Shown here: in pieces, positions 1 to 61,853 of the stretch
Layout of the letters: every line of letters begins with the position of its first letter
How positions within the stretch are numbered: position 1 is the first letter of the stretch
Source: Peptoniphilaceae bacterium AM52-5BH
GTDB lineage: Bacteria; Bacillota; Clostridia; Tissierellales; Peptoniphilaceae
DNA length: 61,853 bases
Assembly (NCBI GenBank): GCA_027669155.1
Contig: JAQEDR010000013.1
Coordinates: 1-61,853 of the forward strand
Reading direction: 5' to 3'
Made by a program: the position numbers and the translations under genes
The notes under the pieces: model-generated
The model's input: only the letters and a program-made list of their open reading frames with translations
The model's database searches: none
What the model was told of the DNA's origin: nothing

Positions 1-131
1 TATGCACGAACTTAGTTTGCTTTAGGTGTCGCGATATTATTTGCAATTCATCTTATAAATAATTATAATTTGCTAAATGTTTCTTGATAATAGAGCTAAG
101 TAATAAGGTATAGTTTTCTAAAGAGGTATTT

Positions 132-836
132 ATGAAAAAGGGAATTATACAATTAACTGATGGGACCGATATCTTCTATGAAGAGCTAGGTTCTGGCAAA
201 AACTTGTTTCTACTTCATGGAAATGGTGGAGACTCGACCTATTTTGAATACAATATTGGACAACTTGCTAAGAAATTCCACCTATATCTAATAGACTTTA
301 GGGATCATGGGAAAAGTGACAACGCCAGGGATAAGTTGACCTTCGAGCTTATGGCGAGTGATCTTAGGGAAATATTTGAAAAGCTAGCTATAAAAAGTGC
401 TAATATTTTAGGATTTTCAGACGGAGCAAATCTTGCCTTGGTATTTACTATAAGATATCCTCAATTAGTAGATAAATTAATTTTAAATGCTCCCAATATA
501 AGATTTAGTGGAACAAGACTTATAAGTAAAATCATTAGCATTGGCGAAAATATCTTTTGGAATATATTGCCATTTTTTAAAAGAAACAAAAGAGTTGCAG
601 CCTTACTTTTAAAGGACCTAAAGTTAAGTAAAACTGACCTGGCGGGTATTAACAAGTTGGTATTGATAATGGTTGGTTCTTACGATCTTATAAGGCTTGA
701 TCATGTGAAAAACATTTCTGAATCAATAGATCACTCAAGGCTTGTAATAGTAAAGAAAGCAGGCCATAAATTAGCGAGATCTCACCCTGACTTATTTAAC
801 GAACTTGTAGTAGATTTTATGGAGGGAAATAATTGA
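132..836 (+). CDS. alpha/beta hydrolase, possibly lipid-active
   Basis: A 234-residue alpha/beta-hydrolase-fold protein. An oxyanion-type HGNGG motif is at residues 29-33, the nucleophile elbow GFSDG puts the catalytic serine near 96, and the likely catalytic histidine is in AGHK near 212. I see no signal peptide or membrane segment, so it is probably cytoplasmic. The start follows an AAAGAGG ribosome binding site. Its stop overlaps the TTG start of the next gene, a multi-spanning protein with a lysyl-phosphatidylglycerol-synthase-type domain, so the two are translationally coupled. Alpha/beta hydrolases that cleave aminoacyl-phosphatidylglycerol are known beside such synthases elsewhere. That role is an inference here; the fold assignment is secure and the substrate is not. 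Confidence 0.85.
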   Translation: MKKGIIQLTDGTDIFYEELGSGKNLFLLHGNGGDSTYFEYNIGQLAKKFHLYLIDFRDHGKSDNARDKLTFELMASDLREIFEKLAIKSANILGFSDGANLALVFTIRYPQLVDKLILNAPNIRFSGTRLISKIISIGENIFWNILPFFKRNKRVAALLLKDLKLSKTDLAGINKLVLIMVGSYDLIRLDHVKNISESIDHSRLVIVKKAGHKLARSHPDLFNELVVDFMEGNN

Positions 837-2605
837 ATAAATTAATAAATAAGAAAAAAGCTACGATATTTTTGTCCTTAATATTGTTTGCTCTTATAGC
901 TTTTATAGTTGGAAAGGCAAGTAGAGATACTTATGTTAATAGCTTCCTTTTAGCATTTGCTATACTTGCATTTACAGGAATAGCCTTCCTTTCTAGGGAC
1001 TTCTTTGTAAAGATTAAGGATAAATATGGTGAATTTGCCCTAAGAATTATTAAAGAACTAATACAAAAAATAAACAGCATATTTATGGTGCTTTATGGCA
1101 TATATATTATTCTTTCGGTAATATCCTTAGATAATTTCTATAATGTAGGAAGGATAAGAGAAGAATTATCGACTCAAGAGCTTATCGTGATTACTATTTA
1201 TTTGCTTTTAGGATATTTATTCTTAATTGTGGGCAGATTATCTATAGATAAGCAAAAGAAATCCTTAAATCTTCTAAACGTTACTTGCCTTTGTCATATT
1301 TTATTTCTCCTTGCAATTGGTGAAAATATTGTATCGATCTTACCAGTTATAGTCCTAATGGGCTTAGGATATTATACTAAGAATTTATTATTTAAGGATA
1401 GGTTCATCTATAGTTGGGAAGAGAAGACAGTCGATTCTATACTTCTACTAATAGGATTTTTCTTCTATATTTTAAATATAAATAGGAATAAATACCACAG
1501 CTTGCTCCTTAGCCTTTTATACATGATTCTTATTGTAGGTATCTTTATGCTACTCGCAAAAGCAATATTTTCTTATACGAAAAAGGGAGGAGACGATCTT
1601 TATAACACAAACTTAGATGATCTTGATTCTTTGATAGCTAAGTACGGTTCAAGTCAATCGCTAGCTTCTGGACTTTCTTTCCTAAATGATAAATACATAT
1701 ATTATTATATCGATAAAGAAGGCGAAAAAACCGTAGCGTTTCAGTATCAAATCATTAATAACAAGGCAATAGTAATGGGTGAGCCTTTCGGAAAAGAAGA
1801 TGATATTCCCTTAGCACTATTTGCTTTTAACGAAGTGTGTCAAAGGTCAGGACTTAATCCTATATTTTATGAAGTAGATGAGAAATTTACCCTAAGCCTG
1901 CACGATTATGGATATGACTTTATGAAGTTTGGGGAAAACGCCATGGTTGATTTAACAGACTTTTCTCTAAGGGGTAGGAAGAAGTCCACTGAGAGAAATA
2001 TTCTAAATAGATTTGCTAAAGATGGCTATAAATTTCAGCTTGTATCTTATCCCTATTCAGATGAATTCCTAGATAAGCTAGAAGAAATATCAAACTCTTG
2101 GCTTAAGGATAGGAAGGAGAAGGGATTTTCTTTAGGTTTTTTCGATAGAGATTATCTTAGAAGAACAGAAATAGCAATTGTAATAGATAAAGATGAAGAA
2201 ATAACCGCTTTTACTAACATTATGCCAAACAAAAATCCAGAAGTCCTAACTATCGACTTAATGCGTTATGATCAGGAAAAGAATGTAAATTCTATGATGG
2301 ATTTTCTATTCCTTAACCTATTTATCTACGGGAAAGAAAACTCATATAAGTACTTCAATCTCGGAATGGCACCTCTATCAAATGTCGGCCTTATGAAATC
2401 AGCCTACCTTTCTGAAAGACTTGCCTATCTTGTTTACAAACACGGTAGTAGATTCTATTCATTTAAAGGACTTAGAAATTATAAGCAAAAGTATGCGAGT
2501 ATTTGGCTTCCTAAATATATGGCCTATGCTAAGGGAAATTGGCTTTTGTATTCATTATTAGCTGTAGCTTTAGTCGATAAGAAAACTTCAAAAAATAATA
2601 AATAA
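833..2605 (+). CDS. MprF-like membrane protein with DUF2156 (aminoacyl-PG synthase-type) domain
   Basis: A 590-residue protein. About seven or eight hydrophobic segments fill residues 10-250, followed by a soluble C-terminal domain (about 265-575) of the DUF2156 / phosphatidylglycerol lysyltransferase C-terminal family. Family members transfer an amino acid from aminoacyl-tRNA to phosphatidylglycerol, reducing surface negative charge and sensitivity to cationic peptides. Full-length MprF has about 840 residues and 14 membrane spans, so this is a short form with only part of the membrane region. The start is a TTG behind GGAGGG with 6-nt spacing, overlapping the stop of the hydrolase gene by 4 nt. 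The amino acid donor cannot be read from sequence. Confidence 0.75.
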   Translation: MNKLINKKKATIFLSLILFALIAFIVGKASRDTYVNSFLLAFAILAFTGIAFLSRDFFVKIKDKYGEFALRIIKELIQKINSIFMVLYGIYIILSVISLDNFYNVGRIREELSTQELIVITIYLLLGYLFLIVGRLSIDKQKKSLNLLNVTCLCHILFLLAIGENIVSILPVIVLMGLGYYTKNLLFKDRFIYSWEEKTVDSILLLIGFFFYILNINRNKYHSLLLSLLYMILIVGIFMLLAKAIFSYTKKGGDDLYNTNLDDLDSLIAKYGSSQSLASGLSFLNDKYIYYYIDKEGEKTVAFQYQIINNKAIVMGEPFGKEDDIPLALFAFNEVCQRSGLNPIFYEVDEKFTLSLHDYGYDFMKFGENAMVDLTDFSLRGRKKSTERNILNRFAKDGYKFQLVSYPYSDEFLDKLEEISNSWLKDRKEKGFSLGFFDRDYLRRTEIAIVIDKDEEITAFTNIMPNKNPEVLTIDLMRYDQEKNVNSMMDFLFLNLFIYGKENSYKYFNLGMAPLSNVGLMKSAYLSERLAYLVYKHGSRFYSFKGLRNYKQKYASIWLPKYMAYAKGNWLLYSLLAVALVDKKTSKNNK

Positions 2606-2608
2606 TCT

Positions 2609-2635
2609 TTTGCAGGGAGAATTTTAAAGTATAAT
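2609..2635 (+). promoter_or_regulatory. putative ldh promoter
   Basis: TATAAT is at 2630-2635. The best -35 candidate, TTTGCA at 2609, gives a short 15-bp spacer. It lies in the only sizeable gap before ldh. Confidence 0.4.
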
Positions 2636-2639
2636 AATT

Positions 2640-2664
2640 ATATCCTAGTAAAAGAATAGGGTAT
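2640..2664 (+). other. 5' leader hairpin before ldh
   Basis: ATATCCTA (2640-2647) pairs with TAGGGTAT (2657-2664), giving 8 bp with one wobble, immediately upstream of the AAAGGAG ribosome binding site of ldh. It could affect mRNA stability or translation; no known riboswitch is recognised. Confidence 0.35.
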
Positions 2665-2678
2665 ATAAAGGAGTTTTT

Positions 2679-3614
2679 ATGAAAGATAGCAAGATTATTT
2701 TAATTGGAGATGGAGCAGTTGGCTCCTCCTTTGCTTATGCTTCTACAATTCTAGGCATAGGTAGAGAACTCGGAATAATTGATATAAATGAAGACAAGGC
2801 TTATGGCGATGCGATGGACTTATCTGATGCATTAAGTTTTTCCAAGCCAAAGTCAATCTATAAGGCAGATTACAGAGATTGCAAAGATGCCGAAGTTGTC
2901 GTAATTACAGCAGGTATTCCTCAAAAGGACGGGGAGACAAGACTTGATCTAGTAGAAAAAAACCTGTCTATTTTTAAAGATATGGTAGGAAAAGTTGTAG
3001 AATCTGGTTTTGATGGAATATTTCTAGTAGCAAGTAATCCAGTAGATATTCTAACATATGCGACATGGAAATTCTCTGGATTTCCTGCAAATAAGGTAAT
3101 AGGAACAGGAACAACCCTCGATTCTTCTAGATTTAAGAAAGAGATCGCCCAACTTATTGGAATAGATCCTAGAAGTGTTGACGCCTTTATCCTTGGCGAA
3201 CACGGTGATAGCGAATTTGCAGTTTGGTCTCACACAAACATTGGTGGCCTACCAATTTATGAATGGGTTAAGGCAAACAGCGAAGTTGATGAGCTAGCCC
3301 TACTTGATACCTTTGAGAAGACAAAAAATGCTGCATATGAGATTATAAAGAAGAAAGGTGCCACATTCTATGGAATTGGTATGGCTCTTGCAAGAATTGT
3401 AGAATCAATTATTAATGATGAGAACTCTGTATATTCTACATCTTCATACCTTGATGGAGAATACGGACTTAAGGATATTTATATAGGGGTCCCTACAGTT
3501 ATTGGTAAAGATGGAGCCAAGTGGGTTATAGAAGTTCCTTTGACTGATACAGAAAACGAAAGAATGCAAGAGTCTGCTAAAACACTTAAAAACATCATAG
3601 ATAAGTCATTCTAA
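2679..3614 (+). CDS. ldh: L-lactate dehydrogenase
   Basis: A 311-residue NAD-dependent L-lactate dehydrogenase that reduces pyruvate to L-lactate and regenerates NAD+ in fermentation. An N-terminal Rossmann motif GDGAVGSSFAYA is at about residues 10-21, NPVD lies in the nucleotide/substrate region, and the active-site GEHGDSE with the catalytic histidine is near 172-178. Length is normal for the family. A strong AAAGGAG precedes the ATG and a terminator follows at once, so it is probably monocistronic or the last gene of the upstream unit. The LDH/malate dehydrogenase family is close, but the overall sequence reads as LDH. Confidence 0.95.
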   Translation: MKDSKIILIGDGAVGSSFAYASTILGIGRELGIIDINEDKAYGDAMDLSDALSFSKPKSIYKADYRDCKDAEVVVITAGIPQKDGETRLDLVEKNLSIFKDMVGKVVESGFDGIFLVASNPVDILTYATWKFSGFPANKVIGTGTTLDSSRFKKEIAQLIGIDPRSVDAFILGEHGDSEFAVWSHTNIGGLPIYEWVKANSEVDELALLDTFEKTKNAAYEIIKKKGATFYGIGMALARIVESIINDENSVYSTSSYLDGEYGLKDIYIGVPTVIGKDGAKWVIEVPLTDTENERMQESAKTLKNIIDKSF

Positions 3615-3624
3615 GTTAACTAGA

Positions 3625-3658
3625 AAAGAAGCGGGTTAGATACTCGTTTCTTTTTTTT
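3625..3658 (+). terminator. rho-independent terminator after ldh
   Basis: AAAGAAGCGGGT pairs with ACTCGTTTCTTT (12 bp, two wobbles) and runs into a T tract. Confidence 0.85.
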
Positions 3659-3692
3659 ATGGAAATGAATGCGATTACATTATAATAAAACG

Positions 3693-3704
3693 TTATCATG
3701 ATAA
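3693..3704. promoter_or_regulatory. 12-bp perfect palindrome, possible operator
   Basis: TTATCATGATAA reads the same on both strands. It lies about 85 bp upstream of the symporter -35 box and overlaps a weaker cre-like match at 3684-3698. The regulator is unknown. Confidence 0.3.
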
Positions 3705-3787
3705 AATGACCATGTATTTGATTCTAATAATAACTATCAATAGAGTAAAATACTAGCTTTCTTAATTTTTATTATGTGAAAAAAATG

Positions 3788-3816
3788 TTGACATGAAAAC
3801 GTATATTTGATATCAT
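3788..3816 (+). promoter_or_regulatory. promoter of the symporter gene with internal cre-like site
   Basis: TTGACA at 3788-3793, a 17-bp spacer and TATCAT at 3811-3816 make a sigma-A type promoter. The spacer contains a 14-of-15 match to the catabolite-responsive-element consensus at 3793-3807 (a single C-to-T mismatch). Two TGATCA-containing copies (ATGATCA, 3821-3835) follow the -10. The promoter is clear from sequence; CcpA control is an inference. Confidence 0.7.
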
Positions 3817-3856
3817 AAAGATGATCAAATGATCAATTTTCATTTAGGAGGAAAAA

Positions 3857-5050
3857 ATGAAAAAATTAGGTTTATTGCCAAGGCTTATAATAGCCATCGT
3901 TGTAGGTATATTGATAGGTTTATTTGGACCAGCAATTATTGTTAGAATACTTATTACCTTCAACGGTTTATTTGGTAACTTCCTTAACTTTGTTATTCCA
4001 TTAATCATTATGGGCTTTGTAATCCCTGGAATAGCAGACTTAGGAACAGAGGCAGGAAAGTTGCTAGCGATTACAGCAGGAATCGCATATTTGTCACAAG
4101 TTATCTTTGGATCAATTACTTTCTTTGTACAAAGTATATTACTACCTAACTTCATCAAAGTAGGTTCTATTAATTTTGATCCATCAGCAGAAAGTGGAAA
4201 AGTATTGGAACCATTATTTGAATCACCAATGGATCCAATATTTAGTGTAACAACAGCTCTTATTATTTCCTTTATTCTAGGAGTTGGTATAGCAGCAGTT
4301 AAAGGTGAAACTCTTAAAAAAGCAGTTCACGAATTTTCTGATATCATTGAAAAATTAATTGCTAATATCGTTATTCCATTATTGCCAATACATATTTGTG
4401 GTATCTTTGCAAACATGGCTTATCAAGGAACAGTAGCAACAGTTTTATCTACTTTCTCAAAAGTATTTATAATTGTAATTATCCTTCACTGGCTAACAAT
4501 AACTACACAATTCTCAGTTGCAAGTGCTGTAGGCGGTGGAAATCCATTTGATAAGATTAAAAAGATATTCCCTGCATATATGACAGCAGTAGGTACACAG
4601 TCATCAGCAGCTACAATCCCTGTAACATTAAACCAAACTTATAAAATGGGTGTCAACAAGGGTATAGCAGATTTCGTAATCCCATTATGTGCTACTATCC
4701 ACTTATCAGGATCAACCATAACTCTTACATCTTGTTCTATGGCTATCTTGATGCTAAAGGGAGAAGCAGTTTCCTTTGGTTCATACTTCCCATTCATTTT
4801 AATGCTTGGTGTAACAATGGTTGCAGCACCAGGAGTACCAGGTGGAGCAGTTATGGCAGCACTTGGTATCTTACAATCTATGCTTGGATTCACAGAACCA
4901 ATGACAGCTCTTATTATCGCTTTGTATGTTGCTCAAGATTCATTCGGAACAGCTTGCAATATCTCTGGCGATGCCGGTATAGCTTGTATAGTAAACAAAA
5001 TATCTGGATTTAAATTAGATCCAGCAGCTAATGCAGAATATATTTCATAA
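3857..5050 (+). CDS. dicarboxylate/amino acid:cation symporter (DAACS/SDF family)
   Basis: A 397-residue membrane transporter of the glutamate-transporter-homologue (GltPh/SstT) family, which takes up acidic or small neutral amino acids with Na+ or H+. The serine-rich hairpin-1 signature TQSSAATIPVT is at about residue 245-255, and the unwound segment of transmembrane helix 7 reads HLSGST near 280 instead of the NMDGT of glutamate carriers. A GAPGVPGGAV-like hairpin-2 region follows at about 325-335. The altered NMDGT motif argues against a standard glutamate/aspartate carrier. Serine/threonine uptake is possible given the neighbouring threonine deaminase, but this is inferred. A good GGAGG lies before the ATG. 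Confidence 0.88.
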   Translation: MKKLGLLPRLIIAIVVGILIGLFGPAIIVRILITFNGLFGNFLNFVIPLIIMGFVIPGIADLGTEAGKLLAITAGIAYLSQVIFGSITFFVQSILLPNFIKVGSINFDPSAESGKVLEPLFESPMDPIFSVTTALIISFILGVGIAAVKGETLKKAVHEFSDIIEKLIANIVIPLLPIHICGIFANMAYQGTVATVLSTFSKVFIIVIILHWLTITTQFSVASAVGGGNPFDKIKKIFPAYMTAVGTQSSAATIPVTLNQTYKMGVNKGIADFVIPLCATIHLSGSTITLTSCSMAILMLKGEAVSFGSYFPFILMLGVTMVAAPGVPGGAVMAALGILQSMLGFTEPMTALIIALYVAQDSFGTACNISGDAGIACIVNKISGFKLDPAANAEYIS

Positions 5051-5057
5051 TATATTT

Positions 5058-5100
5058 AGAGATAAGAATAGGACTCGATTTGGGTTCTATTTTTATCTTT
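5058..5100 (+). terminator. terminator after the symporter gene
   Basis: AGATAAGAATAGGAC pairs with GTTCTATTTTTATCT (wobbles included) and ends in T-rich sequence. It separates the symporter from the PFOR-1 unit. Confidence 0.75.
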
Positions 5101-5142
5101 AGCAACAAATTTAATATTATAATTAAGTAAAGGAGTACTTTA

Positions 5143-8100
5143 ATGACAATCACAAGAAAAAAGAAAACCATGGATGGAAATACCGCAGCAGCACACGTAT
5201 CTTATGCATTTTCTGATGTTGCAGCAATCTATCCTATTACACCATCTTCACCAATGCCTGAATTTATTGACAAGTGGGCTGCTCAAGGAAGAAAAAACCT
5301 TTTTGGAAATGAAGTATCAGTAACAGAAATGCAACACGAAGCTGGTGCTGCAGGAGCAGTTCACGGATCTTTAGCAGCTGGAGCTTTGACATCTACATAC
5401 ACAGCAAGCCAAGGATTTCTTCTAATGATTCCAGATATGTTCAAAATGGCAGGTGAGAGACTTCCTGCAGTATTCCATGTGGCAGCTCGTTCTATTTCTA
5501 CTTGTACAATCAATATGTACGGCGACCACCAAGATGTTATGGCAGGTAGACAAACAGGTTTTGCTATGCTCGCATCAGGCTCTGTTCAAGAGATTATGGA
5601 CTTATCTCCTGTTGCTCACTTAGCAGCAATTAAGGCAAGAATTCCTTTCGTTAACTTCTTTGATGGATTTAGAACAAGTCACGAGATTCAAAAAATCGAA
5701 GTTTGGGACTATGACCAATTTGAAGACATGGTTGATTATGATGCTATTGATGCCTTTAAAAACGATTCTCTATCTCCACACAGACCAACCATGCGTGGTG
5801 TATTTGAAAAGGGTGGATATTTCCAAAGAACAGAAGCACAAAACGAAGCTTATGATAGATTGCCAGCTATAGTTGAAGAATATATGGATAAGATTAATGA
5901 AAAAATAGGCACAGATTATTCATTATTCAACTACGTAGGTGATCCTGAAGCTACTGATATTATTGTGGCTATGGGTTCTGGTACAGATACTATTAACCAA
6001 ACAGTCGACAGATTAAACGAAGAAGGTAGAAAAGTGGGACTAGTTAAGGTTCATCTATATAGACCATTTTCTGCTGAACACTTATTAAAAACTATTCCAG
6101 AAACAGTTGAAAGAATTGCAGTTTTAGATAGAACAAAGGAAAAAGGATCTGTTGGAGAACCTTTATACCTAGATGTAGTAGAAGTGTTTGCTAATTCTGA
6201 CAGAAATCCAAAGATTATTGGCGGTCGTTTCGGTCTTGGACAAAAGGATACAAACCCAGCTCATATCAAGGCTGTATTTGATAATCTTGCAAGCGAAAAC
6301 CCTAAGAATCACTTCACAGTTGGTATTGACGATGATGTAATGCATACATCACTTGACGTTGATAAGAGCTTCGTAATAGATGATGGCAAGACAAACAGAT
6401 GTATCTTCTGGGGTAATGGTGGTGACGGTACTGTTGGTGCAAATAAAAACGCTATAAAGATTATAGGTGATAATACAGACATGTTTGCTCAAGGTTACTT
6501 CGACTACGATGCTAAGAAGAGTAATGGTCTAACACTATCTCACTTGCGTTTCTCACCAAACCCAATCCATGCAGCTTACCTAATAGATGAGGCAGACTTT
6601 GTATCATGCTCACCTCAAGCCTATGTTAAACAATACGAACTAACTAAAAATCTAAAAGATGGTGGAATATTCCTCCTCAATACAATTTGGAATATGGAAG
6701 AATTGGAAGAACATATGCCAGCTGCTATGAAAAAGGATATAGCAGAGAGAAATATCCAATTCTACACTGTAAATGCTTCAAAGATCGCTCTTGAAGTTGG
6801 ATTAGGCCACAGAACAAACATGGTAATCCAAACAGCCTTCTTTATCCTATCAAAAGTTCTACCAATCGATGATGCTATAAATTATCTAAAAGAATCTATC
6901 CAAGCTTCATACGGAATGAAGGGTCAAGATATTGTCGATATGAACAACAAGGCAGTTGATAGGACAAGAGAAGAATTATCAAAGGTAGAAGTTCCAGAAA
7001 GTTGGAAGAATCTTAAGGTTGAAGCAGCAGAAGATAATTCTGATGAGCCAGACTTTATTAGAAATATGGTTAAACCAATCATCAATCTTCACGAAGATGA
7101 CCTACCTGTATCAGCTTATCTACCATATGATGATGGACAATATATGGCTGGAACAAGCCAATATGAAAAGAGAGGTATAGCTCTATTTGTACCAGAATGG
7201 AAAATTGAAAATTGTATTCAATGTAACCAATGTTCATTTGTATGTCCTCACGCAACCATTAGACCATTCTTATTAGATGAAGAAGCTAAAGCAAATGCTC
7301 CAGAAGGCTTTGAAACAAAGAAGGCTATAGGTAAGGGACTAGAAGGATATGAATTTAGGATACAAGTATCTCCATATGACTGTATGGGATGTGGTAACTG
7401 TGTAGATGTATGTCCTGCTCCAACAAAGGCATTAGAGATGAAGCCAATTGATGAGCAAATAAATAAGCAAGCTGATAATTGGGAATATGCTCACAACAAA
7501 GTTGGATACAAAGATGACGAAATTGAAGCTAATAATGTGAAGAACTCACAATTCTCAAGACCTCTACTAGAATTTTCTGGAGCATGTGCAGGATGTGGAG
7601 AAACACCTTACGCTAAGCTAATCACCCAACTATATGGTGACCATCAACTTATCTCAAACGCTACAGGATGTTCATCAATCTGGGGTTCATCAGTTCCATC
7701 AATGCCATATTGTACAAACAGCAAGGGAGAAGGTCCTGCTTGGGCATCATCATTATTTGAAGATGCAGCAGAATACGGTTACGGAATGCTTTTAGCAAGC
7801 AAGGCTAACAAACTTGCCCTAGAAAATCTAATGAAGAAATTCTTAGGACTACATGTACAAAGCCCATTAAATGAAGCCTTTAATGAATGGTTAGAAAACA
7901 ACAATGATTTTGAAGCAAGTAAGAAAGCAGCAATAAAAATAGAGTCACTTTTAGGTAATGAGATCGACGATCCAGAAGCTAAGAGAATTGTTGGAAGAGT
8001 TAAGTCGCTTAAGGACTACATGGTTAAGAAGAGCCAATGGATATTCGGTGGTGACGGCTGGGCTTATGATATAGGATTTTCTGGAGTAGACCATGTTCTA

Positions 8101-8679
8101 GCAAGTGGAGAAGATATCAATATCATTGTATTTGATACAGAAGTTTACTCTAACACAGGTGGCCAATCATCAAAGGCAACACCACTTGCAGCAGTTGCTA
8201 AATTTGCGGCATCTGGTAAGAAAGTACGTAAAAAAGACCTAGGTCTAATGATGACAACATATGGATATGTATATGTTGCTCAAGTTGCTATGGGAGCAAA
8301 CCAAGCCCAAACACTTAAGGCAATCAAGGAAGCTGAGGCTTATCCAGGACCATCTCTAATCATAGCTTACGCTCCATGTATCAACCACGGTATCAAGGCA
8401 GGAATGGGTAAGACTCAAAGAAGAGAAAAAGAAGCAGTTGCTTCAGGTTACTGGCATCTATGGAGATTCAATCCACTTCTAGCTACAGAAGGAAAGAATC
8501 CATTCATCCTAGATTCAAAAGATCCAGAAGAATCCTTCCAGGAATTCCTTCAAGGTGAAGTTCGTTATGCATCACTTAAGAAGGCTTTCCCTGAAAGTGC
8601 AGACCAACTATATGCAGAAGCTGAAGAAGCAGCACGTGAAAGACTAGAATCTTACAAGAAAATGGCTCAAGGAAAATAA
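5143..8679 (+). CDS. nifJ: pyruvate:ferredoxin (flavodoxin) oxidoreductase, copy 1
   Basis: A 1178-residue single-chain PFOR that converts a 2-oxoacid plus CoA to acyl-CoA, CO2 and reduced ferredoxin. The N-terminal TPP/pyrimidine-binding domain contains YPITPSSPMPE. A central 2x[4Fe-4S] module has CIQCNQCSFVCP (about 691) and CMGCGNCVDVCP (about 747). The proximal cluster begins with CAGCGETPY (about 815), and the pyrophosphate-binding TPP region has GGDGWAYDIGF (about 966) and SNTGGQSSK. All motifs are intact. Threonine deaminase starts 11 bp downstream, so 2-oxobutyrate may be a physiological substrate of this copy. A second PFOR lies at 28889-32416; the two proteins are clearly paralogous but diverged throughout. 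Confidence 0.96.
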   Translation: MTITRKKKTMDGNTAAAHVSYAFSDVAAIYPITPSSPMPEFIDKWAAQGRKNLFGNEVSVTEMQHEAGAAGAVHGSLAAGALTSTYTASQGFLLMIPDMFKMAGERLPAVFHVAARSISTCTINMYGDHQDVMAGRQTGFAMLASGSVQEIMDLSPVAHLAAIKARIPFVNFFDGFRTSHEIQKIEVWDYDQFEDMVDYDAIDAFKNDSLSPHRPTMRGVFEKGGYFQRTEAQNEAYDRLPAIVEEYMDKINEKIGTDYSLFNYVGDPEATDIIVAMGSGTDTINQTVDRLNEEGRKVGLVKVHLYRPFSAEHLLKTIPETVERIAVLDRTKEKGSVGEPLYLDVVEVFANSDRNPKIIGGRFGLGQKDTNPAHIKAVFDNLASENPKNHFTVGIDDDVMHTSLDVDKSFVIDDGKTNRCIFWGNGGDGTVGANKNAIKIIGDNTDMFAQGYFDYDAKKSNGLTLSHLRFSPNPIHAAYLIDEADFVSCSPQAYVKQYELTKNLKDGGIFLLNTIWNMEELEEHMPAAMKKDIAERNIQFYTVNASKIALEVGLGHRTNMVIQTAFFILSKVLPIDDAINYLKESIQASYGMKGQDIVDMNNKAVDRTREELSKVEVPESWKNLKVEAAEDNSDEPDFIRNMVKPIINLHEDDLPVSAYLPYDDGQYMAGTSQYEKRGIALFVPEWKIENCIQCNQCSFVCPHATIRPFLLDEEAKANAPEGFETKKAIGKGLEGYEFRIQVSPYDCMGCGNCVDVCPAPTKALEMKPIDEQINKQADNWEYAHNKVGYKDDEIEANNVKNSQFSRPLLEFSGACAGCGETPYAKLITQLYGDHQLISNATGCSSIWGSSVPSMPYCTNSKGEGPAWASSLFEDAAEYGYGMLLASKANKLALENLMKKFLGLHVQSPLNEAFNEWLENNNDFEASKKAAIKIESLLGNEIDDPEAKRIVGRVKSLKDYMVKKSQWIFGGDGWAYDIGFSGVDHVLASGEDINIIVFDTEVYSNTGGQSSKATPLAAVAKFAASGKKVRKKDLGLMMTTYGYVYVAQVAMGANQAQTLKAIKEAEAYPGPSLIIAYAPCINHGIKAGMGKTQRREKEAVASGYWHLWRFNPLLATEGKNPFILDSKDPEESFQEFLQGEVRYASLKKAFPESADQLYAEAEEAARERLESYKKMAQGK

Positions 8680-8690
8680 AAGAGGTAGTT

Positions 8691-9899
8691 ATGACAGCAA
8701 ATTTAGAAATGATTAAAGAAGCAAGAGAAATTCTTGAAGGTAATATTGAAAAGACTCCAATTTATACAGCATCTAGAATGGGTGAAAACCTATATATTAA
8801 AATGGAAAACTTACAAAAGACAGGTTCCTTTAAACTTAGAGGAGCCTTCAACAAAATAGCCCATCTTACAGATGAGCAAAAGAAAAAGGGAGTAATATCT
8901 TGCTCAGCTGGAAACCACGCTCAAGGTGTGGCCCTATCAGCGACAAGGCAAGGAATCAAATCATATATCTGTATCCCATCAATTGCACCTCTTTCTAAAA
9001 TCGAAGCAACTAGGGGCTACGGTGGTGAAGTAATAATAGTAGACGGAACCTTTGATGATGCCCAAGCTAAGGCATATGAGCTTCAAAAAGAGAGAGATTT
9101 AACCTATGTTGCACCATTTGATGATGAATACGTACTATCAGGCCAAGGAACAATAGGTCTTGAGATCTTAGAGCAACTCCCTGATGTAAAATACATCGTA
9201 GTACCTATCGGTGGGGGCGGACTAATTTCAGGAATAGCCCTAGCCGTTAAATCTTTAAGACCAGATGTAAAAATCATAGGTGTAGAGCCAGAAACAGCTG
9301 CATCAATGTTAGCTTCAAGAAAAGCTGGTAAAATCGTAACACTTGATTCTGCAAACACTATGGCTGATGGTATAGCTGTCAAAAAACCAGGTGAAATTAC
9401 ATTTGATCTATGCGAAAAATATGTCGATGAAATAGTTACAGTATCAGAAGATGAGATAACCAATGCTATCCTAAGACTTCTAGAAGAAAGTAAGGTAAGT
9501 GCAGAAGGAGCAGGAGCTTCATCTGTCGCAGCAGTTCTTTCAAAAAAATATGATTTCTCTGATGGAAAAGTCTGTGCGGTTCTTTCTGGTGGTAATATTA
9601 ACGTTAACACAATCTACCAAATCATTAACTCTGGTCTATTCAAAACTGGAAGACTTGCAGAAATTACCACAACTATCTCCGATAAACCAGGCGAGCTAAT
9701 CAGACTACTCACTATAATCAAAGACTTGGGCGCAAATATCAAAGATATCGACCAATTCAAATCAGCTGAGACAGTTGGATTCGATCATGCCGTAGTAAGA
9801 ATCATAGCAGAAACTTACAACAAGGAACATAGAAACCAAGTATACCAAGCTCTAGCAGATGCAGGTTACGAAGAAAGTCATATAAGACGCGACAAATAG
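8691..9899 (+). CDS. ilvA: threonine ammonia-lyase with C-terminal ACT domain
   Basis: A 402-residue PLP enzyme that deaminates threonine to 2-oxobutyrate and ammonia. The PLP lysine is in KTGSFKLRG (K48), the phosphate-binding loop is GGGGL near 175-179, and an ACT regulatory domain occupies about residues 325-400. Length fits the short, single-ACT form common in fermenters, rather than the roughly 510-residue two-ACT biosynthetic type. It begins 11 bp after PFOR-1 with its own AAGAGG site and ends in a strong terminator, so nifJ-ilvA form a two-gene unit. No branched-chain biosynthetic genes are nearby, which favours a catabolic role. Confidence 0.93.
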   Translation: MTANLEMIKEAREILEGNIEKTPIYTASRMGENLYIKMENLQKTGSFKLRGAFNKIAHLTDEQKKKGVISCSAGNHAQGVALSATRQGIKSYICIPSIAPLSKIEATRGYGGEVIIVDGTFDDAQAKAYELQKERDLTYVAPFDDEYVLSGQGTIGLEILEQLPDVKYIVVPIGGGGLISGIALAVKSLRPDVKIIGVEPETAASMLASRKAGKIVTLDSANTMADGIAVKKPGEITFDLCEKYVDEIVTVSEDEITNAILRLLEESKVSAEGAGASSVAAVLSKKYDFSDGKVCAVLSGGNINVNTIYQIINSGLFKTGRLAEITTTISDKPGELIRLLTIIKDLGANIKDIDQFKSAETVGFDHAVVRIIAETYNKEHRNQVYQALADAGYEESHIRRDK

Positions 9900-9906
9900 C
9901 AGAAAA

Positions 9907-9951
9907 AAAGAAAAAATGGTGCACGGACTGTGTTCGTGCATCTTTTTCTTT
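9907..9951 (+). terminator. terminator of the nifJ-ilvA unit
   Basis: An A-rich arm ending GTGCACG pairs with CGTGCAT followed by CTTTTTCTTT. Confidence 0.85.
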
Positions 9952-10005
9952 GCCTATAATTCATAGATAATAATATTTTGTATTTTAGATTTTCCTTGAT
10001 TATGG

Positions 10006-10016
10006 TAGAATATAAT
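10006..10016 (+). promoter_or_regulatory. -10 region for the first degV gene
   Basis: Overlapping -10 candidates TAGAAT (10006-10011, with an upstream TG extension) and TATAAT (10011-10016) are present. No convincing -35 was found. Confidence 0.35.
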
Positions 10017-10044
10017 TAATTGTTAGATTTCAGAAGGAGGATTT

Positions 10045-10929
10045 ATGTCAGATTATATTATTAGTTCTGAATCTATAATGGATTTATCCGCCGACTATGT
10101 GAAAGAGCTCGGCATTAGTTTTATAAAATCAAATTACGAACTTAATGGAGAAATATACTTAGATGATTTTGGTCAAAGCTTAGATATGGAGGAATTCTAT
10201 AGAAATATGGAAGAAGGTGCAACTCCAAGCACAGCTGCCATTAACACCCAAGCTTATTTAGACTATTTTGAAGAGCTCCTACAGAAGGATATGGATATTA
10301 TCCATGTTTGCCTATCTTCAGGTCTATCGACACAATATTCATGCCTTATACAAGCAATTGATGTCCTTAAGGAGAAATATCCTGAAAGGAAAATTTACCC
10401 TATAGATTCAAAGATGGCTTCATCTGGGGTTGGTCTTCTTGTAGATAAACTCGTAAGTCTTAAAAAAGAAGGGATGAGTATCGAAGATCTATATGAATGG
10501 GCAGAGAAAAACACACTTCATGTTATAAGTTATACTAGCAACGAAAACTTGGAATATGTCGCAAGAGGTGGAAGGATATCAAAAACTGCTGCAAACATTG
10601 GAAATCTCCTAAAAATTTGTCCTCTAATAGAGATTGATGATCAAGGCCATATGCAGGTAACTCAAAAAATCAGGACAAAGAAAAAACTTCTCAAGAACTT
10701 AGTTGATAGGATGGAGAAAAACGCTGTTGGTGGTGTAAATTACAATGACAAATTATTCATAAGTCATGCGAGCAATGAAGATACAGCCATTGAATTAAAG
10801 GAGATGATGGCAGATAGGTTTAAAGAAATTTCTGCTATAGATATATTTGAAATTGGTCCTACAATAGGTAGCCACATTGGTCCGGGAACTATTACAATGT
10901 TTTATTGGGGAGAAAAAAGATTAGGATAA
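10045..10929 (+). CDS. DegV family fatty-acid-binding protein (FakB-like), copy 1
   Basis: A 294-residue DegV protein. Characterised members (FakB) bind a single fatty acid and present it to the kinase FakA for phosphorylation. Family features include TPSTAAINTQAYLDYFE (about 72-88), the CLSSGLSTQY loop (about 101-110), ARGGRISKTAA (about 176-186) and the C-terminal GPTIGSHIGPGT with its conserved histidine. A GGAGG site precedes the ATG. A paralogue lies at 13666-14559 and a FakA homologue at 32924-34492, which supports a FakAB system. Which fatty acids each copy prefers cannot be read. Confidence 0.88.
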   Translation: MSDYIISSESIMDLSADYVKELGISFIKSNYELNGEIYLDDFGQSLDMEEFYRNMEEGATPSTAAINTQAYLDYFEELLQKDMDIIHVCLSSGLSTQYSCLIQAIDVLKEKYPERKIYPIDSKMASSGVGLLVDKLVSLKKEGMSIEDLYEWAEKNTLHVISYTSNENLEYVARGGRISKTAANIGNLLKICPLIEIDDQGHMQVTQKIRTKKKLLKNLVDRMEKNAVGGVNYNDKLFISHASNEDTAIELKEMMADRFKEISAIDIFEIGPTIGSHIGPGTITMFYWGEKRLG

Positions 10930-10943
10930 TTAAGAGAAAACGC

Positions 10944-10971
10944 TTGTCCAAAAATTTAAAACTTGTATAAT
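10944..10971 (+). promoter_or_regulatory. promoter of the alcohol dehydrogenase gene
   Basis: TTGTCC at 10944-10949, a 16-bp spacer and TATAAT at 10966-10971, about 40 bp before the start codon. Confidence 0.7.
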
Positions 10972-11009
10972 AATCTTAGATAAATAATTAACAAATACAA
11001 GGAGGCTAT

Positions 11010-12164
11010 ATGACCTACAAAACATTTTCAGTACCAAACACAATTATTCATGGAGAGGATGCCTTAGAATATCTATCAACTATCGATGGTAAAAAGGCAG
11101 TTCTTGTAACTGGAGGATCTTCCATGAAAAAATTTGGATTTTTGGAAGAAGCAAAAGATCAGCTAGAAAAAGCAGGCATTGAAGTCGATATAATTGATGG
11201 TGTAGAGCCAGACCCATCAGTTAAGACTTGCCTTGAAGGTGGCAAGAGAATGGAAGAATTCGAACCAGATTGGATAATTGCAATCGGTGGAGGATCTGCT
11301 ATGGATTCAGCAAAGGCTATGTGGGTTTTCTATGAATATCCAGGATATGACTTTACAAAGCTCGCTGAGTTTGATAATCCACCCCTTAAAAATAAAGCCA
11401 AACTTATTTGCATCCCATCTACCTCTGGAACAGCTTCAGAAATTACAGCATTTTCTGTAATAACTGATACAGAAAAAGAAATTAAATACCCTCTCGTTCA
11501 CCCGGACTTCGTACCAGAAGTTGCGATCTTAGATACAAGAATTCCTGCCAAGATGCCAGAAAAAGTAACAGCTGCTACAGGAATGGATGTTATGACTCAT
11601 GCGGTAGAGGCCTTTGTTTCAACAAGTGCTGATGACTTTACCGATCCTTATGCCATTAGAGCTATCGAATTAGTTTTTGATAATCTTGAAAAAGCCTATA
11701 AGAATGGAAGCGATATGGATGCACGTGAGAAGATGCACACGGCGTCAACTATTGCAGGAATGGCCTTTACCAATGCTTCTTTGGGTATAGTTCATTCTAT
11801 GGCCCATAAGATTGGAGGAGTTTTCCATCTAACTCACGGAGAGGCAAACGCTATAATGTTACCATATATTATTGATTACAATAGAAAATCTTGTGATAAG
11901 TATGAAAAACTTGAAAAGATCTTAGGTATAGACGATATAGCAGAAGAAATTAGAAAATTAAATGAAAAAGTCGGTATTGCTCCTAATATTAAAGAAGGAG
12001 AAAATACAGTAATTAGCGAGGAAGATTTCCTTAATCACCTTGATGCAATGAGTGAAAATGCCTATAAGGATGCTTGCACATTGACAAATCCTAGGGAAAC
12101 TTCAGCTAGTGATATCAAGAAAATCTACAAAGCGAGCTTCTATGGAGAAAAGATAGACTTCTAG
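11010..12164 (+). CDS. iron-containing (group III) alcohol dehydrogenase
   Basis: A 384-residue NAD(P)-dependent, metal-containing alcohol dehydrogenase. The nucleotide-binding GGGSAMDSAK is near residues 91-100. Metal ligands are in GMDVMTHAVEAF (about 190-201) and GIVHSMAHKIGG...HLTHGEA (about 255-277), giving the expected Asp and three His. The family includes butanol, 1,3-propanediol and lactaldehyde dehydrogenases, and the substrate cannot be fixed here. With LDH and PFOR nearby, a role in disposing of reducing equivalents from fermentation is reasonable. GGAGG precedes the ATG; it has its own promoter and an unusually long terminator hairpin. Confidence 0.92.
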   Translation: MTYKTFSVPNTIIHGEDALEYLSTIDGKKAVLVTGGSSMKKFGFLEEAKDQLEKAGIEVDIIDGVEPDPSVKTCLEGGKRMEEFEPDWIIAIGGGSAMDSAKAMWVFYEYPGYDFTKLAEFDNPPLKNKAKLICIPSTSGTASEITAFSVITDTEKEIKYPLVHPDFVPEVAILDTRIPAKMPEKVTAATGMDVMTHAVEAFVSTSADDFTDPYAIRAIELVFDNLEKAYKNGSDMDAREKMHTASTIAGMAFTNASLGIVHSMAHKIGGVFHLTHGEANAIMLPYIIDYNRKSCDKYEKLEKILGIDDIAEEIRKLNEKVGIAPNIKEGENTVISEEDFLNHLDAMSENAYKDACTLTNPRETSASDIKKIYKASFYGEKIDF

Positions 12165-12171
12165 AAATAAG

Positions 12172-12266
12172 AGAGATGTTTAATTTAACGAAATGGATAA
12201 CTATCTTAAAAACTGAGATATAATGGTTTTCATTTACATTAATATAGATTAAACATCTCTTTTTTC
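12172..12266. terminator. long nested hairpin terminator after the alcohol dehydrogenase gene
   Basis: A perfect 13-bp inverted repeat, AGAGATGTTTAAT (12172-12184) and ATTAAACATCTCT (12248-12260), is followed by a T tract. The 63-nt interior holds smaller helices (AAATG/CATTT, TATCT/AGATA). It is far longer than a standard terminator and resembles other nested terminators in this window. Confidence 0.65.
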
Positions 12267-12272
12267 TAATAG

Positions 12273-12278
12273 TATAAT
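12273..12278 (+). promoter_or_regulatory. -10 box before the decayed gene and redox pair
   Basis: TATAAT follows the long hairpin by 12 bp. It could now drive the Spx-like and methionine-sulfoxide reductase genes through the decayed gene. The -35 is weak. Confidence 0.35.
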
Positions 12279-12286
12279 ATATAGGC

Positions 12287-12575
12287 AAGAAGGACTTCTA
12301 TAAGGACGCTACAAGAGTATTAGAAGAAGTTCAAGAAGAGAATAAAGGATTTAAACTTAGTTGATAGATTTGAAGCGGTTATTGCAAGCGATGACTTTGC
12401 AAATATAGCAAGGCTTGTACCATCCTTGATTCTTATGGTTGTATGTAGGGTATAAAATAGTGGAGTCTATCCACTTCACAATGGCAAGGCGATTTTCAAT
12501 GAAAATTCAATCGTCTACGGGCCTACAACTATGGCAAGCCTTGCCTACGATTATTTGAAAGGAGAAAATAAATGA
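12287..12575 (+). pseudogene. decayed gene remnant, family not recognised
   Basis: About 95 codons of protein-like sequence survive in pieces. The first reads DATRVLEEVQEENKGF and stops at 12362. A shift to another frame from about 12360 then continues with DRFEAVIASDDFANIARLVP, hits an in-frame TAA near 12457, and continues in the same frame with GVYPLHNGKAIFNEN and IVYGPTTMASLAYDYLKGE to a TGA at 12573. At least one frameshift and one nonsense codon are therefore present. Its final TGA overlaps the next ATG (ATGA), and its tail supplies that gene's GGAG site, so it was probably once coupled to it. I do not recognise the family. Confidence 0.7.
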
Positions 12576-12922
12576 AATTAATTTGCTATAAGAGATGTAC
12601 AACATGTAAGGGTGTCGAGAAAATGCTAGATGAGAAGAATATCTCCTATGAACTAAGAGATATTAAAGATGATAATCCTACAAGAGATGAACTAAAATCA
12701 TGGCATGAAAAAACAGATTATGATATAAAAAGATTCTTCAATACATCTGGAAAAATCTATAGGGAAGAGAATTTAAAAGATAAGCTAAAAGAGATGACTT
12801 TAGATGAAAAATATGACCTTCTCGCGACAGATGGAATGCTTGTCAAAAGGCCAATTCTTTTTACAGATGATGGCAAGATCCTTGTTGGTCCTGATGTTAA
12901 AAAATACGTAGAGACTTTATAA
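12572..12922 (+). CDS. ArsC/Spx family thioredoxin-fold protein
   Basis: A 116-residue member of the arsenate reductase/Spx/YffB family. An N-terminal CTTC redox motif (C9 and C12) follows the first beta strand, and the conserved LVKRPIL segment is near residues 90-96. The family covers glutaredoxin-dependent arsenate reductases, the RNA-polymerase-binding regulator Spx, and uncharacterised reductases. The CxxC arrangement is Spx-like, but the sequence alone does not show polymerase binding. It overlaps the methionine-sulfoxide reductase gene by one base (TAATG), which suggests a shared role in oxidative or thiol stress. Confidence 0.82.
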   Translation: MKLICYKRCTTCKGVEKMLDEKNISYELRDIKDDNPTRDELKSWHEKTDYDIKRFFNTSGKIYREENLKDKLKEMTLDEKYDLLATDGMLVKRPILFTDDGKILVGPDVKKYVETL

Positions 12923-13413
12923 TGAATTTAGATCCTAGTAGAATAGCAAAGCTTGATGATGATAAGTGCCTTGATGAACTCATAAACTTTATCAAGATTC
13001 AAGTATCTGATGAAGACGATCCAATAGCCCTTATGGCCAATGTTTCCGCCTTTATCAAGGCCTATGTCAGAGATTTGAATTGGGCAGGCTTTTATATAGT
13101 AAGAGATGAAGGCTTAATCCTAGGTCCCTTCCAAGGTCTTCCAGCTTGTACTAGGCTTTCCTTTGATAAGGGAGTTTGTGCTAAGGCCTATAGGGATAGA
13201 CAAATCGTTAAGGTTGATGACGTAGGGGAGTTTAAAGATCATATAGTTTGTGATAGTAATTCAAAATCAGAGCTTGTTATTCCTATATTTAATGAAGAAG
13301 ACCTAGTTTGTTTAATTGATTTAGACTCACCTGAACTTTCTCGTTTTACAAATCTTGAGATAGAGAAATTTAGGGAGATTGGTCAAATTTTAGAAAATAG
13401 AATCTATTTATAA
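12922..13413 (+). CDS. msrC: GAF-domain free methionine-(R)-sulfoxide reductase
   Basis: A 163-residue single-GAF protein of the fRMsr family, which reduces free methionine-R-sulfoxide. Hallmarks are NWAGFYI (about 52-58), LGPFQGLPACTRL with its cysteine (about 75-87), FDKGVCAKAY (about 90-99) and HIVCDSNSKSELVIPIF (about 111-127). All three redox cysteines are present, so an active enzyme is likely. It is translationally coupled to the Spx/ArsC-like gene and ends the unit before a long hairpin terminator. Confidence 0.88.
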   Translation: MNLDPSRIAKLDDDKCLDELINFIKIQVSDEDDPIALMANVSAFIKAYVRDLNWAGFYIVRDEGLILGPFQGLPACTRLSFDKGVCAKAYRDRQIVKVDDVGEFKDHIVCDSNSKSELVIPIFNEEDLVCLIDLDSPELSRFTNLEIEKFREIGQILENRIYL

Positions 13414-13423
13414 AGAGTAAGAT

Positions 13424-13493
13424 AAGCTGCTGGCTAAAGAATCCTAAAACTCTATTAAGGGTGATTTATGATGACTATAGTCAGCGGCTTTTT
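13424..13493 (+). terminator. long nested hairpin terminator after msrC
   Basis: AAGCTGCTGGCT (13424-13435) pairs with AGTCAGCGGCTT (13479-13490), 12 bp with two wobbles, followed by TTT. The 43-nt interior can form a second helix (AATCCT with AGG..ATT). The long interior is unusual. Confidence 0.65.
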
Positions 13494-13556
13494 AGATGAA
13501 TTGAAAATCCTATCTCATTTCGAATTGTAAAAATATCTTAAAATTATATAAAATAC

Positions 13557-13585
13557 TTATATTTTCTTTCATTTATTAGTATAAT
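13557..13585 (+). promoter_or_regulatory. putative promoter of the second degV gene
   Basis: TATAAT at 13580-13585 with a weak -35 (TTATAT) at 17-bp spacing. The leader to the chosen start is about 75 nt and contains an AT-rich hairpin. Confidence 0.4.
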
Positions 13586-13665
13586 AATCGGTAAGCCAGA
13601 TAGAATTAAATAAAAAAACTTATATAATACTATAAGTATATTATAGAATGAAAAGAGAGGTTTGT

Positions 13666-14559
13666 ATGACACATGCTAGCTATGTAATTAGCGCAACATC
13701 TTCTGTCGATATTAGCGAAGAACTCTTTGAAAGGTTAGATGTGAAATGGATTCCCTTCCATTATCAGATAGACGGAAGAGATTTTTTAGATGATTTGGGA
13801 GAAAGTATAAGTCTTAGCGACTTTTATGAAAAAATGATCGCAGGTTCTTACTCAACTACCAGCCAAATAAATGTTTTTGAATATCTTAATTATTTTGAAC
13901 AATTCCTAGAAAAAGGCAAGGATATAATCCATCTTTGCTTATCTTCAGGAATAACTGGGGAATATAATAATGCACTAATAGCAAAAGATGAGCTTTTGGG
14001 AAAATACCCTGAAAGAAAAATCTTTGTGCTAGATTCACTTAATGCTTCGGCTGCCCAATTTTTGTTAGTTAAAGAAATGGCGAAAATGCGAGACCAAGAA
14101 AAAAGTATTGAAGAAATCAATGACTGGGTGATAAATAATAGAGATAGGGTAAATGGTTGGTTTTTAAGCTCAGATCTAACCTATTATATTAGGGGTGGCA
14201 GGATATCCAAGACTAAGGGAGCTGTTGGCAATGCTTTAAATATCTGTCCGGTTATGGAAGTTAACAGATTTGGTGAGCTAATAGTAAGAGAAAAGGTAAG
14301 GACTAAAAAGCGTGCCGTCAAGGTCCTTCTAAAGAAGATGGCGACTTTAGCAGACGATGGTAAAGATTATGATAAGGAATGTTTGATTATCCATTCACAT
14401 GACTATGAAGGAGCTATTGGCCTTAAGGAAAAAGTTTTAGAAAGTTTCCCTAAGATAAAAAAGGATATTGAAATTTATCAATTTGGAACTATAATAGGAA
14501 GTCATACGGGACCTGGAACCTTGGCCCTAGTATTTTGGGGTGAAGAAAAGGGAAGATAG
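13666..14559 (+). CDS. DegV family fatty-acid-binding protein (FakB-like), copy 2
   Basis: A 297-residue paralogue of the DegV protein at 10045. I place the start at 13666 because AGAGAGG lies 5 nt upstream and the protein then aligns with the N-terminus of copy 1 (SYVISATSS against DYIISSESI); an in-frame ATG at 13648 has no ribosome binding site. Family marks are SQINVFEYLNYFE, CLSSGITGEY, IRGGRISKTKG and GTIIGSHTGPGT. It probably carries fatty acids to FakA (32924-34492). trmB follows 12 bp later and probably shares its transcript. Confidence 0.87.
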   Translation: MTHASYVISATSSVDISEELFERLDVKWIPFHYQIDGRDFLDDLGESISLSDFYEKMIAGSYSTTSQINVFEYLNYFEQFLEKGKDIIHLCLSSGITGEYNNALIAKDELLGKYPERKIFVLDSLNASAAQFLLVKEMAKMRDQEKSIEEINDWVINNRDRVNGWFLSSDLTYYIRGGRISKTKGAVGNALNICPVMEVNRFGELIVREKVRTKKRAVKVLLKKMATLADDGKDYDKECLIIHSHDYEGAIGLKEKVLESFPKIKKDIEIYQFGTIIGSHTGPGTLALVFWGEEKGR

Positions 14560-14571
14560 TTAGGAGGATGG

Positions 14572-15195
14572 ATGAGACTAAGACATAAAGCAAATGCAAT
14601 TCCTGAGATGAAGGAAAATAAAAAAATATATTTTGATGCTAGTGTAAACAAGGGAAAGTGGAAGGAAATTTTTGGTAATGATAATCCTATACATCTGGAA
14701 ATTGGTGCTGGTAAGGGAGACTTTATCACACAAATGGCCAATTCTAATAAGGATATAAACTACATAGCCTTGGAAATGAACACTAATGCCTTTGTTGTAG
14801 CTAGTAGAAAAATGCTTGATGAAGAAATGAAAAACGTAAGGGCTATAATCGGAAATGCCGAAAACCTCGAAGACTTCTTTGATAAAGGTGAAGTTGATAA
14901 AATTTATCTCAATTTCTCTACTCCTTGGCCTAAAAAACGCCATCATAAGAGGAGACTATCCCATAAGAGATTTTTGGATAGATATAAGCAAATAATATCT
15001 GATGGAGCAGAGCTTGAGCTAAAGACAGACAATGAAGACTTTTTTGATGCCAGCTGCGCCTACTTTGTGGACTTTGGTATGGATATAGAAAAAGTCGATA
15101 GGGACCTTGATATCAATGAATCAGTTGTTACAGAATATGAGGCGAAATTTAGAAAAAGAGAAATGCCAATATATTTTGTAGCTGCTAAATTTTAA
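14572..15195 (+). CDS. trmB: tRNA (guanine-N7-)-methyltransferase
   Basis: A 207-residue class I methyltransferase forming m7G46 in the variable loop of tRNAs. The SAM site LEIGAGKGDFI is at about 42-52, the acidic ALEMN segment at about 64-68, the catalytic-region STPWPKKRHHKRRL at about 118-131, and the C-terminal YEAKFRKREMPIY is typical. Length is normal. GGAGG lies directly upstream of the ATG and the gene follows degV copy 2 by 12 bp. Confidence 0.93.
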   Translation: MRLRHKANAIPEMKENKKIYFDASVNKGKWKEIFGNDNPIHLEIGAGKGDFITQMANSNKDINYIALEMNTNAFVVASRKMLDEEMKNVRAIIGNAENLEDFFDKGEVDKIYLNFSTPWPKKRHHKRRLSHKRFLDRYKQIISDGAELELKTDNEDFFDASCAYFVDFGMDIEKVDRDLDINESVVTEYEAKFRKREMPIYFVAAKF

Positions 15196-15215
15196 ATTAG
15201 CTTGGGAGATTAGCT

Positions 15216-15821
15216 ATGAAAAGTAAAAAAACTAAAAGACTAATAAGTGGGATTCTTTTTCTAATAGTTCTAGTCTTTGTTTCGTATTTTTTTGGGATGA
15301 AGGCAGGAGTATTCAAGACTAAAGAAGAAGTAACAAGCGACATTGTAAAAGAACAACTAGTAAGCGTTAAAGAGCTTACTACATTAAAATACCGCTACAC
15401 AAACGTAGGGTCTTTCGAAAACGACAATGAGTTTTATGGAATGAAAATTCCTTTCACTACCAAGAAATTTATCATCTCCTATGATGGAGAAATCAGTGCG
15501 GGGATTGATTTAGAAAAAGCTAAGGTAGATATTAATGATGAGAAGAAATCTATAAATATATCTCTACCTCAAGCCAAAATCTTATCCCATCAGATAGATG
15601 AGGACTCTCTTACGATCTTTGATGAGAAAGAATCTATCTTCAACCAATTAAAGATAAAAGACTTCTCAGAATTTCGTAAAAATGAGATGAAAAAGACCGA
15701 ACAAGAACTCTTAGAAAAGGGTTTTTTGGAAGAGGCAAGTAAAAAGAGTAAGGATGCTATTATAGAAATACTAAATATAAATCCACTTATAAAAGACGAA
15801 TATACTGTTAAGGTAAATTAA
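15216..15821 (+). CDS. DUF4230 family membrane-anchored protein
   Basis: A 201-residue protein with one N-terminal membrane anchor (about 9-29) and an extracytoplasmic domain rich in beta strands and charged helices, matching the DUF4230 pattern (TTLKYRYTNVGSF near 46-58). No enzymatic motif is seen and the function is unknown. It follows trmB by 20 bp and ends at a strong bidirectional terminator. Confidence 0.7.
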   Translation: MKSKKTKRLISGILFLIVLVFVSYFFGMKAGVFKTKEEVTSDIVKEQLVSVKELTTLKYRYTNVGSFENDNEFYGMKIPFTTKKFIISYDGEISAGIDLEKAKVDINDEKKSINISLPQAKILSHQIDEDSLTIFDEKESIFNQLKIKDFSEFRKNEMKKTEQELLEKGFLEEASKKSKDAIIEILNINPLIKDEYTVKVN

Positions 15822-15824
15822 AAG

Positions 15825-15862
15825 TCCGCTAGCTATCTGCTTTAAGATAGTTAGCGGATTTT
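15825..15862. terminator. bidirectional terminator between convergent genes
   Basis: TCCGCTAGCTATCT pairs with AGATAGTTAGCGGA (14 bp, one wobble; 6-nt loop), with T runs on both exits. It serves the DUF4230 gene and the convergent membrane gene. Confidence 0.9.
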
Positions 15863-16560
15863 TAGCTTAAGAAAAAACTTACTAGAGGATAAAGGATTAT
15901 TTGATGGGCCAGATAAATTGGCATAGAAAATCTTCCAATCTTTGCTAGGGTATTGTCAGACCCCTTACTTAAATTCTTTTCCTTAAGATAATTTCCTGTA
16001 CCTAATCCAGAAAGATAAGCCAAGATCCAAGGTATTATAGGAAAATAATCTGTCGAAGTAAAGCCAGATGAAGGAAAACCAAGGATAAAGATATTATTTT
16101 CATATAAATAATCGAATATTCCAATGCCAGCTAAGGAAAATCGAGGTATATTGTAAGTTCCAATAAAAACTAATAGAAAAATAATAGCAAAGTATGGAGG
16201 AATCTTCCAGGATTTTTGGATAAGTCCAGCAATAATCATAGAAAGGCCCAAGCCGTTTAATACTCCCCATACAATCAATTGGTCTTTTGCAAAAATATAT
16301 GTGCTAATTGTAATAGCAAATCCTATAATCGAAGTCTTTATTCCTCTTTTTATATTCTTGTCAAATGGGAGTAGGCTTGATGTAATTCCCGAGATTAGAA
16401 AAAACGATAGGGCTATTGAAAGTTGCCATATTCTATTGAAAGTAGTTCCATCATACCAGCTTATGGGTCTATAATAATTAATATTATATGCTAGGTGGAA
16501 AAGGACCATTGATATAATAGTAAAACCCCTAAAGCTATCTAAATAATAATTTCTCTTCAT
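15862..16560 (-). CDS. heparan-alpha-glucosaminide N-acetyltransferase-like (DUF1624) membrane protein
   Basis: A 232-residue polytopic protein with about seven hydrophobic helices. The N-terminal LDSFRGFTIISMVLFHL motif is characteristic of DUF1624 and related acyltransferase-3-type membrane proteins, and a histidine-containing LAHQIILYP is near the C-terminus. Members are thought to acylate surface sugars, but bacterial substrates are mostly unknown. It is transcribed alone, divergently from the PfpI-like gene. Confidence 0.78.
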   Translation of the reverse strand: MKRNYYLDSFRGFTIISMVLFHLAYNINYYRPISWYDGTTFNRIWQLSIALSFFLISGITSSLLPFDKNIKRGIKTSIIGFAITISTYIFAKDQLIVWGVLNGLGLSMIIAGLIQKSWKIPPYFAIIFLLVFIGTYNIPRFSLAGIGIFDYLYENNIFILGFPSSGFTSTDYFPIIPWILAYLSGLGTGNYLKEKNLSKGSDNTLAKIGRFSMPIYLAHQIILYPLVSFFLS

Positions 16561-16577
16561 AAAAACTCCTTGTTCAG

Positions 16578-16583
16578 ATTATA
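16578..16583 (-). promoter_or_regulatory. -10 box of the DUF1624 gene
   Basis: On the minus strand TATAAT lies 18 nt before the start codon, followed by AAGGAG. The -35 is poor. Confidence 0.4.
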
Positions 16584-16634
16584 CCACTTAGGGTAAGTGT
16601 GTAGTAAGACGTGAGAAAGAGAAAAGGAGTTTAT

Positions 16635-17138
16635 ATGAAAAAAATAGCAGTATTAGTAGAATCACTATTCGAAGAAAGTGAATTAATATATCCATATCAT
16701 AGACTAAGAGAGGACTTCGAAGTTGTCCTTGTAGGAAGTGAGAAGGACGTTGAGTATCCATCAAAGTCTGGCTATAAGGTAAAATCAGATATATCAAGTA
16801 AAGAAGCTGACCCAAGTGAATTTGATGGGGTATATATACCAGGTGGCTACTCACCAGATGGAATGAGACAGCATGAGGCTACTGTCGATTTTGTAAAAAA
16901 AATACACGAAAACGGTAAGCCAATAGCTGCTGTATGCCACGGTCCATGGGTTGTTGCTGATGCAGGACTTTTGGATGGAGTAAAAGCCACCTCAACTCCT
17001 ACTATCAAAAACGACATTGTAAATGCTGGTGCAAAATGGGAGGATAGCGAAGTCGTTGTAGACAATAATATAATTACAAGTAGATCCCCTAAAGACCTAC
17101 CATCCCACGTAAAGGCATTTGTTGATGCTTTAAAATAA
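16635..17138 (+). CDS. DJ-1/PfpI family class I glutamine-amidotransferase-like protein
   Basis: A 167-residue DJ-1/PfpI protein. The nucleophile elbow AAVCHGPWVVADAGLL places the reactive cysteine near 103, and ESLFEESELIYPYHRL near the N-terminus gives the conserved acidic residue. Family members include deglycase/hydratase and chaperone-type stress proteins, and the exact activity is uncertain. The start is set at 16635 by AAAGGAG 6 nt upstream; an earlier in-frame ATG at 16611 lacks a ribosome binding site. Confidence 0.87.
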   Translation: MKKIAVLVESLFEESELIYPYHRLREDFEVVLVGSEKDVEYPSKSGYKVKSDISSKEADPSEFDGVYIPGGYSPDGMRQHEATVDFVKKIHENGKPIAAVCHGPWVVADAGLLDGVKATSTPTIKNDIVNAGAKWEDSEVVVDNNIITSRSPKDLPSHVKAFVDALK

Positions 17139-17141
17139 TAT

Positions 17142-17200
17142 AAGATCTTAGCCCCAAAATCCCTAGGGATAGCGGGGTTTTCTCTTGCTCAAAAGATCTT
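17142..17200 (+). terminator. nested terminator sharing the architecture of the palindromic repeat
   Basis: Outer arms AAGATCTT (17142-17149 and 17193-17200) enclose an inner hairpin: CCCC, AAA, ATCCC, TA, GGGAT, AGC, GGGG, followed by TTTTCT. The inner order CCCC-3 nt-ATCC...GGAT-3 nt-GGGG matches the 41-bp repeat at 22071 and 61801, though the sequence has diverged. Confidence 0.75.
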
Positions 17201-17231
17201 TATTAATTATAATATGAAGGTGGAGGATATA

Positions 17232-18509
17232 ATGGAAAATTTTGATCAATATTACGAATTTATATTAAATAGGGGAAGTACAAACGGGGGACACAGCCTA
17301 GAGAAAATAAAAAGTCTCTTGGAATATTTTGACAATCCTCAGGATAAAATAAAGGTAATCCACATTGCAGGTACAAATGGTAAGGGATCTACTGCAAATA
17401 TGATTGCCAATACACTTTCAAGCAAAAACAGGGTCGGCCTATTTACTTCACCATATATGACTAAGATAAATGAAGCTATATCAATTTCTGGTGTTGATAT
17501 AAGCGAGGAGGATTTTGCAAACATAATTGACAGATTAAGGGAACCTTTAGTAGAATTGGACGCAAAAGGCCTTCACAATTCTTATTTTGAAGTTTTGACA
17601 GCTATAATGTATATTTATTTTTATGAAAAAAAGGTAGACGTCGCAGTTGTAGAAGTTGGACTTGGAGGTAGTCTTGATTCAACTAATATTATAAAAAGTC
17701 CGATAGCCTGTGTAATAACGACAATATCTAAGGATCATATCCAAATCCTAGGAGATAGTCTAGAAGAAATAGCCCAGAATAAGGCTGGAATTATAAAAGA
17801 TGATTCTGAAGTATTCCTATATCCAAAGGAAGGTGCTGTAGAAGAAGTTTTCGTAGAAAAGGTAAGAAATACTTCTAGCAGGCTCCATACTTTTGATAAG
17901 ACAGAGATAGAAATAATTAAAACAAGTCCCGATTACAATGAGTTTTCATTTAGGTCTTATAAGAATATTAAAACAGGGCTAGTTGGCCTCCATCAGATTT
18001 ATAATGCAGTGACAGCTCTTATAACTTTGGATTTCTTAAAAGAAGAGTTCAATCTAAGTAATAAAGATATCTATGATGGATTATTGACTACGAGAAATCC
18101 TGGACGACTTGAACTTATAAATAATAATCCAAGAGTCTTAGTAGACGGATCTCACAATAGGGAAGCCATAGATGCGTTGACCTATGCCATATCTTCCTAC
18201 AAATATAGAAAACTTATAGTAGGATTTTCTATATTAAAGGATAAGGATTATAATTATATAATTGATTCCTTGGCCAAGCTTGCTGATGAAATTATAGTTA
18301 CAAAAATAAAGGATAATCCTAGGGCTTTTAATACAGATGAACTTTATAGCTTAGTAAAGGATAAAGGGAAAGAGGTAATAGAGATAAAAGATCCAATTAA
18401 GGCTTATGAGTATTCCAAAGAAAAAGCTAGTGAAAACGACTTGGTCCTTTGGTGTGGATCCTTGTATTTGGTGGGAGATATATTAAAATATGAAAAAGCT
18501 CCTCATTAA
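17232..18509 (+). CDS. folC: folylpolyglutamate synthase / dihydrofolate synthase
   Basis: A 425-residue Mur-ligase-family enzyme that adds glutamates to folates. The P-loop GTNGKGSTANM is at about residues 45-55, GLGGSLDSTN at about 142-151, and HNREAIDAL in the C-terminal domain near 308-316. I choose the ATG at 17232 because GGTGGAGG precedes it at 5 nt; the upstream in-frame ATG at 17214 would include that site in the coding sequence. It is convergent with the helicase gene only 5 bp away, and its final codons contain that gene's terminator. Confidence 0.92.
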   Translation: MENFDQYYEFILNRGSTNGGHSLEKIKSLLEYFDNPQDKIKVIHIAGTNGKGSTANMIANTLSSKNRVGLFTSPYMTKINEAISISGVDISEEDFANIIDRLREPLVELDAKGLHNSYFEVLTAIMYIYFYEKKVDVAVVEVGLGGSLDSTNIIKSPIACVITTISKDHIQILGDSLEEIAQNKAGIIKDDSEVFLYPKEGAVEEVFVEKVRNTSSRLHTFDKTEIEIIKTSPDYNEFSFRSYKNIKTGLVGLHQIYNAVTALITLDFLKEEFNLSNKDIYDGLLTTRNPGRLELINNNPRVLVDGSHNREAIDALTYAISSYKYRKLIVGFSILKDKDYNYIIDSLAKLADEIIVTKIKDNPRAFNTDELYSLVKDKGKEVIEIKDPIKAYEYSKEKASENDLVLWCGSLYLVGDILKYEKAPH

Positions 18510-18516
18510 GGAGCTT
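18493..18516 (-). terminator. terminator of the helicase gene lying inside folC
   Basis: Read on the minus strand, AAGCTCCT-TAATG-AGGAGCTT is followed by TTTTT. The stem occupies the last codons of the convergent folC gene. Confidence 0.75.
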
Positions 18517-20308
18517 AAAGTAAATCTTTGATTTGAGTGAAAAACATGGAGGGGCTGAGTTTTTCTGTTCCTCTTTTTTTAATTGTTAGAAGATGGAGAT
18601 TTTTCTTAGCCCTAGTCATTGCAACATACATTACTCGTCTTTCTTCCTCGATTTTCTTTCCTATATCTTCATTATCGACAATTATAGGAAATTCGTTTTT
18701 AACCATATTTATAACGAATACATTATCATACTCTAATCCCTTGGATTTATGGATGCTCGAAAGAATAAGGTCGGAAGTAGAAGTTGAGAGCTTCTTTTCA
18801 AGCTTATCCTTCTTTTCATAAAAGTCTTCAATACTTACCATATTTTTTGTAAAGTTAACCATCGATTCAACAAAGAGATCCTTATTTACAACTTCTTCCC
18901 TATATTTTTTGCTGAAATTTGTAATGTAAGATTTATAGTCCATATATTTATAAATATAGGAAATTTTCTTATCAAGACTAAGCTGTCTTATATGTTTTAA
19001 TTGTTTTTCCTTTTGTATTAGGGTCTCTATCTTATAGTCTTCCAAATCCATCTCGTATAGGCCCTCAAATACATTATTATTAAGACCCTTATAAGAAAGC
19101 TTATCTACTTCTTTTTTATTGAGGAAAGTTCCCATCTTGTAATAAATCTCGCAAAAAAGGTCAAGCCTGTCAAAGTCATCAGAAAATTCAATTATATTAA
19201 ATAAATCATCTATGATTTTTGATTCAAAGAAATTGAGGCTAGTAATATTTACAGAAAAATCAAGACCATCTTCCATTAGAAAGGAAATTATATTTAAAGC
19301 TTGGATATTATTCCTAAATAAAATTGCGTTCTTTTCACCTTTTTTTATATTTTCTATGATATATTTGTATTCGTCTCTAACGTTTCTTAGACTTCTGATA
19401 GTAATTTTTCCGGAAAAATCATTATTAGTAAATAAATCTTTGGGATAACGGTTCTGGTTAGTATCGATAAAAGCCTTAGAAATATTTACGATGTTTTTTG
19501 AAGACCTATGGTTTTCTGTCATCTCTATAATTTTTAAATCAGGATAGATAGACTTTAAATTTAACAAATATGAGACATCAGAAGCCCTAAATGAGTAAAT
19601 TGACTGGTCATCATCAGCTACTATCATCAAGTTATTTAGGGGAGCTGCGATTTTTTCTATAATTTTAAATTGAATTAGAGAAGTATCTTGTCCTTCATCT
19701 ACTTGTATATATTTGTATTTATTCCTAATAGAATTTAAAAGTCTTTGGTCGTTTTGAATTAATTTAAGGGCCATAACTTGCATATCATCAAAATCTATAT
19801 AGAAATTTCTTATCTTGAAATTCTCGTATGCCCTATAGATTTGAAGGCTATTTTTCACCTTGGAGTCTTCTAGATAGGTCTCATCAATCATGGCATTTTT
19901 CATATAAGATGTTAATCTGAAAAACTCATTTAGATCTTCTTTTGATATTTTTTTATTATTGATTTTAAAGTAAATCTTCCTAATCAAATCGTATTTATTA
20001 TAAAGGTCATCGGATTCTAATAGTCTTAGATTCCTATTATTTTTTTTGAGATAATTTCTTATAATTATATAGCAAAAGGCATGGATAGTCATAAAGGTCG
20101 CATCTGAAAAATTGTATCTTTCCTTCATATCTAAGGCTTGTGTTTTGGAGAAAGTTATGGTAAGGATATGCTTAGGATCAATAGTTTTAGACAAGAATTT
20201 AATTCTTTCCAAAAGCATAGTAGTTTTCCCCGCTCCAGGGCCTGCAAGGACCAAAATTGGACCATCTTTGTGCCTTAAGGCTAAATTTTGTTGGCTAGTT
20301 AGTTTCAT
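18515..20308 (-). CDS. UvrD/PcrA-like superfamily 1 DNA helicase
   Basis: A 597-residue ATP-dependent SF1A helicase. Motif I is LAGPGAGKTTML (about 21-32), motif II VDEGQDTSL (about 203-211), motif III ADDDQSIYSFR (about 231-241), motif V SIHKSKGLEYDNVF (about 515-528) and motif VI YVAMTRAKKNL (about 565-575). It is shorter than PcrA (about 720-740), with reduced 1B/2B subdomains and no PcrA-type C-terminal tail, so it is probably an accessory UvrD-family enzyme. It is transcribed alone on the minus strand. Confidence 0.88.
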   Translation of the reverse strand: MKLTSQQNLALRHKDGPILVLAGPGAGKTTMLLERIKFLSKTIDPKHILTITFSKTQALDMKERYNFSDATFMTIHAFCYIIIRNYLKKNNRNLRLLESDDLYNKYDLIRKIYFKINNKKISKEDLNEFFRLTSYMKNAMIDETYLEDSKVKNSLQIYRAYENFKIRNFYIDFDDMQVMALKLIQNDQRLLNSIRNKYKYIQVDEGQDTSLIQFKIIEKIAAPLNNLMIVADDDQSIYSFRASDVSYLLNLKSIYPDLKIIEMTENHRSSKNIVNISKAFIDTNQNRYPKDLFTNNDFSGKITIRSLRNVRDEYKYIIENIKKGEKNAILFRNNIQALNIISFLMEDGLDFSVNITSLNFFESKIIDDLFNIIEFSDDFDRLDLFCEIYYKMGTFLNKKEVDKLSYKGLNNNVFEGLYEMDLEDYKIETLIQKEKQLKHIRQLSLDKKISYIYKYMDYKSYITNFSKKYREEVVNKDLFVESMVNFTKNMVSIEDFYEKKDKLEKKLSTSTSDLILSSIHKSKGLEYDNVFVINMVKNEFPIIVDNEDIGKKIEEERRVMYVAMTRAKKNLHLLTIKKRGTEKLSPSMFFTQIKDLL

Positions 20309-20385
20309 ATCTTTATTTTATCATATTAATTTCTTTAAATATATGTTAAAATATAAGAAGAAGAAAATAATAGATGGGGGAAATA

Positions 20386-21183
20386 ATGCTTACACAAAAT
20401 TTTTTGAAATCAAGAACATCAACTAGAGACTTTAAAGAAGATAATTTATCAAGCAAAGTAGTAGAAGAATTAAACAAAGAAATGGAAGCTGCTGCTACAA
20501 AGCACGGCAAAGAAGACATTAAATTCTTACTACTAACAGATGGTGCCGACGTCTATCAAAAACTCCAAGGTCTAGCAGGCTATAAGGGAGTTATGATCAA
20601 GGCTCCAAGCTATATTGCTTTGAACACTCTAAATGATAAAAAAGAGACCTATGTCAAAGCTGCTTACGCTATGGAAGAGCTAATTACTAAATTAAATGAA
20701 CTTAAACTTGGAAATTGCTGGATTACTGTAAGTGAGGTGGAAGAAGATATCAAGAAATCTGCCTTCAACTATACAGAAGGTGATGTTTCAATACTATTAG
20801 CCATAGGATATCCAATAGATGATACAGTTAGAGAGCACAAATACTATGATAGACTTGCAAATTCTGATTTGGTATATATAGATAGCTTTGATAATCCTGC
20901 AAGCGATGAAGATCTTGAGCAAAGGGGACTTAATAGTATCTTTGATTATGCGAAATATGCTCCTTCAGCATACAATTCTCAACCTTGGAGATTCTTAATA
21001 GAAGATGATAAACTTTCAATTTATATCAAAGACTATGCAGGCGATGTAAATTTAATAGATGCAGGTATAATAATGTATTATATTGACGAATTAGGAAAGA
21101 CAATTTCATCTAATAGCAAGTGGGAGATCAAACCAGTTGTAGATGGAAGCGAATATAGCTATATCGCAAGTAAGAATTTATAG
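20386..21183 (+). CDS. nitroreductase family protein (TM1586-like)
   Basis: A 265-residue flavin oxidoreductase-fold protein. SRTSTRDF near the N-terminus is the FMN-contact region typical of nitroreductases. YAPSAYNSQPWRF (about 189-201) repeats a nitroreductase FMN motif in the second half, as in the two-lobed TM1586-type family. The start is at 20386 behind GGGGG; an in-frame ATG at 20374 overlaps that site. The electron acceptor is unknown. Confidence 0.8.
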   Translation: MLTQNFLKSRTSTRDFKEDNLSSKVVEELNKEMEAAATKHGKEDIKFLLLTDGADVYQKLQGLAGYKGVMIKAPSYIALNTLNDKKETYVKAAYAMEELITKLNELKLGNCWITVSEVEEDIKKSAFNYTEGDVSILLAIGYPIDDTVREHKYYDRLANSDLVYIDSFDNPASDEDLEQRGLNSIFDYAKYAPSAYNSQPWRFLIEDDKLSIYIKDYAGDVNLIDAGIIMYYIDELGKTISSNSKWEIKPVVDGSEYSYIASKNL

Positions 21184-21189
21184 AATAAT

Positions 21190-21211
21190 GGGCGCACAAG
21201 CGTCCTTATTT
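21190..21211 (+). terminator. terminator after the nitroreductase gene
   Basis: GGGCGC-ACAA-GCGTCC (6 bp, one wobble), then TTATTTT. Confidence 0.55.
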
Positions 21212-21228
21212 TAATGGAGGAGTTAGAA

Positions 21229-22047
21229 TTGATAAGATTATATACAGAAAAAGATTTTGAAAAGATGAGGGCAGCGGCTGAAATTCTCTGCCAAACTCAT
21301 CTGGCTATAAAAGAAATTATCAGGGAAGGAATTACTACCTTAGAACTTGATAAATTTGCAAATGAGTTCATTACAAAACACAAAAAAGCAATCCCTGCCC
21401 AACTAGGCTATGGGGATTTTCCATTTACCCTATGCATATCAGTAAATGATGAGATATGCCACGGTTACCCAACAGACTACGTCCTACAAGAAGGGGATAT
21501 TGTTTCAATAGATAATGTTATTGACCTTGATGGTGGTCTTGCTGACTCATGCTGGACTTATACAATCGGTAAGATGAGTGAAGAAGATCAGAGATTAGTC
21601 GATGTAGATCTAGAATGCCTAAAAAAAGGAATAGAGGCTGCCCTTCCAGGAAATAGGATAGGAGATATCGGTGCCGCTATTCAAGAATATGTTGAAGATG
21701 AGAATGGATTTTCTGTTATAAGAGACTTTATAGGTCACGGTATAGGTAAGGAAATGCACGAAGATCCCCAAGTTCCTCACTACGGTAAGGCAGGAAGAGG
21801 TCCTAGAATCGAAGCTGGTATGGTATTTACTATTGAGCCAATGATTGCTGCTGGTGATTGGAAGATGAAAGTTGACGATAACGGTCGGACTGCAAGGACA
21901 AGAGATGGGTCCAAATGCTCTCAATTCGAACACCAACTAATAATTCATGAAGATGGACCAGAGATAATTACTGACCAGGATAAGTATAAGCTAACGGAAG
22001 ACGACTTAGTTTTTATAGAAAATTATAAGAAAAGAAATAATATATAG
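21229..22047 (+). CDS. map: methionine aminopeptidase, type I
   Basis: A 272-residue metallopeptidase that removes N-terminal methionine from nascent proteins. Metal ligands are visible: two aspartates in SIDNVIDLDGGLADS (about 93-107), the histidine in GHGIGKEMHEDP (about 170-181), FTIEP (about 203) and the final glutamate in SQFEHQL (about 235). I set the start at a TTG (21229) because GGAGGAG lies 6 nt upstream and the protein then begins MIRLYTEKDFEKM like other Map proteins; an ATG at 21214 would swallow the ribosome binding site. Confidence 0.92.
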   Translation: MIRLYTEKDFEKMRAAAEILCQTHLAIKEIIREGITTLELDKFANEFITKHKKAIPAQLGYGDFPFTLCISVNDEICHGYPTDYVLQEGDIVSIDNVIDLDGGLADSCWTYTIGKMSEEDQRLVDVDLECLKKGIEAALPGNRIGDIGAAIQEYVEDENGFSVIRDFIGHGIGKEMHEDPQVPHYGKAGRGPRIEAGMVFTIEPMIAAGDWKMKVDDNGRTARTRDGSKCSQFEHQLIIHEDGPEIITDQDKYKLTEDDLVFIENYKKRNNI

Positions 22048-22048
22048 G

Positions 22049-22126
22049 AAAAGCACGGCCAAATGAGCTGAACCCCTCCATCCGTATTCCGGATTTTGGG
22101 GTTCAGGTCAAAACTGCCGTGCTTTT
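22049..22126. terminator. nested bidirectional terminator between map and tdk
   Basis: A perfect 11-bp outer stem, AAAAGCACGGC (22049-22059) with GCCGTGCTTTT (22116-22126), encloses a 56-nt interior. Most of that interior is a palindromic repeat also found at 61801-61841. T runs leave in both directions, which suits the convergent genes. Confidence 0.8.
22063..22111. repeat. dispersed palindromic repeat, copy 1
   Basis: Twelve-base arms GAGCTGAACCCC and GGGGTTCAGGTC (one mismatch) flank an inner ATCCG-TATTC-CGGAT hairpin. Bases 22071-22111 are identical, in reverse complement, to 61801-61841. Confidence 0.9.
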
Positions 22127-22730
22127 ATATATCCTCTAGAGATATTTGGTTTTTGTATTTTTCTTTTTCTCTCATTTTTTTGTTATAACAAGATCTGCAT
22201 AGGGGTTCGTATAAATCTTTTGAACCAATTTGGATACGAGATTCATCCGAAGTCTTCCTATAAGATGCCCAGGCATCTTCTCCACAAGAAGCGCAAATTG
22301 CGTGGTGCTTTACAAGCTCGTCAGCTATGGGCATAATTTCTTTTATAATCTCAAATGGTTGGGTCTTATAGTCCATATCAAGCCCTGATACAACTATAGT
22401 AATTTTCATTGCCATTAGTTCGTTGAATATATCTATAACTTCGCTAGGCTCGTTAGGGAAGAATTGTAATTCATCAATTCCTATACAGTCTATATCGTTA
22501 TTTTTGGCATAAGCTAAGATTTCTCTTAAGTTTTCAACCTTGTGGGCGTCTAATTGTAAGTTATCGTGGCTTACAATCTTTCTCTCGTCATCTCTACTGT
22601 CAATCGATGGTTTAAAGGCTACGATTTTATAATTTGCTATCCTCATCCTATAGAGCTCTCTCCAAAGGGAGGTTGTTTTTCCTGAAAACATAGAGCCGGT
22701 GTGGACGATCAATCTTCCTTGCTTTTTCAT
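22125..22730 (-). CDS. tdk: thymidine kinase (type II)
   Basis: A roughly 201-residue thymidine kinase, phosphorylating thymidine in the salvage pathway. The P-loop GSMFSGKTTS is at about 12-21, the Walker-B-like DELQFF near 90, and the zinc lasso comes from CASCGEDAW and CRSCYNKK in the C-terminal third. The first in-frame ATG (22745) overlaps the stop of ychF and would add five residues. I prefer 22730, which has AGAGA upstream and gives the usual short N-terminus, but the choice is not certain. It is coupled to ychF on the minus strand. Confidence 0.92.
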   Translation of the reverse strand: MKKQGRLIVHTGSMFSGKTTSLWRELYRMRIANYKIVAFKPSIDSRDDERKIVSHDNLQLDAHKVENLREILAYAKNNDIDCIGIDELQFFPNEPSEVIDIFNELMAMKITIVVSGLDMDYKTQPFEIIKEIMPIADELVKHHAICASCGEDAWASYRKTSDESRIQIGSKDLYEPLCRSCYNKKMREKEKYKNQISLEDI

Positions 22731-22737
22731 AGTGTCT

Positions 22738-23835
22738 CTATACATTAAACTTAAAGTTGACTACATCGCCATCTTGCATGATGTAATCTTTTCCTTCTTG
22801 TCTTAGGAGGCCTTTTTCTTGGGCCTTGTGGATTGAACCAGATTCTACTAAGTCATCATAAGAAACAATTTCTGCCTTGATAAATCCTCTTGATATATCA
22901 GAATGGATTTTACCAGCGGCGTCTACTGCCTTTGTTCCATTAGTGATAGTCCAAGCTCTTGTTTCCATCTCACCAGTTGTCAAAAATGACATAAGGTTAA
23001 GCGTTTTATATGAGTCTTTGATTACCTTGTCTGTACCTGATTCTTCAAGGCCGATCATAGCTAAAAATTCCGCTCTTTCTTCTTCATCTTCGATTTCAGA
23101 AATTTCTTGCTCAATTTTAGCGGAAACTACAGAAACTTCAGCTCCTTCGCTTTTGGCAAATTCACGAACCTTCTCCACATATGGATTATCCTTGCCATCA
23201 TTTGCAGCGTCTTCTTCGTTGACATTGCATACATAAATGATTGGCTTTGTAGAAAGAAGCTGATAGGCCCTAAGCATTTTGTTTTCTTCTTCATTTAAGT
23301 CTAATATTCTTGCGGATTTGCCTTCTTCTAGAACTTCCTTAATCCTTTCTAGAAGTTCAACCTCGCTTCTTACGCTTTTATCACTTCTTGCAACCTTTTT
23401 TCTTTTCTCTAGGACCTTATCTACAAGTTCTAGATCAGAGAAAATCAACTCGAGATTGATTGTTTCTATGTCTCTTAGTGGGTCAACTGATCCATCTACG
23501 TGAGTTACATTAGCATCATCGAAGCATCTTAAGACTTCAACTATTGCCTCTGTTTCTCTGATATTAGACAAGAACTTATTTCCTAATCCTTCTCCCTTTG
23601 AGGCGCCCTTTACAAGTCCAGCTATATCATAGAATTCTACAACTGCAGGAACTATCTTTTTACTAGAGCTCATTTCTGATAGAACTTCTAGCCTTTGATC
23701 AGGTACATTTACAAGACCTACATTTGGATCTATAGTCGCAAATGGATAGTTGGCAATAAGTGCACCCGCTTTGGTAATGGCATTGAATAATGTTGATTTT
23801 CCAACATTAGGCAAGCCTACTATTCCTAATTTCAT
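22738..23835 (-). CDS. ychF: redox-regulated ATPase YchF (Obg-family)
   Basis: A 365-residue Obg-family P-loop protein that binds ATP rather than GTP and associates with ribosomes. [15 protein letters not shown] is at residues 5-19, the switch-II region is [17 protein letters not shown] (about 69-85), and the non-canonical base-recognition motif NVNEED near 200 replaces NKxD, as in YchF. A C-terminal TGS domain ends the protein. Length is normal. It is the first gene of a two-gene minus-strand unit with tdk. Confidence 0.95.
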
Positions 23836-23941
23836 TTAATCACTCCATCCACTTTTTTATTTTTGCAATGATAATATTATAATTGTTTTAAAAGAAATAT
23901 CAATCAGAATATAAGATGAATTATTGTAATATTAGCTTGTT

Positions 23942-23978
23942 TAATCTCTTTAATGAAATAAATTATGTAAAGAGATTA
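23942..23978. promoter_or_regulatory. 11-bp perfect inverted repeat over the pepP promoter
   Basis: TAATCTCTTTA (23942-23952) and TAAAGAGATTA (23968-23978) are separated by 15 nt. The site is in a divergent intergenic region, so it is not a terminator. It overlaps the -35 and spacer region of the predicted promoter, as an operator would. Confidence 0.45.
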
Positions 23979-23991
23979 TTATTAGTATAAT
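23963..23991 (+). promoter_or_regulatory. putative promoter of the aminopeptidase P unit
   Basis: TATAAT at 23986-23991 with a poor -35 (TTATGT) at 17 bp. Confidence 0.45.
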
Positions 23992-24030
23992 ATAGATATA
24001 TGATTACTTTAAGATTTTAAGGAGAAAAAC

Positions 24031-25800
24031 ATGAATATCAACGAACGATTAGAAAAACTTAGAAATCTAATGAGAGAAAGAAATATAGATGCTTATATAG
24101 TACCAACTTCTGATCCACATCAGTCAGAATATTTATCTGATTATTACAAAACTCGTGAATTTATATCAGGCTTTACAGGATCTGCTGGTACAGCCCTCAT
24201 TACTATGAATGAGGCTCTTCTATGGACTGACAGTAGATATTTCTTGCAAGCCGCAAAGGAGCTTAAGAATTCTGACTTTCAATTGATGAAAATGGGAGTG
24301 GAAGGTGTTCCTAATCTAATCGAATACTTGGACGGAAATATAGGTGAATTCGGGAAGATTGCCTTCGATGGCAAAAATTTCTCAGTAAAAGCCTACAAGG
24401 ATTTAAGCGAAAGTATGGGTGCAAGGATTTTGGTATCTGATGTTGATTATATCTCCCAAATCTGGACAGATAGACCAAGCCTTAGAAAAGATAAGGCTTG
24501 GATTATGGAAGATAAATATGCAGGTGAAAGTATCTCACAAAAGCTCCTTCGCCTTAGAGAAAAAATGTCAGATAAAGGTTATGATTACACCTTCATAGGT
24601 TCCCCAGAAGATGTTTGTTATCTTTTAAATATTAGAGGTAATGATGTCGATTATAATCCGGTTCTTTTATCATATGCTCTAATATCTAAGGATGAAGCCT
24701 ACTTGTGTATTGATGAAGATAAAATTCCTGGAGAAGTAAGTGATTATCTAGAAGCTAATGGTGTAAAATTATATTCTTATGATTCTATCTTTAAGCTTCT
24801 TAATAATATTGCTGGGAAAAATAGAATTTTCCTCGACCCTGAAAGAACAAATGTCGCCATATATGATAGCATTAATTCCAATGTGAAGGTAAGTCTTGGT
24901 ACAAATATAACAACTGATATGAAGGCGATTAAAACAGATGTTGAGATAGAAAATATTAAAAAAGCCTATATTAAGGACGGTATAGCCTTAACCAAGTTTT
25001 TCGCTTGGCTAGAAGTTGGGGCAAAGACGGGAAACTTAAATGAGCTCTTAGCAAGTAAGAAACTCCAAGATTTAAGGAAAGAAGATGAATCCTACATTGA
25101 AGATTCCTTCGAAACAATAGCAGGCTATAAGGAAAATGCAGCTATAGTTCACTATGCTCCACAAGCTACTGGCTCTAAGACAATCAAAGATGAAGGTATG
25201 ATCCTAGTAGATTCTGGTGCTCATTATAAGGAAGGAACTACAGATATTACTAGGACAGTAGCCCTAGGAAGATTAACAGATCAGGAAAAAACTGACTATA
25301 CCCTAGTATTAAAATCATTCTTAAGTTTGTTTCTAGCTAGGTTTAAAGACAAGACTAACGGTCAAAGACTTGATGCTCTAGCAAAATATCCACTTTGGCA
25401 AGCAGGTAAGGACTTTTTCCATGGAACAGGCCATGGCGTTGGCTTTGTACTTACTGTACATGAGGGACCACAAAGAATTTCTGAAAGAGATGATAGCAGG
25501 TTTGTAGAAAACATGACTACATCAATCGAGCCAGGCCTTTATATAGAAAATTCACACGGAATAAGAATTGAAAATGAAGCCTATGTAAAAAGAGCTATGG
25601 AAAATGAATTTGGAAAGTTTAATCAATTTGAAAGTCTAACTTTTGTCCCAATTGATACAAGACCGGTTAAGACTGAAATGCTAAATAGAGATGAGATTGA
25701 TTGGCTAAATGAATATAACAAGACCTGCTTTGAAAAATTGAGTCCATATCTTGAAGGATCAGAGTTAGAATATTTGAAAGAGAGTTGTAAAGCAATTTGA
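24031..25800 (+). CDS. pepP: Xaa-Pro aminopeptidase (M24B, long three-domain form)
   Basis: A 589-residue aminopeptidase P removing N-terminal residues that precede proline. Two creatinase-type N-terminal domains (about 1-150 and 155-310) are followed by the pita-bread catalytic domain. Metal ligands are in VDSGAHYKEGTTDITRT (about 391-407), FHGTGHGVGF (about 469-478), TSIEPGLY and IRIENEA. The length matches the eukaryote-like long form rather than the roughly 360-residue PepQ type. It begins a run of overlapping genes with uvrC and hprK. In an amino-acid fermenter it may also serve peptide nutrition. Confidence 0.92.
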   Translation: MNINERLEKLRNLMRERNIDAYIVPTSDPHQSEYLSDYYKTREFISGFTGSAGTALITMNEALLWTDSRYFLQAAKELKNSDFQLMKMGVEGVPNLIEYLDGNIGEFGKIAFDGKNFSVKAYKDLSESMGARILVSDVDYISQIWTDRPSLRKDKAWIMEDKYAGESISQKLLRLREKMSDKGYDYTFIGSPEDVCYLLNIRGNDVDYNPVLLSYALISKDEAYLCIDEDKIPGEVSDYLEANGVKLYSYDSIFKLLNNIAGKNRIFLDPERTNVAIYDSINSNVKVSLGTNITTDMKAIKTDVEIENIKKAYIKDGIALTKFFAWLEVGAKTGNLNELLASKKLQDLRKEDESYIEDSFETIAGYKENAAIVHYAPQATGSKTIKDEGMILVDSGAHYKEGTTDITRTVALGRLTDQEKTDYTLVLKSFLSLFLARFKDKTNGQRLDALAKYPLWQAGKDFFHGTGHGVGFVLTVHEGPQRISERDDSRFVENMTTSIEPGLYIENSHGIRIENEAYVKRAMENEFGKFNQFESLTFVPIDTRPVKTEMLNRDEIDWLNEYNKTCFEKLSPYLEGSELEYLKESCKAI

Positions 25801-27647
25801 CAAAAAAACAGATTAAAGACAAATTAAAAGAACTTCCAGATCTACCCGGCGTTTATATAATGAGAAACGCTGAAGATGAGATAATCTATGTAGGCAAGGC
25901 CATTTCTCTAAAAAGGCGAGTACGCCAATATTTCGACAATAATAAAAACAAGGGAGCCAAGGTCCTTGCCATGGTCAAAAATATTGACCATTTCGAATAT
26001 ATTATTGTTCAAAATGAGGTGGAAGCTTTAGTTCTTGAGAGCAATTTAATCAAAAAGAATAGACCCAGATATAATATCGTTCTAAGGGATGATAAACAAT
26101 ATCCATATATTAAAATCTGTAAGGAGAAATATCCTAGGATAAAAAAGGTAAGGCAAGTTGTAAAGGATGGGGGACGCTACTTCGGACCCTACCCTGATGC
26201 CTATGCTGTAAATGACGCTATAGACCTATTCCACCTATATTATCCCTTTAGAACTTGTAATCTAAACTTCGATAAGGGAGCAAGACTTGATAGGCCATGT
26301 CTCAATTATTTCATACACAAGTGTAAGGGACCTTGTGTAGACAAAGAAGATGAGAAAAGATATTTAGATCATATAGATGATGTAGTTAAGTTTCTAGAGA
26401 ATAAATCAGAAAAAATCCCTAATTGGGTCATCACAAAGATGGATGAGTCAAGTAAGGAATTAAATTTTGAGATGGCGGCGAAATATAGGGATTACTATAG
26501 GGCCTTATCAGTAATTTCTGAAAGACAAAATGTGACTGAAACTGATGGAGATGATGTTGATATCATAGCCATGAGTAAGGGAATGAATTCTATTATAATT
26601 CAAGTTTTTTTCATGCGTATGGGTAAAATCGTCGATAGGGAACACTTCATAATCAAAAACGATTTTATGGAAACTGACTCAGATATTATGTCTTCATTTA
26701 TAAAGCAGTTTTATTTAGACATAATGTACGTGCCTAAAGAGATTCTAGTTCAATATATGCCGGATGAGCTTGATTCTATTAGTGAATTTTTATCTAGGAA
26801 GAAAAAATCCAAGGTATATATTCACAATCCTAAGCTAGGTAAGAAAAAAGAACTTGTAGATATGGCAAGTCGTAACGCTCTTGATATGAGAATTAAATAT
26901 GATAAGAGAGTTGAAAGAAAGGAAAGGAAAAAATCTTCTGGAATCAACCAGCTTATGGATATACTTAATCTCAAAGATGTATTTAGACTTGAATGTTACG
27001 ATATATCTAACACCTCAGGAGTTCTTTCGGTAGGATCTATGGTGGTCTTTGAAGGAGGTATTCCAATTCCTAAAGAATATAGGAAGTTTAAAATAAAGAC
27101 TGTTGTAGGTAGCGATGATTACGCTTCCCATAGAGAGGTTCTTAGAAGGAGACTTAAAAGAGGTTTAGAGGAGAAAGATAAGGGAAATACCCAAACAGGA
27201 TTTGGATCCCTGCCAGATTTGATCTTGATGGATGGAGGAAAGGGACAAGTTTCTATAGCAAGAGAAGTTATAGAAAGTTTGGGTTTATCTATAGAAGTAG
27301 CTGGACTTGTGAAGGATGATAAGCACACAACTAGGGAAATAGTCTACAATAATGAGGAAATTGCCATAAATAGAAGAGACCCAGTATATAAGCTCATTTA
27401 TGAAATCCAAGAAGAAGCGCATAGGTTTGCAATCAACTACCATAGAAAGTTGATGCAAAATACAATGAAGACAACAGAGCTAGATAATATAAAAGGGGTT
27501 GGTGAGAAAACTAGGAAAAACCTATACAAGCATTTTAAGACTATTTCAAATATTAAAAAGGCAAGTGTAGAAGAGTTAATGGAAGTTCCCTTGGTAGGGA
27601 AGGTTCAAGCCTTGGAAATATACAAATACTTTAGACTGAAAGGATAG
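25797..27647 (+). CDS. uvrC: excinuclease ABC subunit C
   Basis: A 616-residue nucleotide-excision-repair nuclease subunit. The N-terminal GIY-YIG domain (PGVYIMRNAEDEIIYVGKA, about 17-35) makes the 3' incision, and a UVR segment lies at about 200-235. The UvrC RNase-H-like domain (about 360-535, with LECYDISNTSG and LILMDGGKGQ) makes the 5' incision, and a helix-hairpin-helix pair ends the protein (IKGVGEKTRKNL, VPLVGKVQALEI). It starts with TTG, overlapping the pepP stop by 4 nt. uvrA and uvrB are not in the window. Confidence 0.96.
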   Translation: MTKKQIKDKLKELPDLPGVYIMRNAEDEIIYVGKAISLKRRVRQYFDNNKNKGAKVLAMVKNIDHFEYIIVQNEVEALVLESNLIKKNRPRYNIVLRDDKQYPYIKICKEKYPRIKKVRQVVKDGGRYFGPYPDAYAVNDAIDLFHLYYPFRTCNLNFDKGARLDRPCLNYFIHKCKGPCVDKEDEKRYLDHIDDVVKFLENKSEKIPNWVITKMDESSKELNFEMAAKYRDYYRALSVISERQNVTETDGDDVDIIAMSKGMNSIIIQVFFMRMGKIVDREHFIIKNDFMETDSDIMSSFIKQFYLDIMYVPKEILVQYMPDELDSISEFLSRKKKSKVYIHNPKLGKKKELVDMASRNALDMRIKYDKRVERKERKKSSGINQLMDILNLKDVFRLECYDISNTSGVLSVGSMVVFEGGIPIPKEYRKFKIKTVVGSDDYASHREVLRRRLKRGLEEKDKGNTQTGFGSLPDLILMDGGKGQVSIAREVIESLGLSIEVAGLVKDDKHTTREIVYNNEEIAINRRDPVYKLIYEIQEEAHRFAINYHRKLMQNTMKTTELDNIKGVGEKTRKNLYKHFKTISNIKKASVEELMEVPLVGKVQALEIYKYFRLKG

Positions 27648-27649
27648 AT

Positions 27650-28690
27650 ATGGCTAATAGTACAAATATAAGCGATTTTAGCGAACATATAGACAAAGAG
27701 ATCACAAGCGGTATTGATAAAAAAACTGTAAAACTAAGTAAGTTAGTTGAAATTTTAGATTTGGAAGTAATCCATAAATCAAGTGACTTTGAGGAAATTG
27801 AGCTAGAAAGTGCTGAAGTAAATAGACCTGGCCTACAACTTACAGGTTATCTAGAGAAATTCCCTCACAAGAGGCTTCAATTGATAGGCTCAGTAGAATA
27901 CACCTACCTAACAAGTCTTGACTCTAGAATGCAATATGAAAGATTTAGGGGAATACTTTCTTATAAGATTCCTGCTGTAATCTTTTCATACAATAAAGAT
28001 ATTCACCAAGATATAGAAGACTTGTGTGATTATTATGATGTCACACTACTTAGGTCTCCGCTAAAGTCAACAAGGCTGATATCCAAGCTATCAGATGAAC
28101 TAGAATACCAATTGGCCAAAACCAGCAATGTACATGGAGAACTATTGGAAGTCTTTGGTGTCGGTGTCCTAATAATGGGCAAGTCATCAGTAGGAAAAAG
28201 TGAAACAGCTCTTGATCTAGTAAACAGGGGGCATAGGCTAATAGCTGATGATATGGTCGATATAATTTCTGTAAGTAATAGACTCTCTGGTTCCTCCCCA
28301 GAAAACATAAGACACTACATGGAAATTAGGGGACTTGGAATAATAAATGTTAGAAGACTATACGGCTCAGGTTCAGTAAAAACATCGACAGAAATTGATC
28401 TGGTAATAGAATTAGAACAATGGAAGGAAGACTATGAATACGATAGGCTTGGTCTTGATGAGCACTTCATAGAAATTCTTGGCGTAAAGGTTCCTCATCT
28501 AGTGGTACCTGTCAGGGCTGGTAGAAATCTTGCAATGATTGTGGAAGTGGCAGCCATGAATCAAAGAGAGAAAAATCTTGGTTACAATGCTGCTAAGGTT
28601 ATGACTGATAATATCTTTAGACAAGCAGCCGGGAGAGAACCAGATAATTCCGTTAATTTTTTGGGAACAGAAGAAGATGAGAATTTTTAG
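27650..28690 (+). CDS. hprK: HPr kinase/phosphorylase
   Basis: A 346-residue bifunctional enzyme phosphorylating HPr on Ser46, the signal for catabolite control through CcpA in Firmicutes. The P-loop GKSSVGKSE is at about 177-185, ADDMVDI at about 200-206, and the family signature EIRGLGIINVRRLYG at about 224-238. The N-terminus is some 30 residues longer than in typical HprK, with no better internal start visible. It follows uvrC by 2 bp. Its presence implies an HPr-based regulatory circuit and makes cre-like sites in the window worth noting. Confidence 0.95.
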   Translation: MANSTNISDFSEHIDKEITSGIDKKTVKLSKLVEILDLEVIHKSSDFEEIELESAEVNRPGLQLTGYLEKFPHKRLQLIGSVEYTYLTSLDSRMQYERFRGILSYKIPAVIFSYNKDIHQDIEDLCDYYDVTLLRSPLKSTRLISKLSDELEYQLAKTSNVHGELLEVFGVGVLIMGKSSVGKSETALDLVNRGHRLIADDMVDIISVSNRLSGSSPENIRHYMEIRGLGIINVRRLYGSGSVKTSTEIDLVIELEQWKEDYEYDRLGLDEHFIEILGVKVPHLVVPVRAGRNLAMIVEVAAMNQREKNLGYNAAKVMTDNIFRQAAGREPDNSVNFLGTEEDENF

Positions 28691-28721
28691 ATGAGTCTTG
28701 GATAAGCTATTAAGCATAACT

Positions 28722-28748
28722 TTTCTAATCATTAAGATTAGGGAAATT
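28722..28748 (+). terminator. weak terminator after hprK
   Basis: TTTCTAATC-ATTAA-GATTAGGGAAA can form a stem with wobbles, but only a short T run follows. Confidence 0.35.
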
Positions 28749-28811
28749 TGGCAATGATACTAGCAAATCGATTGATCTTAGTTAAAAATATAAAAAAGTT
28801 TAAAATATCCC

Positions 28812-28840
28812 TTGACAATTTCTTCAATAAACTTTATACT
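28812..28840 (+). promoter_or_regulatory. strong promoter of PFOR-2
   Basis: TTGACA at 28812-28817, a 17-bp spacer and TATACT at 28835-28840, close to the sigma-A consensus. The leader is about 42 nt and ends in AGGAGG. Confidence 0.85.
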
Positions 28841-28888
28841 TTAAATAGTGTTAACGATATTTGTTACTAATATTATAGGAGGTCTTAA

Positions 28889-31800
28889 ATGACAGTTAAA
28901 AGAGCTATGAAGACTATGGATGGTAACACAGCAGCAGCTCACGTATCATATGCGTTCACTGATGTTGCAACAATCTATCCTATCACACCTTCATCACCAA
29001 TGCCAGAAGCAGTAGATGTTTGGGCTGCTAACGGTAGAAAAAATATTTTTGGTAGACCAGTTCAAGTAAAAGAAATGCAATCTGAAGCAGGTGCTGCAGG
29101 AGCAGTTCACGGAGCATTAGCAGCAGGAGCACTAACTACTACATATACTGCAAGTCAAGGATTATTACTAATGATCCCTAACATGTACAAAATTGCAGGT
29201 GAAAGATTACCAGGTGTATTCCACGTTGCAGCAAGAACACTTGCAACACACGCACTTTCAATCTATGGTGACCACTCAGACGTAATGGCAGCAAGACAAA
29301 CAGGTTTTGCAATGCTTTGTGCTTCTTCAGTTCAAGAAGTTATGGACTTAGGACCAGTTGCTCACTTATCAGCAATCAAAGGAAGCATTCCATTCGTAAA
29401 CTTCTTCGACGGATTTAGAACAAGTCACGAAATTCAAAAAATCCAAGTTTGGGACTACAAAGACCTAGCTCCACTTGTTGATATGGAAGCTGTAAATAGA
29501 TTTAAAAACAATTCACTAAACCCAGAAAGACCAAAGACAATTGGTACAGCTGAAAAGAACATCTTCTTCCAAAGAATGGAATCAAGCAACAATGCTTATG
29601 AAGATATCGTTGGTATAGCTGAAGATTACATGCACCAAATCAATGAATTAATTGGTACAAACTACGAATTATTCAACTACTATGGTGCAGATGATGCAGA
29701 AGAAATCATCGTAGCAATGGGTTCTGTTTGCCAAGCAGCAGAAGAAACAATAGATACCCTACTAGCTGAAGGCAAAAAAGTAGGTATGATTGAAGTTCAT
29801 CTATTTAGACCATTCTCAAAAGAACACTTACTAAAAGCAATTCCAAAAACAGTTAAGAAAATTGCTGTTCTTGATAGAACAAAAGAAAAAGGATCAATCG
29901 GTGAGCCACTACTACTAGATGTTAAATCTGCTTACTATGATCAAAAAGATAAACCACTTATCATCGGTGGTAGATATGGTCTTTCATCAAAAGATACAGT
30001 TCCAGCTGATATCGAAGCAGTATTTGAAAATCTTGCTAAAGATGAACCAAAAGAAGACTTCACAATCTCTATCAACGATGATGTAACACACAAATCACTT
30101 GAAAGAACAGATCTTAAGATTAGACAAGAAGGTACAACTAGATGTAAATTCTGGGGATTCGGATCTGACGGAACTGTTGGCGCTAACAAACAAGCTATCA
30201 AGATTATCGGTGATAACACAGACATGTACGCACAAGGTTACTTTGACTATGACTCAAAGAAATCAGGTGGTCTAACAGTTTCTCACTTAAGATTTGGTAA
30301 AGACCCAATCAGATCAACATACCTACTTGATGAAGCTGACTTTATGTCTTGCTCAAAGGTAGCTTATGTAAACCAGTATGACCTACTAAAAGGCCTTAAA
30401 GACGGTGGTAAATTCTTACTAAACTGTGCATGGACAGATGAAGAATTAGAAGAACACTTACCAGCAAATATGAAACGCTATATTGCAGAACATAACGTAG
30501 AATTCTACACAATTGATGCTTCTCACTTAGCTGCTCAAATTGGTCTAGGTTCTAGAACAAACATGATCATGCAATCTGCATTCTTCAAACTAGCTGACGT
30601 AATTCCATTAGAAGATGCCGTTAAATTCCTAAAAGACTCTATCGTTAAATCATATGGTCACAAGGGTGATGACATTGTAAACATGAACTACAAGGCAGTT
30701 GATAGCGGAATTGACGCAATCCACAAAGTAGAAGTACCAGAAGCTTGGAAAGACGCTGTTGATGAAAAGAAAGAAGAAAGAGAACTTCCAGAATTCATCA
30801 GAGAAATTGTTAAACCAATGCTTGAACAAAAAGAAGACGACATCCCAGTATCAGCATTCGTTGGTAGAGAAGATGGAGCATTCGAATCAGGTACAACACA
30901 ATACGAAAAGAGAGGTATCGCTCTTAACGTTCCAGAATGGCAACTTGAAAACTGTATCCAATGTAACCAATGTTCATACGTTTGTCCTCACGCAGTAATC
31001 AGACCTTTCTTAGTAACAGAAGAAGAAAAGGCAAACGCACCAGAAGGCTTTGAAACTAAAAAAGCTATTGGTAAGGGCATGGAAGGATACGAATTTAGAA
31101 TTCAAGTTTCTCCATTAGACTGTACTGGATGTGGTAACTGTGCAGACGTATGTCCAGCTCCAGAAAAAGCTCTTCTAATGAAACCATTCGAAGATGAAGT
31201 TGAAAAAGAAAAAGACAATTGGTACTACGCTCATGAAGAAGTTGGATACAAAGAAGATGTTATGGATCCAATGACTCTAAAGGGCAGCCAATTCAAACAA
31301 CCATTACTTGAGTTCTCAGGTGCTTGTGCAGGTTGTGGTGAAACACCATACGCTAAACTTGTAACACAACTATTTGGTGATAGAATGTACATTGCAAATG
31401 CTACAGGATGTTCATCAATCTGGGGAGCAAGTGCACCAGCTATGTCTTACACAAAGAACTCTTGTGGACAAGGCCCAGCTTGGGGTAACTCATTATTCGA
31501 AGATGCAGCTGAATACGGTTATGGTATGAAACTTGCAGCAGATGCTAACAAGTCATTACTTGAAACATACATGAACAACTTCTTAGAACTTGGTCTTGAT
31601 ACACCATTTAACGAAGCATTCAAAGCTTGGTTAGAAGGAAAAGAAACTGTTAATACTTCTAAGGAAGCAACAGCTAAGATCATGAAACTAAAAGAAGAAA
31701 CAGTAGACAGCGAAGAAGGTAAAGACCTACTAGATAAGATTTTCCAACTAAAAGATTACATGATTAAGAAATCAATCTGGATCTTTGGTGGTGACGGATG

Positions 31801-32416
31801 GAGCTACGATATCGGATTCGGTGGAGTTGACCACGTACTTGCTAGTGGTGAAGACATCAACATCCTTGTGTTCGATACAGAAGTTTACTCTAACACAGGT
31901 GGACAATCTTCTAAAGCTACACCATTATCTGCAGTAGCACAATTTGCTGCCGCTGGTAAGAAAGTAAGAAAGAAAGACCTTGGCCTAATGATGACTTCCT
32001 ACGGTTATGTATACTGTGCACAAGTAGCTATGGGTGCTAACCAAAACCAAACACTTAAAGCTCTTAAAGAAGCTGAAAGCTACAATGGTCCATCACTAGT
32101 TATAGCTTATGCACCATGTATCAACCACGGTATTAGAATCGGTATGGGTAAATCACAATACAGAGAAAAACAAGCTGTAGATGCTGGTTACTGGCACTTA
32201 TGGAGATTTGACCCAAGACTTGCAGACGAGGGCAAAAATCCATTCCAACTTGATTCTAGAGAACCAAAAGAATCATTCCAAGAATTTATTCAAGGTGAAG
32301 TAAGATACTCATCACTTAAGAGATCCTTCCCTGAAACAGCTGATGAACTATATGCTGAAGCAGAAAAAGCTGCTAAAGAAAGATATGAAACATACAAGAG
32401 ATTAGCTGGAAAATAA
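28889..32416 (+). CDS. nifJ: pyruvate:ferredoxin (flavodoxin) oxidoreductase, copy 2
   Basis: A 1175-residue PFOR with the same domain order as copy 1: YPITPSSPMPE near the N-terminus, CIQCNQCSYVCP (about 689), CTGCGNCADVCP (about 745), CAGCGETPY (about 813), GGDGWSYDIGF (about 967) and SNTGGQSSK. It stands alone between a near-consensus promoter and its own terminator, and its codon choice looks strongly restricted (mostly GAA, AAA, CCA, GGT), as expected for an abundant protein. I infer that it is the main housekeeping PFOR, with copy 1 tied to threonine breakdown. The two copies differ at many positions, so this is not an assembly duplication. Confidence 0.96.
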   Translation: MTVKRAMKTMDGNTAAAHVSYAFTDVATIYPITPSSPMPEAVDVWAANGRKNIFGRPVQVKEMQSEAGAAGAVHGALAAGALTTTYTASQGLLLMIPNMYKIAGERLPGVFHVAARTLATHALSIYGDHSDVMAARQTGFAMLCASSVQEVMDLGPVAHLSAIKGSIPFVNFFDGFRTSHEIQKIQVWDYKDLAPLVDMEAVNRFKNNSLNPERPKTIGTAEKNIFFQRMESSNNAYEDIVGIAEDYMHQINELIGTNYELFNYYGADDAEEIIVAMGSVCQAAEETIDTLLAEGKKVGMIEVHLFRPFSKEHLLKAIPKTVKKIAVLDRTKEKGSIGEPLLLDVKSAYYDQKDKPLIIGGRYGLSSKDTVPADIEAVFENLAKDEPKEDFTISINDDVTHKSLERTDLKIRQEGTTRCKFWGFGSDGTVGANKQAIKIIGDNTDMYAQGYFDYDSKKSGGLTVSHLRFGKDPIRSTYLLDEADFMSCSKVAYVNQYDLLKGLKDGGKFLLNCAWTDEELEEHLPANMKRYIAEHNVEFYTIDASHLAAQIGLGSRTNMIMQSAFFKLADVIPLEDAVKFLKDSIVKSYGHKGDDIVNMNYKAVDSGIDAIHKVEVPEAWKDAVDEKKEERELPEFIREIVKPMLEQKEDDIPVSAFVGREDGAFESGTTQYEKRGIALNVPEWQLENCIQCNQCSYVCPHAVIRPFLVTEEEKANAPEGFETKKAIGKGMEGYEFRIQVSPLDCTGCGNCADVCPAPEKALLMKPFEDEVEKEKDNWYYAHEEVGYKEDVMDPMTLKGSQFKQPLLEFSGACAGCGETPYAKLVTQLFGDRMYIANATGCSSIWGASAPAMSYTKNSCGQGPAWGNSLFEDAAEYGYGMKLAADANKSLLETYMNNFLELGLDTPFNEAFKAWLEGKETVNTSKEATAKIMKLKEETVDSEEGKDLLDKIFQLKDYMIKKSIWIFGGDGWSYDIGFGGVDHVLASGEDINILVFDTEVYSNTGGQSSKATPLSAVAQFAAAGKKVRKKDLGLMMTSYGYVYCAQVAMGANQNQTLKALKEAESYNGPSLVIAYAPCINHGIRIGMGKSQYREKQAVDAGYWHLWRFDPRLADEGKNPFQLDSREPKESFQEFIQGEVRYSSLKRSFPETADELYAEAEKAAKERYETYKRLAGK

Positions 32417-32430
32417 GAATAAAGCTTTTA

Positions 32431-32458
32431 AAAACCGTCATTAATTTGGCGGTTTTTT
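32431..32458 (+). terminator. terminator after PFOR-2
   Basis: AAAAACCGTC and GGCGGTTTTTT form a compact stem with an 8-nt loop and a T run. Confidence 0.85.
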
Positions 32459-32487
32459 CTATTGTTCAATATTCTTTGCTAAATTTA

Positions 32488-32517
32488 TTATAATTAATGT
32501 ATCGTTTATGGTATAAT
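32488..32517 (+). promoter_or_regulatory. promoter of the Asp23-fakA-recG run
   Basis: Extended -10 TGGTATAAT (TATAAT at 32512-32517) with TTATAA about 18 bp upstream. Confidence 0.5.
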
Positions 32518-32561
32518 CATTGTAAAAAGGTAATAGACTTACTGATCATACTGGAGGTATT

Positions 32562-32915
32562 ATGACTATTAAGTATGTTAATAATTTAGGAAAAGTAACC
32601 ATTGATGACTCACTTATAACTAATATTGCTGTAGCAAGTGTCATGCAATCATATGGGGTTGTGGGTCTTGCAAGCCAATCAGCAAAAGATGGTATATATG
32701 AACTTTTGAGAGTAAATAATATGCAAAAGGGAGTTCATATAAAAAGACTCGACAATGGGACTATATCTATCAATATTTCCTTATTTTTGAAATATGGTGT
32801 TAGAATTCCTGTAGTTTGTCAAAATATAATTGAAAATGTTAAATATAATGTTGAAAAATCTCTTAAGGTAAGAGTTGCCGAAGTGAACATTTATGTTCAA
32901 GGGATCAACAAATAG
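32562..32915 (+). CDS. Asp23/Gls24 family envelope protein (YloU-like)
   Basis: A 117-residue Asp23/Gls24 (DUF322) protein with the family pattern of a short N-terminal strand, the VASVMQSYGVVGLAS helix (about 22-36), and a C-terminal VKYNVEKSLKVRVAEVNIYVQGI (about 92-114). These proteins are linked to the cell envelope and alkaline stress. It lies 8 bp upstream of fakA, the same order as yloU-yloV in Bacillus, which supports the assignment. A second family member is at 39903-40229. Confidence 0.87.
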   Translation: MTIKYVNNLGKVTIDDSLITNIAVASVMQSYGVVGLASQSAKDGIYELLRVNNMQKGVHIKRLDNGTISINISLFLKYGVRIPVVCQNIIENVKYNVEKSLKVRVAEVNIYVQGINK

Positions 32916-32923
32916 GAGTGTAA

Positions 32924-34492
32924 ATGAAAAGTATTGATGCAAATAAACTCCAACAAATGATTATTGGAGCTTATGAATATTTAGATGAAAATAAAGACTT
33001 GGTTAATGAGCTAAATGTATTCCCTGTGCCAGATGGAGATACTGGTACAAATATGTTTATGACTATAAAATCAGGTCTTGATAAAGTTAATAAATCCGGA
33101 CTTTCTTCTGTTGAAGAAGTATCCAAGGCCCTAAGCCAAGGAACTCTTATGGGGGCTAGGGGAAACTCAGGTGTTATCCTATCTCAGTTAGTTCGTGGAA
33201 TGTCTAAGACCCTTAAGGGTAAGGATATAATCTATGTTGCTGATGTTAGAGATATCTTCGAAAATGCTAGCAAAACTGCTTATAAGGCTGTTATGCAACC
33301 AACAGAGGGGACAATCCTTACTGTAGCCAATAAAATGGCTGAAAAAGCCAATGAAGCCTTTGACGAAGACATAGAGTTGGACGATTATCTTATAGAAATT
33401 ATAGGAGCTGGTCAAGTAGCTTTAGATAATACCCCTAACCAACTACCTGTCTTAAAGGAAGCAGGAGTAGTAGATTCTGGTGGACAAGGTTTGATTTTTC
33501 TCTTAAGAGGAGCACTTAATGCACTAAATTCAAATATTGATAGAGATATCAACTTATCTGAAGAAAAAAATGATGATGACTTTACTTATAAGATTGAATT
33601 TGAACTTGTTGGCAATGGAGCAAATCTTATTTCCCTAGATGAAAACCTTAAAAGAATCACAAAAGATTATGAATCCGATTTAAATAAAGATACATTGAAA
33701 TCTTCTTTTAAGACTGACAGTCCACAAAACATTGTTCAGATGATCCTTATGGATGGAGTAATACTAAAGATCACTGTGGAAAATTTAAAACCTGATGTTG
33801 AAAATATTCCAGAAAGTAAGGAAGTTATCAATAAGAAATATGGATTTATTGCTGTATCTAGGGGTGAAGGATATAACGCCATAATGGAAAGCATGAATAT
33901 AGACAAAATTATTGCAGGCGGCCAAACCATGAACCCATCAACAGAAGATCTATACAAGGCAGTTGAAGAAATCAATGCTGAAAATATTTTTATTTTCCCA
34001 AACAATAAGAATATTATAATGTCTGCTAAACAAGCTGCTGAGGTTTCAGACAAAAATGTATTCGTTGTTGAGACAAGATCAATTCCTGAAGCCTTTAGTG
34101 CTATACTTGAATTTGATGAAGCTGTGGATCCTGAAGAAAACTTAGAAAATATGAATGAGGTTATTGAAGATATTCATATTGCAGAAGTTTCGATATCAAT
34201 AAGAGACACAAGCGTCAACGACATAAAGATAAGAAAAGATGATTATATTGGAATTCTTGATGGAAAAATAGTTGCTACGGACTCATCAATAGAAAAAACA
34301 TGTGAGGAAACTATAGCAGATATTATTGAAGAAGACGATATTTCTTTGATAACTATTTATTACGGTGAAGATATAGAAAAAAGAAGAGCTAAGGATTTCT
34401 CCAAGAAACTCGCCAAAAAGTTCAAGGACGTAGATTGTGAATTAGTCTACGGTGGACAACCGGTTTACTACTATACAATCACACTTGAATAA
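32924..34492 (+). CDS. fakA: fatty acid kinase, ATP-binding subunit (DAK2/DhaL domain)
   Basis: A 522-residue FakA/YloV protein that phosphorylates FakB-bound fatty acids to acyl-phosphates for phospholipid synthesis. The N-terminal DhaL domain (about 1-200) carries the Mg-ATP loop FPVPDGDTGTNMF (about 32-44), MGARGNSGVIL (about 83-93) and DSGGQGL. The remaining domains match the middle and C-terminal FakA regions that contact FakB (GGQTMNPSTED near 330, ending in VYGGQPVYYYTI). Two FakB-like DegV genes are at 10045 and 13666. It overlaps recG by one base. Confidence 0.9.
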   Translation: MKSIDANKLQQMIIGAYEYLDENKDLVNELNVFPVPDGDTGTNMFMTIKSGLDKVNKSGLSSVEEVSKALSQGTLMGARGNSGVILSQLVRGMSKTLKGKDIIYVADVRDIFENASKTAYKAVMQPTEGTILTVANKMAEKANEAFDEDIELDDYLIEIIGAGQVALDNTPNQLPVLKEAGVVDSGGQGLIFLLRGALNALNSNIDRDINLSEEKNDDDFTYKIEFELVGNGANLISLDENLKRITKDYESDLNKDTLKSSFKTDSPQNIVQMILMDGVILKITVENLKPDVENIPESKEVINKKYGFIAVSRGEGYNAIMESMNIDKIIAGGQTMNPSTEDLYKAVEEINAENIFIFPNNKNIIMSAKQAAEVSDKNVFVVETRSIPEAFSAILEFDEAVDPEENLENMNEVIEDIHIAEVSISIRDTSVNDIKIRKDDYIGILDGKIVATDSSIEKTCEETIADIIEEDDISLITIYYGEDIEKRRAKDFSKKLAKKFKDVDCELVYGGQPVYYYTITLE

Positions 34493-36483
34493 TGGATTTA
34501 ACAGCTCTAAAGGGCATAGGAGATAAGAAAAGCAAGGATTTTAGAAGGCTTGGTATAAGTTCTGTATCGGAACTTTACAATTACTATCCACGTGAGTATG
34601 AAGATAGGAGTAAGCTTAAAAGCGTTGTAGATATAGCTGATAATAACAAACATTATTTTATCTGGAGGGTATCTAGCAGATTATATCAGAAGAATTTCGG
34701 GAAAATGACCATTTCTTATATCTATGCCTATGAAGAAAAATCTGATTTTGGTAAGATAAGACTCATATGGTTTAACGATAGATTTACTCCTAGAAGGCTC
34801 GTAAAGGGAAGAGAGTATAAGTTTTATACATCAGTTTCTAGGAAGAATGCTTTTTATGAAGCGCAGAATCCTTTGTTTTGCGATATAGATGATGATGAAA
34901 TAGGATCTATTGTATCGATTTATCCTCTTACAAGAGGAATTACTAATAAACAAATTAGACAATTTATAGATCAAGCCTTGGCTTACTTTGATAAAAGAGA
35001 AGAAATCTTATCTGATGAAATCTTAGAAGAAAACTCTTTAAATAAGAGATATGATAATCTTAAGGAAATTCATTTTCCGACATCTATTGAAAATTTATCT
35101 GAAGCTAAAAGTGAAATTAAGCTAGTAGACTTACTTAAGGACTTGTGCTTCTTGGATTTTCTCAAAAGAAAGACTAAATTTAGCCAGGATATTGATCTAT
35201 CTTACAAGCTAGATGATATTCTATCCGAGCTTTCTTTCACACTGACCAGAAGTCAAAGAAAGGTTCTAGAAGAAATCTTAGAAGATTGTTCGGGCTCTTA
35301 CACTGCCAATAGACTCTTGGTAGGTGATGTAGGAAGTGGTAAGACAATAGTAGCTATAGTAGTAATGATAATTTTTGTCCTAAATGGTTATCAATCAGCC
35401 ATGATGGTTCCTACTGAACTTTTGGCTATTCAACAATTTGAAAAAAACATTGAGCTTTTTGAGAAGTTTAATGTAAGGGCAGCCTTACTTACAGGAAGCA
35501 GTAAGGATAAGGGTAAAATAAAAAGCGACCTAAAAAATGGAGAAATTGATATACTTATAGGTACTCATGCTCTCATAGTAGAAGATGTTGAATTTACTAA
35601 ATTAAAGTTTGTAGTAAATGATGAACAACATAGGTTCGGTGTAAGTCAAAGGCAAATGCTAGCCCTAAAAGGTGATGCAGTAAATTATCTTACAATGACA
35701 GCAACACCTATCCCTAGGACCCTATCGCTTAAAATCTCAGAAATAATAGATTTATCAATAATAAACGAACTTCCTAAGGGAAGAAAACCTATAGAGACTA
35801 AACTTTTGGGATCTGATAAGATTGAGATTTTATATGAAAAGATCGATCAAACTATAAGAGAAGGTAGACAAATATACGTTGTTACCAATAATATAGACTC
35901 AGACGATAAGAATTCTTTGGAAAATTTATACAAAATCTATAAGAAGAGATTTCCAGGATTTAAGGTCGCTAACCTCCATGGCAAGATGAAGGCTAAGGAT
36001 AAGGAGGAAATCTTAAGAGATTTTAATGATGGTAAAATTGATATATTGCTTGCAACCACTGTTATAGAGGTTGGTATAGACGTAGCTAATGCTAACACTA
36101 TGATAATCTATAATGCCAATAATTTCGGTCTTTCAACCCTTCATCAGCTTAGGGGAAGAGTCGGTAGGGGTGAGTACGAATCATACTGCTATCTGATTTC
36201 TGATAACCCATCACCATCTAATAAATTAAATATATTAGTTGAGAGCAATGATGGATTTGAGATAGCTAAGAAAGATTATGAAAATAGAGGCGGGGGCAAG
36301 ATATTATCGTATTTACAACATGGCAAGAATCTTTCAACTGTAGATTTTCTGAATATGAGTAAAGATGAAATTGAAAAATGTTTTGAGATATATGAGAGTT
36401 TAAAATCAAACAACTACGAAGGAATTGACCTTAGCTATGTCGAAGAATATTTTAGAGAAAATAAAAGGATTATTTTAAACTAA
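34492..36483 (+). CDS. recG: ATP-dependent DNA helicase RecG
   Basis: A 663-residue RecG, which remodels stalled forks and recombination intermediates. The N-terminal wedge/OB domain (about 50-150) is followed by two helicase lobes: motif I VGDVGSGKT (about 277-285), motif II DEQHRFGV (about 376-383), TATPIPRTL (about 401-409) and motif VI HQLRGRVGRG. It is slightly short against the usual 680-690. It starts within the stop of fakA (TAATG) and its own stop overlaps the rsmD start, so it is in a coupled run. Confidence 0.95.
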   Translation: MDLTALKGIGDKKSKDFRRLGISSVSELYNYYPREYEDRSKLKSVVDIADNNKHYFIWRVSSRLYQKNFGKMTISYIYAYEEKSDFGKIRLIWFNDRFTPRRLVKGREYKFYTSVSRKNAFYEAQNPLFCDIDDDEIGSIVSIYPLTRGITNKQIRQFIDQALAYFDKREEILSDEILEENSLNKRYDNLKEIHFPTSIENLSEAKSEIKLVDLLKDLCFLDFLKRKTKFSQDIDLSYKLDDILSELSFTLTRSQRKVLEEILEDCSGSYTANRLLVGDVGSGKTIVAIVVMIIFVLNGYQSAMMVPTELLAIQQFEKNIELFEKFNVRAALLTGSSKDKGKIKSDLKNGEIDILIGTHALIVEDVEFTKLKFVVNDEQHRFGVSQRQMLALKGDAVNYLTMTATPIPRTLSLKISEIIDLSIINELPKGRKPIETKLLGSDKIEILYEKIDQTIREGRQIYVVTNNIDSDDKNSLENLYKIYKKRFPGFKVANLHGKMKAKDKEEILRDFNDGKIDILLATTVIEVGIDVANANTMIIYNANNFGLSTLHQLRGRVGRGEYESYCYLISDNPSPSNKLNILVESNDGFEIAKKDYENRGGGKILSYLQHGKNLSTVDFLNMSKDEIEKCFEIYESLKSNNYEGIDLSYVEEYFRENKRIILN

Positions 36484-37046
36484 TGAGAGTAGTAGCAGGA
36501 AAATATAAGGGGTTTATCTTACAATCTCCAAAGTTAAGCTCATCTAGACCTACTGATAACAAGGTAAAAGAAGCGATTTTTGATATGCTCTATCCATTTA
36601 GGGATGACTTCACTGCCTTGGACCTATTTTCAGGAACGGGCCAAATGGGGATAGAATTTTTATCTAGAGGAGCTCGTGAAGTTACATTTAACGAAAGAAA
36701 TTCCTCTACATTTTCTATCTTAAATAAAAATATAGAGAAAGTCAAAGCAACTAATGTAAGTGTAGATAGGCTTGATTTTAAGAAAGCTCTTAAGAAATAC
36801 AAGGAATGTGGGACTAAATTCGACTACATATTTCTAGATCCACCCTATGAGGGTGATTTAGTAGAGCAATCTATTAAGCTGATATTAGAATATGAATTAT
36901 TATCCTATGAAGGTATAATAATAACAGAATCCGATAAAGAATTAGATTTTTCTTATATGGGTGAATTAACTCCTGTTAAGGTAAAATCTTATGGAAGGAA
37001 ACAAGTAAACATATATAAAGCAAATGAAAGTTATTTATCCAGGTAG
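36483..37046 (+). CDS. rsmD: 16S rRNA (guanine(966)-N2)-methyltransferase
   Basis: A 187-residue RsmD. VAGKYKGFIL and the SRPTDNKVKEAIFDML signature (about 21-36) form the N-terminus, LDLFSGTGQMGIE (about 46-58) binds SAM, and FLDPPYEGD (about 117-125) carries the DPPY catalytic motif for N2-guanine methylation. It overlaps recG by one base and coaD by 23 nt, the usual recG-rsmD-coaD order in Gram-positives. Confidence 0.94.
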   Translation: MRVVAGKYKGFILQSPKLSSSRPTDNKVKEAIFDMLYPFRDDFTALDLFSGTGQMGIEFLSRGAREVTFNERNSSTFSILNKNIEKVKATNVSVDRLDFKKALKKYKECGTKFDYIFLDPPYEGDLVEQSIKLILEYELLSYEGIIITESDKELDFSYMGELTPVKVKSYGRKQVNIYKANESYLSR

Positions 37047-37506
37047 CTTCGACCCATTGACTCTTGGGCATATTGATATCATCAAGAGACTTTCCAAGAT
37101 GTTCGATGAAGTTGTCGTAGCTGTATTAATTAATGAACATAAAAAATCCGTCTTTTCTCTAGAAGAAAGAGAAGCAATCATAAAAGAGCAAATGATTAAA
37201 GATGGAATTGAAAATGTAAGTATATCATCTTTTGATGGCTTATTAGTAAACTTTGCAAAAGAAAACGACATAAAGATAGTTGCAAGAGGTTTAAGAGAAG
37301 TTACTGACTATGAGTACGAGAAAAACATAGCTATGTTTAACTCAAAGCTTATGGATGGACTCGAAACTATATTTCTTTTAAGCGATCCTAACTATTCTTT
37401 TATAAGCTCAAGTGGAGTTAGGGAAGTTGCAGCCTTTAAGGGAGATGTTTCTTCTTTTGTAAGTAAAGAAGTCGAAGAAAGAATTAGAGAGAAGTTTGAA
37501 TATTAG
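37024..37506 (+). CDS. coaD: phosphopantetheine adenylyltransferase
   Basis: A 160-residue CoaD catalysing the penultimate step of CoA biosynthesis. YPGSFDPLTLGHIDII (about 4-19) holds the TxGH nucleotidyl-transfer motif, ARGLREVTDYEYE (about 87-99) the phosphate/pantetheine contacts, and FISSSGVREVAAFKGDV (about 126-142) the ISSS signature. Length is standard. Its start lies 23 nt inside rsmD in another frame. CoA supply fits the PFOR-based metabolism nearby. Confidence 0.96.
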   Translation: MKVIYPGSFDPLTLGHIDIIKRLSKMFDEVVVAVLINEHKKSVFSLEEREAIIKEQMIKDGIENVSISSFDGLLVNFAKENDIKIVARGLREVTDYEYEKNIAMFNSKLMDGLETIFLLSDPNYSFISSSGVREVAAFKGDVSSFVSKEVEERIREKFEY

Positions 37507-37515
37507 GGGGATGTT

Positions 37516-38004
37516 ATGGCACAAAATAAATTGATTAACTTGATTAATGAGATGGAAGATGTGATGGATGAATCATCATCTGTACCATTTTCTAGAAAAG
37601 TTTCTGTAGATCCAGATGAAATCTATGAACTATTAAACGAGATGAAAGATGCTCTACCTGAAGAGATTAAGCAAGCTCAATGGGTAACTGATGAGAAAGA
37701 TAGGATTATTGGTGAGGCTAAGAGCGAAGCTGATAGTAGATTAAATGAAGCAGAAAATGAAATTAATAATATCAAAGAGCAAGCCAGAAATAAATTTAGA
37801 CAACTAGTTTCAGAAAATGAAATAACCAGAGAAGCTAGAAATGAAGCGGAAAGGATAATTGAAGAGGCAAACATTGAAGCTGACAAGATTAGACAACAAT
37901 CCTATGCTTATGTTGATAGATTATTCCAAGGTTCTGTTGAAAACTTCAGTCAACTTGCTAACCAACTTGAGAAGAACAGAAGAACAATTCTAGAAAATAA
38001 ATAA
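37516..38004 (+). CDS. coiled-coil protein of unknown function
   Basis: A 162-residue, highly charged protein predicted to be nearly all helical. A short N-terminal region (1-45) precedes a long coiled coil of repeated E/A/R/I segments (about 55-130, e.g. AENEINNIKEQARNKFRQ). It has no membrane segment. Proteins of this type follow coaD in many clostridia and are loosely annotated as ATPase or ATP-synthase subunit b-like because of coiled-coil similarity. I see no catalytic motif. A DivIVA-like or scaffold role is possible but unproven. It is separated from coaD by 9 bp and ends at a convergent terminator. Confidence 0.75.
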   Translation: MAQNKLINLINEMEDVMDESSSVPFSRKVSVDPDEIYELLNEMKDALPEEIKQAQWVTDEKDRIIGEAKSEADSRLNEAENEINNIKEQARNKFRQLVSENEITREARNEAERIIEEANIEADKIRQQSYAYVDRLFQGSVENFSQLANQLEKNRRTILENK

Positions 38005-38009
38005 AAGTT

Positions 38010-38045
38010 AACCTATGAAGCTAATTGGCCTCATAGGTTTTTTTA
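38010..38045. terminator. terminator between convergent genes
   Basis: AACCTATGA (38010-38018) pairs with TCATAGGTT (38031-38039), then TTTTT. The stem overlaps the 3' end of the convergent tmcAL gene. Confidence 0.85.
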
Positions 38046-39205
38046 ATTGAAATATTTTTTGTTAAGTCTGAGTTATATTCTCTATCTATTAGAAGGGAGT
38101 AGAGATTACTTGCCCTTACCATGTTTTCGTATATAAGAAGATCGTCGGGACTTAACGCTTCTATATCAGATTTTCTTACTACAATTCGCAAATCTTTCTT
38201 AATATCTCGAAAAAGTCCTGTAGCTTTTTCATTAAAAGCAAGTACTTTAACAAAATTATAAGAAATTCCATTAAGGCATTTATGATTATTTAATATATAA
38301 TTAAGCATCAATCTCTTTACTCTGGCCTTAGTATTGCGTCTAGATACTGCAAGATCGATAAACTCATCATAGCTAGGATTACTCTTTAACAATTCTCTAA
38401 AATAATTATCTAAACCTTCCTCAAAGCACAAGGAATCTTTCATAGGATCTTCTTCAATCATTAATTTGTATTTAAAAATATCAAAAAGCTTTTCGTTACT
38501 GGCTATTTTATAATTGTTTTGGAAGTCTTGTAATTTTTGGTAAGATGAATAGGGCATTAGCTTTTCAATATTTCCAGAAAGGTTTCTCCTTATAGATGTA
38601 GATGAGGCGAATCTTTCGTCTTTTATATCAAGGTCTTGGTTGTTTGCTCCAAGTCTTCTAATTGGAATTGCCTTAATTTGTGGGTTAATTCTATTAATTG
38701 ACCTAATATATTCAAGGGCTAATATATTATTAGAGCTAATGAAATCATCTCCTCTTAGAAAATTTCTGAGGGCAAGATACTTTGCTTCTGTAAAAGAATG
38801 TTTATTATCTATATAGTACTTAGTTAATTCTTCTAATTTCTCATTATTATTTATTATCTTATTTGAAATTTCTAAGAACTCTTCACTATCTAAATTCTCA
38901 ATTCCAAAAGCAAGATAGTCAATCTTTAATTTATTCAAAAGCTCGATGGACTTGTTGGAGAAAAATTCCGCTGATTGGAGAGATATAAAGTTAGGCATCT
39001 CAATAACAAGGTCGAAGCCATTATTTAAGGCAACATCAGCCCTAGAATATTTATCTATAAGGCTTGCTTCACCTCTTTGGACAAAATCACCACTCATTAG
39101 GCTAATAGCAATGTCTGCTTTTGTAATTTTTTTTGCTTTGTCTATTAAATACTTATGTCCATTATGAAATGGATTAAATTCAGAAATAATTGCAAGTTTT
39201 TTCAT
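38021..39205 (-). CDS. tmcAL: tRNA(Met) cytidine acetate ligase (YlbM family)
   Basis: A 394-residue nucleotidyltransferase-fold protein of the TmcAL family, which acetylates the wobble cytidine of elongator tRNA-Met using acetate and ATP. ISEFNPFHNGHKYLI (about 7-21) includes the HxGH-type motif and MSGDFVQRGEASLIDK (about 38-53) is family-specific. Its place beside coaD and its antiparallel orientation recall ylbM in Bacillus. It is transcribed alone on the minus strand. Confidence 0.9.
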   Translation of the reverse strand: MKKLAIISEFNPFHNGHKYLIDKAKKITKADIAISLMSGDFVQRGEASLIDKYSRADVALNNGFDLVIEMPNFISLQSAEFFSNKSIELLNKLKIDYLAFGIENLDSEEFLEISNKIINNNEKLEELTKYYIDNKHSFTEAKYLALRNFLRGDDFISSNNILALEYIRSINRINPQIKAIPIRRLGANNQDLDIKDERFASSTSIRRNLSGNIEKLMPYSSYQKLQDFQNNYKIASNEKLFDIFKYKLMIEEDPMKDSLCFEEGLDNYFRELLKSNPSYDEFIDLAVSRRNTKARVKRLMLNYILNNHKCLNGISYNFVKVLAFNEKATGLFRDIKKDLRIVVRKSDIEALSPDDLLIYENMVRASNLYSLLIDREYNSDLTKNISIKKTYEAN

Positions 39206-39277
39206 AATATCACCATCTTAATTATACATTAAATGGGCTAATAAATAAATTATAGACTTCACTAAGATCCTAATAGT

Positions 39278-39306
39278 TTTAAAAATATAAGTTCATATGG
39301 TATAAT
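39278..39306 (+). promoter_or_regulatory. promoter of the efp run
   Basis: Extended -10 TGGTATAAT (TATAAT at 39301-39306) with TTTAAA at 39278-39283, 17-bp spacing; TAGGAGG precedes efp. Confidence 0.6.
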
Positions 39307-39334
39307 AATAGAAGAAACATGCGTAGGAGGATAT

Positions 39335-39892
39335 ATGATTTCAGCAAATGATTTAAGAAAAGGCGTAACTTTTGTATATGATAATGATGTTTACCAAATA
39401 GTTGATTTTCAACACGTTAAACCTGGTAAGGGAGCAGCATTTGTTCGTGCAAAAATTAGATCTGTAATGAATGGTGGGGCTAAGGATGTTACATTCAACC
39501 CAAATGAAAAGTTCGAACAAGCTGTAATATCAACTAAAGAAATGTCATATTTATACAATGATGGAGAGCTTTATTACTTTATGGACCCAGAAACATTTGA
39601 ACAAATTGGCATTGAATATGAAGCGGTTAAAGATGCGATTATTTATGTAAAAGAAAATGAACCAGTTCAAATCAAATTCTATGAAGGTAAACCATTCCAA
39701 ATAGAAGCACCAAACTTTGTAGAACTTAAGGTAGAAGAAACAGAGCCAGCTATTAAAGGTGATACAGCTACAAATGTAACAAAACCTGCAACAGTTGAGA
39801 CAGGGGCAGTTATACAAGTTCCAGTTTTTGTAAATGAAGGCGACGTTATAAAAATCGATACTAGAACTGGAGACTACCTATCAAGAGTATAA
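39335..39892 (+). CDS. efp: translation elongation factor P
   Basis: A 185-residue EF-P that relieves ribosome stalling at polyproline stretches. Three beta-barrel domains of normal length are present. The tip loop [12 protein letters not shown] (about 29-40) carries the lysine at the usual modification site, in a Bacillus-like context. The modifying enzyme is not in this window. It heads the long plus-strand run that leads into nusB. Confidence 0.96.
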
Positions 39893-39902
39893 GGAGTAAA
39901 TA

Positions 39903-40229
39903 ATGTCAGGAAGTTTCATCAACGGATCAGTTAAAATAGCAGACGAAATCCTTGATCAAATAGCAGTGGCAGCAGCAAGTGATGTATATGGTGTATACTG
40001 CGAAGATAATCAAGATAAGTCTTTTAGATTCCACAAGAGAAATTCTAAAAGCAAAGTAAGAAAACACGGTGAAAATTTACATTTCACTCTAGATGTTAAC
40101 TTTGATAGAAATATTAATGTTAGAAAGACAGTTAAGAAAATACAAGAAAATGTCAAGAACATAGTTGAGAATATGACTGGTATTTCCGTAACTAGAGTGG
40201 ATGTAAATGTTGGTAATTTAGAAATATAA
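39903..40229 (+). CDS. Asp23/Gls24 family protein (YqhY-like)
   Basis: A 108-residue second Asp23/Gls24 protein. The pattern matches the family: KIADEILDQIAVAAASDVYGVY (about 9-30) and a C-terminal VRKTVKKIQENVKNIVENMTG amphipathic helix followed by VDVNV. A basic insertion (FRHKRNSKSKVRK-like) separates the halves. Its position just before nusB matches yqhY of Bacillus, where it is linked to acetyl-CoA carboxylase genes; those genes are absent here. The stop overlaps the nusB start (TAATG). Confidence 0.83.
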   Translation: MSGSFINGSVKIADEILDQIAVAAASDVYGVYCEDNQDKSFRFHKRNSKSKVRKHGENLHFTLDVNFDRNINVRKTVKKIQENVKNIVENMTGISVTRVDVNVGNLEI

Positions 40230-40612
40230 TGAATAGGGTTGAGCAAAGGGAGTGGGTCTTTAAACTCATCTACCAAGACAGTATTAGTAAAATTGAAGAT
40301 ATAGATAAGGTCTTAGAAGAGTTGGACCTTACTGATGAAGATTTTGTAAGAATGTCTATTTCATCTTTTCTAGAAAATTTCTCTAGCATCGATGACAAGC
40401 TTACTTCTAATCTTGACAGTAAACGCAAAAGATTATCCAAGGTACTAAGATCAATCCTATATTTAAGCATAAACGAGATGTATTTTATGGATATTCCAGT
40501 GTCTGTTTCAATCAACGAAGCAGTAAATCTAGCAAAGAAGTACTCAGATGAAGACGATTATAAGCTAGTGAATTCTATCTTAGGGTCAATCGTTAGAAAA
40601 GATGGAAAATGA
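40229..40612 (+). CDS. nusB: transcription antitermination factor NusB
   Basis: A 127-residue all-helical NusB that, with NusE (S10), supports rRNA antitermination. The N-terminal REWVFKLIYQD (about 6-16) and the C-terminal VSINEAVNLAKKYSDEDDYKLVNSILG (about 92-118) are diagnostic. It overlaps the Asp23 gene by one base and xseA by 4 nt. Confidence 0.93.
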   Translation: MNRVEQREWVFKLIYQDSISKIEDIDKVLEELDLTDEDFVRMSISSFLENFSSIDDKLTSNLDSKRKRLSKVLRSILYLSINEMYFMDIPVSVSINEAVNLAKKYSDEDDYKLVNSILGSIVRKDGK

Positions 40613-41793
40613 GAAAAGCACTTAGTGTTAAGCAGTTTAATGAATATTTTAAATCTAATATGAAACACGATCCTATATTCCAAAATCTTTATATAAATGG
40701 GCAATTATCGAACGTTAGGATCAATAATTCCCATTTATATTTTTCTCTAAAAGAAGATAGGGATATTATAGACTGTGTAATTTACTATTATGAGGATAAA
40801 GATATAGATTTTTCTGTGGAAATAGGAACGGATGTTCTCGTTAAGGGGACTGTACTATTTAATAACTTCTCTTCGAGGATTGTAATTTCTGTAAATGAAA
40901 TTAAAGAAAAAGGTCTTTCTCAAAAATATTTAGAATTTCTTCAAATGAAGGAAGACTTTAGAAAAAAAGGATATTTTGACCTTGAAAAGAAAAAAGAAAT
41001 TCCTAAATTTCCTCAAAAAATTGGCCTCATAACTTCTGAAGAAAGTGCTGCTATTGTTGATTTTCTATCCGTTATCAATCAAAAACCAAATGATATGCAC
41101 ATATACCTAAGCCCTGTAAAGGTTCAAGGAGAGTCTTCAGCTACTATGGTACAAAAGGCAATTGAAAGCTTAGATAAGAGAAATCTCGACTTGATAGTGA
41201 TTACAAGAGGTGGAGGATCTAGTGAGGACTTGTCATCATTTAATGATAGCTTAGTAATAGAAGCTACATTTATGGCCCAAACACCAATTATTTCGGCTAT
41301 AGGGCACAAAATTGACCAGACCCTTCTGGATTTGGTAGCAGACTTGAGCTTACAAACTCCAACTGAAGCAGGTTCTTATGTAATTAAGAATTATTCTGAT
41401 ATCTCTAAAGAAATGAAAAATATTGTAAATAAAATGGGTGAAATAACCTTATCTAGAATTAGGGATTATGAATATAAGTTGCTTCAAGTTAGAAAAGGTT
41501 TAGAGGGCAAAAGCCCACTAAGAGAAATTGATAAAAGGATAAATAGCCTCACTTATCTAAAGAAAGACTTTAATACGGTATTAAGATCAAGCCTATCGTA
41601 TAATGAGCAAAAACTAAGGATCGTATCCTCAGAATTAAAGAGATTTAAGGATATAATAAAAATTGGAAAGAAAAACATTCATATTAATGATGATTTGGGT
41701 AATCCAATATTTTCTAAGCATTCTCTTAAAAAATCTGATATTGCTTTTATAGAATTTAGCGATGGAAAAGTAAAGGTGGAAGTAATTGATTGA
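40609..41793 (+). CDS. xseA: exodeoxyribonuclease VII large subunit
   Basis: A 394-residue catalytic subunit of exonuclease VII, degrading single-stranded DNA. An N-terminal OB fold (about 1-95) is followed by the catalytic domain with FPQKIGLITSEESAA (about 129-143), VITRGGGSSEDL (about 194-205) and SAIGHKIDQTLLDLVAD (about 228-244). A helical C-terminal part (about 270-365) would contact XseB. It overlaps both neighbours, and xseB follows at once. Confidence 0.94.
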   Translation: MRKALSVKQFNEYFKSNMKHDPIFQNLYINGQLSNVRINNSHLYFSLKEDRDIIDCVIYYYEDKDIDFSVEIGTDVLVKGTVLFNNFSSRIVISVNEIKEKGLSQKYLEFLQMKEDFRKKGYFDLEKKKEIPKFPQKIGLITSEESAAIVDFLSVINQKPNDMHIYLSPVKVQGESSATMVQKAIESLDKRNLDLIVITRGGGSSEDLSSFNDSLVIEATFMAQTPIISAIGHKIDQTLLDLVADLSLQTPTEAGSYVIKNYSDISKEMKNIVNKMGEITLSRIRDYEYKLLQVRKGLEGKSPLREIDKRINSLTYLKKDFNTVLRSSLSYNEQKLRIVSSELKRFKDIIKIGKKNIHINDDLGNPIFSKHSLKKSDIAFIEFSDGKVKVEVID

Positions 41794-41974
41794 TAAGTCA
41801 ATAGAAGAAAATTTCAAAAAAATGGAAGAGCTCTTGGAAGAGTTAGAAAATAACAAAGACAATCTCGACGAGAGCATTAAGATTTATGAAAAAGCTAGTG
41901 ATATATATAAGAAACTAGAAGAGAGACTCAACGAGTATAAAGCAAAGGTAGAGACGATAACAAGTGATGAATAA
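41786..41974 (+). CDS. xseB: exodeoxyribonuclease VII small subunit
   Basis: A 62-residue helical-hairpin subunit of exonuclease VII. The pattern FKKMEELLEELENNKDNLDESIKIYEKA is characteristic of the family. I take the TTG at 41786 because AGGTGGA stands 6 nt upstream; it overlaps the xseA stop by 8 nt. The next gene also overlaps its end. Confidence 0.9.
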   Translation: MIDKSIEENFKKMEELLEELENNKDNLDESIKIYEKASDIYKKLEERLNEYKAKVETITSDE

Positions 41975-42803
41975 TACAATTTACGAAAAATATGAGAATA
42001 GACTAGCTTATAATAAGACAATTATCGATGAGGAAATGGCTAAGTATTTCTCTGAAGATTCTATAATTAATGAAGCTATGCTTTACGCAGCTGATTCTGG
42101 AAAGAGAATCCGTGCTAGCTTATTTTTAGAAACTAGGAGATTACATACAAATGAAATTAGTAAAAACGATTTACTCTTTGCTTTAGCTATAGAGATGATT
42201 CAAGCTTACTCTCTTGTTCATGATGATTTACCAGCCATGGATGATGATGATTATAGACGTGGTAAGGAAAGTGTTCACAAACATTTTGGCGAAGATGTGG
42301 CAATACTAACTGGAGATGCTCTCCTTAATGAAGCCAGTATGCTTATGATGAATATTTCACTTGGCGATCCTTCCTATCTTAAAGCAGCTTCTTATCTAAT
42401 GAGAAGAGTTGGCAAGGATGGAATGATTAAGGGTCAAATATTAGACCTTAGGAGAAGAAAATCTTATGATGAAAACTTCTTAGTCGAAGTATATGATAAG
42501 AAGACCGCAGATTTCTTCAAGGGAGCTATTGTAGCGGCTGGACTTGTTAATGGTTTTGATGACGAAATAATAAATAAGCTTGAGAGATATTCATATTATT
42601 TAGGCTTAGGATTTCAGATTCAGGATGATCTATTAGAAGAAGAATTCAAAGATGAGATTAATATATTGAACTTAAGAGATCTCGATTCTAGTAAAAAATT
42701 TCTAGCTGAAATTAATGGTAAATGTAAAAAAGAAATTGAAGATTTAGAAAATAATGATTTTCTTTTATTTCTAATCGAATTTCTAACGAATAGAAAATAT
42801 TAG
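41967..42803 (+). CDS. ispA: polyprenyl (farnesyl/geranylgeranyl-type) diphosphate synthase
   Basis: A 278-residue short-chain trans-prenyltransferase. The first aspartate-rich motif is in LVHDDLPAMDDDDYRRG (about 76-92) with its arginine, KTADF is near 176, and the second motif is GFQIQDDLLEE (about 207-217). It is somewhat shorter than typical IspA (about 290-300). The ATG at 41967 lies inside xseB; a GTG three bases earlier is possible. Bacillus has dxs and tlyA next; here argR follows 8 bp later instead. Confidence 0.9.
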   Translation: MNNTIYEKYENRLAYNKTIIDEEMAKYFSEDSIINEAMLYAADSGKRIRASLFLETRRLHTNEISKNDLLFALAIEMIQAYSLVHDDLPAMDDDDYRRGKESVHKHFGEDVAILTGDALLNEASMLMMNISLGDPSYLKAASYLMRRVGKDGMIKGQILDLRRRKSYDENFLVEVYDKKTADFFKGAIVAAGLVNGFDDEIINKLERYSYYLGLGFQIQDDLLEEEFKDEINILNLRDLDSSKKFLAEINGKCKKEIEDLENNDFLLFLIEFLTNRKY

Positions 42804-42811
42804 AGGCGATT

Positions 42812-43264
42812 ATGAAAAAATACACAAGACAAAGATTAATTTTAGATATAATTCAAAATAACGATGTAAAGACACAGAGCCAATTGTCTGAGATGTTAAA
42901 AGATCACGGGGTTGATGCAACTCAAGCAACTATATCTAGAGATATTAAAGAGCTTAGGATATCAAAAGTTCAAACTGATGATTATGAATACAAATATACA
43001 GTTGTTGATACAGTCTATGACACTCTAACTGAAAGAATGGAGAAGATTTTCAAAGAATCTGTTTTATCTATTGAGAAAACTTCAGGACTGATTGTAATAA
43101 AGACAATTTCATATTGTGCTACAGTATGTGGTGCCTATATAACAAATGAAAAACTTGATAATGTTGGTGGGATTGTTACTGGAATCGATACTATATTTAT
43201 TACTCCTACTTCAGAAGAAACTATAGATTTATTAATAGAAGACTTGAGGAGTCTTATAAAATAA
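42812..43264 (+). CDS. argR: arginine repressor
   Basis: A 150-residue ArgR/AhrC. An N-terminal winged helix (TRQRLILDIIQNND..QATISRDIKELRI, about 4-51) binds ARG boxes, and the C-terminal oligomerisation/arginine-binding domain ends in VGGIVTGIDTIFITP (about 118-132). No arginine genes are in the window, but the argR-recN order is standard in Firmicutes. Its stop overlaps the recN start. Confidence 0.93.
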   Translation: MKKYTRQRLILDIIQNNDVKTQSQLSEMLKDHGVDATQATISRDIKELRISKVQTDDYEYKYTVVDTVYDTLTERMEKIFKESVLSIEKTSGLIVIKTISYCATVCGAYITNEKLDNVGGIVTGIDTIFITPTSEETIDLLIEDLRSLIK

Positions 43265-44958
43265 TGCTTTTAGAGCTATTTATAGATAATTTTGTAATAA
43301 TTAAAAGAAATCACATATATTTTGAGGAAGGCTTCAATGTCCTTACAGGTGAGACTGGTTCTGGAAAGAGTTTGATTCTTAATGCAATCAACCTTTGTTT
43401 AGGTGCAAGGGCAGATAAGGAAAGCATCGGAAGATTTGCTGATAAAACTATTATCGAGGCAGTATTTGAGGTTGATCCGGAGATTAAGACTATACTTTGC
43501 GATATGGATGTATCTTTTGATGATAATAAGCTCATAATAACTAGAACCATTGGCAAAAAATCATCGAGCATCAGAGTTAATGGAAGGATTACGAACCTTA
43601 ATAGTTTAAAAGAAATTTCCCATATTTTGATGGATATCTACAAGCAAGGTGATAGCAATTCTTTTATGAACAGTTCTAATTATCTAGATCTTATAGACAA
43701 TTTCACTAAAGATGATGAAAGTAAGAGACTTAGAGATTGCTTAAATAAGTCTTATCAGAAAAAATCAGAAATGCTAGAGAAGTTTGAAAAGCTAGATTTA
43801 TCCGAAGAGGAGATTACTAGAGAAAGAGATTTGATTAATTATCAGATTAATGAGATTGAAGAAGTAGATATTTTTAACCTTGATGAGGAAAAACTAGATA
43901 GGGAATATCAAAAACTAAATAATATCTCATCAATTATGAACTCTTCCAATAAAATCAAGGAGTATCTTGATTCAAGTGAGTTTGGACAAGTTTCTATTAC
44001 AAGTATGATAAATGAGTGTATTTCTGAAATCACTTCCTATACCTCAGTTGATGAGAAGATAGAGGACATTTACAAGAGTTTGGTAAATATTTCAGAGCTA
44101 ATAAATGATGTTTATCAAGATATAGATTCTTATGAATCATCCTTAGAGCAAGATCCTGAGAGAATATACGAACTAGATATGATAAATCAAACACTCTTTA
44201 GCTTGAAGAGAAAATACGGATCTAGCATAGAAGATATTAAAGAATACTATGATAAGATAAGCTTGAGGATTAAAGAACTCGATGAAATTGAGTCACTAAG
44301 AGCTAGTATAGATAAGGATATAGCAAAGATTGATAAAGACTTATCAGACTATGCTTCAAAATTAAGTGAAATTCGTAGAAATAAAAGTAAAATCCTTGAA
44401 GCAGAGATAAACAAGGCAATCAAAGAATTAGATATTAAGAATGGTAAGTTTAAGATTGAAATCGGGAAGAAAGAAAGTCTAGGGGCAAATGGATTTGATG
44501 ATATTGATTTTCTAATCAGTACCAACAGGGGTGATTCTCTAAAGCCTTTATCAAAAACTGCTTCTGGTGGAGAACTTTCTAGAATTATGCTTGCCTTCAA
44601 GGAAGTATTTTCTGATGCTGATAGCGTAGATACCTTGATATTTGATGAAATAGATACTGGAATAAGTGGTAGAACTGCTCAAGTTGTGGGCGAGAAAATC
44701 TTAGATTTGTCCAAGAAGAGACAGATTATAGCTATAAGCCACTTGCCTCAAATTGCATCTCTTGCAAATAACCATATACTTATCAAGAAAGAGGACGTTA
44801 AAGATTTCACTATAAGCAGTACAGAAAAACTATCCAATGGTGATCGTAGCTTAGAGATTGCAAGGATGATAAGCGGAGTAGATATCACATCTACTAGCAA
44901 GAAATCTGCGGAAGAAATGTTACAAATGGCGGAGGATTTAAGAAATGACGGAAGATAA
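43264..44958 (+). CDS. recN: DNA repair protein RecN
   Basis: A 564-residue SMC-like ATPase for double-strand-break repair. Walker A is LTGETGSGKSLIL (about 27-39). Two coiled-coil stretches lie at about 150-215 and 290-385. The ABC signature is ASGGELSRIML (about 434-444) and Walker B is TLIFDEIDTGISG (about 457-469). Length is normal. It overlaps argR by one base and the nudix gene by 14 nt. Confidence 0.95.
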   Translation: MLLELFIDNFVIIKRNHIYFEEGFNVLTGETGSGKSLILNAINLCLGARADKESIGRFADKTIIEAVFEVDPEIKTILCDMDVSFDDNKLIITRTIGKKSSSIRVNGRITNLNSLKEISHILMDIYKQGDSNSFMNSSNYLDLIDNFTKDDESKRLRDCLNKSYQKKSEMLEKFEKLDLSEEEITRERDLINYQINEIEEVDIFNLDEEKLDREYQKLNNISSIMNSSNKIKEYLDSSEFGQVSITSMINECISEITSYTSVDEKIEDIYKSLVNISELINDVYQDIDSYESSLEQDPERIYELDMINQTLFSLKRKYGSSIEDIKEYYDKISLRIKELDEIESLRASIDKDIAKIDKDLSDYASKLSEIRRNKSKILEAEINKAIKELDIKNGKFKIEIGKKESLGANGFDDIDFLISTNRGDSLKPLSKTASGGELSRIMLAFKEVFSDADSVDTLIFDEIDTGISGRTAQVVGEKILDLSKKRQIIAISHLPQIASLANNHILIKKEDVKDFTISSTEKLSNGDRSLEIARMISGVDITSTSKKSAEEMLQMAEDLRNDGR

Positions 44959-45496
44959 ATTTTATGAAAAATCTATAAAATCTGATACTATATATGATGG
45001 CAAGATTCTTAAGCTCAGGGTTGATACTGTTGAGCTAGAGAATAAGAAGTATTCGAAAAGAGAAATTGTAGATCATCAAAAGGGTGTAGGAATCATAGCT
45101 TTCGATGATGAAGATAAGTTATGGATGGTAAAACAATACAGAAAAGCTATAGATAAAGTGACGCTAGAAATTCCAGCAGGTCTAGTGGAAAGTAATGAGC
45201 TTCCAATTGAGACAGCTAAAAGAGAGCTCCAAGAAGAGGTGGGATATTTTCCTGAAAAAATCTCTTACTTATTCGACATGCACGCATCACCAGGTTTTAC
45301 AAATGATAAACTATCATTTTTTATAGCTAGTGATTTGGTAAAATCTGAGCTAGAACAAGATGAAGACGAAAATGTTATGGCCTTTTCCTACTCTATCGAT
45401 GATTTGTACAATATGATAGAAAACGGAGAGCTTACTGATGCAAAAAGTATTATAGCTGTTTTGTATGCGAAGAAAATGATAAATGAGCGAGACTAG
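44945..45496 (+). CDS. NUDIX hydrolase, ADP-ribose pyrophosphatase type
   Basis: A 183-residue NUDIX protein. The complete Nudix box, from G79 (GLVESNELPIETAKREL) to QEEVGY, is present, followed by the AdpP-type ASPGFTNDKLSFFIA region (about 119-133). Members hydrolyse ADP-ribose to AMP and ribose-5-phosphate. This gene is commonly found near recN, argR or xerD in Gram-positives. It overlaps both recN and scpA by 14 nt. Confidence 0.88.
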   Translation: MTEDKFYEKSIKSDTIYDGKILKLRVDTVELENKKYSKREIVDHQKGVGIIAFDDEDKLWMVKQYRKAIDKVTLEIPAGLVESNELPIETAKRELQEEVGYFPEKISYLFDMHASPGFTNDKLSFFIASDLVKSELEQDEDENVMAFSYSIDDLYNMIENGELTDAKSIIAVLYAKKMINERD

Positions 45497-46181
45497 GTTA
45501 AATATAGAACTAGAGGCCTTTACAGGCCCTTTTGATTTGCTTTTAAAATTAATCGAAAAAAAGAAAATAGATATCTACGATATAAAAATTGAAGAAATTA
45601 CAAACTTCTATCTAGAAGAAATTAATAAACTAGATGATAATATAGAGAATTTGTCGGAGTTTATTTATATTGCATCTATTCTTCTGACAATTAAGGCCAA
45701 TAAGCTGTTGCCTAAAGATAGTGATGATGACATAGAAGAGGAGTTTCTTTCTTATCTAATCTATTATAAGAAAATTAAATCGGTTGAAGATGAATTTAAG
45801 CTTATGGAAGATGAGGCTAGAAAGATTTACAGTAAATATCAAGAGGACCTTAGTAAGTTTGAAAGATATGAAGAAGTAAAGATTGATAAAGACATTAATA
45901 TACTGACACAAGAATTTAGAAAATTGATGACTAATTTGGAGAAAAAGACAGAGAAGTCTTTAGTCAGAAGCATTAAGCAAGAAGATGTAAATGATTATGT
46001 TGAAAAGATAAAAAAGACTTTAAATTTTACTAAAAAATTGGATTTATCTTCCCTAACGGACAGAATAAAGAATAAGGCCGAGTGTATAGCAACATTCTTA
46101 GCCCTACTAGAACTAGTCAAACTAAAGGAAATAAGCTTAGAGGCCAAGGGTTTAAATTCTTTTCTTGTTATAAAGAGGTAA
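45483..46181 (+). CDS. scpA: segregation and condensation protein A
   Basis: A 232-residue kleisin of the bacterial SMC condensin complex. The N-terminal [22 protein letters not shown] (about 13-34) is the diagnostic SMC-neck-binding region, and the C-terminal winged-helix [17 protein letters not shown] (about 204-220) binds the SMC head. scpB follows by one base. smc itself is not in the window. Confidence 0.93.
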
Positions 46182-46182
46182 T

Positions 46183-46713
46183 ATGGATAGAGAATATCTT
46201 AAAGGTTTAATTGAAGAAATTTTATATATTTGGGCAGAGCCTATAGATTTGGATGATCTTTCTGCTATAATTTTTGACTTTGACAAAAAGGATATTAAAA
46301 TTGCCCTTGAAGAGCTAATTGAGGAGAGAAATTCAAAAAAATCCGGACTTATAATTAGACAATTCGATAAGTCTTATCAATTCACTTCGAGATCTTGCCA
46401 TGACAAATATTTTGAAAAAGTAATCAAAAAATCAGAAAAAAAGCTTTCCACTTCAACCTTAGAAACTCTATCAATTATCGCTTACAAACAGCCCATTACC
46501 AGAGCTGAGATTGATAAGATAAGGGGTGTTAACTCCCAATCTACCATAGATTCTTTGATAGCTAGGGGACTAATTGCAGAAAATGGAAGACTTGATAAGA
46601 TTGGAAAGCCAATTATTTACGTAACAACCACAGACTTTCTTAAATATTTTAACATAACTTCTCTAGAGGAACTGCCAGAAATCGACTTAGAGGGAGAAGC
46701 TTATGAGGATTAA
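46183..46713 (+). CDS. scpB: segregation and condensation protein B
   Basis: A 176-residue ScpB with two winged-helix domains. [21 protein letters not shown] (about 5-25) starts the first; [27 protein letters not shown] (about 91-117) is the family signature in the second. It dimerises and binds ScpA. It overlaps rluB by 11 nt, a common arrangement. Confidence 0.93.
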
Positions 46714-47404
46714 TAAGTATATAGCCAGAAGTGGATACACCTCAAGGAGAAAGGCCGATGAACTTGTAAAAAATGGCAAGGTTAAAGTTAATGGAAAGCT
46801 TACATATGAGCTAGGCCTTGATATAAGGGAATCTGATATAGTTGAAATTGATGGTGAGATTTTAGAGATTGAAGAAAAAATCTACATCAAATTGTATAAG
46901 CCGAGAGGATATATCACTAGTAACTTCGACCCTTACAACGACCGTGACTTAAATGATTTAGTGAAATTAGATCAAAGATTTTTCGCTGCAGGAAGACTCG
47001 ATAAGGATAGCGAAGGTCTATTAATAATCACAAATGATGGTCTCTTCACTAATCAAATAATTCATCCTAGTAAGAAGCTTGATAAAACTTACATAGTTAG
47101 GGTGAATCGATTATTAAATAAGAAAGAATGTCAACAATTCGAATCTGGGATTGATATAGGAAACTCTGAAATAACATCTGATTCTAGGATAGACTTGATT
47201 GATAAGAAAAATAAAACCTACAAAGTTACAATTCATCAGGGATACAATAGGCAAATAAGAAGGATGTTCGCTTGCTTTTCAAGCGAGGTAAGAATGCTTA
47301 AAAGAATTAGTATAGGCCCTATCAAACTTTATGATATGAAGCCTTATGAAAAAAGGAACTTTGACCAAGATGAGATGGATTTTGTAAGAAAAACGAGGGG
47401 ATAG
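46703..47404 (+). CDS. rluB: 23S rRNA pseudouridine synthase (RluB/RsuA family)
   Basis: A 233-residue large-subunit pseudouridine synthase. An N-terminal S4 RNA-binding domain ([22 protein letters not shown], about 1-22) is followed by the catalytic motif [19 protein letters not shown] (about 95-113) with the conserved aspartate, and [11 protein letters not shown] (about 179-189). The target is probably U2605 of 23S rRNA by analogy with RluB next to ScpB in other genomes. Its stop codon lies within a terminator stem. Confidence 0.92.
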
Positions 47405-47422
47405 AGGTCTATCTCTTTTTTT
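47398..47422 (+). terminator. terminator overlapping the rluB stop codon
   Basis: GGGATAG-AGGT-CTATCTC (7 bp, one wobble), then seven T. It separates scpAB-rluB from the next unit. Confidence 0.7.
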
Positions 47423-47426
47423 ACGG

Positions 47427-47432
47427 TAAAAT
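47427..47432 (+). promoter_or_regulatory. -10 box suggesting a leaderless transcript
   Basis: TAAAAT ends 6 nt before the ATG at 47439, and no ribosome binding site is visible between them. Transcription would start at or next to the start codon. No good -35 is seen. Confidence 0.3.
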
Positions 47433-47438
47433 TTATAT

Positions 47439-48650
47439 ATGAGAAAGATTGGAATAATAGGTGCAGGTCCAGCTGGAGTCTTTGCAGCTATTCATATAAA
47501 AAACGAAAACAACGAAGTCTACTTAATAGACAAAAATAAAAATATCGGCGAGAAGCTAAAAATTACAGGTAATGGAAGATGCAATGTAACCAATGCCAAG
47601 TACTATGATGAATTTATGGAAAATATTATTAGAAATAAGAATTTTCTATATTCTTCATTTACTAGATTTGATAATTACTCTTTGATAGATTTCTTGAATA
47701 AGGAAGGCATTGAAACGATAATAGAAGATGATGGTAAGGTATTTCCTAAGTCTTCTAAGTCGAGTGAAATTATTTCTTTATTTGAAAGATTGATTAAGGA
47801 AAAAGGAATTGAATTTATCCCGAATACAAGAGTTATTAATATAGAAAAGACTGAATGTTTTCTAGTAGAAACATCTGGGAAGAAATATAAATTTGATAGC
47901 CTTATTATTGCAACAGGTGGTCTAACTTATCCTAAAACAGGATCAAGTGGTGATGGCTATGCCTTCGCCCAAAGCCTTGGTCATAATATAATCGAAGCGA
48001 AGCCTTCCCTAATGCCACTTTACCTAAAAGAGAGGCTTGATGTAAGAGCCTTAAGTCTATCTGATAAAGTACTTAGCCTAAAAACTAAACAAAATTCATT
48101 TGAGATAAGAGGCGATATAATGCTTACTTCAAGTTTTATTACAGGCCCAGCTGCCCTTAAGATTCAAGCTATGGCAGCAAGAGATGATCTAGAAACTATA
48201 GCTATAGATTTTCTTCCATCCTATTCAGAAAAAGAGCTTGATGATTTATTAATATCTTTGCTGGAGAAAAATAGCAAAAAGAACATATCAAATGTTTTAA
48301 ATACAATATTAAATGATCAGCTAATATCGCTTATTATGGATAAATCTGGAGTGGATAAAGATATAAGTGCTAGTGAGCTTAGCCGACATGATAGAAAAAA
48401 CATTGTATCAATATTTAAAAATTTTGAACTTAAATTAAGTAAAAAAGTAAATTACAAAAACGCTGTGGTAACTAGTGGAGGCGTAGATCTTAAAGAAATA
48501 AATCCAAAAACAATGGAATCAAAGCTAGTTAAGGATTTATACTTTATAGGAGAAGTCCTAGATATCGACGCTCTCACTGGAGGTTTCAATTTACAGATTG
48601 CCTTCACTACAGCCTACGCAGCAAGTCTTGATATAAAGGAGAAGATATGA
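47439..48650 (+). CDS. HI0933-family NAD(P)/FAD-dependent oxidoreductase
   Basis: A 403-residue flavoprotein of the HI0933/YhiN family. The N-terminal dinucleotide fold GIIGAGPAGVFAAIHI (about 4-19), KLKITGNGRCNVTNA (about 43-57) and ATGGLTYPKTGSSGDGYAFA (about 159-178) are diagnostic, with the FAD-capping VTSGGVDLKEINPKTMESK and GEVLDIDALTGGFNLQ at the C-terminus. The physiological reaction is not established. Its stop overlaps the cmk start. It lacks an obvious ribosome binding site. Confidence 0.9.
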   Translation: MRKIGIIGAGPAGVFAAIHIKNENNEVYLIDKNKNIGEKLKITGNGRCNVTNAKYYDEFMENIIRNKNFLYSSFTRFDNYSLIDFLNKEGIETIIEDDGKVFPKSSKSSEIISLFERLIKEKGIEFIPNTRVINIEKTECFLVETSGKKYKFDSLIIATGGLTYPKTGSSGDGYAFAQSLGHNIIEAKPSLMPLYLKERLDVRALSLSDKVLSLKTKQNSFEIRGDIMLTSSFITGPAALKIQAMAARDDLETIAIDFLPSYSEKELDDLLISLLEKNSKKNISNVLNTILNDQLISLIMDKSGVDKDISASELSRHDRKNIVSIFKNFELKLSKKVNYKNAVVTSGGVDLKEINPKTMESKLVKDLYFIGEVLDIDALTGGFNLQIAFTTAYAASLDIKEKI

Positions 48651-49297
48651 CATATATAATAGCACTTGATGGACCAAGTGGCTCTGGCAAATCTACCATT
48701 GCCCAAAAATTATCTGAGAGCTTAGGGATTGAATACCTAAACACTGGATCTATGTATAGGGCAGTTACCAAATATTTCTTGGATAATGATATAAAAGAAA
48801 GAGACTTAGATAAAATCATTGAAAATTTAAAAAACATACAAATTAATTTTAATGAGGGAGCTATTTTTCTTAATGGAGACGACGTTAGCAAAGAAATAAG
48901 AAGTGATTTAGTTACAAAAAATGTATCCTGGGTTTCGGCTAATGAGAAGGTCAGAGAAAAACTTGTTGATATGCAAAGGCAAATTGCTAAAAATACAAGT
49001 TTTATATTAGATGGAAGGGATATAGGAACAGTAGTTTTTCCTAATGCTAAGTACAAGTTTTTCCTTACAGCAAGTCCTAGGGTAAGGGCTTTGAGAAGAT
49101 TTGAGCAAAATGAATCGGATTTAAGTCTAGAAGAATTAGAAAAATCTATTATCAAAAGAGACGAATATGATTCAAATAGAGAGACATCTCCTTTAAGAAA
49201 AGCAGAAGACGCATGCTTGATTGATAATTCTGACTTAAATATTGAAGAGACGATAGATATGATTTTAGATATGATGGATAGTGAAGATGTTATATAA
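48647..49297 (+). CDS. cmk: cytidylate kinase
   Basis: A 216-residue CMP/dCMP kinase. The P-loop LDGPSGSGKSTIAQKL is at about 6-21, YLNTGSMYRA at about 30-39, LDGRDIGTVVFPNAKYK at about 121-137, and SPLRKAEDACLIDNS at about 182-196. It overlaps the flavoprotein gene by 4 nt and plsC by a few bases; the cmk-plsC-ispH-rpsA order is typical of Clostridia. Confidence 0.95.
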   Translation: MTYIIALDGPSGSGKSTIAQKLSESLGIEYLNTGSMYRAVTKYFLDNDIKERDLDKIIENLKNIQINFNEGAIFLNGDDVSKEIRSDLVTKNVSWVSANEKVREKLVDMQRQIAKNTSFILDGRDIGTVVFPNAKYKFFLTASPRVRALRRFEQNESDLSLEELEKSIIKRDEYDSNRETSPLRKAEDACLIDNSDLNIEETIDMILDMMDSEDVI

Positions 49298-49889
49298 TTT
49301 TTTAGTAGTGCTTTTAAAAATAATATGTATACCTATCTTTAGGATTAGAGTAAAGGGTCTTGAAAATATCGAAGAAACAGATAAAGTTATCGTATGCGCT
49401 AACCATAAGTCTTTGTTGGATCCTATATTTTTAGCAATAAGTTTACCTCAGAGAATCTATTTTATGGCGAAGAAAGAACTTTTTGATAAGCCTTTTGTAG
49501 GTGGATTTCTAAAAGCCCTTGGAGCTTTTCCAGTAGATAGATTTGGGCGAGACTTAAAAGCTTTGAGAGCTTCTGTAGCATTGGTTAATGAAGAGAAGAT
49601 TCTTGGGATTTTCCCTGAAGGAACTAGGGTTAAAGAAGCTAAGAGAGAGAATGTTAAAGATGGTGTTGCATTTATCGCCTTAAAAGCAAAAGCCGATATA
49701 ATGCCAGTAGAGATAATTTCTACTTATAAGCCATTTAGAAAAAGTGAAATTTTGATAAAAAAACCTATAGCTGTTAATGAATTCGCTTCCCTTAAGAACA
49801 AAGAAGCTATGAAGAAGATGACAGATAGAGTTTATGATAAAATCTATGAGCATCACACGATTGTGGAAAGTGAGAATCAATGGAAATAA
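49287..49889 (+). CDS. plsC: 1-acyl-sn-glycerol-3-phosphate acyltransferase
   Basis: A 200-residue LPLAT/AGPAT acyltransferase making phosphatidic acid from lysophosphatidic acid. The NHKSLLDP motif gives the H-x4-D catalytic pair (H40, D45), and FPEGTR near 115 binds the phosphate. An N-terminal hydrophobic stretch (about 1-18) probably anchors it to the membrane. The start at ATG 49287 is preferred over a GTG at 49281; neither has a strong ribosome binding site, as expected for coupling to cmk. It completes the lipid link with FakA/FakB, though the donor (acyl-ACP) is inferred. Confidence 0.9.
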   Translation: MLYNFLVVLLKIICIPIFRIRVKGLENIEETDKVIVCANHKSLLDPIFLAISLPQRIYFMAKKELFDKPFVGGFLKALGAFPVDRFGRDLKALRASVALVNEEKILGIFPEGTRVKEAKRENVKDGVAFIALKAKADIMPVEIISTYKPFRKSEILIKKPIAVNEFASLKNKEAMKKMTDRVYDKIYEHHTIVESENQWK

Positions 49890-51940
49890 TTATTGCAAAA
49901 TATTCAGGATTTTGCGGTGGTGTAAGAAGGTCGGTAGAGCTTGCCGAAGAAGCAATAAAGAAGGAAGGCAAGCGCTACTGTGTAGGGCCTTTGATACATA
50001 ATCCGCAATTAGTCGAGAAATTAGAAAATGAAGGACTAAAAGTTGTTGATAAGAAAGAAGCTCTAAAGATAAAGGATTCTACTATTCTTATTAGGGCGCA
50101 CGGAGAAAGTGCCGAATTTAAAGAGAAGCTTTTAGCAAATGGTAACGAAGTATTAGATGCTACTTGTCCAGTACTAAACAATATTTACAAAAAGATTATA
50201 GAGAAGGAAAATGATGGATACCAGGTAGTAATTGTTGGAGATAAAACACATCCAGAAATAATTGCTATGGAATCTTTCCTAAACAATGGTATAATAGTTT
50301 CAGATGAGACTGAAGCAAAAAATATAAAATGTAATAACAAGCTATATGTTGTTAGTCAAACTACAAATAGGCTTGATTATTTTTATGATATTGCTAACAA
50401 GTTAAAAGAAAATAATGATAGTGTAGTAATAGAAAACACAATATGTAAAGCAACTGAAAATAGGCAACAAGCAGCCAAATCCTTAGCAAAGGAAGTTGAT
50501 TGCATGATTGTAGCTGGTGGTTTTAATAGTTCTAATACAAATAAGCTATATCAAGTAGCTAATATGTATTGTAAAAATGTTTTTAGGATTGAAACTGTTA
50601 AAGATCTACCTTTGCAAAAGCTCTCTAAATTTAAAAAAGTTGGTATAATCGCAGGTGCCTCTACACCTGATGAGATTATCGAGGAGGTAGTAAGTAGTAT
50701 GGATGAATTCACAAAAGAAGAATTTATGAACAGTCTAGAGGATAGTTTAAAGAAGATTTACCCAAAGGAAATCGTAAAGGGTACAGTTATTGATGTCAAG
50801 GATGATGAAGTATTCGTTGACATTCAATTTAGAGCTGACGGAATTATCAAACTAGACGAAATGACAGAAGAAGAAGCAAAAGATCCAAAAAACAGTTTTA
50901 ACGTAGGCGATGAAATTGACGTATTCGTTATCAAACTAGATGACGGAGAAGGCAATGTTTCACTTTCTACAAGAAGAGTTGAAGGAATGAAGGTTTGGAC
51001 AGACCTAGCAGAAAAGGCTGAAAACGATGAGTTAGTTCACGGTGTAGTAAGTGGATTTAACAAGGGTGGTCTTACTGTTAATGTTGATGGAATTAATGGA
51101 TTTGTTCCAGCAAGCCAAATCGCAACATACTTTGTTAAAAACTTCAAGAAATTCGTTGGAGAAGAGTGGGATCTAAAAATCATCAGCATCGATGAAAGAA
51201 AAAATAGACTAGTTCTTTCTAGAAAAGAAGTAGTTGAAGATGAACTTGACGGACTTTGGGACGAACTTGAAGAAGGTGAAGTTGTAACTGGAAAAGTTGC
51301 AAGACTTACAGACTTCGGTGCTTTCGTTGAAGTAAACGGTCTTGATGGACTCCTACACGTATCAGACATCGCTTGGAGCAGAGTTGAACACCCATCTGAT
51401 GTACTAAATGTTGGAGATGAAATCGAAGTTAAAATTCTAAAATTAAATCAAGAAAAGAACAGAATTTCTCTTGGACGTAAACAACTTCTAGAAAAACCAT
51501 TTGAAGCATTCGTTAACCAACACGAAGTTGGCGATGTTGTAACTGGTAAGGTTGTTAACCTACTTGACTTTGGTGCTTTCGTTGAAGTAGCAGACGGAGT
51601 TGAAGGACTAGTTCACGTTTCAGAAATTTCTTGGGAACATGTTGAAAAGCCATCTGATGAACTTAACGTTGGTGATGAAATCGAAGTTAAGATCATAAGC
51701 ATCGACAAAGATGAAGAAAAAGTTGGCCTAAGCATCAAAGCTCTAAAAGAAGCTCCAGAAAGACCTGAAAGAAGAGCTAAGAGACCTCAAAGAAACAACG
51801 ATAGACCAAGAAGAAGACCAGAAAGAGATAATTCTGCTTCATTTGGTGATGACGATCTAAATAACAATTTAGGTAACCTACTAGAACAAGCATTATCTGA
51901 ACAAGGTAATGAAGGTTTATTAGAAGGCGAAGAAGAATAA
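49880..51940 (+). CDS. ispH: fusion of 4-hydroxy-3-methylbut-2-enyl diphosphate reductase and ribosomal protein S1
   Basis: A 686-residue fusion. Residues about 1-280 are IspH, the last MEP-pathway enzyme, with the three [4Fe-4S] cysteines in GFCGGV (C12), DATCPV (near 95) and NTICKATENRQ (near 190), and the HGE motif near 75. Residues about 296-625 hold four S1 RNA-binding domains, the third and fourth starting VTGKVARLTDFGAFVE and VTGKVVNLLDFGAFVE. A basic Arg/Pro tail (about 630-655) and an acidic end follow. The fusion is known in Clostridia. Codon use appears more restricted in the S1 half, as if highly expressed. Confidence 0.94.
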   Translation: MEIIIAKYSGFCGGVRRSVELAEEAIKKEGKRYCVGPLIHNPQLVEKLENEGLKVVDKKEALKIKDSTILIRAHGESAEFKEKLLANGNEVLDATCPVLNNIYKKIIEKENDGYQVVIVGDKTHPEIIAMESFLNNGIIVSDETEAKNIKCNNKLYVVSQTTNRLDYFYDIANKLKENNDSVVIENTICKATENRQQAAKSLAKEVDCMIVAGGFNSSNTNKLYQVANMYCKNVFRIETVKDLPLQKLSKFKKVGIIAGASTPDEIIEEVVSSMDEFTKEEFMNSLEDSLKKIYPKEIVKGTVIDVKDDEVFVDIQFRADGIIKLDEMTEEEAKDPKNSFNVGDEIDVFVIKLDDGEGNVSLSTRRVEGMKVWTDLAEKAENDELVHGVVSGFNKGGLTVNVDGINGFVPASQIATYFVKNFKKFVGEEWDLKIISIDERKNRLVLSRKEVVEDELDGLWDELEEGEVVTGKVARLTDFGAFVEVNGLDGLLHVSDIAWSRVEHPSDVLNVGDEIEVKILKLNQEKNRISLGRKQLLEKPFEAFVNQHEVGDVVTGKVVNLLDFGAFVEVADGVEGLVHVSEISWEHVEKPSDELNVGDEIEVKIISIDKDEEKVGLSIKALKEAPERPERRAKRPQRNNDRPRRRPERDNSASFGDDDLNNNLGNLLEQALSEQGNEGLLEGEEE

Positions 51941-51941
51941 A

Positions 51942-51957
51942 TCTTAGAATTCTAAGA
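51942..51957. other. 16-bp perfect palindrome
   Basis: TCTTAGAATTCTAAGA directly precedes the terminator after the ispH-S1 fusion. It may add to the terminator structure or be an mRNA-processing signal. Confidence 0.4.
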
Positions 51958-51986
51958 GGAGATGATTAAATCATCTCCTTTTTTGA
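51957..51986 (+). terminator. terminator after the ispH-S1 fusion
   Basis: AGGAGATGATT and AATCATCTCCT are perfect complements, followed by TTTTTT. Confidence 0.85.
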
Positions 51987-51999
51987 TGATTGGAGTAAT

Positions 52000-53349
52000 A
52001 TGCAAGTAAAAGAAAAATACAAAAATTATTTTAAGGGTAAAACATATAATATAACAACCTTTGGTTGTCAAATGAATGAGCACGACTCTGAAAGAATATC
52101 TTATATACTTGAAGATTTGGGATATGAAAAGACAGAAGATAGGTCAAGTGCAGATTTTATTTTATTTAACACATGTCTAGTAAGAGAAAATGCCGAGCTA
52201 AAGCTCTACGGCCAAGTATCTTCCCTTAAGAAGTTAAAAAAAGAACATCCTGAAAAGATTATCGCTGTCTCAGGTTGTATGATGCAAACATCAACCGCAA
52301 GAGAAGTTATTATAAAAGATCACAAGGAAGTAGATATTATCTTTGGTACAAAGAATATCAACTCCTTAGCAGACCTCATATTTAGATATCTAGAAACAAA
52401 TGAGCGCGTTATAGATATATCTACAGACGATGTAAAGGATGATTATGTAAATTATAACACCTTAAACGACTTCCAAGCTTTTGTAAATATTATGACTGGA
52501 TGCGATAATTTCTGCTCTTATTGTATAGTACCTGAATCAAGAGGTAGGGAAGAATCAAGGAGACCTTCTGCAATTCTCGCTGAGGTTGAGCATTTAGTAG
52601 AAGAAGGATACAAGGAGATAACTCTTTTAGGTCAAAATGTAAACTCCTACGGCAACAAAGCAGATTTTGATATGACTTTCCCACAATTATTGGAGAAGAT
52701 TAGTCAAATTGACGGCCTTAAGAGACTAAGATTTACTACAAGTCATCCAAAAGACTTGTCTGATGAGTTGATAGAAGTAATAAAAAATAATGATAATATA
52801 TGTAATTACTTCCACCTACCCCTACAATCCGGATCAAGCATGGTCCTTAAGGATATGAATAGAAAGTATGATCAGGAAAAATATATAGAAAGAGCTAAGA
52901 AATTAAGAGAAGAAATTCCAGGAATTGCGATCTCTACAGATATTATTGTAGGTTACCCAACTGAAACTGAAGAGGATTTTAAGGAGACTCTAAAGGTATG
53001 TAGAGAAATAGAATTTGATTCAGCCTTCACCTTTAAGTATTCACCTAGACCAAAAACTAGGGCGGCAAAACTTACTCCAATAGACGATGAAATAGTTCAA
53101 GATAGGTTTGATAGGCTCTTAGATACAATTTATCCAATATTTAACGAGAAAAATAAAGAATATATTGGAAAAACTGTAGAAGTTCTCTTAGAATCAGAAA
53201 GTAAGAACAATCCTGATATCCTTACAGGAAGAACCGATACATTTAAGTTAGTCCATGTTAAGGCGGATAAAAAATTAATTGGAGAAATTGTAAAGGTTAA
53301 AATTACAGATAATACATCGTTTACAATATCAGGAGACCTTGTAGAATAA
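52000..53349 (+). CDS. miaB: tRNA-2-methylthio-N6-dimethylallyladenosine synthase
   Basis: A 449-residue radical-SAM methylthiotransferase acting on i6A37 of tRNAs. The N-terminal UPF0004 domain contains ITTFGCQMNEHDSE and a SGCMMQ cluster region; the radical-SAM triad is in GCDNFCSYCIVP (about 167-178), with LGQNVNSYG near 210. The C-terminal TRAM domain occupies about 375-449. It sits alone between two terminators, so it has its own transcript or depends on readthrough. Confidence 0.94.
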   Translation: MQVKEKYKNYFKGKTYNITTFGCQMNEHDSERISYILEDLGYEKTEDRSSADFILFNTCLVRENAELKLYGQVSSLKKLKKEHPEKIIAVSGCMMQTSTAREVIIKDHKEVDIIFGTKNINSLADLIFRYLETNERVIDISTDDVKDDYVNYNTLNDFQAFVNIMTGCDNFCSYCIVPESRGREESRRPSAILAEVEHLVEEGYKEITLLGQNVNSYGNKADFDMTFPQLLEKISQIDGLKRLRFTTSHPKDLSDELIEVIKNNDNICNYFHLPLQSGSSMVLKDMNRKYDQEKYIERAKKLREEIPGIAISTDIIVGYPTETEEDFKETLKVCREIEFDSAFTFKYSPRPKTRAAKLTPIDDEIVQDRFDRLLDTIYPIFNEKNKEYIGKTVEVLLESESKNNPDILTGRTDTFKLVHVKADKKLIGEIVKVKITDNTSFTISGDLVE

Positions 53350-53357
53350 ACAAAAAT

Positions 53358-53409
53358 AGACAAAGTTTAATAAAATATATTTAAGCTTTGTCTTTATTTG
53401 AAAAAGATT
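53358..53409 (+). terminator. terminator after miaB
   Basis: AGACAAAG (53358-53365) pairs with CTTTGTCT (53396-53403); inner TTTAA/TTAA pairing helps, and a T-rich tail follows. Confidence 0.7.
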
Positions 53410-53457
53410 TCCACAAACTTGTATTTATCAATACTTTATAGAGATTATTTTTTATGC

Positions 53458-53486
53458 TTTTAAATGATTTATGCAAGTGTTAGAAT
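53458..53486 (+). promoter_or_regulatory. putative promoter of the V-ATPase operon
   Basis: Extended -10 TGTTAGAAT (TAGAAT at 53481-53486) with a weak -35 (TTTTAA) at 17 bp. Confidence 0.35.
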
Positions 53487-53514
53487 TGATATGTATCAAA
53501 AGAAAGAGGTTGTT

Positions 53515-54495
53515 ATGAGAGATGTGACTGTAAAAGTAAAAGCAAAAATGGGAAAGCTACCCAGTGACGATCTCTATAATAAATTAATTCATGAGAGCAA
53601 TTTGGAAAGAAAAATAGGATTATTGAAAAATCATTATGATTTTCTAGATGAATCGGTAAGTAAAAAAGAAGTCGAATTAAATTTGTTTAGAAATTTCTAC
53701 GATGAATTAAAAAGTTTAGATTTTTTTCTAGAAGGTATTGAGAGTGAGTTCTTTAAAGAATATTTCAGTATTTATGAGATATATCTTATTCAAGAAGTTA
53801 TACAATGCATACTAAACAATACTTTGGAGAAAAATATTTTAAATTTAAAGCAAAATCCATTTTCTAAAGATTTAAAAATCAATGTTGACGATTCATTAGA
53901 AGAATTTATAGAAGGGCTTAGAGATAGTAAGTATTACAGAACTCTTTTGCCCTTTATAAATGAAAATATGGATAAGGAATCATTGATATTTTTGTCAAGC
54001 AATGCTTTGATGAAATTTTATTTTAGAAATCTTCTGAAATTAGCTAAAAAGTTTAAGGCAAAAGAGAAAGTCCTTATAGAAAATTTTGTAGGTGAGTTAA
54101 TCAATTTGTCTAACCTAGAGATGCTTTATAGACTAAAGAAATTCTTCAATTTAAACAATAATGAGATATTTAATTATTTGATTGATGGAGGTAAGGGCTA
54201 TAATGCTGATAAGTTAAAGATGGTATCTAACTTGTCTATGGATGATTTCTTTGAATACCTCAACGGTACTAAGTACAAAGATATTTTTGATAATGCGTGG
54301 GATTCACATATTAGAATTATGAGAAAGAAGATGAAACTTTACAGAGATGAAATAATCAAAGAAAGATCAACTATCCTCTATGTAATATCTGCTATGAGTA
54401 TAATCCACACCAATATGGAGAATCTAGTTAGTATATTAGAGGTTGATGAGAGCTTTACTCTTTCTGAAAGATATGAACTAGTGATTGTGAGGTAA
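53515..54495 (+). CDS. ntpC: V/A-type ATPase subunit C (AC39/NtpC, central stalk cap)
   Basis: A 326-residue subunit C, the funnel-shaped cap joining the central stalk to the membrane rotor. I choose the ATG at 53515 because AAAGAGG lies 5 nt upstream and the protein then begins with VKVKAKMGKLPSDDLYNKLI, matching the conserved family N-terminus; an in-frame ATG at 53464 would add 17 unrelated residues. Typical marks follow: NLEMLYRLKKFFNLNNNEIF (about 201-220), LIDGGKGY, and TMENL-like residues near the C-terminus. It is the first gene of the operon, whereas Enterococcus-type operons begin with the small stalk subunit and subunit I. Confidence 0.82.
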   Translation: MRDVTVKVKAKMGKLPSDDLYNKLIHESNLERKIGLLKNHYDFLDESVSKKEVELNLFRNFYDELKSLDFFLEGIESEFFKEYFSIYEIYLIQEVIQCILNNTLEKNILNLKQNPFSKDLKINVDDSLEEFIEGLRDSKYYRTLLPFINENMDKESLIFLSSNALMKFYFRNLLKLAKKFKAKEKVLIENFVGELINLSNLEMLYRLKKFFNLNNNEIFNYLIDGGKGYNADKLKMVSNLSMDDFFEYLNGTKYKDIFDNAWDSHIRIMRKKMKLYRDEIIKERSTILYVISAMSIIHTNMENLVSILEVDESFTLSERYELVIVR

Positions 54496-54497
54496 TT

Positions 54498-55382
54498 ATG
54501 GCAGTTGAAAAAATGCACCTTGTCAATATTACTTCTAGGTTAAATAATCTCGACGATTTTCTAGAAGATATTATTGAATTAGGCGATATTGAACCAGTTG
54601 ATGCATTTAATCAAGTAGCATCAAGAGCTTTCTCAATTAAGGCTAGTAAAGAAAATGTTGAATTGACTGAAGATATTTCAACTATATCGAGCTTTGAAAG
54701 GCCAAATAAATCTATTATAGATAAGTTGAATTTGCTAAAAGACTTGTTTAAAATAGATTCTTCAGGAATTAAAAGAAGCAAACATATTTCTGAAAACGAA
54801 ATTGACAGTTTATACGACGACTTGAACGCATTAATTGATAAGAAAAATAAATTAATAGAAGAAAAAAATCTTCTTCAAGAGTATAAGGATAATTTGGAAG
54901 TCCTTGACAGATATGGAATAGATGTAGCAAAGATTAAAAATCTCAACTACTTTGATCATAGGTTCGGTGAAGTAAGCAAGGATGGTAGATATATACTAAA
55001 GAATAACTACGATAACTTGCCTTCATTGATTCTTCACCTAGATGGTAGTCTTGATGATATGTCTTTAGGATATCTTGATGAACTTATAGCCCTTGATAAG
55101 GAAACAAGTAAATTAAGAACTGACACAGACAATATTATATCTAATGAGAAAGCTAATACATTTAATGTAATAAGCGCGTTGGATAAGAAGTATTCCTCAT
55201 TAACTAAAAATAAGTCTGATGAAGTTTACTCAAATATCCTATCTGAGGGCGAGTTAAGGAAAAATGAGATAGAAAAAGAGTATAAACAAATGAAAGATAA
55301 GCTCGATAGAATCTATGAAAACCATAGCGAAGACATAGTTTCTGAGATTAGCTCATCTATTTTAGAGGAAGGGACTAAATAA
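54498..55382 (+). CDS. ntpI: V/A-type ATPase subunit I, N-terminal piece with coiled-coil insertion
   Basis: A 294-residue protein. Residues 1-187 match the cytosolic N-terminal part of subunit I/a: MAVEKMHLVNI start, coiled coil at about 100-135, and NLNYFDHRFGEVSKDG near 148-163. Residues 188-294 are unlike subunit I: about 107 residues, highly charged and helical (EIEKEYKQMKDKLDRIYENH near 257-276), of the size and style of peripheral-stalk subunit G/H. The frame ends in TAA and the next reading frame continues subunit I from the very next codon, a TTG, in the same frame. Alternatives are a nonsense mutation, readthrough, or a natural two-piece subunit. Confidence 0.7.
   Translation: MAVEKMHLVNITSRLNNLDDFLEDIIELGDIEPVDAFNQVASRAFSIKASKENVELTEDISTISSFERPNKSIIDKLNLLKDLFKIDSSGIKRSKHISENEIDSLYDDLNALIDKKNKLIEEKNLLQEYKDNLEVLDRYGIDVAKIKNLNYFDHRFGEVSKDGRYILKNNYDNLPSLILHLDGSLDDMSLGYLDELIALDKETSKLRTDTDNIISNEKANTFNVISALDKKYSSLTKNKSDEVYSNILSEGELRKNEIEKEYKQMKDKLDRIYENHSEDIVSEISSSILEEGTK
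55059..55379 (+). other. inserted coiled-coil segment, candidate stalk subunit G/H domain
   Basis: Codons 188-294 of the preceding entry. The segment begins with an ATG but has no convincing ribosome binding site. Standard subunit I would need only a few residues between the strand ending LILHLDG and the strand ENYLLVYP of the next reading frame. No separate G/H-type gene is present in the operon. Identity as G/H is inferred from size, composition and absence elsewhere, not from a recognised motif. Confidence 0.45.
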
Positions 55383-56759
55383 TTGGCAAATAAGAAAAAA
55401 AATAAAAATATTGACAGCAAAGAGAATTATTTGTTAGTTTATCCTAATCAAGTTAAAGAAGATATCAAAAGAGCTGTCAATACAATGGGTTTTATAGATA
55501 AAAAGACTCCAGAGTCTGATGATCTGGAAACTGTTGATAGAAAATTAGAAGAAACTAACAAGGAAATTAAAGAACTAGAAGAAAAAATCGAAGCTATCAA
55601 AAATCGAAATAAAGAAGTCATAGAAGATATTCCATATTCTATCGACTACTACGAAAAAAGTGGCGAGATTAAAGATAAGATGGCAAAAGGGGACAAGTAC
55701 TTCTACCTTAGCGGTTGGGTTCCTGAATCAAAAGTCGATGACTTCAAAGAACTTGAAGAAAAATACGACAAAACTAAGGTAAATATAAACAAAAGGAGCT
55801 ATTCCTCGAAACCGCCGACCAAACTAAAGAACAATATTCTCTTTCGTCCTTTTGAGTTTTTGGTGAACATGTATGGAGCACCAAACTACAACGAGATTGA
55901 CCCAACACCATTTTTTGCTATAACATATTTATTGTTATATGGAATGATGTTCGGTGACTTAGGACAAGGCTTAGTATTTGTTTTGTTAAGCTTCTATGTA
56001 GATAAGATAAATAAGACCTTTGGTGGTCTAGTAAGAAGAATTGGAATAAGTTCTTCTATATTTGGATTGATGTACGGATCATTTTTCGGAATAGAAACAT
56101 TGATTCCTACCTTATTGATCAAGCCTTTTGATAATATCATGACAGTACTTATTGCATCAGTTGCATTCGGTGTATTATTGATGGTCATATCTTATATCAT
56201 TGGAATTTTCAACAAAGTCAAAAAACAAAATAATATAGAAGAAGGAATATTTGGCAAAGAAGGCCTAGCAGGTCTTATGATGATGATATCTTTTATACTA
56301 ATTATTCTTAATATAGTAGGAAAGAATCCACTTCCAATGCCTGTTGCTATAGTTATGCTTGTATTATCAATAGTTATGATAATATTTAAACAGCCACTAG
56401 CAAGAAGGATTGAGGGAGATTATCCACTATACGATAGTTCCAAGGGAGACTATTATGTAGAAAGTTCATTTTCAATAGTAGAAGCTCTGCTATCAGTATT
56501 TTCTAACTTAGTATCTTTTACTAGAGTTGGGGCTTTCGCAATCAACCACGTTGGCTTATATATGGCTTTTGAAGTCATGGCAAAGCTTGCTGGTGGTGGA
56601 ATAATTGGAATAATCATTCTAATCTTAGGTAACATTCTAATAATTGGACTTGAAGGAATGATAGTATTCATCCAAGGACTCAGACTAGAATTTTACGAGA
56701 TGTTTAGCAAGTATTATGAAGGAAATGGTCGTAAGTTTAGACCAATTAGAGAAAAATAA
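55383..56759 (+). CDS. ntpI: V/A-type ATPase subunit I, C-terminal membrane piece
   Basis: A 458-residue protein starting at TTG, directly after the TAA of the N-terminal piece and in the same frame; GGAAGGGA lies about 9 nt upstream and could serve initiation. It supplies the rest of subunit I: ENYLLVYPNQVKEDI (about 14-28), a second coiled coil (about 55-80), the FYLSGWVPESK turn (about 105-115), then PTKLKNN...PFEFLVNMYG and GMMFGDLGQGL. Seven or eight membrane helices follow, with the proton-channel region FTRVGAFAINHVGLYMAF near 378-395. The membrane motor half appears intact, so the pair may assemble into a working stator. Confidence 0.85.
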   Translation: MANKKKNKNIDSKENYLLVYPNQVKEDIKRAVNTMGFIDKKTPESDDLETVDRKLEETNKEIKELEEKIEAIKNRNKEVIEDIPYSIDYYEKSGEIKDKMAKGDKYFYLSGWVPESKVDDFKELEEKYDKTKVNINKRSYSSKPPTKLKNNILFRPFEFLVNMYGAPNYNEIDPTPFFAITYLLLYGMMFGDLGQGLVFVLLSFYVDKINKTFGGLVRRIGISSSIFGLMYGSFFGIETLIPTLLIKPFDNIMTVLIASVAFGVLLMVISYIIGIFNKVKKQNNIEEGIFGKEGLAGLMMMISFILIILNIVGKNPLPMPVAIVMLVLSIVMIIFKQPLARRIEGDYPLYDSSKGDYYVESSFSIVEALLSVFSNLVSFTRVGAFAINHVGLYMAFEVMAKLAGGGIIGIIILILGNILIIGLEGMIVFIQGLRLEFYEMFSKYYEGNGRKFRPIREK

Positions 56760-56768
56760 GGAGTTAAT

Positions 56769-57197
56769 ATGATTTTAAAAATTGCTTTATTAGCATTAGC
56801 TGTTGTCGTAATGACAATTTATTCAGGTTTATATCTATTAAAAACAAACGAAGATAGTTCAAAGGCAAAGATAAGAAAGGCACTAAAACTTAACTTATCT
56901 ACATTCGTACCAATAATGGTAATGATGATAGTGCTTCTTTTCCCATCAAGCTCAAGAGCAGCAGAAGCTGGTACTAGTGCAGCAGCAAGTGATGGATTAA
57001 AATACATCGGTGCAGCCCTTTCAACAGGACTTGCTACAATTGGTACAGGATATGCAGTAGGTACTGTTGGTTCAGCAGCGCTTGGAGCAATCTCAGAAGA
57101 CCAATCTATCCTTGGTAGAACAATCATCTTCGTAGGTCTTGCAGAAGGTATTGCAATCTTCGGTGTAATTATCTCAATCTTAATCCTATACGCGTAA
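56769..57197 (+). CDS. ntpK: V/A-type ATPase subunit K (rotor-ring proteolipid)
   Basis: A 142-residue proteolipid. Two N-terminal hydrophobic helices (about 2-22 and 45-61) precede SSSRAAEAGTSAA, which resembles a signal-peptide cleavage region. The rest (about 75-142) is a single c-type hairpin with the Gly-rich ATIGTGYAVGTVGSAALGAI helix, the ISED loop, and the ion-binding glutamate in GLAEGIAIFG (near 126). This resembles the single-hairpin, signal-bearing subunit of Thermus more than the 156-residue two-hairpin NtpK of Enterococcus. The Gln and Ser/Thr residues typical of Na+ sites are not seen, so proton coupling is more likely, by inference. Confidence 0.87.
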   Translation: MILKIALLALAVVVMTIYSGLYLLKTNEDSSKAKIRKALKLNLSTFVPIMVMMIVLLFPSSSRAAEAGTSAAASDGLKYIGAALSTGLATIGTGYAVGTVGSAALGAISEDQSILGRTIIFVGLAEGIAIFGVIISILILYA

Positions 57198-57198
57198 A

Positions 57199-57438
57199 AT
57201 GAAGGCAAAATTAATAAGTAATGATCCAAGCTTAAACCTTATGTTTAGGCTTGGAGGCATAGAAATAGAGCAGGTAGATAGAATCGAAGAAAGTCTTGAT
57301 AAGTTTAAGACTTCTGTGAAGGATGATAATCTAGCTGTTCTTATCTTAAGCAGAACAATTTATAATCATATATCCAAGGATGTTGATTATTATAGAGAAA
57401 ATCAGAGTGAGCCTTTAATCGTAGTTATTGATGGTTGA
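57199..57438 (+). CDS. ntpG: V/A-type ATPase subunit F (central stalk)
   Basis: A 79-residue protein with the position and pattern of subunit F: an N-terminal strand, FRLGGIEIEQVD (about 16-27), and a central LAVLILSRTIYNHI (about 45-58) in the Rossmann-like core, ending in PLIVVIDG. It is short compared with the usual 100-odd residues because the C-terminal helix that contacts D and the A3B3 head is missing. The start follows the K stop by one base. The E gene begins just after its stop. Confidence 0.75.
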   Translation: MKAKLISNDPSLNLMFRLGGIEIEQVDRIEESLDKFKTSVKDDNLAVLILSRTIYNHISKDVDYYRENQSEPLIVVIDG

Positions 57439-57449
57439 TTGGAGGAAAT

Positions 57450-58055
57450 ATGCTAGACCTAGAAGCAAAAATTTCATCCTTTAGAAAGATGGTTTGGGAT
57501 GAAGAGAAAGAAAAAAGTGAGAAAGAATTATATCAGTCTACAGAGGATAATTCAAAGCTAGTTTCAGATAAAAAAACTGAGCTTGAAAAAAACTTAGAAG
57601 ATAGTGTCAAGGATAGACAAATATTCGCAGAGATGAGAAAAAACGAGAATGTATCTAAGAAAGAATTTGAATCTAAGAATGATATATTTCTCTATAGACA
57701 ATCTTTACTAGAAGATTTAACAAAAAGAATAAAAGAAAATCTCAAAGATTTTACTAATACTAATGACTACAAAGACAAGCTAAGTTCTATGATAAATAAT
57801 TCATTAAAAGAGCTTGACCTAAGTAAGGAAGAAGTAATAGTTAGTGTTTTGGAAAAAGATAAGAATCTTATAGATTTTCCTAATGTGGAAATAATCGACG
57901 ATGAATACATCGGTGGTTTCATAATTTCAAATCTTGATAGAGATTTTAGATATAATTATACTTATTTGAATAGACTTAAAGATAAAAAATATGAAGTTGG
58001 TAAGAAACTAAATCAACTTCTTGAAAGTGAGAGTTTTAATGAATCCAAAAATTAA
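57450..58055 (+). CDS. ntpE: V/A-type ATPase subunit E (peripheral stalk)
   Basis: A 201-residue subunit E: a long N-terminal coiled coil (about 1-110), then a mixed alpha/beta C-terminal head (EVIVSVLEKDKNLIDFP..DDEYIGGFIISNLD, about 132-168) that binds the top of subunits A/B. The start is the ATG at 57450 with GGAGG 5 nt upstream; an in-frame TTG at 57435 would include that site. E normally pairs with G/H, which is missing as a separate gene. Its last 17 nt overlap subunit A. Confidence 0.85.
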   Translation: MLDLEAKISSFRKMVWDEEKEKSEKELYQSTEDNSKLVSDKKTELEKNLEDSVKDRQIFAEMRKNENVSKKEFESKNDIFLYRQSLLEDLTKRIKENLKDFTNTNDYKDKLSSMINNSLKELDLSKEEVIVSVLEKDKNLIDFPNVEIIDDEYIGGFIISNLDRDFRYNYTYLNRLKDKKYEVGKKLNQLLESESFNESKN

Positions 58056-59787
58056 AACAATAAACGGTCCTGTTGTAATTGCGCGAGATGCAAAAATCTT
58101 GACAGTTCGTGAGATGGTTTCAGTTGGTAAGCTAAAGCTTATAGGTGAAGTAATTTCACTTGAAGGTGATCTTGCGACAATCCAAGTATACGAAGATACT
58201 TCAGGACTTAAAGTAAATGAAGATATAATTCCAACAGGCAGACCCCTTTCAGTAAGACTTGGTCCAGGAATGCTTGGGAACATGTTTGATGGTATCCAAA
58301 GACCCCTAAAGAATATTATGGACAAAAACGGTGCCTTTATCCCTTCAGGAATAGGTTTTGAAAACTTAGATACTGAGAAAAAATGGGATGTCAAACTTAG
58401 AGTTAAAGTCGGAGATAAAGTTAATAGGGGCGATATCTACGCTACTATAAAAGAAACTGAAACAATTGAGCATAGACTTATGACTCAAGTTAGTGGTGAG
58501 ATTATAGAAGTTGTTGAAGACGGTGCCTATACACTTGAGGATACAGTTGTTAAGATTAAGACAGAAAAAAGTGTAGTGGAGGAGAAACTCTACCAATACT
58601 GGCCAGTTAGAAATCAAAGACCAGTTACGGCTAATATGCCAATAGAGAAGCTATTTGAGACAGGACAAAGAGTCCTAGATGTATTCTTTCCTCTTGCTAA
58701 GGGTGGTACAGTTGCCATCCCTGGTGGATTTGGTACAGGTAAGACTATGCTTCAACACCAGCTTGCCCAATATTCTGACGTAGATATAATAATTTATATT
58801 GGATGTGGAGAGCGTGGAAACGAGATGACCCAGGTTCTTGAGGAGTTCCCTGATCTTATAGATCCAAACACAGGTAAGGGACTTATGGAAAGGACTATCT
58901 TGATTGCTAACACTTCAAACATGCCGGTAGCAGCTAGAGAAGCATCTATCTATACTGGTATTACTATGGCTGAATACTTTAGAGACATGGGTTATGATGT
59001 AGCTCTTATGGCAGACTCATCATCCAGATGGGCAGAAGCCTTACGTGAAATATCAGGAAGACTTGAAGAGATTCCAGCTGAAGAAGGCTATCCAGCATAC
59101 CTAGGATCCAGACTTTCACAATTTTACGAGAGAGCAGGGTATTTTAAGAACTTAAATGGAAGTGAGGGTTCTGTTACTCTTATCGGTGCTGTTTCTCCTT
59201 CAGGAGGAGATTTCTCAGAGCCAGTAACTGAAAATACAAGAAGATGTGTAAATGTATTCTTAGGACTTGATAGAAAGCTTGCTTATTCAAGACACTATCC
59301 AGCTATAAACTGGCTTTCTTCTTATTCTAATTATATTGAAAAAATCAGAGCCTACTATGAGGAAAGACTGGGTAAGGACATCATTAGTATAAGAAATGAA
59401 TTGATGAATGTCCTTCTTGAAGAGGATGAAGTTAGATCTATCATGATGCTAGTGGGTGAAGATGCACTTTCTAATAGTCAAAAGAACATATTAGATGTTT
59501 CAGGTCTTATAAGAAATGGCTTCTTACAACAAAATGCTTACAATGATATTGATAAGTATGTTCCACTTGAAAAACAAGTCAAGATGCTCGACATTATTTA
59601 TAATTATTATCAAAAGAGTAAAGCAGCTATTAGTGGTGGTCTTAGCCATAAGGATATATATGATTCAAATCTAATTAATGAGATTACTCAAATGAAATAT
59701 AATATAAAAAATGATGAGTTGGATAAGTTTATTGATCTTAATTCAAAGATAAACAATCATTTTGTAAGTGTGAAGGAAGGTTTATAG
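58039..59787 (+). CDS. ntpA: V/A-type ATPase catalytic subunit A
   Basis: A 582-residue catalytic subunit. It starts [18 protein letters not shown] at an ATG inside subunit E; the earlier in-frame TTG (58021) is not needed. The non-homologous bulge domain is at about 110-185, Walker A at about 228-240 ([14 protein letters not shown]), [14 protein letters not shown] with the catalytic glutamate at about 255-268, and [16 protein letters not shown] at about 328-343. All catalytic motifs are intact. The ribosome binding site is weak (GTGAGAG), consistent with coupling. Confidence 0.96.
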
Positions 59788-61152
59788 ATGAGAAAAGAAT
59801 ATACTAAGATTAGAAAAATTGAATCATCTATGATTGAGATAGAAAAAGTTACAGATGTAGCCTACAAGGCAGTAGTATCTGTTCACGCTTTGGGGATGGA
59901 CTTTGTAGGTCAAGTTGTAAAAATCGATGAGGACACTGTAACTATAGAAGTTTTCGGTAATACAGAAGAGTTTTCATTAAATGACATAGTGGTGAGTTTT
60001 CATGAAAAACCTTTAGAGATTCCTCTCGATGAATCAATACTTGGTAGGAGCTTTAACGGAATAGGAGAACCAATAGATAATGGAGGAGATATCTACTCTG
60101 ATGATAAATATTCAGTAGAGGGACTTCCCCTAAATCCTGTAGCACGTGAATACCCAAGGGACTTCATCCAAACAGGAATATCTTCTATTGATACTCTAAC
60201 AACCCTTATCCGTGGACAAAAGCTACCGATATTTTCTGGATCTGGTCTTTCACACAACGAGATTGCAGCTCAAATTGTAAGACAAGCTAAGCTTAAGACA
60301 GATGAGAACTTCTGCTTTGTTTTTGCTGCTATGGGGATTAAGAAAGACGAAGCCATGTTCTTCGAGGATGCCTTCAACAAGGCAGGTGTTCGTGATAAGG
60401 TTGTAATGTATCAAAACCTTGCGGATTCTCCAATAATGGAAAGACTTGTTGCTCCAAAATGTGCCCTAACAGCAGCTGAATATCTAGCTTACAAGAAGGG
60501 CTATCACGTACTTGTTATAGTCACTGATATGACATCTTATTCAGAAGCCCTACGTGAAGTTTCATCTATAAGGGGAGAGGTTCCTTCAAGGAAGGGCTAT
60601 CCTGGATATCTTTACTCAGATCTTGCTTCTTTATATGAAAGAGCTGGCATGATTGAAGGAGTTAAGGGATCTGTAACTCTTATTCCAATACTTACCATGC
60701 CTAATGATGATATCACCCACCCTGTGGCAGACCTTACAGGTTATATAACAGAGGGTCAAATTGTAATCGATAGATCTCTGTCTAATAAGGGAATCTATCC
60801 TCCAATAAATGTACTTCCTTCCTTGTCAAGACTTATGAAGGATGGTATAGGTGAGGGCTATACAAGGGCTGACCACGAAGATCTAATGAACCAACTTTAT
60901 GAATCGTATTCTAAAGTCCAAGATGTTAGAAATATTTCTCAAATTGTTGGTGAAGATGATTTGTCTGATGTTGACAAGAAATATTTACGTTTCGGAGATG
61001 AATTTGAAAGAAGATTCTTAGCCCAAGATAAGGATGAAAATAGGGAACTCGATGAATCTCTAGATTTAGGTTGGAAAATTCTTAAAATCCTTCCAAGAAA
61101 TGAGCTTCACAGAGTTTCTAAAGAGAATCTAGATAAGTTTATAGGTGAATAG
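59788..61152 (+). CDS. ntpB: V/A-type ATPase regulatory subunit B
   Basis: A 454-residue non-catalytic subunit alternating with A in the hexamer. It lacks Walker A and has instead [21 protein letters not shown] (about 142-162). [29 protein letters not shown] (about 248-276) is the conserved arginine-finger region. Length and sequence are typical. It starts the base after the subunit A stop. Confidence 0.96.
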
Positions 61153-61153
61153 T

Positions 61154-61792
61154 ATGCAAACAAACAATGTTGCAGCTACAAAGGCCAATCTAATCAAGGC
61201 AAAAGAAGAACTAAATCTCTTAGAGGGTGGATACGACATACTCGATAAGAAGAGAAAGGCCTTGATTGGAGCTTATGATTCCAAGATAAAAGAACGTAAT
61301 GATTTAAATGAAAAGGTAAATGAGACGATCAAAAAGGTCAGCCATGATTTCAAAAAAGTCTTGGTAAGCATTGGTGAATCGGATCTTGATTCCATATCGA
61401 AAACTGTCCCAATAGATAATAGTATTAGCTTAAAAGTTGATAAGTTCATGCAGACAGAAATATCTGAAATTCACTTCGAAGATGTAAAGCTTAACTTATC
61501 CTATTCATTCTATGAAACTAATGCTGGTTTTGATGAGGCTATACTTTCTTTTAATCAATTAAGATCTAAGATATTTAAGCTTGCTGAGCTCGATACTACA
61601 ATTAATTCTTTAGATAGAGAAATTAAAAAGACGAGCAAGAAAGTAAATAGTTTGGATAAGGTTCAAATTCCAAAATACAAGGAAATGATTAAGACCATAT
61701 CTCAAAGCATAGAGGAAAAGGAAAGAGAAGAATTCTCTAAGACTAAGATTGTCAAAGAAAATAAAATCAAAAAAGAAGAATCCAAAAAATAG
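61154..61792 (+). CDS. ntpD: V/A-type ATPase subunit D (central rotor shaft)
   Basis: A 212-residue subunit D. The N-terminal NVAATKANLIKAKEELNLLEGGYDIL helix and the C-terminal helix (DREIKKTSKKVNSLDKVQIPKYKEMIKTI, about 155-183) form the antiparallel coiled-coil shaft; the NSLDKVQIPKY motif is diagnostic. The ATG at 61154 follows the subunit B stop by 1 nt and has AGGTGA upstream; a GTG at 61145 is less likely. The gene is complete, with a lysine-rich tail. Confidence 0.93.
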   Translation: MQTNNVAATKANLIKAKEELNLLEGGYDILDKKRKALIGAYDSKIKERNDLNEKVNETIKKVSHDFKKVLVSIGESDLDSISKTVPIDNSISLKVDKFMQTEISEIHFEDVKLNLSYSFYETNAGFDEAILSFNQLRSKIFKLAELDTTINSLDREIKKTSKKVNSLDKVQIPKYKEMIKTISQSIEEKEREEFSKTKIVKENKIKKEESKK

Positions 61793-61800
61793 CACCGGTA

Positions 61801-61841
61801 TTGACCTGAACCCCAAAATCCGGAATACGGATGGAGGGGTT
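61801..61841. repeat. dispersed palindromic repeat, copy 2
   Basis: Identical over 41 bases to the reverse complement of 22071-22111. AACCCC-AAA-ATCCG-GAATA-CGGAT-GGA-GGGGTT forms a two-step hairpin, then TTTTT, so it can act as the V-ATPase operon terminator. AGCACCGG at 61791-61798 resembles the outer arm of copy 1; the matching right arm would lie beyond the window end. Confidence 0.9.
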
Positions 61842-61853
61842 TTTAGTACCATA

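Follow-up and report, generated by a model that had tools for sequence, protein, structure and literature searches.

A two-piece subunit I carrying a predicted peripheral-stalk subunit G on its N-terminal half in a V/A-ATPase operon of an Anaerococcus clade

V/A-ATPases have two E/G stalks and one subunit I. In the Thermus thermophilus enzyme (6QUM) G is free, and subunit a is a single chain that receives two EG stalks at different sites; in the sections of the source cited here, the N-terminal tips of these stalks bind different sites of the subunit a arm, with EG1 at the arm tip, and the regions joining stalk and arm are highly flexible (PMC5758568). E and G are described in the cited excerpt of PMC6131620 as following a right-handed hendecad/quindecad pattern. 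By sequence, the closest solved subunit I to the one reported here is that of the Enterococcus hirae Na+ V-ATPase (8WCI; E 2.9e-56), and an arginine with an ion-path role, R573 of E. hirae subunit a in the cited part of PMC10382590, is common to both. The E. hirae subunit is one chain of 672 aa with a separate G, whereas in Anaerococcus subunit I is split and the predicted G is fused. A peripheral-stalk subunit fused to another stator subunit, likewise with a duplicated domain, has been described for mycobacterial F-ATP synthase b-delta (PMC8617483, in the sections cited). That enzyme differs in being F-type, with b joined to the head-sited delta and the membrane stator subunit uninvolved, and we do not count the proteins as relatives.

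Nearer comparisons come from the type-2 operons of sister Peptoniphilaceae outside the clade described below (for example L075). These have the same gene order, G-C-I-K-F-E-A over the part that was read, with subunit I as one chain (641-663 aa, 62 loci) and a separate ORF, the predicted G, directly before C; this ORF is 82-142 aa long as listed, and mostly 102-118. The same layout, with a separate ORF before C, was found in more distant Clostridia MAGs. The separate G of L075 is identical to a protein of Peptoniphilus equinus.

The window analysed here, a stretch of 61,853 nucleotides from Peptoniphilaceae bacterium AM52-5BH, carries a V/A-type ATPase operon on its + strand at 53464-61792, in the order C, I-N, I-C, K, F, E, A, B, D, where I-N and I-C are the two ORFs of subunit I. 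The DNA comes from an Anaerococcus close to A. marasmi, whose I-C shares 96% identity with the one found here; for an Anaerococcus MAG the figure is 95%. Subunit C (AC39; 53464..54495; PF01992, E 2.9e-30) has no G ORF upstream here, unlike its counterparts in the sister operons. Behind subunit I lie K, the rotor ring subunit (56769..57197; PF00137, E 9.9e-16), F (57199..57438; 79 aa; PF01990, E 1.2e-10), E, the expected coiled-coil partner of G (57435..58055; PF01991, E 3.3e-10), the catalytic subunit A (58021..59787 for the ORF as listed; named from sequence, and matching the sister operons at 731-891 bits), B (59788..61152; named from sequence and place) and D (61145..61792; PF01813, E 3.1e-42). 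Subunit F is without the C-terminal part found in most relatives: of 25 split-clade ORFs, 23 measure 76-81 aa and two are listed at 91 and 99, against mostly about 102 aa in the sisters, where 9 of the 42 ORFs found are also short (80-83 aa). No + strand ORF of at least 60 aa is left unassigned within the operon or from miaB to C. The first-pass annotation of this DNA had reported an operon lacking a separate G/H gene, and this holds with the gap between miaB and C included.

Subunit I is encoded in two pieces. The first ORF, I-N (54498-55382; 294 aa), begins with the first half of the cytoplasmic arm, comprising the first lobe, the outgoing helix and the first half of the outer lobe (residues 1-187; 54498..55058). 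This part aligns with the N-terminus of full-length subunit I to about residue 186, and its model elements span residues 6-180. Codon 188 is an ATG at 55059, and from here to the TAA stop at 55380-55382 runs the putative fused G/H-like stalk subunit (residues 188-294 plus stop; 55059..55382), hereafter the tail, for which two long helices are predicted at a pLDDT of 47-74 in blocks of ten. The second ORF, I-C (55383..56759; 458 aa), opens with a TTG at 55383 in the same frame as I-N and holds the second arm half and the membrane domain (PF01496, E 5.3e-26; NF004430, E 3.1e-57). As read from the sequence, a Shine-Dalgarno-like stretch for I-C, AGAGGAAGGG (55364..55373), lies inside the end of the tail, and upstream of the corresponding I-C start in L001, AGGAGG is matched at 5 of 6 positions. 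The first 13 codons of I-C (55383..55421) are lysine-rich and have no counterpart in unsplit subunit I. Identity between I-C and the corresponding part of full-length sister subunits is mostly 41-50%, and I-C keeps the ion-path arginine of the membrane domain: an AGA at 56523..56525 encodes Arg381, aligned with E. hirae Arg573 and numbered from the alignment of I-C SFTRVGAF with SYTRLMAL of 8wci_P. Whereas the curated Pfam and NCBIfam models recognise I-C as subunit I, they gave nothing solid for I-N (best NF004435, E 0.009), and I-N relatives with named records are labelled hypothetical protein. When I-N and I-C were joined artificially as one chain, the arm and membrane domain fold of subunit I was recovered in the model, and it was on this joined model that the fold searches were run.

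Alignment with full-length subunit I of six relatives places the insertion after the strand that closes with LILHLD and before the one that opens with ENYLLVYP. In the unsplit proteins these two strands adjoin, so that a hairpin turn is all that normally occupies the tail's place. About 110 codons have been added, including the 107-codon tail, the stop and the 13-residue lysine-rich start of I-C. The extra codons between normally adjacent strands, noticed in the first reading of the DNA, are thus real. The enclosure of a G-like segment within one subunit I chain, also proposed there, is not what the locus encodes, since I-N ends with a TAA and I-C restarts at 55383; the segment instead closes I-N.

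A shared frame and the one TAA between the two ORFs of the window might suggest that subunit I had simply been broken by an in-frame stop or an assembly error, and subunit I frames are indeed broken in three other assemblies (L021, L023 and L025). The comparison across loci leaves this explanation with almost no probability. The end of I-N is at an identical position in 27 of 28 clade loci, the exception being L021 with its truncated I-N, whereas the gaps, starts and frames that precede I-C vary: across 25 split loci, the likely I-C start can precede the end of the I-N stop by up to 11 nt or follow it by up to 102 nt, and all three relative frames occur. In 20 of these 25 loci, some I-C start has a site upstream that matches AGGAGG at 5 or more of its 6 positions, a raw count without chance control. 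A single intact fused ORF across the I-N/I-C junction occurs in none of the 28 loci. The dN/dS of the window against four relatives is low throughout, at 0.09-0.16 for I-N 1-187, 0.04-0.06 for I-C and 0.08-0.11 for the tail (two of the four pairs; dS was saturated in the other two). Given the conserved split position, the changing frames and the low dN/dS, we rejected frame break or decay.

We next consider what the tail is. A profile built from 58 separate G ORFs, without any I-N sequence, matched the I-N tails of all 25 loci in the set at 37.3-64.1 bits; elsewhere in these proteins it scored no more than 3.2 bits. The matches begin at model position 2-7 and finish at 101-105, with equal lengths on both sides. 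The profile drew on 58 of 62 candidate loci, four with two candidates being left out, and the set of 25 excludes L021 (truncated I-N) and L023 and L025 (I-C broken), whose I-N frames nevertheless still contain a G match, weak in L021 (E 0.005). Comparison of the tail profile with the separate-G profile by hhalign gave a probability of 99.0 and an E value of 6.4e-18 over 105 columns; the score of 98.1 compares with a mean of 10.0 and a maximum of 16.5 for column shuffles (n=60), and with 17.5 for the reversed profile. Among the alignments, A3 holds 38 of the 62 separate G candidates, A4 holds 22 of 26 tails with the window included, and A5 and A6 have 65 and 41 rows, hand-picked for spread. A protein search with the G profile returned near relatives only.

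The converse search gave a consistent picture. The whole I-N profile found matches in 83 of 130 family genomes, as a single stretch of 288 residues or more in 33 and cut by a contig end in one. In 48 of the remaining 49, the first part of I-N fell in a subunit I frame, sometimes past residue 186; the tail part fell on a separate ORF of 103-191 aa in 28 genomes of the 49, 27 of them having both parts and one the separate ORF only. Two of these matches carry caveats, since G126 has stops within its fused match and the separate part of G055 is aligned across stops. In 19 split-clade genomes, taken from the 33 with a fused I-N, the I-N tail was the best match to the separate-G profile every time (E 9.4e-11 to 2.1e-16), with the runner-up at E 0.0038. 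At the level of the operon, among 94 loci read the fusion alone occurs in 28 and the separate gene alone in 64 (38 of these ORFs being members of the profile used in the count); two are cut and none has both. G thus occurs once per operon in the 92 readable loci, never fused and separate together, and the other subunits of the window, C, I, K, F, E, A, B and D, form a complete set. Together these data show homology between the tail and the separate gene at the level of sequence, together with the place of the tail and its replacement of that gene. The suggestion in the first-pass annotation that the segment is G/H-like and fused to the N-terminal arm of subunit I is borne out to this extent, by the hhalign score, the mutual exclusion and the splitting of the I-N profile over two genes in 27 relatives; its function in a stalk is predicted.

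The split loci form one clade with 100/100 support in a membrane-domain tree (30 rows, including L088 with a cut start), and being related they count as one event on the tree rather than as independent cases. The best reading of this event, which we infer, is that the I gene took up the G gene in a single insertion. A whole G ORF, from start to stop, would have entered in frame in an ancestor of the Anaerococcus clade; being in frame at its 5′ end and bringing its own stop, it would have caused fusion and split at once. Consistent with this, the tail keeps the length and end point of the separate gene, and I-C restarts directly behind it. The ATG at codon 188 raises the question of whether free G might still be made by internal initiation at the start of the tail. 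We judge this very improbable and rejected it, as no ATG, GTG or TTG occurs near the tail start in 7 of 15 loci (L010, L014, L016, L019, L022, L027 and L087), and among the loci that do have such a start, no upstream site does better than 4 of 6 matches to AGGAGG.

We predict that the separate gene, and with it the tail, is subunit G, because the other subunits are all accounted for in the window and because, in the classical operon that such genomes also have, an H-like gene comes first as well; by sequence it would be a remote homologue of canonical H/G. A pooled profile of separate G and tails matched 32 canonical H sequences with a probability of 90.1 and an E value of 1.6e-6 over 105 colinear columns, scoring 37.8 against at most 14.0 for shuffles (n=40) and 22.5 reversed. 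The tails alone scored 28.3 (reversed 13.5). The separate G alone scored 30.5 with a reversed value of 25.1 and shuffles of at most 12.3, and the link to canonical H consequently rests on the pooled profile, the gene position and the sequence repeat. With just three canonical H sequences its score was 21.0, against shuffles of up to 20.0, and it improved with 32.

The repeat was evaluated from the periodicity of averaged hydrophobicity. Tails, separate G and canonical H each peak at 97.5 degrees per residue, a peak reached by none of 500 shuffles in any of them, and the angle is unchanged with a larger H set. This is near the value for an 11-residue repeat (98.2), unlike that for a 7-residue repeat (102.9). 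In E, the peak of the first 105 residues lies at 95.5-96 degrees (reached by 10 and 1 of 500 shuffles), and two helices of the subunit I arm have theirs at 107.5 (16 of 500) and 102 degrees (0 of 500).

No Pfam or NCBIfam model matched the tail above its cut-off, and the best values of G/H models for the separate G were E 6e-4 to 0.02, none of them strong. Across 38 separate G sequences the matches were weak and scattered, led in Pfam by KxDL (7) and V-ATPase_G (6) and in NCBIfam by V-type H (6), F-type b (5), FliH (5) and V-type G (4). NF006256 gave no match above cut-off over 130 family genomes, the canonical H of the second operon described below included. A search of the PDB with the separate-G profile returned apolipoprotein A-I first (E 6e-4), a likeness that we put down to a composition effect of amphipathic helices, and V-ATPase G at E 0.095-0.22. 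The comparison with G/H families suggested in the first-pass annotation thus has two outcomes: the tail stays below the cut-off of the curated models, and the pooled profile points to canonical H as a possible remote relative.

A second candidate for the G/H role is present in relatives. An H-like frame of 108 aa was found in all eight Anaerococcus genomes searched (L035-L042; E 0.0025 to 6e-8), and it heads a classical V-ATPase operon in the five of these eight regions whose layout was read; this second operon was read protein by protein in A. tetradius only, with genes named from size and sequence. The first-pass annotation had held that a separate G/H gene elsewhere in the genome would speak against the segment being G. 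Such a gene exists in these relatives, and leaves the G identity of the tail standing, since it belongs to its own operon and its sequence is far from type-2 G: in 19 genomes it was absent from the matches to the type-2 G profile up to E 0.1. The existence of this gene, and the failure of curated G/H models on the tail, would suit an explanation in which the tail has no relation to G and is instead a coiled-coil extension that the arm acquired in this lineage, the real G being the second-operon H. We consider this improbable, as the tail matches the full length of the gene whose place it takes and has the 97.5-degree repeat of G/H rather than the period of the arm helices. Furthermore, sister genomes (for example G020, G025, G088, G092, G108 and G114) have the separate type-2 G beside a canonical H, which indicates that each operon type keeps its own.

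These data allow us to propose a stator design. Given that a predicted stalk subunit is joined exactly at the cut in the arm gene, the stalk is likely to be anchored covalently, beyond mere docking, and we consider it likely that the tail, as the homologue of the predicted G gene of the sisters, works as a stalk subunit rooted in the tip of a two-piece subunit I arm. I-N and I-C would fold together into a normal arm. The tail, with its N-terminus at the arm as in free G, would pair with E in a right-handed coiled coil, reach the A/B head in this way and hold the head still against the torque of the rotor. With less certainty, the split might also let I-N::G be made in two copies per I-C, since V/A-ATPases combine two E/G stalks with one subunit I.

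Whether both stalks are built in this way bears on the stoichiometry. If I-N carries G, then two stalks require either two copies of I-N or a free G supplied from elsewhere; otherwise one stalk is lost. In 8 of 25 split loci (L008, L012, L013, L014, L017, L026, L027 and L087), I-C contains a second arm half in tandem, and this duplication accounts for its length of 585-687 aa; the copies are 37-46% identical in the four compared. No second arm half occurs in the other 69 loci, of which 65 have one copy and four none, some being cut or broken. The copies group by lineage, with L087 apart from a seven-species clade around A. octavius, for which at least two doublings are the simplest account; the fork near L087 remains open, and the copies of L017 group with each other. 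Copy 1 has a dN/dS of 0.16-0.34 against 0.04-0.08 for the membrane domain (three pairs), and is thus constrained, less so than the membrane domain. In a read-through model of A. nagyae L013, copy 2 has its strands formed, and in copy 1 the first strand stays unformed, at low confidence. The unformed strand would fit a missing second I-N or a poor prediction, and the model neither proves nor excludes two I-N per I-C.

The duplicated arm half hints at two I-N::G per complex. Our tentative suggestion is that both stalks are covalently rooted, with two I-N::G and one I-C, and that where present the tandem second arm half docks the second I-N::G and so would have a use. If true, this would be a rotary motor with two two-piece arms, each growing its own stalk. 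It is also conceivable, at similarly low confidence, that the fused G serves one stalk and that the second uses the H of the other operon or is absent, making an asymmetric or one-stalk stator. Such an arrangement is consistent with the one I-N match per split genome, with the single arm half of I-C in 17 of 25 split loci, and with T. thermophilus, where one subunit a carries two EG stalks (PMC5758568, in the sections cited). The operon-2 H is a possible partner for a second stalk; its score against the tails is 28.3, whereas that of the separate G is 98.1, and so large a distance from type-2 G makes a swap of partners doubtful.

Neither a subunit I in two pieces nor a fusion of I with G was described in the titles and abstracts searched, a coverage that leaves out most subscription journals. 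The joining of a predicted G to I-N appears to be a previously undescribed variant of the V/A-ATPase stator, with the covalent stalk as its probable function. With the stalk as part of the arm, one flexible contact would become a covalent link. The clade may then serve as a natural experiment on how this joint behaves, on how one arm can serve two stalks, and on how a subunit can be split by the gene of another without loss. The analysis also offers a likely identity for a gene labelled hypothetical protein or, once, ATPase in named Peptoniphilaceae records.

Elsewhere in the window, two full-length ORFs resemble pyruvate:ferredoxin oxidoreductase (5143-8679 and 28889-32416; 1178 and 1175 aa), and two DegV-like ORFs lie close by each other (10045-10929 and 13648-14559), all four named from their sequences only.
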